From the NCBI RefSeq assembly GCF_012912105.1, contig NZ_QMEA01000055.1, positions 1 to 40,019 of the forward strand: a stretch of DNA of 40,019 nucleotides, read 5' to 3'. Shown piece after piece: positions 1-40,019 of the stretch. The notes under the pieces are model-generated. The model saw only the letters and a program-made list of their open reading frames with translations. It did no database searches and was not told the origin of the DNA. The stretch is from Brasilonema sp. UFV-L1. GTDB taxonomy: Bacteria > Cyanobacteriota > Cyanobacteriia > Cyanobacteriales > Nostocaceae. A program made the translations under genes and the position numbers. Within the stretch, counting starts at the first letter, position 1. Each line of letters starts with the position of its first letter.

Positions 1-101
1 CGGGTGGGGTATTTCGGGATTTATAAGTGATTAAGCGAACTTGATATCATCCCATGCACTCTATCATGACGTCTGCCGTAGTTATTTATATTACCTTGGC
101 A
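1..101. other. Window edge, no gene seen
   Basis: This is the stretch downstream of the minus-strand response regulator. I see no open frame, hairpin or repeat that I can name. It may continue into a feature outside the window. Confidence 0.5.
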
Positions 102-2177
102 TTAGACAGATGATATAACCTGGTTTCTTGCTGCTTGGTTAAGAACTGTATCAGCAGCTTGGTACAGTATTTGTAGCTCTGTACCATCTTGGGGATACTG
201 AACGACTCCAGCACTGAAGGTTGCTTGAAACTGGATACCGTTGGCAGCTTGAAATTCTATTTGACGAAAAGCTTGCAGGGCTTGAGATAGCCGTTCAACT
301 GATTCACTTTTGCTCAACCCAGGCATGCCGATGACAAATTCCTTGCCTGCCCAACGACCAATCACATCCTCTTGTCGCAACGTCTGTCGCAACAGTTTCC
401 CCAATTGCGATAAGACTGTATCTCCGGCGGCGTGACCGTACTGTTGGTTGATTGGCTTGAGGTCGTCTACAGTTGCGATCGCAAGACAAAAAGGTTGCTG
501 ATTGCCATTACTCCATTTTAGCAGTTCAAGCAAGTCTTGGGTGGACTTCGGTCGATTGGCAACACCAGTTAAGGCATCAATTTGAGCCAAACTCCGTAGC
601 AAACGCGTTCTTTGCAGACGATTGAGAATACGGGTCACTAGTTCTGGTTCAACAATGGGCTTATTCACGTAATCGTCGGCACCTACCGCAAATACCTTGT
701 GCATGGTTTCGGCATCTGTGTGAGCCGTGAGAAACAAAATTGGTAGTCCACTCCAATACTGGTTATCACGGATTGCTTTGCATAAATCAATACCACTTGT
801 GGATGGCATTTCTACATCTAGAACCAAGAGATCCGGTTGTTCGGCTGCCAGGGTGTCCCAAAACCGGAGTGGATTGTCGAGCGTGGAAACTTTGAAACCC
901 CACGGCGGGAGTAAACTCGCAAGAGCCGTCAAGACCAGGGGGTCATCATCGACAATCATTACCTTTGCCTCTGAACTTACGTGATTTTCTTTACTTTTAT
1001 ATAGCAGTGTATTTATTGAGAAAAGATCAGGCAACTGTTGAGCATTCAGGTATTGTACTTGTTGGCGCAAAGCAACAACTAGCTGATGAAGGTGCTGTAC
1101 TTGATGTTGCTGAGGCGGCACTTGAGCTTGAAACTGTAGTTCGATTTCGCGAGCCAGATGAGAACCTTCATCCGCTCCAAACATACCCAATGAACCCACA
1201 AGTTTGTGAGCTGCTTGTTCTGCTTTTGACCGCAGTTTCTGATCTAGCTTCTCCCCAAGCAGTAACGTTGTTGCCTGCTCAATGATAGCAACGCGCTCTT
1301 CGATATCTTCTTTTGCTCGTTCCCAAATTTCCCTAACACTCGGTGCTGTCTGTTCTGCAATTGTAGATGTTGGATTTCTAAGTGCAGATGGATGCAAATG
1401 CATGCGGCTTACTGACTGTTCTATCTGCGTCTGGTTGGGTGTATCAGTCGTTACTGTTTTGGATTTTTTATTTTTCCCCGTCTTTGCTTGTTCTCCTTCC
1501 CTTTGAGTGGGCTTCAGTCTGTAGCCAATGCCATAAACTGTTTCAATTGGGTCATCTGAAACTCCTGCTACTCTTAGCTTCATGCGTAACCCCTTCAAAT
1601 GAGACCTGACTGTATCATCGTGTGGTGGTTCTTCAAACGACCACAAATGATCTATCAAGGAACTACAGCTAAAAATCCGGTGATGATTGCGAAGAAAAAG
1701 TTCTAGTAAACCGTATTCTTTGGGTGTTAAATGCACGGGTTGACCTTTCGAGATCACTTCGCAAGTACTGGGATCAACTTGCAGGGAACGCCACTCCAAC
1801 AGCGGTGGTGACGCTGAACTTCCGCGACGCAATAAAGCACGAATGCGAGCTAATAACTCGTGCAAGTTATAGGGCTTGTTCACATAATCATCTGCGCCTG
1901 CATCTAAACCCAAAACTTTATCCGTACTTGTGTTTTTGGCAGTCAACAGCATAATCGGTGTTTGATTGCCTTGGGAACGCAAACGCTGACACAGAGTAAT
2001 TCCATCTAACTTGGGCAAGTTGACATCTAGCACAATCAAGTCATAAGTCTGAACCTCAATGAGATCCCAACCTGCTTGACCATCTGTGGCAATTTCAACA
2101 GTATAATACTGGTTTTTCAGGACTTTAGCTAGTAATTCAGCAGTTAGTCTATTGTCTTCAACTAATAAAATTTTCAT
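102..2177 (-). CDS. Hybrid response regulator: REC-wHTH-HPt-REC-degenerate GGDEF
   Basis: This is a cytoplasmic multi-output signalling protein of 691 residues. An N-terminal receiver (about 1-118, phospho-acceptor D51, K101) is joined to an OmpR/PhoB winged helix (about 125-223, ending VYGIGYRLKP). A Lys/Thr-rich linker leads to an HPt-like helix bundle (about 280-375, with H324 in AAHKLVGSLG), a second receiver (about 404-525, D454, K506) and a diguanylate-cyclase fold (about 530-690). The signature GG[DE]EF is replaced by AGKEF at 610-614, so c-di-GMP synthesis is unlikely; a scaffold or sensory role is inferred. The two receivers and the HPt could form an internal phosphorelay that controls DNA binding. 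No histidine kinase gene lies beside it, so the partner is unknown. The start ATG opens directly on the receiver's first strand (MKILLVEDN), as is usual for the family. Confidence 0.93.
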   Translation of the reverse strand: MKILLVEDNRLTAELLAKVLKNQYYTVEIATDGQAGWDLIEVQTYDLIVLDVNLPKLDGITLCQRLRSQGNQTPIMLLTAKNTSTDKVLGLDAGADDYVNKPYNLHELLARIRALLRRGSSASPPLLEWRSLQVDPSTCEVISKGQPVHLTPKEYGLLELFLRNHHRIFSCSSLIDHLWSFEEPPHDDTVRSHLKGLRMKLRVAGVSDDPIETVYGIGYRLKPTQREGEQAKTGKNKKSKTVTTDTPNQTQIEQSVSRMHLHPSALRNPTSTIAEQTAPSVREIWERAKEDIEERVAIIEQATTLLLGEKLDQKLRSKAEQAAHKLVGSLGMFGADEGSHLAREIELQFQAQVPPQQHQVQHLHQLVVALRQQVQYLNAQQLPDLFSINTLLYKSKENHVSSEAKVMIVDDDPLVLTALASLLPPWGFKVSTLDNPLRFWDTLAAEQPDLLVLDVEMPSTSGIDLCKAIRDNQYWSGLPILFLTAHTDAETMHKVFAVGADDYVNKPIVEPELVTRILNRLQRTRLLRSLAQIDALTGVANRPKSTQDLLELLKWSNGNQQPFCLAIATVDDLKPINQQYGHAAGDTVLSQLGKLLRQTLRQEDVIGRWAGKEFVIGMPGLSKSESVERLSQALQAFRQIEFQAANGIQFQATFSAGVVQYPQDGTELQILYQAADTVLNQAARNQVISSV

Positions 2178-2352
2178 TGGGCTTTGTGATTGCTATCTCC
2201 AACGATACAAAGCAGTGATATAATCAAGGCAGATTGAGACAGCAATCCCAGCAACGACTATTGAGCAGGCGAGCCTTAATAAGGTTACAACGTTGTACTA
2301 CAGTGACGTTATCAATGAACAATTATCAATTCAAGGATCCAAACCCAGACCG

Positions 2353-2402
2353 CCACGCTCCGCAGCCTGCGGCACGCTTCGCTAACGCGGCGCTGCGCGA
2401 TT
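2353..2402. repeat. GC-rich REP-like dispersed repeat
   Basis: The sequence contains the nested inverted repeat CCGCAGCCTGCGG followed by GCTTCGCTAACGCGGCGC. It is far more GC-rich than its surroundings. Elements like this are common between genes in Nostocales; the family assignment is by eye. Confidence 0.5.
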
Positions 2403-2413
2403 CAATTACCAAT

Positions 2414-2454
2414 AATCAATGAACAGTTATCAAATCGATAACTGTTCATTGATT
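2414..2454. repeat. Perfect 18-bp inverted repeat with 5-nt loop
   Basis: Arms AATCAATGAACAGTTATC (2414-2431) and its exact complement (2437-2454) surround a 5-nt loop. There is no long T-run, so it is not a classical terminator. The arms contain the GTTATC-type motif also found in the tandem heptamer repeats of this window. Confidence 0.75.
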
Positions 2455-2626
2455 TTGACTTTCGAGTCATATCAGGCTAATAACTAGAAATGTCGAGATA
2501 ACTTGCCAAATCCCGACAACCAATTTGTGAACAAGCAAAGCGATACAAGACACAACAAAACTCCATATCAACCAGTTCGGTAATATGATGTTTCAGTTGA
2601 CTCTCTAAAAATCACTTTAGATTTAT

Positions 2627-2995
2627 TTATCTGCGGTATCCGTCATATCTGTCGTATCTATCATATCTATCGTATCTGCCTCTGTCGTCTCTGTCATATC
2701 TATTGTTTGTGCCATCGCTAACTGCAAACTCTGCCCGACAGCCATTCCTTACCCAAATACGGTTTCTGTTACGGCCCCAATTTCCTCTACAACTAGCATC
2801 AGACAATTGCCTGACAAACCTGACTCTGCCTCTTCCATCTATCTCACAAGTATTCCTTTCATTATTGCGGCTTTCACAAGTTATTATGTCTCGAGCAGAA
2901 GCTGAAGAAGTAAAGCCCAAAAGCGTACCTAGACTAACAGTGGTAGCCATCAAGGTAGCAGCGATTGTTGGAAAACGAATTACCATATTAAACAT
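2627..2995 (-). CDS. Secreted DUF3011-like protein with Arg-Tyr-Asp repeat tail
   Basis: The product has an N-terminal hydrophobic signal sequence ending near SSASA/RD. A compact Cys-containing domain follows (ITCESRNNERNTCEIDGRGR, then C..NWG and an RIWV.NGC motif) that resembles the DUF3011 family of small exported proteins of unknown role. The C-terminus is a repeat of Asp-Arg-Tyr units encoded by tandem DNA repeats at about 2633-2700. I chose the ATG at 2995; an upstream TTG at 3019 would add eight residues but has no ribosome binding site. The tail is charged and aromatic and its length is probably variable through slippage. Function is unknown; an envelope or periplasmic location is inferred from the signal. 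Confidence 0.75.
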   Translation of the reverse strand: MFNMVIRFPTIAATLMATTVSLGTLLGFTSSASARDIITCESRNNERNTCEIDGRGRVRFVRQLSDASCRGNWGRNRNRIWVRNGCRAEFAVSDGTNNRYDRDDRGRYDRYDRYDRYDGYRR

Positions 2996-3146
2996 ATTAA
3001 ATGTTGGTCTCTTGAACAAAAAAGATTAACTATACTCACTTATTGTTCCAAATTTATAACAGCATTCACCTGTATCTGAAGTCATAGAACTTAGCATCCT
3101 AAGCAGTTTTCAGACTTTTGGCTGAGAAGCCTCTTTTTCCTATAAT

Positions 3147-3177
3147 CACTGATAACTGATAGCTGATAACTGATGGT
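3147..3177. repeat. Tandem heptamer repeat (STRR, CTGATAA type)
   Basis: About four imperfect units of CTGATAA sit just downstream of xisI. Short tandemly repeated repetitive sequences of this kind are characteristic of heterocystous cyanobacteria. Confidence 0.65.
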
Positions 3178-3181
3178 TGAC

Positions 3182-3514
3182 TCAACCAACAGCAAAATCT
3201 GTGTATTGACGCATCTTCGGTGGGTCAATACCTAAGACAATATCGTGTTTTGGCACTCCGATTTCAACTAGCTTATTGGCAATACCGACTTCGGTTCCAT
3301 CCTGCTGTACCCAGATTTTTCCATCAATAATATCGAGATGAAGCACAACTCCATAGACACGCTGTGAATCACGCCAGCCGACGTATACTAATTGATAGCG
3401 ATCGCGCTGTTGATCAAAAATGAGCTCAGCTCGAATCCGGCTATCCCAAACCAACTGAGCGTGTTCACTTAGCAATCTTTGAATATGCTGACGATATTCA
3501 TCTACGGCTGCCAT
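3182..3514 (-). CDS. xisI: XisI-like fdxN element excision controlling factor
   Basis: This 110-residue protein matches the XisI family over its full length: an N-terminal helix (DEYRQHIQRLLSEHAQ), a central sheet with VYVGWRDSQRVYGVVLHLDI, then GKIWVQQDGTE and the conserved ending with LGIDPPKMRQYTDFAVG. XisI proteins were found as accessory factors for excision of the fdxN element in Anabaena and occur as many dispersed copies in cyanobacterial genomes, almost always with XisH. It overlaps the end of xisH by 13 bp, which points to one transcript and translational coupling. No XisF recombinase or fdxN sequence is in the window, so a role in excision here is not supported by context. Confidence 0.92.
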   Translation of the reverse strand: MAAVDEYRQHIQRLLSEHAQLVWDSRIRAELIFDQQRDRYQLVYVGWRDSQRVYGVVLHLDIIDGKIWVQQDGTEVGIANKLVEIGVPKHDIVLGIDPPKMRQYTDFAVG

Positions 3515-3918
3515 CGCTTAATCACCTCCTGATCAATATCGTAGATCAGCAAATACACTTGATGCTGCTCAAGGAGTGAGTGAATAAATGATGTGGTGAA
3601 AAACTCTTCATACACGTTATTGGGCACTGCTAAATACAATATGCGCTCACTTTCTTGTACTTGTAGTGCTGCTCGATATGCTAAAAACTGTCCTAATGCA
3701 CCATAAAATTCTGAAATCTTAGATGGACCAAGAAAGCTCTTAATTTCAACAGCAATTTTATGTTCTCCTCGCTGGGCTGCTATCACTTTCTGGGCACCTA
3801 AATCAATTGCCAAATTAAAACTACCTGCCTGAAGTGGATATGGATCGTGGGTTATTTCCCATCTATCTTTCTGAAGGGCTGTTTTGACAATAGCATGAAA
3901 CGCATCTTTTGCTGGCAT
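3502..3918 (-). CDS. xisH: XisH-like protein (PD-(D/E)XK nuclease-like fold)
   Basis: The protein fits XisH: MPAKDAFH at the start, then LAIDLGAQKVIAAQRGEHKIAVEIKSF, which carries the D...ExK pattern of the PD-(D/E)XK nuclease-like fold, and a helical C-terminus. The open frame extends 17 codons upstream to an ATG at 3969, but the family normally begins MPAKD, so I place the start at 3918; neither start has a strong ribosome binding site. It is the first gene of the xisH-xisI pair. The biochemical activity of XisH is not established; nuclease chemistry is an inference from the motif. Similar pairs are scattered through cyanobacterial chromosomes and may be mobile or selfish modules. Confidence 0.9.
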   Translation of the reverse strand: MPAKDAFHAIVKTALQKDRWEITHDPYPLQAGSFNLAIDLGAQKVIAAQRGEHKIAVEIKSFLGPSKISEFYGALGQFLAYRAALQVQESERILYLAVPNNVYEEFFTTSFIHSLLEQHQVYLLIYDIDQEVIKRWQP

Positions 3919-4016
3919 AAATGACTGACTGCACAAGTCCATCATTAAAGATAGCGTGTTCTTTGGCATTGTTTCTTCTTAAGTCCGATCGTGCAGCACC
4001 CGCCCATGAGAAACGA

Positions 4017-4580
4017 CTAACGATACTGACGGCGAAATTCACCAGGTGTCAGACGCATCGGTTGTTCTGGGTTCCAAATTCCTAGTTCCATCAGTCTAGC
4101 CCATTGCTGAGCACGTTCTAAACGTAGGTCATATTTGTGGTTAGGCGATCGCCCCACAAACAAAGCGTACCCTTGTTTCACCAACTCTTCATTCAACAAA
4201 ACTCCATTTTTCCAAGCATAAGCCAGAGTCCGCCCGAACTGGTCTTTTATTTGCGCATCAAACTCTAGCATCACAGGCTGTTCCCTAACGAGTGCTTCTA
4301 GGTATTGCTTTGCTGCATCTCCCCAAGGACGCTGCTGCAAATCTGGTGCATCAATTCCCAGCAAACGTACTTGAGAAATCAAACTTGGTTGTTCCCCTAA
4401 ACCCATCACCTCCAAAGTTTGTCCACTCACAACCTGTGCGACTTTAACCTGTACTTGTGTGCTTTCTTCAAGCTTCTTTTGAGGTTGACAAGCCACAAGT
4501 AGCAATAGACAAAATACAATGACTATTTTTTGTACCTTTGCGCCTCTACATCTGTGGGCGAAATCAAATTTAATCCTCAT
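4017..4580 (-). CDS. Thermonuclease (SNase)-family lipoprotein
   Basis: This is a predicted exported nuclease of 187 residues. A hydrophobic segment ends in the lipobox-like LLVAC (about residues 28-32), so it is probably lipid-anchored. The SNase OB fold follows, with RLLGIDAPD (matching Arg35 to position 43 of staphylococcal nuclease), RPWGDAAKQYL, and KDQFGRTLAYAW (matching Arg87), then LNEELVKQGYALF. The residue equivalent to the catalytic Glu43 is Asp, a conservative change that may lower activity. The start overlaps the end of the ferredoxin gene by 11 bp, so the two are probably co-transcribed. The second in-frame region after residue 15 (KVQKIVIVF) suggests the true start may lie a little downstream. 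Confidence 0.88.
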   Translation of the reverse strand: MRIKFDFAHRCRGAKVQKIVIVFCLLLLVACQPQKKLEESTQVQVKVAQVVSGQTLEVMGLGEQPSLISQVRLLGIDAPDLQQRPWGDAAKQYLEALVREQPVMLEFDAQIKDQFGRTLAYAWKNGVLLNEELVKQGYALFVGRSPNHKYDLRLERAQQWARLMELGIWNPEQPMRLTPGEFRRQYR

Positions 4581-4938
4581 CTAAAGGAAAACCCCTGCGA
4601 ACTTTTCCTCTAGCAAAAAAGCGTCCAAACTGGAGTTCATAAACTTCATCTTCGTCCTGTGTTTCTACTTCCAAATCAGAACGTGCATAACTCACGCATA
4701 GTAGGGCATAACCTTTTTTCTGCAACTCTGGCGACAGTCCAATCGCTTCTGGTTGATAAATCTCTCCTGAGAGTACCCTTACAGCACAAGTCGTACAAGC
4801 CCCATTCCGACATGAAAACGGCAGTTCTACTCCTTGTTTCTCACCTGTATGCAAGATGTAGCGGTCATCAGGGACTTGCAAGGAGTGTATTATGCCTTTG
4901 GCGCGATCGCGAACTTTAACAGTGTATGTCTTGGACAT
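4570..4938 (-). CDS. Plant-type 2Fe-2S ferredoxin with C-terminal extension
   Basis: This is a soluble electron carrier of 122 residues. The cluster ligands are in the pattern C-x4-C-x2-C (FSCRNGACTTCAV) with the fourth Cys in YALLC. The protein is about 25 residues longer than photosynthetic PetF; the tail (VYELQFGRFFARGKVRRGFPLDED region) is basic then acidic. This length and tail resemble the Fed2-type ferredoxin of Synechocystis, described as important in the low-iron response; that identification is tentative. It is followed, with an 11-bp overlap, by the SNase-family gene. It starts at an ATG opening MSKTYTVKV, typical of the family. Confidence 0.92.
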   Translation of the reverse strand: MSKTYTVKVRDRAKGIIHSLQVPDDRYILHTGEKQGVELPFSCRNGACTTCAVRVLSGEIYQPEAIGLSPELQKKGYALLCVSYARSDLEVETQDEDEVYELQFGRFFARGKVRRGFPLDED

Positions 4939-5037
4939 CTGGATTTTGGATTTTGATTTGGAAATTTATTGGAATTTTAGACCAAATTTAGTTGCAGTTT
5001 AATTTGTTTTAGTCTAATATTGAAATTCGTGACGCCT

Positions 5038-5124
5038 GGAGAGATGGCCGAGTGGTTGAAGGCGCAGCACTGGAAATGCTGTTTGGGGGCAACTTCAACG
5101 AGGGTTCGAATCCCTCTCTCTCCG
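5038..5124 (+). tRNA. tRNA-Ser(GGA)
   Basis: The acceptor stem GGAGAGA (5038-5044) pairs with TCTCTCC (5117-5123). The D arm GGCCGAGTGGTTGAAGGC is of the class II type, the anticodon loop CTGGAAA gives anticodon GGA, there is a long variable arm, and the T arm is GAGGGTTCGAATCCCTC. CCA is not encoded, as is usual in cyanobacteria. Confidence 0.97.
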
Positions 5125-5165
5125 TTCAATAATATCTCCAAAATCTCGCTTGTTGAAGCATATGC

Positions 5166-6074
5166 CTAAAGGGCGACTTTTGAAAAAGCTAACTTTGCAG
5201 CACCTGCGATTCCTGCGAAGTTACCTAATTCTGCTGGCAATATTTGTAAACCCAGACGTGAAGTCGGTAGCACTCTGTGTTCAATTTCTGCTTTGACTGA
5301 TGGTATGAAAAACTCGGCACTTGCACTCAGTCCGCCACCAATGACAACAGCTTCTGGCGTCAGCACATAAATCAAGCTCGTTAATCCGATGCCCAGATAC
5401 CTACCATACTCATGCCAAAATGTCAATGCTTCAACATCTCCAGCTTTTGCAAGAGTGGCCAGTTCTGTTGGTTCTTTGCCCGTGCGACGACGAATTGCTG
5501 TCAGTGACAAATACTGTTCCAAAGAGCCTTGATTACCACTATTACACATTGGACCATCTGGGTTAAAGGTGATTAATCCCAACTCACCCGCTGCGCCAAA
5601 ATGACCAACAAACAGTTTGCCATCTAAGATAATTGCACCACCCACTCCAGTTCCTAAGGTGAGTAGAATAAAATTTTGGAAGCGGCGACCGACTCCTAAC
5701 CAAGCTTCTCCTAATCCTGCACAGTTGGCATCGTTAGCGATAATAGTAGGCTTGCCAGTTTTTGCTTCCAACCAATCAGCTAAGGGGACATCGTGCCATC
5801 CTGGTAAGTTAATGGCGAGTTTAGCAATGCGTCCTGCTGCATCTGCTGGTCCTGGAGTGCCAACACCAATCGCAATGCTATGATTTGGGTTGTCTAGTTG
5901 AGCGATTGCATCTACCATTGCGATCATAACTGCCTCTGGTGTAGCTGGTTGCGGCGTTGCAACAGTCAACGATTGTAAACAAGTGCCATCTGTGGCGACA
6001 CGCCCCAGCTTGATTGCTGTTCCACCTAAGTCAATACCAATGACTTGAGAATCTATCACTTTCAAACCCCTCAC
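5166..6074 (-). CDS. ROK-family sugar kinase, probable glucokinase
   Basis: This 302-residue cytoplasmic kinase is likely to phosphorylate glucose with ATP. It shows the N-terminal phosphate loop IGIDLGGTAIKLG, the substrate/catalytic segment ANDANCAGLGE with the catalytic Asp, and the second glycine-rich segment LTLGTGVGGAII. The ROK zinc motif CxCGxxGCxE is reduced to CNSGNQGSLE, with only the first Cys kept. Such a change is seen in some cyanobacterial glucokinase homologues, so I do not read it as inactivation. Substrate specificity cannot be fixed from sequence; N-acetylhexosamine or mannose are alternatives. The gene stands alone after tRNA-Ser on the opposite strand. Confidence 0.9.
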   Translation of the reverse strand: MRGLKVIDSQVIGIDLGGTAIKLGRVATDGTCLQSLTVATPQPATPEAVMIAMVDAIAQLDNPNHSIAIGVGTPGPADAAGRIAKLAINLPGWHDVPLADWLEAKTGKPTIIANDANCAGLGEAWLGVGRRFQNFILLTLGTGVGGAIILDGKLFVGHFGAAGELGLITFNPDGPMCNSGNQGSLEQYLSLTAIRRRTGKEPTELATLAKAGDVEALTFWHEYGRYLGIGLTSLIYVLTPEAVVIGGGLSASAEFFIPSVKAEIEHRVLPTSRLGLQILPAELGNFAGIAGAAKLAFSKVAL

Positions 6075-6110
6075 AAATAGGCGGATTGCAACAGATGCAA
6101 GACTGATACT

Positions 6111-6314
6111 TTATTTTTTATCAGTTTCGCTACCAAAAAATTCTATATTTTCAGAGTCATTTGGTGCAGGTCGTAAAGTGGCGATCGTTAGGGAATGAAA
6201 ACTGGGCTGACCTTGTAAAGATGCAACTGAGGCACCTCTCAAAATACCAGTCAGGGCAACAGAAAGCATAAAACCACCAGCTGCAGCAGCAATTAAAGAA
6301 AAATTATCTTTCAC
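6111..6314 (-). CDS. Small hypothetical protein with one membrane segment
   Basis: A 67-residue frame encodes an N-terminal hydrophobic helix (SLIAAAAGGFMLSVALTGIL) and a polar tail ending EFFGSETDKK. The start is GTG at 6314, preceded by a plausible GAGAG ribosome binding site. It lies 36 bp upstream of the ROK kinase on the same strand and could share its transcript. I do not recognise the family; the helix might be a signal or an anchor. It could be a chance frame, but its amino-acid make-up and its ribosome binding site favour a real gene. Confidence 0.5.
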   Translation of the reverse strand: MKDNFSLIAAAAGGFMLSVALTGILRGASVASLQGQPSFHSLTIATLRPAPNDSENIEFFGSETDKK

Positions 6315-6443
6315 ACAAATCTCTCACTAACAAGTACAACAAATATTAAGGTAACAAATGAAATTAAGTATGCTTTGCTGATTAGTGAGTTGTTGATGAT
6401 TGTATTAACCACTAATCATTATCTAATAACAAATAACGCTCGA

Positions 6444-7334
6444 CTATTTCCGGATGTCTTTGCGCAAACGGGGATTAATAAACTCATTTAACCCCTCACC
6501 GAGTAGCGACAACCCTACAACCATTGTTGTCATTGCTAATCCAGGGAAAAGCGCAGTCCACCAAATACCAACGGGTAGCGCTTGCAAAGCTTGTTGTAAA
6601 TCGCGTCCCCATTCCGGCGTTTCTCTTGGCAGCCCTAACCCCAAAAAACCCAAACCGCCCAGAATTAAAATTGCGTCAGCGGCGTTAAGGGTAAAAAGGA
6701 CAGGCACGCTTTGAATCACGTTAAAAAACAGGTATCGAGAAAGAACCTGCCATGTATTGGCACCCATTGCTTGTGCTGCCTCAATAAACACTTCAGTTTT
6801 GACACTCACAGTATGATTGCGGACGACACGATAATATTGTGGTACATAAGCAATGCTGATAGCAAGAGCCGCATTTAAGATTCCACGTCCCACTATAAAT
6901 GCTAGCGTTATCGAAAGCAGTAACCCCGGTAGAGTGTAGATGCTGTCCATCACAAATAGCAATGCTTTGTCTAATCTACCTCCTACGTAGCCACTCAACA
7001 TACCTAGAGGTACACCAATAAACATACTTATCGCCGTAGCTAGTAAGACGACTTGTAAAGCGGCTTGAGCGCCAAATAAAGTGCGCGAGAAGACATCATA
7101 GCCTTCGCGACTAGTACCAAACCAATGTTGAGGTGAGGGTGCTTCTTGAATGGGGTTACTTAAGGAATCTATAGGATTTTGCACCAAACCCAAGACTTGA
7201 AGTAAGGGAGTGAAAAGAGCTAAGAATAGGAAAAACAGAGTCATCGCTAACCCAATCAGCATCAGTTGTTGGGAAAGGGTGGGACTTTTGGCAAACCGTA
7301 AAAATCTAGCTTGTGGACTTTTAGTAATGGTCAT
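6444..7334 (-). CDS. ABC transporter permease, DppC/OppC type
   Basis: This is an inner-membrane subunit of a binding-protein-dependent importer for peptides or related solutes. The 296 residues contain about six membrane segments. An N-terminal OppC-like helix (LMLIGLAMTLFFLFLALFTP) and the periplasmic NWFGTSREGYDVFSR-like segment (HWFGTSREGYDVFSRTLFG) are diagnostic, as is the EAA loop (EAAQAMGANTWQVLSRYLFFN) that docks on the ATPase. It ends GEGLNEFINPRLR, as is usual for DppC. No ATPase, binding protein or partner DppB permease lies beside it, so it must work with subunits encoded elsewhere, which is common in cyanobacteria. Confidence 0.93.
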   Translation of the reverse strand: MTITKSPQARFLRFAKSPTLSQQLMLIGLAMTLFFLFLALFTPLLQVLGLVQNPIDSLSNPIQEAPSPQHWFGTSREGYDVFSRTLFGAQAALQVVLLATAISMFIGVPLGMLSGYVGGRLDKALLFVMDSIYTLPGLLLSITLAFIVGRGILNAALAISIAYVPQYYRVVRNHTVSVKTEVFIEAAQAMGANTWQVLSRYLFFNVIQSVPVLFTLNAADAILILGGLGFLGLGLPRETPEWGRDLQQALQALPVGIWWTALFPGLAMTTMVVGLSLLGEGLNEFINPRLRKDIRK

Positions 7335-7648
7335 AAACGGAAGCGAGGGTTCGCGGCGTTTGAGCTGCTATAAATGACCATTCTACATATCAGATGGTTT
7401 CATGCAATGGTGTAAAGACGAGCCACCACTAGCTCCTCCGTGAGAACTCCGAACTACCCCGTTGTCGCAAGCTGTCAACCGATACAATGCTTACCTGTCC
7501 GTTACCAAAAATAAAAATTCTTATAAAGATTTGTAATAGTATTTAACATCGCAACAATATCATTTAAAGTAGCAGAAGCCAGCACTTAACCGTGGAAAGT
7601 GAGAGCGCTGGCTCTACCTCCCAATCTTTTGAAGGAGATAATCTCATT
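7335..7648. other. Divergent intergenic region
   Basis: This 314-bp region separates the permease gene from the small plus-strand gene at 7649. A GC-rich patch near 7415-7485 resembles degraded dispersed repeats. I see no tRNA, riboswitch or clear promoter that I can support. Confidence 0.4.
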
Positions 7649-7849
7649 ATGGCTTATCAAGAACGCCTCAAACCCTGGGCGGTTATTAATTCACTGTCCT
7701 CGTCACAAAAGATCATCATCAGCCGCCACCGCAGTCGCGTTGATGCAGAAGAATATCTTGGGTTATTGCGTCAGCAAAAGCCCATTGGCAAACATGAAAT
7801 CGTTTTCAAGCCAACAGACGATAGAATCCAGGAAGAGGTAGGGAGATGA
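7649..7849 (+). CDS. Small conserved cyanobacterial protein
   Basis: This 66-residue protein reads MAYQERLKPWAVI, then RHRSRVDAEEYLGLLRQQKP and a charged tail. The ATG at 7649 is preceded by a good GAAGGAG ribosome binding site at 7631-7637; a GTG at 7592 would lengthen it but has none. The RxRxRxDAExxLxxLR pattern is recognisable in short proteins of unknown function that are common in cyanobacteria and often annotated only as hypothetical. It is probably soluble. No operon partner follows on the same strand. Confidence 0.75.
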   Translation: MAYQERLKPWAVINSLSSSQKIIISRHRSRVDAEEYLGLLRQQKPIGKHEIVFKPTDDRIQEEVGR

Positions 7850-7886
7850 AGCTATTTCATCTCCTTTGTTTATTTCTACTCACCAC

Positions 7887-9260
7887 TTACAAGTTGCTTT
7901 CAATCAATTGGCGATACTCGCTCTTTTGCTTAACACCTTTGAGTTCCTTCAGTAGCTCTTTATTCTTAAAAAATTGAACTGTTGGTGTTCCTGTGACACC
8001 AGCGTTTTCAGCAATGTCTCGGTCTTTGTCGATGTCAATTTCGACGAAATGAATTTTACCGTCAAATTCATCCACAACTTTATTTAAGATGGGCTTGAGG
8101 GTATGGCAAGGACCACAACCAGGAGCAACGTATTTGACGATCATCAGGCGATCGCCCTCATGGAACAGCTTCCGCAGAGCATAACCACCCTGATGGCGGG
8201 TTGTTTTTAAATCAAATTCAGCGGCTAGCTGTTCCTCTGTTTTCTTCTCGGCTGGGTGTTCTAATTCATTATCTGGAGTTTCCGGTTTTTGGTGAAATTC
8301 CTGAATTAAGCCACTAGAAGACAACCAACGTTCTGCTAACATCGCCGCCGCACAGCCACTCCCTGCAGCGGTAATTGCTTGACGGTACTCATGGTCTTGT
8401 ACATCGCCTGCGGCGAAAACACCCTCTACGCTTGTTTCTGGAGAATTAGGCTTGGTAACAATGTAACCCACGTCATCCAGTTCTAATTGTCCCTTGAATA
8501 AGGATGTATTAGGATTGTGACCGATGGCGTAGAATAACCCCTTCACATGCAGTTCACTCTGTTGGCCAGTTTTAGTATTGCGGATTTTTATCCCTTCCAT
8601 GTGCTTGTCATTCCCAAACACATCCACCGCTTCTGTGTTCCAGTGAAGTGTGATTTTGGGATTATTTAAAACCCGGTCTTGCATGGCTTTGGAAGCCCGC
8701 ATCTTCTCGGTTCGCACCAGCAAATTTACCTTAGAGCCGTACTTGGTCAAGTAAATTGCTTCTTCCGCCGCCGAGTCGCCACCACCAACCACAGCTAATT
8801 CCGCTCCGTGGAAAATAGGTGTAGCACCGTCACAGATAGCACAAGCGGAAATTCCTCGACTCCAGAATTGATGTTCACTGGCTAAACCCAAGCGCTTTGC
8901 TGTCGCACCCGTGGCGATGACGATGCTGTGGGTTTTCAATTCTCGTTCCTCAGAACGGATTGTAAAGGGACGCTGATTCAAATCAACTTCAATAACATCT
9001 TCTGTATATAACTCAGCCCCCCAACGTTCTGCTTGAGCCTTCATCCGATCCATCAGATCAGGTCCGGTAATTCCTTCGGGAAACCCAGGAAAATTCTCCA
9101 CCTCAGTCGTTGTCATCAACTGACCACCAGGTAACCCCCCGGCTTGAAAACCCTCAAAAACAACAGGTTTGAGGTTAGCCCGTCCTGCGTAAATGGCAGC
9201 TGTGTACCCTGCTGGACCAGAACCGATAATCACTACATTTTCTACTGTCGGGTTGGTCAT
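7887..9260 (-). CDS. ntrC: NADPH-thioredoxin reductase-thioredoxin fusion (NTRC)
   Basis: This is a bifunctional redox enzyme of 457 residues that passes electrons from NADPH to 2-Cys peroxiredoxins and other targets. The FAD site [12 protein letters not shown] is at 11-22, the reductase active site CAIC is at 140-143, the NADPH site [11 protein letters not shown] follows, and a hinge leads to a C-terminal thioredoxin with CGPC at 382-385 and the cis-Pro motif GTPTVQFF. The open frame runs upstream to 9419, but the extra 53 residues are Cys/Arg-rich and unlike the family; [15 protein letters not shown] at 9260 is the natural start. Fusions of this kind are found in plants, many cyanobacteria and few other bacteria. 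It stands alone, divergent from the pilin gene. Confidence 0.96.
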
Positions 9261-9453
9261 GATTGATTTTGCAAACTCATAACGACTACGACTTAGTATA
9301 ACATACCAGACACAGCCTGATAGAAAATTCCTTGCTCTGGGAATACTAAAGCCAGGGTGTACTTTTAGCTTGAGTTGCATACAGCGTTCACAATCCATGC
9401 GACAAAGCCGTGAACTCAAAAGGTGCTAGGAAAAATCTCACAAATATAAGAGT

Positions 9454-9481
9454 TTGACACCAGCTTTCAATTGGGTAAAAC
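9454..9481 (+). promoter_or_regulatory. Candidate sigma-70 promoter for pilin gene
   Basis: TTGACA at 9454-9459 is followed after 16 bp by TAAAAC at 9476-9481. This would give a leader of about 150 nt before the pilin start. The -10 match is only moderate. Confidence 0.35.
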
Positions 9482-9589
9482 ACACAGTGTGCCGCAAGAG
9501 TGTCTCTACACTTGTTGATGCTGACAAATGTGAGGAAAAATTTCTATGAAGTGATTTGAAACAGGAAAGAAATGAAAAAGTTACAAATA

Positions 9590-9609
9590 TAACTTTTCAT
9601 GAAAAGTTA
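9590..9609. promoter_or_regulatory. 20-bp perfect palindrome in pilin leader
   Basis: TAACTTTTCATGAAAAGTTA is perfectly self-complementary and ends 15 bp before the GGAG ribosome binding site of the pilin gene. A related near-copy, ATGAAAAAGTTA, lies just upstream at 9572-9583. It could be an operator or an mRNA hairpin. Confidence 0.5.
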
Positions 9610-9636
9610 ATTTTCACAAGACACGGAGAAATACTT

Positions 9637-10224
9637 ATGATACATGAAAGAAAAACTCAATTACTGCAATATCTTCTTAAGAAACAGAAAGATGACGCAG
9701 GCTTCACACTTATTGAACTGCTAGTAGTCATTATTATTATTGGTATTCTATCTGCCATTGCTTTGCCCTCGTTTGTCAGCCAAGCAAATAAAGCAAAACA
9801 ATCAGAGGCTAAAACCTATGTGGCTTCAATGAACCGAGCGCAGCAAGTTTATTACTTAGAAAATGGTAAATTTACAGATAAGATAGATCAACTGGGTATT
9901 GGTATTAATAACAACAGCACAACAGAAGAGACATACAAAACCGATAACTACCAGTATAAAATTGAAAAAAAATCGGATATGGTTGTCAATGATGCAATAT
10001 CTCAGACGAATTCTCTCAAATCCTACGCAGGCGTCGTGATTTTGAAACAAGAAGGTAGTGAGGCAACAACTCAAGCCATTTTGTGTGAGTCTGACAAAAG
10101 TGGTACTCAGAGAACTGCACAGGAGCTAAATGCCGAGGATGCTCAACGAGAATGTCCGAAAGATTTCTCAAAGCTTAATCAGTCCTCACAGCCTAATAAC
10201 TCCCCAACGTCTAATACCCCGTAA
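9637..10224 (+). CDS. Type IV pilin-like protein (PilA family)
   Basis: This is a prepilin of 195 residues for the type IV pilus or a related pseudopilus. A 22-residue charged leader ends at the prepilin peptidase site AG/FTLIEL (Glu at +5), followed by the hydrophobic helix LLVVIIIIGILSAIALP and the usual continuation with NKAKQSEAKTYVASMNRAQQ. Two C-terminal Cys (ILCESDKSG and ECPKDF) could close a D-loop. The tail is rich in Ser, Asn, Pro and Gln. The ATG at 9637 has GGAG at 9625-9628; a TTG further upstream opens the frame at 9556 but gives an unsuitable leader. It is monocistronic, with a hairpin terminator after it. Confidence 0.92.
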   Translation: MIHERKTQLLQYLLKKQKDDAGFTLIELLVVIIIIGILSAIALPSFVSQANKAKQSEAKTYVASMNRAQQVYYLENGKFTDKIDQLGIGINNNSTTEETYKTDNYQYKIEKKSDMVVNDAISQTNSLKSYAGVVILKQEGSEATTQAILCESDKSGTQRTAQELNAEDAQRECPKDFSKLNQSSQPNNSPTSNTP

Positions 10225-10270
10225 AAAATCCTAGCTGTATCTGTGTCTTATCCTAGTTAAATTTTTGATC

Positions 10271-10298
10271 AAGGTGGGTAGTTTGAGCTATCCACTTT
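10271..10298 (+). terminator. Hairpin terminator after pilin gene
   Basis: AAGGTGGGTAG and CTATCCACTTT form an 11-bp stem with two G-U pairs around a 6-nt loop, followed by a short T-rich stretch (AATTTT). Confidence 0.6.
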
Positions 10299-10419
10299 AA
10301 TTTTGCTCTCAATTCCGACTCTAGAACTTTTCTTTTTAGAAATTTATACAATTAGGACTTCTGCATCGTACATAAGTACTACACGCAATTTGGGTGTTTC
10401 AGCCATGTTTAGCACAAGC

Positions 10420-10442
10420 GCGATCAGCCGGAGGCTTTAGCA
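10420..10442. repeat. 23-bp dispersed repeat (copy 1)
   Basis: This sequence is the exact reverse complement of 29337-29359 (core GATCAGCCGGAGGCTTTAGC). It lies just before the conserved-loop hairpin. Confidence 0.75.
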
Positions 10443-10451
10443 CTTACCAGT

Positions 10452-10527
10452 AATAAAATGTTCCACCTTCGTTGTTGATCTGTCGGCACAATAGGTTATT
10501 CGTGGTAATAAGGTGGAACATTTTATT
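10452..10527 (+). repeat. Conserved-loop hairpin element, copy A
   Basis: Perfect 18-bp arms (AATAAAATGTTCCACCTT at 10452-10469 and its complement at 10510-10527) enclose a 40-nt loop containing GTTGATCTGTC and, next to the 3' arm, CGTGGTAAT. A T-run follows. The same loop motifs occur in copy B at 23596-23673, in the opposite orientation and with a different stem. It could serve as a terminator, but the shared loop implies something more specific. Confidence 0.75.
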
Positions 10528-10858
10528 TTTTGGATCTCCCTTAGCTTGTGCGTATCGCAAAGATGCGAAGAAATCAGGGTTATGCGAAACACCTGAAACA
10601 ACCAAATACCGTCATACATATTATGGTTAATTTGTGAGCGTGCGTAAGTCCTAACAATATAACGACATATCACCTACGTACAATCTTCCTGACTTCCTTC
10701 TTTAGGAGCGTATTGTCTGTGGATTTTTGTCTGTGCCAAGAATATTAAGTTTTCATAAAAATGTTCCTAATCTCTATCTAAGACTAAAATGTTTACGATA
10801 TTCTATATAACGTTTAAATAATCTGCATAACTCCAGCTAACTGCACAGTTCACTGTTT

Positions 10859-10867
10859 TGCTAAAAT
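10859..10867 (+). promoter_or_regulatory. Candidate extended -10 (TGCTAAAAT)
   Basis: TGCTAAAAT matches the extended -10 form, and the same nonamer precedes thiC (16383-16391) and the phosphohexomutase gene (30481-30489). Here it would start a long leader for the DUF4327 gene. No good -35 was seen. Confidence 0.35.
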
Positions 10868-10989
10868 CTTCGAAATAGCTCTGATTATATAAGTTTGTCA
10901 AAACTTGCATACATCATGTGAAAAAAAAAGAAATAACATTTTGCATACATCCCCTAAAAGTTTGATTTGTGCAAAGCATAGAGCAACTA

Positions 10990-11003
10990 TTGTTCTAGAA
11001 CAA
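10990..11003. promoter_or_regulatory. 14-bp palindrome, possible operator
   Basis: TTGTTCTAGAACAA is perfectly self-complementary. It lies about 220 bp upstream of the DUF4327 gene, downstream of the candidate -10 at 10859. The binding protein is unknown. Confidence 0.4.
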
Positions 11004-11224
11004 CCCAAGGTCACGGCTTTATAACAGCAGATTTAACTTATTTAGTGGGGATTACCGTACAAAACCGAATTAAACAGTCACTCACTTGAGTAAGTTATGA
11101 TATAGTTAAAAAGTTGAGACTTGCTTTGCCAAAGTAAAAAGCTCTACGCATCGGCAAGAATTCCAATACGGAAAGCAGTTTTGATCAAGCATTTACCCAA
11201 CCAAATCTGAATTTAATCGAGGTT

Positions 11225-11446
11225 ATGAGTAAGCAGCAAGTGATTCACCCAATGGTGAAGTTGCAGCGTAATGTGCATTCACTCGTAGATTCTAATATTA
11301 TCAAGCCCACAGATAATATCTGGAAAATCGCTTTGCTATTTGGAAATGAATGGCAGCACTGGAAACGAGAACTGCTAGACTACGGGTTTAGCATGCAAGA
11401 TCCAGTAAGCGAATTATTAGCTGTCGAAGCTTGGGATGAAGAATAA
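11225..11446 (+). CDS. DUF4327 family protein
   Basis: This 73-residue soluble protein is recognised as the cyanobacterial DUF4327 family by VIHPMVKLQRNVHSLV, IWKIALLFGNEWQHWKREL and the acidic ending SELLAVEAWDEE. Its function is not known. The ATG lies very close to a GAGG, closer than an ideal ribosome binding site. It sits alone after a long gene-free leader. Confidence 0.88.
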   Translation: MSKQQVIHPMVKLQRNVHSLVDSNIIKPTDNIWKIALLFGNEWQHWKRELLDYGFSMQDPVSELLAVEAWDEE

Positions 11447-11539
11447 AAGGTCTAGAAAAGTCTAAAGGAGGAATTGGGGATAGGTGATAGGTTTAAATTT
11501 TCCTATAGCCTCATCTTCTTTTTGCCATATATTTTTCTT

Positions 11540-12763
11540 TTAGACTTTGCACAATGCTAAAGCCGCCACCAAATCCTTAGCGGTTTGGTAGCGATCGCAC
11601 GCCAAAGGTTCTGTAGTACGGTCAATGACTTCTCGTAATTGAGGAGTAATAGTGGGCACGTTTGCGATTTCAAATCGGAAACTTCGCCCTCTCTGACGAT
11701 AAAACTTAAAAGGGCTTTCGCCAGTGAGTAAAAAAATGAGTGTCGGTCCAATTGCATATAAATCGGATTGAGTTAAGGGTTGTCCCCGTTCCTGTTCAGG
11801 AGCACAATAACCCTCTGCACCAATACGAGTTCCGAGTGCTGTACCAATTTCTTTGACTGCCCCAAAGTCCAGCACGACGATACTATTATTGGAGTTTCGC
11901 ACCATGAGATTAGCGGGTTTAATGTCGCGGTGAATAAGGGGTGGCTCTTGGCTATGGAGATAGTCCAAAATGTCACACGTTTGAATCATCCAATTAATCG
12001 CTTGATTTGGGACAACCGGTCCTTTTGAATAAATAAGTTTTTCTAAATCTTGTCCATGAACTAATTCCATTGCCAAATATTTCTTTCCACGTTCGACAAA
12101 AAAGTCATAATACTTAGGAATTCCAGGATGCCTCAGGGATTTAAGAGCATTCGCCTCTCGTTCAAATAATTCTTGTGCCTTTGCAATTTTCGCCATATCA
12201 GCATTCATCTGCTTCAACACCAACAATTGTGGGTGTCCGGCGATTTTTCCTAGCTCATCCCAAGCTAGATAAGTCGTACCCATACCTCCCTGTCCTAGAA
12301 TTCGCAATACCTGGTATTGACGAATTGTTTGTATGACCGACAAAGGTTGACCGCAGTGTATGCAAAACAAATTATGAGGTGAGTTCCCTTCATGGGTACA
12401 AGTTATGTGGGGTAATGTAGGCGAAAAAGAACGTTGTGGACTTGTTTGCAGGTCTATTTGAAATTTCAGAATCGGGCCTTTTTGCGCCAGTTGCAGCACA
12501 GAGTTATCTGGCAACAAACTTTGAGTGACTAAAACACCATTGAGAAAAGTGCCATTTGTGCCTTGACTAATAACCTGCCAAGAACCGCCATTTTTATCCG
12601 AATCGACTTGCCTAAGTTCTAAATGATATCGTGACACCAAGCTATCACTTAAAACCACGTCATTATCTGCCGAACGACCAATCCGAATGATTGACTCGTC
12701 GTCAAAGTGCCACTGTTCAAGAGGTGTGTTTTGTTGCGGTTCTAACAAGGTCAGCGTGACCAT
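11540..12763 (-). CDS. FHA domain Ser/Thr protein kinase
   Basis: This is a 407-residue Hanks-type kinase. An N-terminal FHA domain (about 1-105) shows IGRSADND, SRYHLEL and the GTNGTFLNG turn, and would bind phosphothreonine. A short Cys/His patch (C122, then C134-C137 in FCIHCG) looks like a half zinc ribbon. The kinase domain (about 150-407) keeps the glycine loop LGQGGMG, Lys184 (LVLKQM), HRDIKPANL at 278-286, DFG at 299-301 and APEQ, so it should be active. There is no membrane segment. The PP2C-type phosphatase gene lies upstream on the same strand (286 bp apart), suggesting an opposing kinase/phosphatase pair. Confidence 0.94.
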   Translation of the reverse strand: MVTLTLLEPQQNTPLEQWHFDDESIIRIGRSADNDVVLSDSLVSRYHLELRQVDSDKNGGSWQVISQGTNGTFLNGVLVTQSLLPDNSVLQLAQKGPILKFQIDLQTSPQRSFSPTLPHITCTHEGNSPHNLFCIHCGQPLSVIQTIRQYQVLRILGQGGMGTTYLAWDELGKIAGHPQLLVLKQMNADMAKIAKAQELFEREANALKSLRHPGIPKYYDFFVERGKKYLAMELVHGQDLEKLIYSKGPVVPNQAINWMIQTCDILDYLHSQEPPLIHRDIKPANLMVRNSNNSIVVLDFGAVKEIGTALGTRIGAEGYCAPEQERGQPLTQSDLYAIGPTLIFLLTGESPFKFYRQRGRSFRFEIANVPTITPQLREVIDRTTEPLACDRYQTAKDLVAALALCKV

Positions 12764-13049
12764 AGGTGATTTTTAATTCGGGAGATGGGAAGATAGGGTA
12801 GAGAGCGTAGCGAGTATTGGGAAGATAGGGAGATGGGGAACTCGGGGCCCCCACGGAGGAGCCAGTGCGGTCTTGGGGAGCCAGTCGCTTGCGGGGGTTC
12901 CCCCCGTTGTGCGACCTGGCGTGTTTCCCCAAGTGAAGCATCTGGCGTTGGGGATTAGGGGCAATGGGGAGATGCTTTTTAGTTATTCTCCTTGTCTCGT
13001 TGTCTCGTTGTCTCCTGATCTCCTTGTCTCGTTGTCTCTAAGCCATAAT
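12764..13049. repeat. Repeat-rich spacer between kinase and phosphatase genes
   Basis: Purine-rich GGGAGATGGGGA-type short repeats (about 12779-12840), a GC-rich palindromic repeat (about 12846-12945, with GGGGTTCCCCCC and GTGCGACCTGGCGTG) and pyrimidine-rich GTTGTCTC units (about 12993-13037) are seen. The purine and pyrimidine blocks are partly complementary and could form a long hairpin. A related repeat lies inside the neighbouring phosphatase gene at about 14831-14866. Confidence 0.65.
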
Positions 13050-15101
13050 TTATTGCTGTTGTTCTGAATTCGGGCAGACTTTTGCCCGGATAAGTACAGC
13101 AGTAATATTGTCATGACCATTGTAATGGTTTGCCAAATCAATTAAAGCTTGAACGCCACTTTCCAAATTGCTGCCAGAATGGAGCAGAGGTACTAGGTAA
13201 TCCTGCCAATGAATGACCAACAAATCATTATCTGATAAACCATCCGACGCAAGAACAAAAAGGGTGTCTTCATTTATCTCAAAAAACTGGATATCAGGAA
13301 TAATAGAGTTTTCATCGCGAGGACCAAGGGCTTGAGTTAATTGGTAAGCATCAGAGCGAGAGTATGCTACACTTGGCTCCACACCTCGAGAAATTTCCCG
13401 TTGACCAACTTCATGGTCTATTGTGACTTGTTCTAGTCCTCTTTCGCGAGTGACGCGGTAAAGGCGACTGTCTCCGACATGAGCGACAGCCACATGAGTA
13501 TCTTGGATTAAAACCATAACAAGAGTCGTACCCATGCGCCCAACACCAGAACGGGCATCTTGTTGATTGACATTGAAAATTTCTTGATTGGCTAGCCGTA
13601 CAGCAGTGTAAATATCATCTTCTGTTGGTAATTGATTAGAAGCCCACTTAGTTTGAAAGTACTGGCGCAACGAGTTGACAGCTAAGGCACTAGCAACCTC
13701 GCCACCAGCGTGTCCACCCATTCCATCACACAAAATATACAGACCACGCGCTTGCAAAGTCTGCTTGTTAGGAAATTGTAGTTTGTATACTTTTGTTTCA
13801 ATGCCAAAGTAATCTTCGTTATGGTCGCGTTGACGTCCGACATTGGTAAGTCCTGCATTTTCCAAGCTGATTAACTGCACAGGCTGCATCGCTACGGACA
13901 TATTATTGCTTTGCAATTCAGTCTCATCCTCTTGCTTATCTAATTGCAAAATAGTAGGTGCTGCAGTACTTTTAAGTACTTTAGGAAAATTTGGAACATT
14001 TGTGGGATTGCCTTGCAATTCAGAGGCTATAGCTTCTAAACGTAATTGCAACTGCGCTAGCGTCTGTATATTTCCTTGTTCCAATTCTCCCATCAAATGC
14101 AAAATAGAACCAAATTGAGTGCGTTGAGATTGTCTAAAAAGTGCATGCCAAACCTGCCCTAAAGCTTGGATTGTCAAAGGCTGCGCTTGCTTAGCAGTAG
14201 AAATTCTTGCTTCTACATCTTCTGACAACTGAGCACTTGTTGTTTTATCTGGTAATTCTACATATAAACGCTGTAGTGCTAGTGACTGGTTTTTATTGAC
14301 TCGTAGATTACACAATTCCAGCAGACTTTGGCGACAGTTGGCATTTTCTAGTACAGCCCAAAGCTGGGTCATCTGATAAAAAAAATGTACAATTTGTGAC
14401 GAACTGAGTGAATCATCTTGCCATAAATCGAGTAATTGCCGCCAATTCGAGCGATCTTCGATAAGTACTATTTGCATATCATCTTGCTGCCATGCATCAT
14501 GAATGGGCGGTATTCCTTGATGGCACCATGACTGTAAAGCAACGTAAGGTTTGGCGAGACTAGGAATTTTATCAACCCCTAACGATGACATGACTAGCCC
14601 TTTTTGCTCATTGACCACCATAACCTCAAGAAGTGGTACTTGGTACGGTTGGCAGTCTAATACTTTCACACAGACCTCAGTGTTAGGAGCAATTTCGTCT
14701 AAGGCTGGTAGCGATTCTAGCAGTTGATAACGCTTTTGTGAATCTAAGTGAGAGCCGGCTGATAAAAGAGATGAGGAGACAGTGCGTTGCTGCGCCAGTC
14801 CTTGATTAGAGTTTTCCGACAGAGGAATCTGGCGTTGAGGTTCCCCGGAGTGTGCAACCTGCCGTGAGGATAAGGGAGATGAGGCTTTCTTATCTTCTTG
14901 AACTTGAAAAGTCCCTTCCTTTGTAATAATTGCCCATAAAACGGCTCCGCATGTTGTGCCACAGTTATCACATTGTTGTGCATCTAAAGCCAAATGAGTA
15001 CCGCACTCTGAACAGACCTTGTGGGTCAGTGAAGCGCCACAGCTTTGACAGAATTTGTTAGTGTTGGGGTTTTCAAATTTACACTGAGGGCAAATCAGCA
15101 T
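13050..15101 (-). CDS. Zinc-ribbon, pseudokinase and PP2C protein phosphatase
   Basis: This 683-residue cytoplasmic protein has two to three N-terminal zinc ribbons (C4-C7, C18-C21, C30-C33, C44-C47), a low-complexity linker (about 65-120), a middle region (about 125-365) that aligns by eye with a protein kinase lacking catalytic motifs, and a PP2C phosphatase (about 410-675). The PP2C metal motifs are intact: RDHNEDY (425-431), DGMGGHAGGE (459-468), GDSRLYR (543-549), ASDGLSD and GHDNITA. It should remove phosphate from Ser/Thr in an Mn/Mg-dependent way. In the middle region VCVKVLD resembles the ATP-Lys strand, but the HRDxKxxN loop is replaced by CRQSLLELCNLRV. Part of the linker (RQVAHSGEPQRQ) comes from a dispersed DNA repeat. 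Confidence 0.92.
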   Translation of the reverse strand: MLICPQCKFENPNTNKFCQSCGASLTHKVCSECGTHLALDAQQCDNCGTTCGAVLWAIITKEGTFQVQEDKKASSPLSSRQVAHSGEPQRQIPLSENSNQGLAQQRTVSSSLLSAGSHLDSQKRYQLLESLPALDEIAPNTEVCVKVLDCQPYQVPLLEVMVVNEQKGLVMSSLGVDKIPSLAKPYVALQSWCHQGIPPIHDAWQQDDMQIVLIEDRSNWRQLLDLWQDDSLSSSQIVHFFYQMTQLWAVLENANCRQSLLELCNLRVNKNQSLALQRLYVELPDKTTSAQLSEDVEARISTAKQAQPLTIQALGQVWHALFRQSQRTQFGSILHLMGELEQGNIQTLAQLQLRLEAIASELQGNPTNVPNFPKVLKSTAAPTILQLDKQEDETELQSNNMSVAMQPVQLISLENAGLTNVGRQRDHNEDYFGIETKVYKLQFPNKQTLQARGLYILCDGMGGHAGGEVASALAVNSLRQYFQTKWASNQLPTEDDIYTAVRLANQEIFNVNQQDARSGVGRMGTTLVMVLIQDTHVAVAHVGDSRLYRVTRERGLEQVTIDHEVGQREISRGVEPSVAYSRSDAYQLTQALGPRDENSIIPDIQFFEINEDTLFVLASDGLSDNDLLVIHWQDYLVPLLHSGSNLESGVQALIDLANHYNGHDNITAVLIRAKVCPNSEQQQ

Positions 15102-15438
15102 TGTGGAAGTTCCTTAATTCCCGTTCCAAGGTGCTTCTAGCCACTACAATCCAAAAGTGCCACTTTTGTCAGCACCTGCTTACAGTAGACCTACAATATA
15201 TTGTGGTTCATCTGGCGAATTTTAGTGGTAGTCTTAATTTTGACGCATGTTAACTATAAATTTCAGATGTTAGCAAGCTATATTTTCACAATAAATTGCC
15301 ATGAAAACTAGGCATTGTGACATATTCCAACATATATCTTTAAGTTTAGAAAACTCAGAGGGTAGCCAGATAAGAGATGATGCACTCTCAAATCGTAACT
15401 GTGTCATATATTTAGCTATAATCTAAAAGCTTTGTTCT
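15102..15438. other. Intergenic region, no clear element
   Basis: This is a 337-bp AT-rich region between the phosphatase start and the pseudouridine synthase stop. It has a 12-bp palindrome ACAATATATTGT at 15193-15204. I could not assign a promoter. Confidence 0.4.
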
Positions 15439-16044
15439 TTATTTTTTAAGCCTTCTTCCGCCTGCAAAAGCTAAATTCACCAACAATTGGAGTTCGCTAG
15501 AGGTTAGCTCACGCCATTGACCTGGTTGCAGCTTATTTAAGTTTAACTGAGCGATGCTTATCCTGACTAGCCGCAAAGTTGGAAATCCCACAGCCGCCGT
15601 CATTCTCCTAACCTGACGATTTTTCCCTTCTGTCAAAGTCATTTCTAACCACGCTGTCGGCACATTTTTGCGAAACCGGATGGGCGGATCACGTTCTGGT
15701 AAAGAAGGCTCTGTTGGCAGTAGTTGCACCAAAGTTGGTCGAGTGCGGTAATCTTGAATCGTCACACCTTGTTGTAGCTGCGTCAAAGCTGCAGCATCAG
15801 GAATTCGTTCTACCTGCACCCAGTAAGTCCGTTCGTGTCCAAATCGAGGATTGGAAAGACGATGTTGCAATTGCCCGTTGTTAGTCAACAGTAGTAAGCC
15901 CTCACTGTCCCAGTCTAAACGACCCACAGGATATACATCAGGAATCTCGATAAAGTTTTTGAGGGTGCTCTGAGTGGGAGTGTCTTTTGTAAACTGGCTG
16001 AGGACACCATAAGGTTTGTAAAATAGAATGTATCGGTAAGTCAT
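15439..16044 (-). CDS. rluE: RluE-type 23S rRNA pseudouridine synthase
   Basis: This 201-residue enzyme of the RsuA/RluB/E/F family isomerises a uridine in 23S rRNA. It has [14 protein letters not shown] at the start, the catalytic [17 protein letters not shown] with the essential Asp, and [21 protein letters not shown] near the end. It lacks the S4 domain of RsuA and RluB, which fits RluE. E. coli RluE acts at U2457; that the target is the same here is inference. It is monocistronic. Alternative paralogue names within the family are possible. Confidence 0.88.
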
Positions 16045-16085
16045 TAGTCAAAAATTAAAACAAAAATTATTAAAAATTTAGGACT

Positions 16086-16152
16086 TACCCATTATCTTCG
16101 CGCAAAGTATACAAATATTCACCGCTATGCACATCCCAAAGCTTCACGGTTT
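16086..16152 (-). pseudogene. WD40 repeat remnant
   Basis: Read on the minus strand, this stretch encodes TVKLWDVHSGEYLYTLREDNG followed by a stop, an excellent match to one WD40 blade and the end of such a protein. Upstream in the same frame there are stop codons (TAG, TAA) within 20 bases, and the DNA beyond is not WD40-like. I read it as the surviving 3' end of a deleted WD40 gene. Confidence 0.55.
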
Positions 16153-16382
16153 AGACGTGCAGCTACAGGCAGCCGGAGGACAGTATTATAGGCTAACTCA
16201 CATTCCCGCTCGGTCCCAACTCTTTTTTGCCAATCACGTGAAATTATCGGACCACCGGTACCTCAGGACGCCGCAACGGGTTCTAGCGGTCGCGCATGTG
16301 ATTCCACCCCGCGAGTGCCGAGAAAAGCAGTAACCAAGATTTAGCAAAAATCCGAGTTGTTGGTGAGCGCGTCCATCGAAAA
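16153..16382. other. GC-richer unassigned intergenic segment
   Basis: This 230-bp stretch between the WD40 remnant and the thiC promoter is more GC-rich than its surroundings. A plus-strand frame at 16127-16333 is probably fortuitous. I could not match it to a known RNA family. Confidence 0.35.
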
Positions 16383-16391
16383 TGCTAAAAT
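16383..16391 (+). promoter_or_regulatory. Extended -10 of thiC promoter
   Basis: TGCTAAAAT lies so that transcription would begin at about 16398, exactly at the 5' edge of the TPP aptamer. The -35 is unclear. Confidence 0.5.
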
Positions 16392-16397
16392 CAATTC

Positions 16398-17878
<1,481 letters not shown>

Positions 17879-17886
17879 AAATTGGG

Positions 17887-17952
17887 AATAGTTAGTCACA
17901 GTGGTTGGTTGGTAGTACAAAACTCACTGCTTCTGACTAACCACTAACTATT
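17887..17952. terminator. Possible bidirectional terminator between thiC and pyrE
   Basis: AATAGTTAGT (17887-17896) and ACTAACTATT (17943-17952) are perfect inverted arms with a 46-nt spacer. The right arm overlaps the pyrE stop. The sequence also belongs to the GTTAGT-type short repeats, so the role is uncertain. Confidence 0.35.
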
Positions 17953-18567
17953 AATGAACTGTTGATATTGCTTTTGAATTTCCTGAATTGTATACACTGC
18001 CTCAAATTGCAATCCTGCTTGTTGGTAAAATTCTGCTCCTCCTTGCTGTCGGTCTATGAGTGAAATGACTTCGGTGACCGTATAACCTGCTTCTCTAAGT
18101 CGGTCAACGGCTTTCATCGCAGATTGTCCAGTCGTAACGACGTCTTCCAGAACTACCACTTTTGCACCTTCTGGTAAACTGGGACCTTCAATATATGCTC
18201 TTGTTCCATGTCCCTTGGCTTCCTTACGAATAATTAATGCTGGTATCGGTCGGTTTTCATAGGCAGAAACCACACTCACGGCGCTCACAATCGGATCTGC
18301 TCCCAATGTTAAACCAGCAACTGCTTGGGTATCCAATGGCATCATAGATAGGAGAATACGACCAATTGCTAAGGCACCCTGAGGATGAAGTGTTACCTGC
18401 TTGCCATTGATATAATAAGAACTACGCTGTCCAGAAGTCAGAACAAAATCGCCTTCTTTATATGCCAGTTGACAAAATAAATCGAGTAAGTGTTGGCGTA
18501 AGATTACTAAATCGGTAATCGTTGCCCAGATGTCGGATTGGGTTTTAATTTCGGCTTGATACGTCAT
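17944..18567 (-). CDS. pyrE: Orotate phosphoribosyltransferase
   Basis: This enzyme joins orotate and PRPP to form OMP in pyrimidine synthesis. The 207 residues show FVLTSGQRSSYYINGKQ, GLTLGADPIVSAVS, the RKEAKGHGT loop and the PRPP motif VVVLEDVVTTGQSAMKAV. I chose the ATG at 18567 (MTYQAEI), which fits cyanobacterial relatives; an ATG five codons upstream at 18582 is possible. It is not fused to OMP decarboxylase. It converges with thiC. Confidence 0.95.
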   Translation of the reverse strand: MTYQAEIKTQSDIWATITDLVILRQHLLDLFCQLAYKEGDFVLTSGQRSSYYINGKQVTLHPQGALAIGRILLSMMPLDTQAVAGLTLGADPIVSAVSVVSAYENRPIPALIIRKEAKGHGTRAYIEGPSLPEGAKVVVLEDVVTTGQSAMKAVDRLREAGYTVTEVISLIDRQQGGAEFYQQAGLQFEAVYTIQEIQKQYQQFINS

Positions 18568-18881
18568 CACAATAGACTCCACTACGTTTCGCGCCTCTCT
18601 CTGCTTTGGAGATGCACTACCAGAATCACAAAAATATACTTATTAAGATATTATCTGACCAACAACTGCTGAGTTGTTTTTCTCTTGCGGAATTCCTGAA
18701 TTCATGCATTCAATATGCTTACATCACATGCGTTTCACGCGATGAGTCAATAGTAGCTTTTTTTTGCCGCCACGTACTAGCAATATCACTGACCACTTTA
18801 TACGCAAAGTTGTTGTGCGTTTATGGAAACTTCCGGAGACAAGAAGCTGCGTGTTACTCGTTATTTAACACTCTTCTCAAA
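18568..18881. other. Intergenic region upstream of pyrE
   Basis: This 314-bp region lies between pyrE and the minus-strand tRNA. I see no supported gene; a plus-strand frame here runs through the tRNA and is rejected. Confidence 0.45.
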
Positions 18882-18954
18882 TCCAGGGTGCAGGAGTTGA
18901 ACCTGCCTAGGGCGAATTATGAGTTCGCTGCCTCAACCGCTCGGCCAACCCTGG
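18882..18954 (-). tRNA. tRNA-Ile(CAU), lysidine type (elongator Met less likely)
   Basis: On the minus strand, acceptor CCAGGGT pairs with ACCCTGG, the D arm is GCCGAGCGGTTGAGGC, the anticodon arm GCGAA-CTCATAA-TTCGC gives anticodon CAU, the variable loop is 5 nt, and the T arm is GCAGG-TTCAACT-CCTGC. The loop and D arm closely resemble the chloroplast trnI-CAU gene, whose C34 becomes lysidine to read AUA. Confidence 0.88.
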
Positions 18955-19141
18955 TCGGAATTCTATTGTAGCGTAAGTTTACAGAGTTTGACAATCCAAC
19001 ATTTCATATCAGATTTTTATATTACATAGTTTAACAAAGCGGTAGTGCAGACTAATATTGATTAAGTTCCTCTATAAATTGAAGTAAATAGCTTCGATAC
19101 TTTTAGATAGACCAGCATTCTTTTGCAATAGCTTGTCAGCA

Positions 19142-19846
19142 ATGAAACTAAATTCTACGGTACTTCTAACTTTGATTCTGTTAGTTATGATGTTGGGAGC
19201 TGGTTCTGTAAGTGCGTTTTGGGGGTTTACTTTGGGAAGTGCAGCACTCAAAGGTGTTACAGCGCCAGATGCTCGTCCTACCAGCAAATTTGCCAGCAGT
19301 AAATCAGCTAAGGAGCAACACACAGGGGTTGCTCTACTCAAGGAGGACCAAATCCTAAAAATTGTGAAATCACGAATTGAAGGCAAAACTAAGGCTGCGA
19401 AGTCAAAAAAAAAAGATGACGATGACGACGAGGTAAATAGCAACAAACTCAAGAAAGAGGAAAAACCTTTACAAGTGGCTGAACAAGAAAAGCCTCAAGA
19501 AGGATTTCCCATTAACGCCCAAAGCGAGGGTGTTAGCCTTTCGGTACAATCTGCTCGCTTTTCTGGTGGTGCTTTGCTTCTAAAAGTACAAATGCAGAAC
19601 ACAGGTAAAGATTCTGTACGCTTCTTGTATAGTTTTTTGGATGTATCAGATGATAAAGGACGAACCTTGAGTGCCAGTACAGAAGGTTTACCATCAGAAT
19701 TGCCTGCAAATGGACCCTCTGTTTCTGGCACAGTGAGTATTCCTACAGCTTTACTTGATAATGTCAAGCGTATTTCACTCGCCCTGACAGATTATCCCGC
19801 TCAAAAACTACGGCTAGAAGTGTCAAATATTCCTGTCGAAAGATAG
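19142..19846 (+). CDS. Hypothetical secreted or anchored protein
   Basis: This 234-residue protein has an N-terminal signal sequence or anchor (STVLLTLILLVMMLGAGSVSAFWG), a linker very rich in Lys and Asp (KSKKKDDDDDE), and a C-terminal domain (about 115-234) with a beta-rich pattern (GVSLSVQSARFSGGALLLKVQMQNTGKDSVRFLYSFLDVSDD) that resembles an immunoglobulin-like or DUF4352-like fold; that resemblance is weak. I do not recognise the family. The start is the ATG at 19142; a TTG three codons upstream is less likely. It lies 76 bp before the CNNM/CorC gene on the same strand and could be co-transcribed. Confidence 0.75.
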   Translation: MKLNSTVLLTLILLVMMLGAGSVSAFWGFTLGSAALKGVTAPDARPTSKFASSKSAKEQHTGVALLKEDQILKIVKSRIEGKTKAAKSKKKDDDDDEVNSNKLKKEEKPLQVAEQEKPQEGFPINAQSEGVSLSVQSARFSGGALLLKVQMQNTGKDSVRFLYSFLDVSDDKGRTLSASTEGLPSELPANGPSVSGTVSIPTALLDNVKRISLALTDYPAQKLRLEVSNIPVER

Positions 19847-19922
19847 GTGTTAGTGATGAGTCGTTAGTTATACTACTAACAACTCATCAACATCCTTATG
19901 GGGCATCAGTATTACACGAGCT

Positions 19923-21275
19923 TTGACAGTGAGCGGTTTTTCTAGTTTAAGTTGGACAGATGTGGGGCTGCGATTGTTATCAGTACTACTGCTGATTACT
20001 ATCAATGCTTTTTTTGTGACAGCAGAGTTTTCAATGGTGACAGTGCGGCGATCGCGCATCCATCAACTGGTGGAGGCTGGCGATATTCAGGCGATCGCTG
20101 TTGAAGTGCTACAACATAGTATTGACCGATTGCTATCGACGACTCAATTAGGTATTACTCTCTCTAGTTTGGCACTAGGGTGGATTGGAGAAAGTACGAT
20201 AGTTGTCCTGATCAAATCATGGCTACTATCTTCGCCTTTACCTAAAGAAATAAGTGCAGTCATAGCTCATTCTCTATCAATTCCAATCGCCTTTTTTTTC
20301 ATAGCTTATTTGCAAATAGTTTTAGGAGAACTTTGTCCCAAATCAGTAGCTATGCTGTATTCTGAACAGCTGGCAAGATTTTTGGGACCATCAATTAGAG
20401 CAACTGTCAGATTCTTCAACCCTTTTATCTGGATTCTTAACCAATCAACTCGCTGGCTATTGCGACTTTTTGGCATCCAATACATAGGTCAAAGTTGGAG
20501 ACCACCTGTGACACCTGAAGAATTACAACTCATTATTTCTACAGAACGTGAATCCACGGGATTACAGGCGGAAGAACGCGAACTGCTCAAAAACGTTTTT
20601 GAGTTTGGGGACGAGACAGTACAAGCAATTATGATTCCCCGTACAAGTGTTGTTGCTTTACCAAGGGTCACCACCTTCGGGACCTTTCTCCAAGAAGTGG
20701 TAGCGACAGGTCACTCTTGCTACCCGATTATCGGAGAATCTTTGGATGACATTCGCGGCATAATTTGCTTAAAAGACTTGGCAGAACCTTTAGCTCTAGG
20801 AAAGATGAGTTCAGAAACACAAATTCAGTCATGGATGCGCCCTGCAAAGTTTGTGCCAGAACACACTCCCTTAAACGAACTCTTGCCAATTATGCAGCGA
20901 GAGGAACCAACTATGGTGATGGTGGTAGACGAATTTGGTAGTACTGTGGGATTAGTCACGATCCAAGACGTGATTGCTCAAATCATCGGTGACCCAAGCG
21001 AACCAGATAGCACTAACGAGCTGCTCATCAAAATTTTAGACGAGCGGACTTTTCTTGTGCAAGCTCAAATAAACTTGGAAAATCTCAATGAAGTTTTGCA
21101 TCTCAATTTCCCCTTGAGAAAAGGATATCAAACTTTAGGGGGCTTTTTACTTTACCAGTTACAAAAAGTTCCCACCTTTGGCGAAACCTTTTGCTATGAA
21201 AATCTAAAATTGACTGTCGTGTCAGTCATTGGACCACGTTTACATCAGATTCAAATCCAACGGCTGGAGGAGTAG
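19923..21275 (+). CDS. CNNM/CorC (hemolysin C-like) transporter-family protein
   Basis: This 450-residue membrane protein is of the CNNM-CBS-CorC type, which has been linked to Mg2+ or other cation export. The N-terminal DUF21/CNNM membrane domain (about 1-200: NAFFVTAEFSMVTVRRSRI, LGITLSSLALGWIGE, ELCPKSVA) is followed by a CBS pair (about 215-335: VQAIMIPRTSVV, YPIIGESLDDIRGII, VMVVDEFGSTVGLVTIQDV) and a CorC_HlyC domain (about 355-445). No ATG suits the frame; TTG at 19923 or GTG at 19929 is the likely start, so expression may be low. The true substrate is unknown. Confidence 0.92.
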   Translation: MTVSGFSSLSWTDVGLRLLSVLLLITINAFFVTAEFSMVTVRRSRIHQLVEAGDIQAIAVEVLQHSIDRLLSTTQLGITLSSLALGWIGESTIVVLIKSWLLSSPLPKEISAVIAHSLSIPIAFFFIAYLQIVLGELCPKSVAMLYSEQLARFLGPSIRATVRFFNPFIWILNQSTRWLLRLFGIQYIGQSWRPPVTPEELQLIISTERESTGLQAEERELLKNVFEFGDETVQAIMIPRTSVVALPRVTTFGTFLQEVVATGHSCYPIIGESLDDIRGIICLKDLAEPLALGKMSSETQIQSWMRPAKFVPEHTPLNELLPIMQREEPTMVMVVDEFGSTVGLVTIQDVIAQIIGDPSEPDSTNELLIKILDERTFLVQAQINLENLNEVLHLNFPLRKGYQTLGGFLLYQLQKVPTFGETFCYENLKLTVVSVIGPRLHQIQIQRLEE

Positions 21276-21329
21276 GAGGGAAGAGTTAATGCTCAATCAC
21301 TCTTTTCTCTGACTCCCTTGTTTATCCCC

Positions 21330-22007
21330 TTATTGCGCATAAGCCAGTGGATCTTTCAATCCCAGTTCAGCAAAAGCAGCAAGACGCAAACGACAAGAAT
21401 CACAGACACCACAAGCGATATCGTCTCCTAAATAGCAAGACCATGTTAATTCCCAAGGAACACCCAATTTATTGCCAAGTTGAATGATTTCAGTTTTTTT
21501 TAGATGAATTAAAGGTGTCTTGATCGAAATCGTTTGCCCTGAACGTCCTTGTTTTGTTCCTAAACGAAAAACTTCTTGCATCGCCTGAATGTAATCAGGA
21601 CGACAATCAGGATATCCAGAGTAATCTAGAGCGTTAACACCAATGTAAACGTACTGAGCAGAAATAGTTTCAGCATAGGCAAGGGCAAAGCTTAAAAAGA
21701 TGGTATTTCGAGCAGGAACATAAGTGACAGGAATACTTTGAGACATTTCCTCCAGGTCACGTTTTGCTGGTATTTCAATCGTATCATCTGTAAGAGCCGA
21801 GCCACCCCACTGTCTTAAATCAAACTTGACTACCTGATGGTCTACTACGCCAGCTTTCTGAGCGATCGCCAAAGCTGAGTGTAACTCTCTTTGATGTCGC
21901 TGTTGGTAATCAAAGGAAATGGTGTGGCACTCATAACCAGAGGCGATCGCTTGGTATAAAACCGTGGAAGAGTCTAAACCACCAGATAGTAAAATGACAG
22001 CTTTCAT
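21330..22007 (-). CDS. queC: 7-cyano-7-deazaguanine synthase QueC
   Basis: This enzyme makes preQ0 from carboxydeazaguanine, ammonia and ATP in the queuosine pathway. The PP-loop SGGLDSSTVL is at 8-17. The zinc site is CYLGDDIACGVCDSC with Cys at 191, 199, 202 and 205. VTYVPARNTIFLSFALAYAE and DYSGYPDCRPDYI are typical. It is 225 residues, the normal length. It stands alone here, with no queD or queE nearby. Confidence 0.97.
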   Translation of the reverse strand: MKAVILLSGGLDSSTVLYQAIASGYECHTISFDYQQRHQRELHSALAIAQKAGVVDHQVVKFDLRQWGGSALTDDTIEIPAKRDLEEMSQSIPVTYVPARNTIFLSFALAYAETISAQYVYIGVNALDYSGYPDCRPDYIQAMQEVFRLGTKQGRSGQTISIKTPLIHLKKTEIIQLGNKLGVPWELTWSCYLGDDIACGVCDSCRLRLAAFAELGLKDPLAYAQ

Positions 22008-22273
22008 CGGAAAAAATTTTTGTTTATACGGGATTTTTTTTATGAAACAAAAAGAACTTCACTAACGTCTTATTTTTTTTCAAAGGCTAATCAAAAAGCT
22101 GATTATCGTTTTTGTTAAGTGCAAAAAAAGCATCATTTTAAACAGAACACATAAAAGTCACCTATATGCCGGGAACTCACAAGAAACTTTGAAATTCTTC
22201 ATAAATAGAACCTCTATGTTACCATCTGGATGGTTTTAGACGCATACTCATTGGTCGTTGAGAATCAAATCCA

Positions 22274-23389
22274 ATGACTATAGCGTCTCTGAATGTGGTG
22301 GTTGAGGAGACAATAAGAGTGCAAAGTAGAAGTATGTCAGTGGGAGAACAAAATGCTCAAGTACAGCGTAACTATCCACGACCGATCCGCATAGGCGTGA
22401 TTGGCGTGGGTAACATGGGACAGCATCACGTCCGCTTACTGAGTTCAATGAAAGACGTTGAACTGGTTGGTGTAGCAGATATTAATGTTGAGCGAGGGTT
22501 AGAAACCGCCAGCAAATACAAGGTACGCTTTTTTGAAGATTATTGTGAACTACTGCCCCATGTAGACGCAGTTTGTATTGCTGTACCTACCCGTTTGCAT
22601 TACGCCGTTGGAATCAACTGTCTTTTAGCAGGGATTCATGTTCTCATTGAAAAACCAATCGCAGCAAGTATATCTGAAGCAGAATCACTCGTAAATGCTG
22701 CAGCTGATTCTCAGTGTATCCTACAAGTAGGTCATATAGAGCGGTTCAGTCCAGCATTTCAAGAATTAAGCAAGGTGTTGAAAACTGAAGAAGTGCTAGC
22801 CCTAGAAGCACATCGCATGAGTCCATATTCAAGTCGGGCAAATGATGTCTCAGTTGTCTTGGATTTAATGATTCACGATATTGACCTACTTTTAGAATTA
22901 GCCGCAGCACCTGTAGTAAAGTTAACAGCTAGTGGAAATCGCACATTAGATTCTGGTTATTTAGATTATGTGACCGCTACGTTAGGGTTTGCCAATGGTA
23001 TCGTTGCGACTCTGACTGCTAGTAAAGTGACTCATTGCAAAATCCGTCGCATTGTTGCCCATTGTAAAAATTCTTTCACTGAAGCAGATTTTCTCAGAAA
23101 TGAAATTTTGATTCACCGACACACTAATGATAATCGGCAAGTATTGTACAGGCAGGATAGTGTGATTGAAAAAGTTTCCACAACCAACGCTGACAAGTTG
23201 GGTGCAGAGTTGGAGCATTTTGTCAACTGTGTGCGTGGTGGTAACCAACCTTCAGTTGGAGGTGAACAAGCGCTCAAAGCTCTAAGATGGGCAAGCTTGA
23301 TAGAGCAGATGGCTCTTGAAGACCGTGTTTGGAACCCATTAGATTGGCAATCTGAAGCAAGAGTGCAATCTTTGACACCCACTGTATAA
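22274..23389 (+). CDS. Gfo/Idh/MocA family oxidoreductase
   Basis: This 371-residue NAD(P)-dependent dehydrogenase of unknown substrate has a Rossmann domain (about 37-160) with IGVIGVGNMGQHHVRLL and the signature EKPIAASISEAE, then HIERFSPAF and the C-terminal sheet domain with HDIDLLLELA. The family acts mostly on sugars, inositols or related compounds; related genes in cyanobacteria are usually annotated only to family level. The first 35 residues are not part of the fold and may be a mis-start; an ATG at 22334 (MSVGEQN) is possible. Confidence 0.9.
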   Translation: MTIASLNVVVEETIRVQSRSMSVGEQNAQVQRNYPRPIRIGVIGVGNMGQHHVRLLSSMKDVELVGVADINVERGLETASKYKVRFFEDYCELLPHVDAVCIAVPTRLHYAVGINCLLAGIHVLIEKPIAASISEAESLVNAAADSQCILQVGHIERFSPAFQELSKVLKTEEVLALEAHRMSPYSSRANDVSVVLDLMIHDIDLLLELAAAPVVKLTASGNRTLDSGYLDYVTATLGFANGIVATLTASKVTHCKIRRIVAHCKNSFTEADFLRNEILIHRHTNDNRQVLYRQDSVIEKVSTTNADKLGAELEHFVNCVRGGNQPSVGGEQALKALRWASLIEQMALEDRVWNPLDWQSEARVQSLTPTV

Positions 23390-23925
23390 AAAACAGAAGA
23401 TAGGTGACGCATTGCCCTGACCAGTACTGCGGACGGGTTTCCTGCCGCTCTTATCTGGCGTCCCCTAGAAATGAGCCCAACCCTAATAACCCCGTTGCGA
23501 GCGGATGCGTCCCTTGCGCGTGTCGCAAAGCGACTCAGCAATCAATCGTGAGGCTCTCCGTTACACCCAAGAGGGTGAAACGGGGTTCCGACTGGGAAAA
23601 AGGGTCAAGCCTTATTACCACGCGTACTCGACTTGGAAGACAGATCAACCAAACAAAGGCTTGACCCTTTTTCTTGTCCCAAGTGCGACCGCTCATTTCT
23701 TACGTGTAAGACCCCGTGACAGCAAGATAGGAAGTATAAAAAGAAATGGGGGAATAGGTTGTCGAGGACGGAAGAATAGAATTTCGTTGTCATCCAGAAT
23801 CTTTAACCTGTACCCTTTTTCATTGATGTTAAGATGGTAAGTATTTAAATAATGCTTATATAACTGAGTGACGGGTATAACTTAAGAACGATAAAATTTC
23901 TGCAGCAACCTTAGGACTATACTTA
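23390..23925. other. 536-bp gene-free region with repeats
   Basis: The first 200 bp are GC-rich dispersed repeat sequence (ACTGCGGACGGGTTTCC, GTCGCAAAGCGACTC, AGGCTCTCCGTTACACC). Then comes the conserved-loop hairpin B at 23596-23673. Small frames on both strands are repeat-derived and not credible genes. Confidence 0.6.
23596..23673 (-). repeat. Conserved-loop hairpin element, copy B
   Basis: Perfect 18-bp arms (GAAAAAGGGTCAAGCCTT at 23596-23613 and its complement at 23656-23673) enclose a 42-nt loop. Read on the minus strand the loop has GTTGATCTGTC, 16 variable bases, then CGTGGTAAT next to the 3' arm, as in copy A at 10452-10527. Only the innermost CCTT/AAGG base pairs are shared between the stems. 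Confidence 0.75.
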
Positions 23926-24540
23926 ATGCTTGAGTGGATAACTAATACAATTAATTCTTTAGGCTACTGGGGAATCGCTCTGTTGATGTTTCTAGAAAAT
24001 TTATTTCCCCCGATTCCTTCAGAACTGATTATGCCATTGGCGGGATTTACGGCAAGGGCAACACCAGAAAAACTCAATGTCACCGGTGTATTTTTTGCAG
24101 GACTACTTGGTTCTGTGCTAGGCGCACTCGTCTGGTACTATCCCGGCAAATACTTGGGAGAGAGACGCTTGCACGTTTGGGCTGACAAATACGGTAAGTG
24201 GTTGAGTGTATCTAGCAAGGATATTGTCAACGCAAAGCGCTGGTTTGATAGACAAGGTGGCAAAGCAGTTTGTATTGGTCGTCTTGTACCGGGAGTCCGT
24301 ACTTTGATTTCTGTTCCTGCAGGCATCAGCAATATGCACCTGCTGCCATTTTTAATTTACTCAACTTTAGGTAGCGCTGTATGGGTTGGTTTGCTAACAT
24401 ACTCAGGATATGCCTTGGGTAGTCAGTATGAACTCGTGGACAAGTATCTGGCTCCTGTTTCTAAAATCGTACTTGTGGTTCTGATCCTGGCATTTGTTGT
24501 CTGGGTGGTGAAGCGTAAGCGAAAAAACAGGAGAAAATAA
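23926..24540 (+). CDS. DedA family membrane protein
   Basis: This 204-residue integral membrane protein has the DedA (SNARE-associated) pattern: an amphipathic start, ENLFPPIPSELIMPLAGF with the conserved acidic residue and Pro-Ser, GALVWYYPGKYLGE, and the arginine motif GRLVPGVRTLISVPAG. It ends in a basic cytoplasmic tail (KRKRKNRRK). DedA proteins are linked to flipping of undecaprenyl phosphate or phospholipids and to membrane homeostasis; the exact cargo here is unknown. It is monocistronic. Confidence 0.94.
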   Translation: MLEWITNTINSLGYWGIALLMFLENLFPPIPSELIMPLAGFTARATPEKLNVTGVFFAGLLGSVLGALVWYYPGKYLGERRLHVWADKYGKWLSVSSKDIVNAKRWFDRQGGKAVCIGRLVPGVRTLISVPAGISNMHLLPFLIYSTLGSAVWVGLLTYSGYALGSQYELVDKYLAPVSKIVLVVLILAFVVWVVKRKRKNRRK

Positions 24541-24669
24541 ACATTCTTGTCTTTAATCAGCGCAAAAAAACCAGCATTTTTTGTCTAAAAGCAAGCGTTA
24601 GCAACTTTCTAACTCTCGCTTCTTGCTTTACCAATTCTTGGTATAGACCGGGACTTATGCGCTATCTTT

Positions 24670-24690
24670 ATGACTCAACAACTGAGTCAT
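24670..24690. promoter_or_regulatory. Inverted repeat upstream of ParM-like gene
   Basis: ATGACTCA and TGAGTCAT are perfect 8-bp arms around a 5-nt spacer, 111 bp before the ParM-like start. It could be an operator bound by the ParR-like partner. A ParR centromere usually has several direct repeats, which I do not see. Confidence 0.4.
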
Positions 24691-24801
24691 TGTTTGCGAA
24701 TTACTTGATACAGTTGACGCAACAGAAGTTTTCTGGTAAATCCATCTTTGTAAGATGAGCATGATAACTTGTGACAGCTAAGTTAAGTACTAGGAGCTTT
24801 C

Positions 24802-25947
24802 ATGTCAGACCAACCTTCCGCCGCTACTCCCATGAACGCCGCTGCTATTCCAATGAATAGAGTTGCAGCAGCTAATCCGATAAATGCAGCTCCCCCTCAA
24901 CCAGTTGGAGGTCATCCGGGGAAAAAAATTCTCAGTATTGATTTAGGTAGAACTTCCACAAAGACTTGTATTAGCCGCGAGTCTAATAATGTAACGTTCG
25001 TATCGGCTAACGTGAAAGAAATGTCAATGGAACAAGTGCGTGGAGGTGTTTTTGAAGCCCGCGCAACCGATCCTTTGATGGATTTGTGGCTGGAATATCA
25101 AGGCAGTGGATACGCTGTTGGTCAATTGGCAGCAGATTTTGGGGCTAACCTGGGAGTTGGTCAATCTAAGGTCGAATTGGCACTCATCAAAGTCTTGGCT
25201 TGTGCTGGCTATTTTAAGCTCAAAGATGATATTTCCGTGGTGCTTGGTCTGCCTTACCTTTCTCAAGAACAATTTGAGAAGGAAAAAGCACAGCTCATTA
25301 GCCAACTTAATGGTCCTCATGTGATGAATTTTCGCGGAGAATCCGTATCGTTGAACATCAACAAGGTTTGGGTCATGCCAGAAGGCTATGGCAGCTTACT
25401 ATGGTGTGAGGCTCAACCAAAAAAAGGCGCAGCAATGCCCGACTTTACTAAAGTCTCTGTGGCAATTGTTGATATCGGACATCAGACAACAGATTGTTTG
25501 ATGATTGATAATTTCCGCTTTGCCCGAGGTGCGTCAAAGAGCGAAGACTTCGGGATGAGCAAGTTTTATGAACTGGTTGCGGCCGAAATAGAGGGAGCAG
25601 ATAGCCAGTCTTTATCTTTAATCGCTGCAGTGAACCGAATCAAGGGCGATCGCTTCTATCGTCCCAGAGGCGCGAGCAAACCCACCAATTTAGATGATTT
25701 TCTCCCCAATTTGACAGAAATGTTTTCTCGCGAAATCTGTAACCGCGTGCTAGCATGGCTACCAGAGCGCGTTACCGATGTGATTCTCACCGGAGGAGGT
25801 GGAGAATTCTTTTGGGAAGATGTTCAACGTTTGCTCAAAGAAGCAAAAATTAACGCTCATTTAGCTTCACCGTCCCGACAAGCAAACGCTTTGGGGCAGT
25901 ACATTTACGGAGAGGCACAGTTATCCAACGCTCGCGCTAGAACTTAA
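24802..25947 (+). CDS. ParM/StbA-like actin-family protein
   Basis: This 381-residue ATPase has an actin fold. After an Ala/Asn/Pro-rich tail of 40 residues come phosphate-1 (ILSIDLGRTSTKTCIS, about 43-58), the middle segment ISVVLGLPY, phosphate-2 (VDIGHQTTDCLMID, 223-236) and the adenosine motif LTGGGGEFFW near 333. This fits the ParM/Alp group, which forms filaments that move plasmids. It has an AGGAG ribosome binding site. The ParR-like partner starts 5 bp after it, so the pair is one operon. Here it sits among chromosomal genes with no replication gene nearby; a chromosomal or lapsed plasmid function is inferred. Confidence 0.9.
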   Translation: MSDQPSAATPMNAAAIPMNRVAAANPINAAPPQPVGGHPGKKILSIDLGRTSTKTCISRESNNVTFVSANVKEMSMEQVRGGVFEARATDPLMDLWLEYQGSGYAVGQLAADFGANLGVGQSKVELALIKVLACAGYFKLKDDISVVLGLPYLSQEQFEKEKAQLISQLNGPHVMNFRGESVSLNINKVWVMPEGYGSLLWCEAQPKKGAAMPDFTKVSVAIVDIGHQTTDCLMIDNFRFARGASKSEDFGMSKFYELVAAEIEGADSQSLSLIAAVNRIKGDRFYRPRGASKPTNLDDFLPNLTEMFSREICNRVLAWLPERVTDVILTGGGGEFFWEDVQRLLKEAKINAHLASPSRQANALGQYIYGEAQLSNARART

Positions 25948-25952
25948 CACTG

Positions 25953-26462
25953 ATGTTCCAATGGTCAAAAAAAGTAGTGAAATCCGTTACGTTTGAACCG
26001 GGGGTGGCTGACGAAAGCTTGTTAGCTCTTGTCGAAAGTCACTTGGAGAAAGATCCCCAAAAGACTTTCAGCGACCTCTGTAAAGAAGCCTTATGGCAAT
26101 CTTTGTGCGTACCGGAATCTGTACGACCAGCCCCGAAACCAGCAGCAACAGCAGCACCAGGGGTGGAACAACAAATGGCTGCACTGCAAAGTCAGATAGC
26201 TGATCTGGAAGAACGTTTTTTTGCGAAAGAATCTCATCGCTTGGAGATGATAGAACACCAGCTGATGCAACTGAGCCAACAAGTCACTCAGCTAGCTATC
26301 ATGGTTAATCATGTATCAACCAATTCCTCAGCAAACCAACAACAGGTCCCAGTGCTAGAGGTTGTCAATCATACTTCTAGTTCTACTAATGCTGCTAGTA
26401 TTTCTTCTCAAGAGGTTGATCCAGTTATCAGCCGTATTAGCCAATTTCTGGATGATTTCTAG
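25953..26462 (+). CDS. ParR-like partner with coiled coil
   Basis: This 169-residue protein follows the ParM-like gene by 5 bp. The N-terminal 50 residues (VTFEPGVADESLLALVESHLEKDPQKTFSDLCKEALW) look like a ribbon-helix-helix module, as in ParR/StbB DNA-binding adaptors. An Ala/Pro linker and a coiled coil (about 70-115: MAALQSQIADLEERFFAKES...) follow, then a Ser/Asn/Gln-rich stretch and a conserved-looking tail (DPVISRISQFLDDF) that could contact the filament. Assignment rests on position and architecture, not on a full family match. Confidence 0.75.
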   Translation: MFQWSKKVVKSVTFEPGVADESLLALVESHLEKDPQKTFSDLCKEALWQSLCVPESVRPAPKPAATAAPGVEQQMAALQSQIADLEERFFAKESHRLEMIEHQLMQLSQQVTQLAIMVNHVSTNSSANQQQVPVLEVVNHTSSSTNAASISSQEVDPVISRISQFLDDF

Positions 26463-26494
26463 AGACAATCAGTGTTGGGAATGTGTTGCACTCC

Positions 26495-26537
26495 CATTAA
26501 ACCTCCCTAATGAAATCCTCATTAAGGGGGTTTAATG
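26495..26537 (+). terminator. Terminator after the parM/parR-like operon
   Basis: A 19-bp stem (26495-26513 with 26519-26537, two G-U pairs) and a 5-nt loop are followed by TTTAGATATTTT. It separates the operon from the AbrB-type gene. Confidence 0.75.
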
Positions 26538-26601
26538 TTTAGATATTTTAATTTTAGTGTTGCTTTATAAGCTAGGCTGTTTATAGCTATTCTATATTTG
26601 T

Positions 26602-27810
26602 GTGTTCTGGAAAACTTCACCTTTACCTGACTCCCAATCTGTCAGCCATCAAGATAAGAACTCTCTATTGCGAGAGAAAAGAATCTCAAGTTTGAGCGAG
26701 ATTCCAAAAATTATTCAGCAGCTAGTCACTGCAATTCTAGCTGGCTTTTTATTCCACTGGTTACATATTCCAGTAGGTTGGCTACTTGGTCCAATGCTAG
26801 TGGGAATTGCCTATGCAGTTATCAAGGGTGATCTTCAACCCTTTCCTTCGACGTTTAAAACAGTAGGGCAAGTCATCATCGGTATTGTTACTGCGACTCG
26901 CCTTTCCCCGGAGACACTCAGTGTGGCAACAAGCTACGCCATCCCTATGCTACTGTGTGTTTTGATAACGGCTAGCCTAAGTATGCTCAGCGGCTACCTG
27001 TTAAGTCGTTGGGCTGGCATTGATGCCACCACATGTTTTTTAGGTTTTATACCTGGTGGTGCTTCTAGTATCGTTGCCATGAGTGAAGAAATAGGGGCAG
27101 ATACACTCAGTATTGCCGTCATCCAGTATATCCGGGTATTGCTAGTCGTCTTAATCCTGCCAACCGTAGCCACTTTACTTTTTCCTACCAACCCAGACAC
27201 ACAAGTTACAGCGACTGTTGTGATCACAAATAACCTACCAACACTGCCAATGTTGTTGAACTTATTGATACTGGTTGTGTGTGGCGGTTTGGGTATTTGG
27301 GGAGGAAGGCAATTCCGTCTCCCCTCATCCGGGTTTTTAGGTCCGTTTCTCGTTGGCTTAGTTGTATTTTGGATGCTACCGTTCCAAATACAAATGCCTC
27401 AGCCCCTTTTTTATGCAGGACAACTGCTGATTGGACTGTCTATTGGTGTACAGTTTGACTGGCAAACTGTCCATAAACTCTTGCGAGCTGTATTCATTGA
27501 GGTGGGTTTGGTTATTGTGTTGATTCTCCTTTGTTTGGGAGTTGGATATGGGTTTCATGTGGTGACACACGTTGATACAGTAACGGCAGTCTTGGGATTC
27601 ACTCCTGGAGGAATTGAGGCAATGATTGCTACAGTTATGCAGCTAGGCGGTGACACCGGGTTAGTGCTGGCAATGCAATTAACCCGGATGTTGAGTATTT
27701 TGTTGATTGCCCCGTGGTTAGTAGCTTTTTTGGTCAAACGTGCCAAATCTGCTCATTCTCAACTGGAGGAAGAAGAGGAATTGGTGGAATTGAACCGTGT
27801 TGAACCTTGA
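26602..27810 (+). CDS. AbrB family membrane protein (putative transporter/monooxygenase-type)
   Basis: This 402-residue polytopic protein has about ten membrane segments and two internal repeats: [20 protein letters not shown] and [16 protein letters not shown], with [21 protein letters not shown] and [21 protein letters not shown] as paired signature loops. This matches the AbrB/YgbB-type family (Pfam AbrB), once annotated as ammonia monooxygenase and more likely a transporter. It is unrelated to the AbrB DNA-binding regulator. The start is a GTG at 26602. Its last 77 bp overlap the end of nifV on the other strand. Confidence 0.88.
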
Positions 27811-28939
27811 AAGCAGAGTAGAGGATTTCATCAACTTTATCCAGAGTAAGATGTTGTTGATCAGCTAAAGCTTTAATCCTTTGGGTAATTGTCTGAATTT
27901 GGAATTTATCGAAGTTTAGCCCTAATTGACTCGCTCGATGAGCAATTGCATGCTTCCCTGTCAGCTTGTGATTTATCAAAAACGAGCGTGTCAAACCAAA
28001 ATCACTGGGATTAATCACTTCATAAGTGTTGGGATTATTGAGGATTGCTTGAGTATGAATGCCAGCTTTGTGGCTGAAAGCCGCTGAACCAAGAATGTAA
28101 TGGTTGAAGGGAATAGTGATGCCAACTTTATCAGCGACGAGGTGATGTAATTCTTGGAGGTGATGCAGACAGTATTTACGCTTCAACTGCTCTGGCTCGA
28201 CAGTGTAAAGGCGAGCAATCAAGCCAGCAAGAGGCGTAATCCCATTACGCTCACCAATTCCTAAGATAGTCGTATCGATATGAGTTGCACCAGCTTCGAG
28301 GGCGGCGTAGCTATTGGCGATCGCACAACCAGTGTCATTATGACCATGAAACTCAATATCTTTATCAGTATATTGACGTAGCGTCTGCACGAGATGAAAA
28401 ACTTGATTTGGCGTCGCTACGCCTACAGTATCAGCTATACCGAAACGGTTCACGATTCCGAGTTTATCGATAGCAAGATAAACCTGTAACAAATCTGGAA
28501 GTGAACTACGGAAGGAATCTTCGGTGGAAAAGCGCAACTCAGTTTCAGGGCTTTGTTCGTGGATAAAAGTAATGACTTCACTTGCCAGTTCAAGGATTTC
28601 ATTGATGCTCTTGCCATGACCAAACTGGCGTAAAACACTAGAGGTACCAATGAACATATTAATGCCATTAACCCCTGTATCTAAAGCAACTTTGGCATCG
28701 TTCAGATGGCAGCGAATATGCGTCAGTATTTTGGAGTGCAAGCCTAATCGAGTCAAACGCTGACAATCTCGACGGGATTGAGGAGAAGCACAAGGAGATG
28801 TCACTTCAATGTAGTCAACGCCGAAATTGTCGAGTGCTTTGGCAATCTCAACCCTATCATTTGATGAAAAGTTGGCAAGACAAAATTGTTCTCCTTCGCG
28901 CAGAGTACTTTCAACAATTGCAAACTGGCTTAGTGACAT
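27734..28939 (-). CDS. nifV: Homocitrate synthase NifV
   Basis: This enzyme condenses acetyl-CoA and 2-oxoglutarate to homocitrate, the organic ligand of the nitrogenase FeMo cofactor. The 401 residues show [11 protein letters not shown] (start of the TIM barrel, catalytic Arg and Glu), [26 protein letters not shown] (metal-binding HxH), [13 protein letters not shown] and [12 protein letters not shown] homocitrate rather than isopropylmalate synthase is supported by length (no LeuA regulatory domain) and these motifs; a lysine-pathway role is unlikely in cyanobacteria. An AAGGA site precedes the ATG at 28939. No other nif gene lies in the window. The C-terminal 25 codons overlap the convergent membrane-protein gene. 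Confidence 0.92.
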
Positions 28940-29431
28940 TGATTTAGTCCTTTTCTTAGCAATTATTTATAGATAAGCTGAGTCTTAAGGGCAGTTTTTA
29001 TCCCCTGCAAATTCAAGCTTCAATTCATATTAAACCGTCTGTTTATGCCCTACTGCAATTTTCAAAGTTATTTCTACAGAAAAGAAGGACTATAACTCAT
29101 TGCTACTATTTTTCTTGAAAAAGACATACGAGATGAAAATTTTAAAAAGTTAACTATTGTCATAAAAAAGTTAACAAAAGTATTTTTGATTATTAAAATA
29201 AGGTTCAAAAAATCAAAAATAAGAAAACTATAAAAATCGAAAACAGAATATTCTTGACATTGTGCATAGTTCATGAGATTTTGGCTTTGCCTCACCTGAG
29301 CGCAAACCTCCGCAGGACTTACGGCGATACGCACATGCTAAAGCCTCCGGCTGATCGCCTGCATCAAAAACAACTCATCCCAAAGTCATTTGTTATACAA
29401 TTTTTTTATGACAAGCAGTATAAGAAATGGC
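28940..29431. other. AT-rich divergent intergenic region
   Basis: This 492-bp region lies between nifV and the iminopeptidase gene. It is strongly AT-rich around 29140-29240 and holds the 23-bp dispersed repeat at 29337-29359, next to AGGACTTACG-type repeat remnants. No gene seen. Confidence 0.5.
29337..29359. repeat. 23-bp dispersed repeat (copy 2)
   Basis: TGCTAAAGCCTCCGGCTGAT plus CGC is the exact reverse complement of 10420-10442. The flank has CGCAGGACTTACG, also a common cyanobacterial repeat fragment. Confidence 0.75.
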
Positions 29432-30385
29432 ATGCAAAAACTTTACCCACCAATAGAACCTTACAAACAAGGCAAGTTAAAGGTTTGTGACCTCCACACC
29501 ATTCATTTTGAAGAATCAGGCAATCCACAGGGTAAGCCAATAGTTTTGCTACACGGAGGACCTGGTGGTGGATGTCCGCCCTTTTATCGACAATATTTCC
29601 ATCCAGAAAAATGGCGTCTTATAATGTTTGACCAACGTGGTTGCGGTCAAAGTACACCTCATGCAGAATTACGGGAGAATACGACTTGGGATTTAGTTAG
29701 TGATATTGAAAAGCTGCGAGAGCATTTAAATATAGAGAAGTGGGTTGTATTCGGTGGTAGTTGGGGAAGTACTTTATCATTAGCCTACAGTCAAACTCAT
29801 CCCTCTCGATGCACAGGACTTATCCTACGCGGTATATTTATGTTAAGGCGCAAAGAACTGCGATGGTTCTATCAAGAAGGGGCTAGTTATATTTTTCCTG
29901 ATGCTTGGGAAGAATATCTCAAACCAATTGAGCTTGCTGAACGAGATGATATGATCACAGCTTATTACAAACGCTTGACTAGTCCAAATTCACAAACTCG
30001 GTTGGAAGCAGCGCGTGCTTGGTCAATTTGGGAAGCGAGTACAAGTCGATTGTTTCAAGACACAACACTGATGCAAAAATTTAGTATCAATGAATTTGCC
30101 GAAGCATTTGCGCGAATTGAGTGTCATTATTTTATTAATCAAGGATTTTTTAAAACAGAAAATCAATTACTTTCAAATGTTGACCGCATCCGCCATATTC
30201 CTGCTGTCATTATTCAGGGACGTTATGATGTTGTTTGTCCAATGATATCAGCTTGGGAATTACATCGTGCTTGGCCAGAAGCAAAATTTGTTGTCGTCCC
30301 TGATGCCGGACATTCAATGAGTGAACCAGGAATTCTCAGTGCTTTAATTGAGGCAACAGATAAATTTGCAAATTTCAGTGAGTAG
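29432..30385 (+). CDS. pip: Prolyl iminopeptidase (S33 family)
   Basis: This alpha/beta hydrolase of 317 residues removes N-terminal proline from peptides in the cytoplasm. It shows LLHGGPGGGCPP (oxyanion loop), MFDQRGCGQSTPH, the nucleophile elbow FGGSWGSTLSLAY, the acid in GRYDVVCP and the base in PDAGHSMSEPG. The open frame starts at 29390, but MQKLYPPIEPY at 29432 matches the family start; an ATG at 29408 is also possible. It is monocistronic. Confidence 0.93.
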   Translation: MQKLYPPIEPYKQGKLKVCDLHTIHFEESGNPQGKPIVLLHGGPGGGCPPFYRQYFHPEKWRLIMFDQRGCGQSTPHAELRENTTWDLVSDIEKLREHLNIEKWVVFGGSWGSTLSLAYSQTHPSRCTGLILRGIFMLRRKELRWFYQEGASYIFPDAWEEYLKPIELAERDDMITAYYKRLTSPNSQTRLEAARAWSIWEASTSRLFQDTTLMQKFSINEFAEAFARIECHYFINQGFFKTENQLLSNVDRIRHIPAVIIQGRYDVVCPMISAWELHRAWPEAKFVVVPDAGHSMSEPGILSALIEATDKFANFSE

Positions 30386-30480
30386 GGAACACATTTGCTT
30401 GTTTATGTGTCATGATTTGATATTCTATGAGTATTAGACTTTTTATACTAAATGTCTTGTTACGGGGTGCCCGGTGTAAA

Positions 30481-30489
30481 TGCTAAAAT
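30481..30489 (+). promoter_or_regulatory. Extended -10 upstream of phosphohexomutase gene
   Basis: TGCTAAAAT, identical to the nonamer before thiC and inside the context AAATGCTAAAATC that the two share. A short leader of about 20 nt would follow. Confidence 0.4.
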
Positions 30490-30516
30490 CCACTGTTAGG
30501 AAGTAGGGATACCTCA

Positions 30517-31953
30517 ATGTCAGTAGCAGCTAACGTAGTCAAATTTGGTACAGACGGCTGGCGGGGCGTCATCGGTGATGAGTTCACCTTTGAGCGTGTA
30601 GCCTTAGTTGCACCACTTGCAGCAAAAGTGTTACTTAATACATACGGAAAAACAACAGGTAACCGTACAATTATTGTAGGACATGATCGACGGTTTATGG
30701 CAGAAGATTTTGCCTACAAAGTCGCCGATGTTGTCTGTGCTGCTGGATTTGATGTACTACTAACGGATACTTATGCCCCAACCCCAGCTTTTAGTTGGGC
30801 GGCAAAGCAACAAAATGCCTTGGGCGCACTTGTCATTACCGCCAGTCACAATCCAGGTAAATATTTGGGATTGAAAGTCAAAAGCGCTTTTGGTGGTTCT
30901 GTACCGCCAGAAGTTACCAAGCAGATAGAAGCACTTTTATTAGAAGCATTACCACCCGCATCAATGCCAGCCAAGATAGAGAAGTTCAACCCTTGGCACA
31001 GCTATTGTGAAGCACTAAAAGGTAAAGTTAATATTGGAAAAATCCGCGATGCTATAGCTGCAGGTAAACTCACAGTATTCGCTGATGTGATGCATGGCGC
31101 TGCTGCTGGCGGATTGGCAATGTTACTAGGCAATGAGATCAAAGAAATTAACAGCAATCGTGATCCTCTTTTTGGTGGTGGCGCACCAGAACCATTACCC
31201 AAATATCTTTCGCGTTTGTTTGAGGTGATGCGAAATCATCGAGAAACAAATCAAGCAGGTTTAACAGTAGGGTTGGTGTTTGATGGAGATAGCGATCGCA
31301 TTGCTGCTGTTGATGGAGAAGGCAATTTTCTCAGTTCACAAATCTTAATCCCAATATTAATTGACCACTTAACGCTACGGCGTAATTTTAAGGGCGAAAT
31401 AGTCAAAACCGTGAGTGGTTCTGACTTGATTCCCCGCGTCGCAGCACTGCATAACTTGTCAGTATTTGAAACAGCCGTTGGTTATAAATACATTGCTGAC
31501 AGAATGTTAGAAACACAAGTGTTATTGGGTGGCGAAGAGTCGGGAGGAATTGGCTACGGAAGCCACATACCTGAACGCGATGCACTTCTGTCAGCATTGT
31601 ACGTACTAGAAGCGATTGTGGAATCTGGGCTGGATTTAGGTGACTACTATCGCCACTTGCAAGAACAAACAGACTTCAGTTCTGCATACGATCGCATCGA
31701 TTTACCCCTCGCTAGCATGGAAGTGCGATCGCGTCTTTTGCAACAACTGCAAACCCAACCTTTAACAGAAATAGCAGCAAAACCAGTCATTGATTGTCAA
31801 ACCATTGATGGCTACAAGTTCCGCTTAGCGGATAACAGTTGGTTAATGATTCGTTTTAGCGGTACCGAACCCGTTTTACGCCTGTACTGCGAAGCCCCCA
31901 CACTTGAACAAGTACATCAAACTCTCGCTTGGGCAAAAAACTGGGCAGAGTAA
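30517..31953 (+). CDS. Phosphoglucomutase/phosphomannomutase family enzyme
   Basis: This 478-residue alpha-D-phosphohexomutase interconverts sugar 1- and 6-phosphates. All four signature loops are intact: FGTDGWRG near the start, the phosphoserine loop ITASHNPGKYLGLKVK, the Mg loop FDGDSDRIA, the sugar loop GGEESGGIG, and the phosphate loop RFSGTEPVLRLY. It is shorter than GlmM-like or Pgm enzymes of 550 residues, so the exact substrate (glucose, mannose or both) is uncertain. It is separated from rdgB by tandem heptamer repeats. Confidence 0.93.
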   Translation: MSVAANVVKFGTDGWRGVIGDEFTFERVALVAPLAAKVLLNTYGKTTGNRTIIVGHDRRFMAEDFAYKVADVVCAAGFDVLLTDTYAPTPAFSWAAKQQNALGALVITASHNPGKYLGLKVKSAFGGSVPPEVTKQIEALLLEALPPASMPAKIEKFNPWHSYCEALKGKVNIGKIRDAIAAGKLTVFADVMHGAAAGGLAMLLGNEIKEINSNRDPLFGGGAPEPLPKYLSRLFEVMRNHRETNQAGLTVGLVFDGDSDRIAAVDGEGNFLSSQILIPILIDHLTLRRNFKGEIVKTVSGSDLIPRVAALHNLSVFETAVGYKYIADRMLETQVLLGGEESGGIGYGSHIPERDALLSALYVLEAIVESGLDLGDYYRHLQEQTDFSSAYDRIDLPLASMEVRSRLLQQLQTQPLTEIAAKPVIDCQTIDGYKFRLADNSWLMIRFSGTEPVLRLYCEAPTLEQVHQTLAWAKNWAE

Positions 31954-31955
31954 TA

Positions 31956-32025
31956 TCAGTTATTCAGTTATCAGTTGTCAGTGATCACTATTAACTGTTA
32001 ACTGTTAACTGTTAACTGCTAACTG
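31956..32025. repeat. Tandem heptamer repeats (TTAACTG and related)
   Basis: Four exact TTAACTG units at 31991-32018 and a CTAACTG at 32019-32025 follow imperfect CAGTTAT units from 31956. They end four bases before the rdgB start. Confidence 0.85.
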
Positions 32026-32029
32026 ACTT

Positions 32030-32614
32030 ATGACATTACTCGTAGTAGCGACAGGAAATCCAGGTAAGTTGCGTGAGATGCAAGCTTACCTAAGTGATTG
32101 TGGTTGGGAATTAACTCTCAAACCAGAAGACTTGGAAATTGAGGAAACAGGAGATACTTTTGCCGCCAACGCCTGCTTAAAAGCATCTCAAGTTGCACAA
32201 GCAACAGGAAACTGGGCGATCGCCGATGATTCTGGTTTGCAAGTCGATGCGCTTAATGGCGCACCAGGAGTGTATTCTGCACGTTATGCCAAAACTGATG
32301 GCGATCGCATTGCCAGAGTGTTGAAAGAACTAGGCGATACACCAAATCGACAAGCGCAATTTGTTTGTGTTGTGGCGATCGCTCGTCCAGATGGTACAAT
32401 TGCTTTACAATCCGAGGGTGTTTGTCGTGGTCAAATTCTCCACGCGCCTCGTGGAAGTGGTGGTTTCGGCTATGATCCAATTTTTTGCCCTCAAGACAAG
32501 CAATTGACATTTGCTGAAATGACACCAGAGTTGAAGCGTTCAGTCAGTCATCGAGGCAAAGCTTTTGCAGCCTTACTTCAAAAATTGCCTCATTTAAACA
32601 ACACTCATTGTTAG
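32030..32614 (+). CDS. rdgB: XTP/dITP pyrophosphatase (RdgB/HAM1)
   Basis: This housecleaning enzyme hydrolyses ITP, dITP and XTP to the monophosphates. Its 194 residues carry VVATGNPGKLREM, EETGDTFAANACLKA, ADDSGLQVDALNGAPGVYSARYA, GSGGFGYDPIF and FAEMTPELKRSVSHRGKA. The length is normal. The ATG is only four bases after a run of heptamer repeats, so no usual ribosome binding site is present. The stop codon (32612-32614) lies within the next heptamer array. Confidence 0.96.
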   Translation: MTLLVVATGNPGKLREMQAYLSDCGWELTLKPEDLEIEETGDTFAANACLKASQVAQATGNWAIADDSGLQVDALNGAPGVYSARYAKTDGDRIARVLKELGDTPNRQAQFVCVVAIARPDGTIALQSEGVCRGQILHAPRGSGGFGYDPIFCPQDKQLTFAEMTPELKRSVSHRGKAFAALLQKLPHLNNTHC

Positions 32615-32683
32615 TTGTTAGTTGTTAGTTGTTAGTTGAATTTTCATTTAACTATAAACGACTAACGACTAACCACTAACTTC
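32611..32683. repeat. Tandem heptamers TTAGTTG and complementary CTAACGA block
   Basis: Four exact TTAGTTG units (32611-32638) are followed by ACTAACGACTAACCACTAAC (32655-32674 region), which is largely complementary. The transcript could fold back as a hairpin after rdgB. Confidence 0.75.
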
Positions 32684-32740
32684 TAACCATGAAACGAGTG
32701 AACGGTGAACAGTTATCTGTGGATTTTGAACAACAAGTAC

Positions 32741-32770
32741 TGATAACTAATAACTGATAACTGATAACTG
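32741..32770. repeat. Tandem heptamers CTGATAA abutting glnB
   Basis: Three to four CTGATAA/CTAATAA units run up to the stop codon of glnB (32771-32773, minus strand). Confidence 0.7.
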
Positions 32771-33562
<792 letters not shown>

Positions 33563-34153
33563 TTAACGACTATGACTTTCAAATAAGGGGCGTACAATCA
33601 AATAGCCAGCACCAAAACCCAGAACAATAATTAACAAGATACCTATTATTATCCACCAGCCTCTAATTTGTGAAGGTTCTGATTCGCTGTAGAGATCGTA
33701 GCTGACTTCTTGCTCTTCTATAAAAACTGGTTCCGGAATCGGACTGGAAATTTCTATTTCTGGAGTAAAAACAAGTGTTTGCGAATCTCCTCTATAAAAG
33801 GTACGTGAACGTGAAACTTGTTCTTTAGAGACTGTAGCAGTCACTGGTCGTTTAGTTTGTGTTCTACAATCAGAAGAAGATTGAGAAGCTTGATGAAAAT
33901 TAACAGTTGCTTGTGAATCAACCAACTTTTGCAAGCGCAAAACAGACTCAACAGCTTTGGCAATTTCTTGGCGAAGCAATTGATTTTCTTGCATGATATG
34001 TTGATTTTGAGCATTGAGAGCATCTAGCTTTGCTTGCACACCTTGCAACTCTCTTGCCAAGTCCCGATATACAGAAAGTGGTACAGAGGGAGAATAGGCT
34101 TGTGTATTTGTTACTGGTGTACTGCCATCAACAGAACTTGTGATTATTCGCAT
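33563..34153 (-). CDS. Coiled-coil protein with C-terminal membrane anchor
   Basis: This 196-residue protein has a predicted coiled coil (about 25-80: SVYRDLARELQGVQAKLDAL..., QENQLLRQEIAKAVESVLRLQKLV), a Ser/Thr-rich linker, an acidic stretch (SYDLYSESEPSQ) and one membrane segment near the end (GWWIIIGILLIIVLGFGAGYLIV), followed by a short tail. This tail-anchored layout with a VYRDLA-type start occurs in cyanobacterial proteins of unknown function. The bulk would face the cytoplasm. It is the only gene of its unit. Confidence 0.8.
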   Translation of the reverse strand: MRIITSSVDGSTPVTNTQAYSPSVPLSVYRDLARELQGVQAKLDALNAQNQHIMQENQLLRQEIAKAVESVLRLQKLVDSQATVNFHQASQSSSDCRTQTKRPVTATVSKEQVSRSRTFYRGDSQTLVFTPEIEISSPIPEPVFIEEQEVSYDLYSESEPSQIRGWWIIIGILLIIVLGFGAGYLIVRPLFESHSR

Positions 34154-34305
34154 TGGTGAATTGATATCAAAATTGAACGTCAGTCAACTTCTGAAGCTAT
34201 GCCCAAGAGTATATAAAAAGATGTTCTTAGGGCGAAAGATTATTAATTTACAATTTAGGAGCACAAAGATACAAGTTAATCAATAGTAAAATATATCTTG
34301 GTGAG

Positions 34306-35151
34306 TTATTGTGTAACTTCTGTCATTTCTGATTGACTCAGTAATGTAAAGAAGTGTCCCACAGGACCTTGCCCTTTGCCAATGTCTAAGGCGTAAGAAA
34401 GTGCAGAAGTGACATACTCCTTTGCCCGGTGTACTGCTGTGATCAAGTCGCTTCCGAGTGCAAGATGGGCGGCGATCGCCGCAGAAAGAGTACAACCAGT
34501 ACCATGAGAGTTTTTCGTCTCTACGTGTTTTATGGTCAAAGTTTCCATTGTGTGTCCATCAAACCAGATATCAACACCACGTAAATTTCCTTGCAAACCT
34601 CCACCCTTGACTAAAACAACCTTTGCCCCTGTGTTCTTGTGAATAATTTGAGCCGCTGCTTTCATATCCTCTAGTGAGTGAATTTGTAACCCGCTCAAAA
34701 TCTGAGCTTCGTAGCGATTTGGTGTTATAATAGCAGCCTTCGGAATAAGTAAATGTCGAAGACTTTTCACAGCCTCATCATCCAGTAATTGAGCCCCTGT
34801 GCGAGAGACCATAACTGGATCGACGACTAAGTTATGAATTTGTAAAGCCTCCACCTGTTGAGCAACAGCGGTTATGATTTCCTTGTTAAGTAACATTCCC
34901 GTTTTCGCTGCTTGCACGCCAATGTCTTCGTAAACCGCACTCATTTGTGCCACGACAGCCTCCGGTGGTATAGCATCAACCCGCATGACACCCAAAGTAT
35001 TTTGTGCTGTCACGCAGGTAATGGCGCTTGTACCATGAACGCAGTGAAAGGCAAAAGTGCGTAAATCTGCTTGAATACCCGCACCGCCACCGCTATCAGA
35101 ACCGGCGATCGTTAAAGCAACGGGGATTTTGGGTGTTGTTTTAGAGTTCAT
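34306..35151 (-). CDS. thiD: Hydroxymethylpyrimidine (phosphomethylpyrimidine) kinase ThiD
   Basis: This ribokinase-fold enzyme phosphorylates HMP and HMP-P to HMP-PP for thiamin synthesis. The 281 residues show ALTIAGSDSGGGAGIQADLRTF, VDPVMVSRTGAQLLDD, ITPNRYEAQIL and the anion hole SHGTGCTLSAAIAAHLALG. It acts after ThiC, whose gene is 16 kb away in this window. No riboswitch was seen upstream of it. Confidence 0.96.
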   Translation of the reverse strand: MNSKTTPKIPVALTIAGSDSGGGAGIQADLRTFAFHCVHGTSAITCVTAQNTLGVMRVDAIPPEAVVAQMSAVYEDIGVQAAKTGMLLNKEIITAVAQQVEALQIHNLVVDPVMVSRTGAQLLDDEAVKSLRHLLIPKAAIITPNRYEAQILSGLQIHSLEDMKAAAQIIHKNTGAKVVLVKGGGLQGNLRGVDIWFDGHTMETLTIKHVETKNSHGTGCTLSAAIAAHLALGSDLITAVHRAKEYVTSALSYALDIGKGQGPVGHFFTLLSQSEMTEVTQ

Positions 35152-35244
35152 AATTTTAGGAGAGTCAGGGAGTCAGGGAGAGAAACTTCCCTGCTTTTCC
35201 ATCTGTGTTTAAGCTGGTTGTTATTCGTTTTTGGCTTTAAACTT

Positions 35245-35667
35245 TTAACTTTGAAGCCTTTGCAATTGACTTTGTAAAAATTTACCCCATTCTGCAGCTA
35301 GGGGAACTTCTGTAAAAGGAACACGTACTGTTTTATCTGGTTCAGAAAACAAAAATTCTAACTCAATAGTACGACCTTTTTCTGGCGCTTTATCTATTTC
35401 TACTTGTTTGTCATCTATTATAAGAGTGATTTTTTGGACATCAAGCAAAGAAAATGTTTCTAACTTGATTGGACCTTTTGGCGTTGGTTTGCCCCAAGTT
35501 ATATTGTTGTCTTTTTGACCTAAAACTGCATAAATATCATACTTAGCTCGTTCAAATTGCTCTGCCCAAGTACGATATGCTTCTATTTTTTGATACTCCT
35601 GGGAGCCTTGCCAAGCCAACCAAAAAAATGCAAACAATAAGGGTAACCATAAAAGACCGCGTTCCAT
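35245..35667 (-). CDS. Conserved hypothetical membrane-anchored protein
   Basis: This 140-residue protein begins MERGLLWLPLLFAFFWLAWQG, a single N-terminal membrane helix, followed by a helical segment (EYQKIEAYRTWAEQFERAKYDIYAVLG) and a beta-rich domain. I set the start at 35667; the open frame reaches 35760, but the extra 31 residues look like read-through of the promoter region. I do not recognise the family, although similar proteins occur in cyanobacteria. It is divergent from the subtilase gene. Confidence 0.75.
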   Translation of the reverse strand: MERGLLWLPLLFAFFWLAWQGSQEYQKIEAYRTWAEQFERAKYDIYAVLGQKDNNITWGKPTPKGPIKLETFSLLDVQKITLIIDDKQVEIDKAPEKGRTIELEFLFSEPDKTVRVPFTEVPLAAEWGKFLQSQLQRLQS

Positions 35668-35787
35668 CTTTGAAAAATTGTCCTGAGTAATGTATAAAAA
35701 TCCTAAGTTTACTACTCTATGCAGCACTAAAGCACTTGTATGAGTTATGGTAGTGAGCAAACTGGCAAAAAGCTGTAACCGTTTTAT

Positions 35788-37641
35788 ATGAGAAAGCTAA
35801 TATTATTTTGCTTATTTGTCATCGGGCTGAGTGTTGTCCTGTTTAATTTTATTAATTTTCAGGGACTAGCAGCCAAAGGAGAGTTTGAGACAATAGTGCT
35901 AAATTTTCGGGAAGATATTCCCAAAGAGGTATTGCAACAGGATTTGCAAGCTATTGCTCAACAGTACAACGTGACTCCCCAACTGGACAATCAATTTTCC
36001 GCTAAAGAGAACGTTTATATCATCAAGGGCGATCAGCAGCGACTCAAAGAACTGAAAAAGTCGCCATTTGCCCAAGCAATGGATTTTATCGAACCAAACT
36101 ATATCTACAGGTTTCCAAAACCAGGTAAAGTCACTTGGTTAGGAGAACTGTTGGTGCCCCAAGGTGCTGACGAAGAGAAAGTTGCTGATACAGGTCCTAA
36201 CGATCCTTATTACAGTAAGCAATGGAATTTGCACAATATTCATGTTCAAGGCGCATGGACTCAAACCAAAGGTAAAGACATTACAGTTGCAGTCATTGAT
36301 ACTGGTATCACTCGTGTCCGTGACCTCATAGAGACAGAATTTGTCGATGGCTACGACTTTGTTAACGACAGAGTAGAAGCTAAAGACGACAATGGTCATG
36401 GCACTCACGTTGCTGGTACGATTGCCCAATCGACTAACAACAGCTATGGCGTAGCTGGAATTGCCTACGAAGCTAAGCTTATGCCTCTCAAGGTACTCAG
36501 TGAGTATGGCGGTGGTACTGTTGCTGATATCGCAGAAGCGATTAAGTTTGCTGCTGATAACGGTGCAGATGTTATCAACATGAGCTTAGGTGGTGGCGGT
36601 GAAAGTCGGCTCATGGAAGATGCAATTGACTATGCTTATAGAAAAGGCGTCGTCATCATTGCTGCTGCTGGTAATGAAAACCAGAATTCCGTTGCTTATC
36701 CAGCGCGTTATCCCCATGTTATTGGTGTTTCAGCATTAGGTCCAGATGGAGAAAGAGCACCTTATTCTAACTTTGGTGCTGGAGTGGATATTTCTGCCCC
36801 TGGTGGTAGTGATGCAGGCAAGATTTTGCAAGAAACCATCGATCCTGATAACAAGGGTACTGCAGTGTTCATGGGCTTCCAAGGTACCAGCATGGCTGCA
36901 CCCCACGTTGCTGGTGTTGCTGCATTAGTCAAAGCTTCTGGCGTGAAAGAACCAAACCAAATCCTTGAAGTTCTCAAGCAGTCAGCACGAACTATTCAGG
37001 ATGACGGTTTGAACTACTATGGCGCTGGACAACTCAATGCAGAAGCAGCAGTACAGTTAGCCACTCAAGGACAAATCACCTTCCAAGATTTCTTTCGTTG
37101 GCTGCGAGATAACGGCTATCTCAACCCGCGCTTTTGGATTGATGGCGGTGCAGTGGCGTTGTTACCCAAGATTTTGATGGTTATCGGTTCTTATCTTCTG
37201 GCTTGGTTTTTACGGGTTTATTTCCCATTCCGCTGGGGTTGGACTTTATCTTGGGGATTAATCACTGGTAGTTCTGGATTATTTTTCCTGAAGGGATTCT
37301 ATATTTTTGACCTTCCCCAATGGCCATTCCGCTTACTGGGAAGTTCTATTCCAGAATTAGGGAATACCCTTCAAGGAACAAATGCCTTTAACCCACTGTT
37401 TGCTAGTGTACTGATTCCTTTAGCCTTAATGGCACTCTTGCTAGGAAATCCAAAATGGAAGTGGTTTGCCATTGGTTCATCACTAGGTGTAGCAGCGTGT
37501 TTAGCGGTGAGTGCGATATCAGATCCCGAAGTTTGGGGATTGGGCAGTAGTATCCTAGCTCGTCTGTTCCTCATTGTTAATGCCGTATTATGTTTCGGCT
37601 TAGCTCGCTTAGTAGTCAAAAACGAAGAACAACCAGCCTGA
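35788..37641 (+). CDS. Subtilisin-like serine protease with five C-terminal membrane helices
   Basis: This is a 617-residue S8 protease. After an N-terminal signal or anchor (LILFCLFVIGLSVVLFNFI) there is an I9-like propeptide (about 32-110). The catalytic domain (about 150-430) has the complete triad: Asp171 (VAVIDTG), His204 (NGHGTHVAG) and Ser368 (GTSMAAPHVAG), with the oxyanion Asn296 (AAAGNE). The last 170 residues hold five hydrophobic segments, so the protease is tethered in a membrane with the catalytic part on the outside or in the lumen. The role of the membrane domain is unknown. Confidence 0.94.
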   Translation: MRKLILFCLFVIGLSVVLFNFINFQGLAAKGEFETIVLNFREDIPKEVLQQDLQAIAQQYNVTPQLDNQFSAKENVYIIKGDQQRLKELKKSPFAQAMDFIEPNYIYRFPKPGKVTWLGELLVPQGADEEKVADTGPNDPYYSKQWNLHNIHVQGAWTQTKGKDITVAVIDTGITRVRDLIETEFVDGYDFVNDRVEAKDDNGHGTHVAGTIAQSTNNSYGVAGIAYEAKLMPLKVLSEYGGGTVADIAEAIKFAADNGADVINMSLGGGGESRLMEDAIDYAYRKGVVIIAAAGNENQNSVAYPARYPHVIGVSALGPDGERAPYSNFGAGVDISAPGGSDAGKILQETIDPDNKGTAVFMGFQGTSMAAPHVAGVAALVKASGVKEPNQILEVLKQSARTIQDDGLNYYGAGQLNAEAAVQLATQGQITFQDFFRWLRDNGYLNPRFWIDGGAVALLPKILMVIGSYLLAWFLRVYFPFRWGWTLSWGLITGSSGLFFLKGFYIFDLPQWPFRLLGSSIPELGNTLQGTNAFNPLFASVLIPLALMALLLGNPKWKWFAIGSSLGVAACLAVSAISDPEVWGLGSSILARLFLIVNAVLCFGLARLVVKNEEQPA

Positions 37642-37679
37642 TACTTCCTCACTCCCTCATCAATTAAAGGTTTACAGAT

Positions 37680-37913
37680 ATGAGCATCACAATTACAGGT
37701 ACTATTGAACACCGTGATATTGGTACTGGCGCTTGGGCGCTAGTTACTGATAAGGGCGATACATATGAAATCCTTAGAGGAGTAGACAAAAGTTTACTCA
37801 AACAAGGACAAAAAGCAAAAGTCACTGGACAGGTGCGTGAAGATATTATGACTGTTGCTATGATTGGTCCAGTACTAGAAGTAAAATCCTTTGAGGTGAT
37901 TAGTTCTCCTTAG
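37680..37913 (+). CDS. Small OB-like protein (DUF5818-like)
   Basis: This 77-residue protein, MSITITGTIEHRDIGTGAWALV..., then YEILRG, KAKVTGQVREDIMTVAMIGPVLEV, has a beta-rich pattern like small OB-fold proteins annotated DUF5818. It follows the subtilase by 38 bp and may share its transcript. Its last 14 bp overlap the end of the thioredoxin-like gene on the other strand. Function unknown. Confidence 0.75.
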   Translation: MSITITGTIEHRDIGTGAWALVTDKGDTYEILRGVDKSLLKQGQKAKVTGQVREDIMTVAMIGPVLEVKSFEVISSP

Positions 37914-38226
37914 AGGCGGTTGAATTCAGAACTTCTTGCAAGCGACTTCTAAATTCCCCCTTGGGATGACCACCTTTGACCTCGCCTAGAATCTGAAGTT
38001 CCCCTTCTGGCGAATCACAAACAACGTAGGTAGGCCATCCCATCTGTGATTTATCAGGATACTGAGTCAGCAAAATATGACGATACTTCCGATAAGTCGC
38101 TGTATCCTGCATCTTAACGTCAATAAATTGCAAACCCAATTCCTCAGTCACCTTTTTGTCATAAAAAGACATCTTGTGGCAGATGCCGCAGTCTTCCGAA
38201 GAGAACTTGATGACAGCTAAATTCAT
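37900..38226 (-). CDS. Thioredoxin-like protein with CGIC motif
   Basis: This 108-residue protein has a thioredoxin fold: VIKFSSEDCGICHKMSFYDKK (active site CGIC) and the cis-Pro segment GWPTYVV, ending in LGEVKGGHPKGEFRSRLQEVL. The active-site dipeptide Gly-Ile differs from Gly-Pro of standard thioredoxins. It has no signal sequence. It is probably a specialised cytoplasmic oxidoreductase. The gene converges with the OB-like gene. Confidence 0.88.
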   Translation of the reverse strand: MNLAVIKFSSEDCGICHKMSFYDKKVTEELGLQFIDVKMQDTATYRKYRHILLTQYPDKSQMGWPTYVVCDSPEGELQILGEVKGGHPKGEFRSRLQEVLNSTASKEN

Positions 38227-38553
38227 GAATTTACAACTCTCGAACTATTAACACTTGCTTGTTGAATAACACATAATAGGAGAATACCAAATATTACCAG
38301 TGAAGAATTATAGAAAAAATATTAAGAATTTGGGTGAAACGAAAATTTTTGGCTATGTTTGTACTAACTTATGCTAGTATAAGCGTCTTATTTATTCATC
38401 TATCAGATTCAAACATGCACAAAATTTCATAGTATGACCAGAAGTACCCAACTAAGCTGACGAATCAACAATCACATTGAACAGCACATTTTTTGACCTA
38501 TAAAACGCTCGGTTCTCTGGAGCTAAAGAGAGAGCGTCAAGCCTCTACATTTG
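38227..38553. other. Intergenic region before sRNA array
   Basis: No gene is seen in this 327-bp AT-rich segment. It is the 3' flank of the minus-strand sRNA array and includes the start region of the thioredoxin-like gene. Confidence 0.5.
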
Positions 38554-38609
38554 AAAAAACCCCCCCAGTAGCAGGTAGCCGACTAGGGAAGTGAGTTATC
38601 AGGGTGCAT
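38554..38609 (-). ncRNA. nsiR1: NsiR1-like sRNA, copy 1
   Basis: About 56 nt. The predicted 5' end is GATGCACCCTGATAACTCAC and the 3' end is a GC-rich hairpin (CCCTAGT...ACTGGGG) followed by a T-run. The promoter has TAGTAT (minus strand of 38616-38621) and a TCCGGA box at 38645-38650, which is the DIF-type heterocyst motif. Boundaries are predicted. Confidence 0.75.
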
Positions 38610-38615
38610 CTACCA

Positions 38616-38650
38616 ATACTATGTTCTGTGAGTAACTGGGGTGTTCCGGA
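38616..38650 (-). promoter_or_regulatory. DIF-type promoter of sRNA copy 1
   Basis: TCCGGA (38645-38650) and TAGTAT -10 (38616-38621), 23-bp spacing. Confidence 0.65.
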
Positions 38651-38688
38651 CAAAAGCGCGAAAATTCAGTCCGTTTTGTGTCAAAAAC

Positions 38689-38743
38689 AAAAAAATCCCC
38701 AGTAGCAGGTAGCCGACTAGGGAAGTGAGTTATCAGGGTGCAT
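38689..38743 (-). ncRNA. nsiR1: NsiR1-like sRNA, copy 2
   Basis: Nearly identical to copy 1 over a 134-bp period, with the same 5' part, the same terminator hairpin type (CCCTAGT...ACTGGGG) and a T-rich run. The TCCGGA box is at 38779-38784. Confidence 0.75.
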
Positions 38744-38749
38744 CTACCA

Positions 38750-38784
38750 ATACTATGTTCTGTGAGTAACTGGGGTGTTCCGGA
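38750..38784 (-). promoter_or_regulatory. DIF-type promoter of sRNA copy 2
   Basis: TCCGGA (38779-38784) and TAGTAT -10 (38750-38755). Confidence 0.65.
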
Positions 38785-38821
38785 CAAAAGCGCGAAAATT
38801 CAGTCCGTTTTGTGTCAAAAA

Positions 38822-38878
38822 CAAAAAAAATCCCTAGTAGCAGGTAGCTAACTAGGGAAGTGAGTTATCAGGGTGCAT
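38822..38878 (-). ncRNA. NsiR1-like sRNA, copy 3 (promoter decayed)
   Basis: The RNA part and terminator (CCCTAGTTAGCTACC...) are kept, but the -10 region TAGTATTGG is shortened to AGCAC and no TCCGGA follows. It is probably silent, or transcribed only by read-through. Confidence 0.55.
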
Positions 38879-39353
38879 CTGTGCTATGTTCTGTGAATCA
38901 CTAAATCTTTAACCTGACGCCGTAATTCTCCATCCGCGCCCCGCATTCTCCACGCACGCTCGTCTTACGGAGAGGGCAGCACGCCAGATGCCGAGGGCGG
39001 GGGGCTTTGGGGTCCCATTAACTTGTAATGAGGCACCGCAGTTTTTCCGGTTTTAATGAAGCGGAATGAGATTTGCCACTGGAACGCGTAAGCACACTCG
39101 ATGTAAATCTTCGCCAAAAAATCAATATACTCCTGTGGAAGACGGGAGTCTGCCTGGGTTCTAGCTTGCTAGATAAAGGTCGTAAGACCAGAGAGGGAGA
39201 GTAAGACCATCACCGACACTAGTGTCGGACTTGCAGCAATGTAAGTACCATAAGTGGCATCTGCCTGCGAGACAGGAAGCCCCATCCCTGAATGCGGTGG
39301 GGTACTTCACAAGATAAATAAGTTAAGATTGGGGAGAATGTTGTCTCAGCCAT
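38879..39353. other. Insertion between two halves of the sRNA array
   Basis: This 475-bp stretch of different base composition interrupts the array. It starts with GC-rich repeat sequence (about 38920-39010) and continues into a probable IS200/IS605-type right end (about 39110-39310). No intact gene is seen. Confidence 0.55.
39110..39310 (+). mobile_element. Probable IS200/IS605-type (TnpB) right-end remnant
   Basis: Three successive hairpins are seen: the perfect palindrome CCGACACTAGTGTCGG (39213-39228), CCTG/CAGG (39264-39276) and GAAGCCCCA/TGGGGTACTTC (39276-39308), ending in TTCAC. This layout resembles the 3' end and guide-RNA scaffold of IS1341/TnpB elements in cyanobacteria. No tnpB frame is intact. 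Identification is from memory of such ends, not from a search. Confidence 0.45.
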
Positions 39354-39408
39354 AAAAAAAACCCAAGTAGCCGAAAGTCTACTAGGGGTTTCAGTTATCA
39401 GGGTGCAT
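39354..39408 (-). ncRNA. nsiR1: NsiR1-like sRNA, copy 4
   Basis: The 5' part GATGCACCCTGATAACTGA is shared with all copies. The terminator hairpin is CCCCTAGTAG...CTACTTGGG with a T-run of eight. TCCGGA is at 39443-39448. Confidence 0.78.
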
Positions 39409-39414
39409 CTACCA

Positions 39415-39448
39415 ATACTATGTTCTACAGATAACCACTTTCTCCGGA
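39415..39448 (-). promoter_or_regulatory. DIF-type promoter of sRNA copy 4
   Basis: TCCGGA (39443-39448) and TAGTAT -10 (39415-39420), 22-bp spacing. Confidence 0.65.
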
Positions 39449-39496
39449 TAAATTCTACAAAATAGAAGTAAAAATATTTTCTTTAGGTTGAAAAAT

Positions 39497-39551
39497 AAAA
39501 AACCCCCAAGTAGCCGAAAGTCTACTAGGGGTGTCAGTTATCAGGGTGCAT
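39497..39551 (-). ncRNA. nsiR1: NsiR1-like sRNA, copy 5
   Basis: Repeats copy 4 with a 143-bp period. The terminator hairpin CCCCTAGTAG...CTACTTGGGG has one mismatch and is followed by TTTTTTATTTTT. TCCGGA is at 39586-39591. Confidence 0.8.
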
Positions 39552-39557
39552 CTACCA

Positions 39558-39591
39558 ATACTATGTTCCACAGATAACTGCTTCCTCCGGA
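39558..39591 (-). promoter_or_regulatory. DIF-type promoter of sRNA copy 5
   Basis: TCCGGA (39586-39591) and TAGTAT -10 (39558-39563). The arms CAGTTATC and GATAACTG flank the -10 and start site. Confidence 0.68.
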
Positions 39592-39639
39592 TAAATTCTG
39601 CAAAATAGAAGTAAAAATATTTTCTTTAGGTTGAAAAAT

Positions 39640-39694
39640 AAAAAACCCCCAAGTAGCCGAAAGTCTACTAGGGGTGTCAGTTATCAGGGTGCAT
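39640..39694 (-). ncRNA. nsiR1: NsiR1-like sRNA, copy 6
   Basis: Identical to copy 5 across the RNA and promoter. It is the copy nearest to the right edge and, if hetF follows as in Nostoc, would lie closest to (and antisense with respect to) the hetF leader. Confidence 0.8.
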
Positions 39695-39700
39695 CTACCA

Positions 39701-39734
39701 ATACTATGTTCCACAGATAACTGCTTCCTCCGGA
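39701..39734 (-). promoter_or_regulatory. DIF-type promoter of sRNA copy 6
   Basis: TCCGGA (39729-39734) and TAGTAT -10 (39701-39706), 22-bp spacing, with CAGTTATC/GATAACTG arms around the -10. Confidence 0.68.
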
Positions 39735-40019
39735 CAATTTTGTGTTGATCGTAAATACTTGCCATTTACAAACTACCGGAAAAATTCAGAGGGTGTTAAC
39801 AAACTAGTACAAAGGACGCAGAAATAAAGCTACCATTCAAGAAGGAGCAAAAGCTTGTCATGTAAGCTGAGTGTGCCCTTAGCGCACACTCGGCGTCAAG
39901 CATGCCGCAAGCATACGCAAGTGCAATGAAAACGGTACTAAGGTTGGGTAAAACAAGCGAAAAATCTGCCGAGCCAGAGGAAAAATAGCCCTGTCAACAC
40001 CCCTGCCTAAAGGCGAGGG
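39735..40019. other. Right edge: palindromes, no gene
   Basis: A hairpin GAGTGTGC/GCACACTC lies near 39868-39891. A second hairpin starts at 40000 (CCCCTGCC-TAAA-GGCGAGGG, cut by the window end) and is of a type often seen at IS ends in cyanobacteria. The segment may be part of a long 5' leader of a gene beyond the window. Confidence 0.4.

Follow-up and report, generated by a model that had tools for sequence, protein, structure and literature searches.

An NsiR1 array in Brasilonema sp. UFV-L1 and the distribution of NsiR1-type RNAs among HetR-bearing cyanobacteria

The stretch of DNA analysed here, referred to as the window, is 40,019 nucleotides long and carries near its right-hand end six minus-strand copies of the small RNA gene NsiR1. 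We are highly confident that these belong to the NsiR1 array of a heterocystous cyanobacterium, with at least seven sRNA genes opposite hetF, and that the array would work by a mechanism like that of Nostoc 7120. The direct evidence consists of family membership by covariance model, TCCGGA promoters in five of the six copies, hairpin and T-run ends and synteny with hetF; from Nostoc PCC 7120 we infer that the intact copies are induced early in cells turning into heterocysts in this strain. The array is NsiR1, an established family, and is ordinary for its kind.

Six NsiR1 copies in two blocks

An earlier note on this DNA, drawn from the sequence, had described six minus-strand repeats and had proposed that they are NsiR1-like. 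The repeats are borne out at 38554-39700 with correct coordinates, and a search with the Rfam model RF02399 matched all six on the minus strand. The covariance model, run on the window, gave 42.7-62.2 bits against a gathering cut-off of 39 bits; the E-values of 4.4e-10 to 2.9e-5, with the whole window as search space, exclude a chance match for every copy. No other Rfam family was found in 38880-40019 at E<=1. A mobile element or a CRISPR-like array was rejected as the nature of the repeats because RF02399 fits them. RNAs of about 55 nt with a shared start and a hairpin plus T-run end had also been claimed, and these are seen in all six copies: each RNA starts with GATGCACCCTGATAACT at the 5' end and closes with a 3' hairpin and a T-run. 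The predicted lengths are 54-57 nt and the folding energies -13.2 to -19.5 kcal/mol (five distinct sequences, two copies being identical).

Tandem Repeats Finder resolved the direct repeats into two blocks, one with a 134-bp period at 38563-38880 and one with a 143-bp period at 39352-39734. These correspond to two RNA types, B and A, respectively. Type A, all on the minus strand, comprises the copy at 39640-39695 (predicted RNA 56 nt; RF02399 60.9 bits, fold), that at 39497-39552, whose RNA is identical to the former (60.9 bits), and a slightly divergent one at 39356-39409 (58.0 bits, fold). Their TCCGGA (DIF1) boxes, located on the same strand by exact pattern, lie at 39729-39734, 39586-39591 and 39443-39448. 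Type B, likewise on the minus strand, is represented at 38690-38744 (62.2 bits, fold; box at 38779-38784) and by the last copy of the array at 38554-38610 (55.9 bits, fold; box at 38645-38650). The third type B copy, at 38825-38879 (42.7 bits), has an intact RNA body, lacks TCCGGA and has an altered -10 region.

The two blocks are separated by an insert at 38904-39340. Nothing equivalent is present in the NsiR1 arrays of three genomes of the same genus, and the insert contains pieces repeated elsewhere in the genome. One part of it, 39161-39310, is 99% identical to positions 4924-5073 of contig C123, and its end may resemble IS200/IS605-type ends. The presence of two sequence types and of a copy without promoter looks like the outcome of unequal crossing-over and insertion.

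Reading of the sequence confirmed a TCCGGA 22-23 bp ahead of TAGTAT in all but one of the six copies, and a scan with the exact pattern returned the same five; the box lies about 39 nt upstream of the RNA. In Nostoc 7120, DIF1 (TCCGGA) is reported to be required, together with the -10 region, for heterocyst-specific expression (PMC6133370), and DIF1 expression of hetR, patS and patX to depend on HetZ (PMC7377430). TCCGGA at the -35 region is thus present in five copies and absent from 38825-38879, and this copy, with its 5' end at 38879, is probably not transcribed on its own. At the corresponding edge of the block, TCCGGA is likewise missing from one copy each in two genomes of the genus (L076 at 4495, L084 at 5795), so the loss may predate this strain.

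Elsewhere the window holds a gene for a P-II nitrogen regulatory protein (32771-33109; NF008111, below its own cut-off) with short tandem repeats of 7 bp nearby (32608-32774), a TPP riboswitch at 16395-16491 (RF00059, 64.8 bits) and two tRNA genes at 5038-5124 and 18882-18954 (Rfam).

hetF across a probable assembly gap

The earlier note had placed hetF on the plus strand just beyond the window. The window is one complete contig, C288, which ends at 40019, so the gene cannot lie inside it, and it is indeed absent. Another contig of the same genome, C301, opens with an NsiR1.1-type copy, GATGCACCTTGAT, on the minus strand with its 5' end at 374 (RF02399 53.5 bits, TCCGGA upstream). On its plus strand follows an ORF at 743-3331 that encodes HetF (NCBIfam NF045509 equivalog, 1440.5 bits) with a CHAT domain inside, 369 nt downstream of the NsiR1.1-like copy. 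The predicted gene was thus found on C301 from position 743, the join resting on synteny across the gap. Among 15 fetched NsiR1-bearing loci of relatives, hetF adjoins the RNA genes in 13, two of them outside the family; the exceptions are two loci of a single genome (G032). In seven of the 15, the array is flanked by hetF and by the left-hand genes of the window (S8 protease, DUF5818 and a small thioredoxin-like protein). The flanking genes of C288 and C301 therefore enclose one hetF-array locus in seven relatives, so the join is well supported, and most likely it is an assembly gap that parts the C288 array from the C301 hetF. Several relatives, some of them outside the family, have kept the S8 protease of the window (35788-37641, with DUF5942) next to the hetF-NsiR1 locus.

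By synteny with the relatives' loci, the array thus stands upstream of hetF on the opposite strand. The 28-bp repeat at the contig break (39992-40019) recurs with the same bases at the ends of C317 and C335 and probably belongs to the border of a mobile element at which the assembly broke. The strain has at least seven NsiR1 copies, six on C288 and one on C301. Only the C301 copy, nearest hetF, is placed so that it would run antisense to a hetF leader; the six window copies lie farther off and would act in trans.

These loci bear on two other readings of the repeats. The array could be a decaying, functionless tandem repeat that is maintained by duplication and hitch-hiking beside hetF, and the promoter lost from one copy, the insert that divides the array and the small divergence among block copies, as after recent duplication, would agree with this. 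However, five copies retain RNA body, -10 region, TCCGGA and spacing, and these elements reappear next to hetF in the 13 loci, including the two outside the family, which makes decay very improbable. We consider it just as improbable that the repeats work in cis on the plus strand, as hairpins of a long hetF leader and not as separate minus-strand RNAs. Plus-strand hairpins would indeed be upstream of hetF, but TCCGGA, -10 regions and T-runs all point to minus-strand transcription, the window copies are at least 1 kb plus the gap away from hetF, and the Nostoc 7120 RNAs are reported to be minus-strand (PMC9045159).

NsiR1 arrays upstream of hetF are already known. In Nostoc/Anabaena PCC 7120, NsiR1 (RF02399) is described as an RNA of about 60 nt encoded on the minus strand, opposite hetF, in 12 tandem copies with a DIF1 promoter for each (PMC9045159), an organization like that of the window; as here, a divergent copy lies beside hetF and near-identical groups farther out (PMC9045159). 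The Brasilonema array differs from these 12 copies in having at least seven, in the insert that parts its two blocks with their two sequence types, and in one copy that lacks a promoter. Nodularia spumigena CCY9414 is likewise reported to carry short tandem repeats upstream of hetF, 12 in number (PMC3610870); copy number and block structure differ from the window array. Other sRNAs of heterocystous strains are the Nostoc 7120 transcripts NsiR8, NsiR9 and 4547237r (PMC4734099). The last is given as about 51 nt long and up in stationary phase, while NsiR8 and NsiR9 differ from NsiR1 by their size of 171 and 122 nt (PMC4734099).

For Nostoc 7120 it is reported that NsiR1.1, antisense to the hetF leader, lowers HetF, and that the central NsiR1 copies repress alr3234, itself a brake on commitment (PMC9045159). 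By analogy, each intact Brasilonema copy would be switched on early in cells turning into heterocysts, through its HetR/HetZ-dependent DIF1 promoter, and the 5' end of the RNA would be kept single-stranded for pairing. The hetF-adjacent copy would act as antisense to the hetF leader, leading to less HetF and a build-up of HetR, and the remaining copies may act in trans, for example on an alr3234-like hetP relative. In 24 HetP-family loci, fetched from relatives and covering 21 of 40 chosen genomes, no seed complement of nine or more bases was recognised at a start codon, and three scattered seed-complement matches were found. HetP-family matches were absent from the other 19 genomes, HetR-positive ones included, so hetP is not a universal target. 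The perfect 11-base seed complement, TCAGGGTGCAT, occurs ten times in the strain's own genome, nine times inside sRNA genes, with about four expected by chance; perfect 11-base target sites are hence not enriched.

NsiR1-type RNAs at other loci

The genome contains a further RNA of this kind on contig C280 at 9255-9305 (near 5301 of locus L011), which scores 49.8 bits with RF02399, above the cut-off, and has the DIF1 box TCCGGA. Transcription of this RNA leads away from cobM (TIGR01465), the cobM ORF beginning 84 nt upstream of the RNA 5' end; lgt is about 2.9 kb distant, and other ORFs intervene. As a single copy that adjoins cobM and does not belong to an array upstream of hetF, it was filed as a paralog and not as NsiR1 proper. 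Short copies of 51-53 nt were collected from 26 loci, with cobM present in 24 and lgt in 18, and among the matches listed a cobM-side copy occurs in at least 20 of 23 same-family genomes. A scan of named genomes for the short cobM-type copy returned at least 116 stretches. Among the 80 loci listed, cobM is in reach of 75 and lgt of 68, and 83 of 85 copies have exact TCCGGA at -39 or -40; the two exceptions among these matches are Nostoc sp. MG11 (TCCTGA) and Aliterella atlantica. Nostoc 7120 is not among the 80 loci listed from the at least 116 stretches. Carriers among the matches listed include Coleofasciculus, Limnofasciculus, Trichocoleus, Symplocastrum and Symploca, genera that are not known to form heterocysts, and Aliterella, which is unicellular. 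Coleofasciculus sp. LEGE 07092 has five tandem NsiR1-type copies beside cobM (L166, 1028-1421).

NsiR1-like RNAs with another promoter are encoded in the strain's own genome on C293 at 44281-44334 and, as a tandem pair, on C169 at 354 and 520 (L012, L013); the two contigs may be neighbours in the real chromosome. They lie beside gatB and argJ and share the 5' end GATGCACCCTGATGA. Two of these copies score below the RF02399 cut-off, with 36.8 and 33.8 bits, and the remainder is not among the matches listed. None of 27 copies of this type in fetched loci, some fetched twice, has TCCGGA within 45 nt. In 25 fetched loci gatB stands upstream in 16, argJ downstream in 12 and both in nine, with one place fetched twice (the repeat is counted among the 12 with argJ) and L335 giving no row; the gene names come from NCBIfam for the strain's own genes. 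That one 5' end is preceded by two promoter types suggests that selection keeps the RNA 5' end and not the promoter. The plain alternative is that the two types share this end by common descent through duplication.

From each of 40 genomes outside the strain's own family, one listed RF02399 match was fetched. GATGCACCCTG is present in all 40 loci, and the best copy per locus has exact TCCGGA in 27 and TCCGGA with at most one mismatch in all 40. hetF is divergent beside the RNA in 12 loci, in one of which (L221, G045) tblastn detects only the C-terminal part, and lgt occurs in three, two of them also with cobM. In four of the 40 the RNA is divergent from a family-5 solute-binding protein gene (PF00496). 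The same neighbour was noted at L210, L213, L214, L241 and L248 (L214 by Pfam, the others by blastp), perhaps indicating a link of the RNA to peptide uptake at such loci.

In all, 154 distinct copies were compared. They had been selected by GATGCACC(C/T)TG, so that conservation of this part is by construction; how often TCCGGA occurs, and which bases precede the RNA, does not depend on the selection pattern, except for a final TA/GTA in some scripts. In the lowest-energy fold the first 12 nt are unpaired in 127 of the 154, and a hairpin lies near the 3' end in 153. Exact TCCGGA precedes 74 of 86 copies in the Nostocaceae group and 43 of the 68 other copies; four control windows had none.

Co-occurrence with HetR

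The distribution was surveyed in 242 Cyanobacteriia genomes, including that of the strain. RF02399 matched at E<=0.001 in 128 genomes, 124 of them above the Rfam cut-off, and HetR_C (PF18460) in 122. All 122 HetR-positive genomes have an RF02399 match, as against 6 of the 120 HetR-negative ones. In two of the HetR-positive genomes (G196, G268) the match belongs to the type that lacks TCCGGA and does not reach the cut-off. Of the six HetR-negative carriers, G174 and G180 have matches below the cut-off, G129 is only 62% complete and G213 contains an 87-aa HetR fragment near a contig end; in G045 and G060 a protein search found no HetR. A match below the cut-off appeared in the E. coli control as well, so weak matches are poor evidence on their own. 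Independently of the Rfam model, a scan for the exact pattern TCCGGA-N24-36-GGTAGATGCACC found it in 117 of the 242 genomes, namely 114 of the 122 HetR-positive and three of the 120 HetR-negative ones (G045, G129, G213); the reversed pattern gave zero in all 242. For the type without TCCGGA, the pattern YATNNTRTGNTWAGTAGATGCACC was found in 52 genomes, every one HetR-positive, and its control gave zero.

Twenty families are HetR-positive and 19 HetR-negative, and presence of the RNA is nearly uniform within each. The genomes are therefore not 242 independent observations, the Fisher value overstates the evidence, and shared ancestry limits the correlation. It is possible, if rather unlikely, that NsiR1-type RNAs and HetR are merely co-inherited in the same clades without a working link, as the few independent events among the near-uniform families and the retention of the RNA without a HetR match in G045 and G060 would allow. 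Against this, the RNAs bear the promoter motif that is HetR/HetZ-dependent in Nostoc 7120, exact in those 114 HetR-positive genomes, and the RNA is missing from several HetR-less families within the same order.

We put forward, at even chances, that NsiR1 is a heterocyst-specific outgrowth of an older HetR/HetZ-linked sRNA family of filamentous cyanobacteria. In this proposal, the shared 5' part GATGCACC(C/T)TG would be retained for pairing or for protein binding, whereas the hairpin would drift. A DIF1-driven branch would have long-lived homes beside hetF and cobM/lgt, and the other, mostly single-copy and with another promoter, would have its place between gatB and argJ. Where no heterocysts form, the RNAs would be a readout of HetR-PatX and would act through HetF on cell division. 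From a non-heterocystous filament, an RNA like NsiR1 has already been published: RNA162 of Limnospira indica PCC 8005, an organism that has hetR but makes no heterocysts, is described as NsiR1-like and 57 nt long, and differs from the array in being a single annotated gene (PMC8400943). Our searches gave no publication on the copy beside cobM, on the gatB-argJ type or on the co-occurrence with HetR; the founding NsiR1 studies, which lay outside our search, may describe a wider distribution, part of which may already be visible in the Rfam listing.

The window array documents a known regulator in a further genus and illustrates how such arrays change, by block duplication, insertion and promoter loss. 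The wider survey matters more. Less expected is its result that relatives of the RNA go with HetR well beyond the heterocyst formers. What hetR and patX do in filaments that form no heterocysts has been called a mystery (PMC11298460). If NsiR1-type RNAs are DIF1-driven in such filaments too, they would provide a short, abundant transcript measurable in hetR, hetZ and patX mutants and would point to hetF as an old target.
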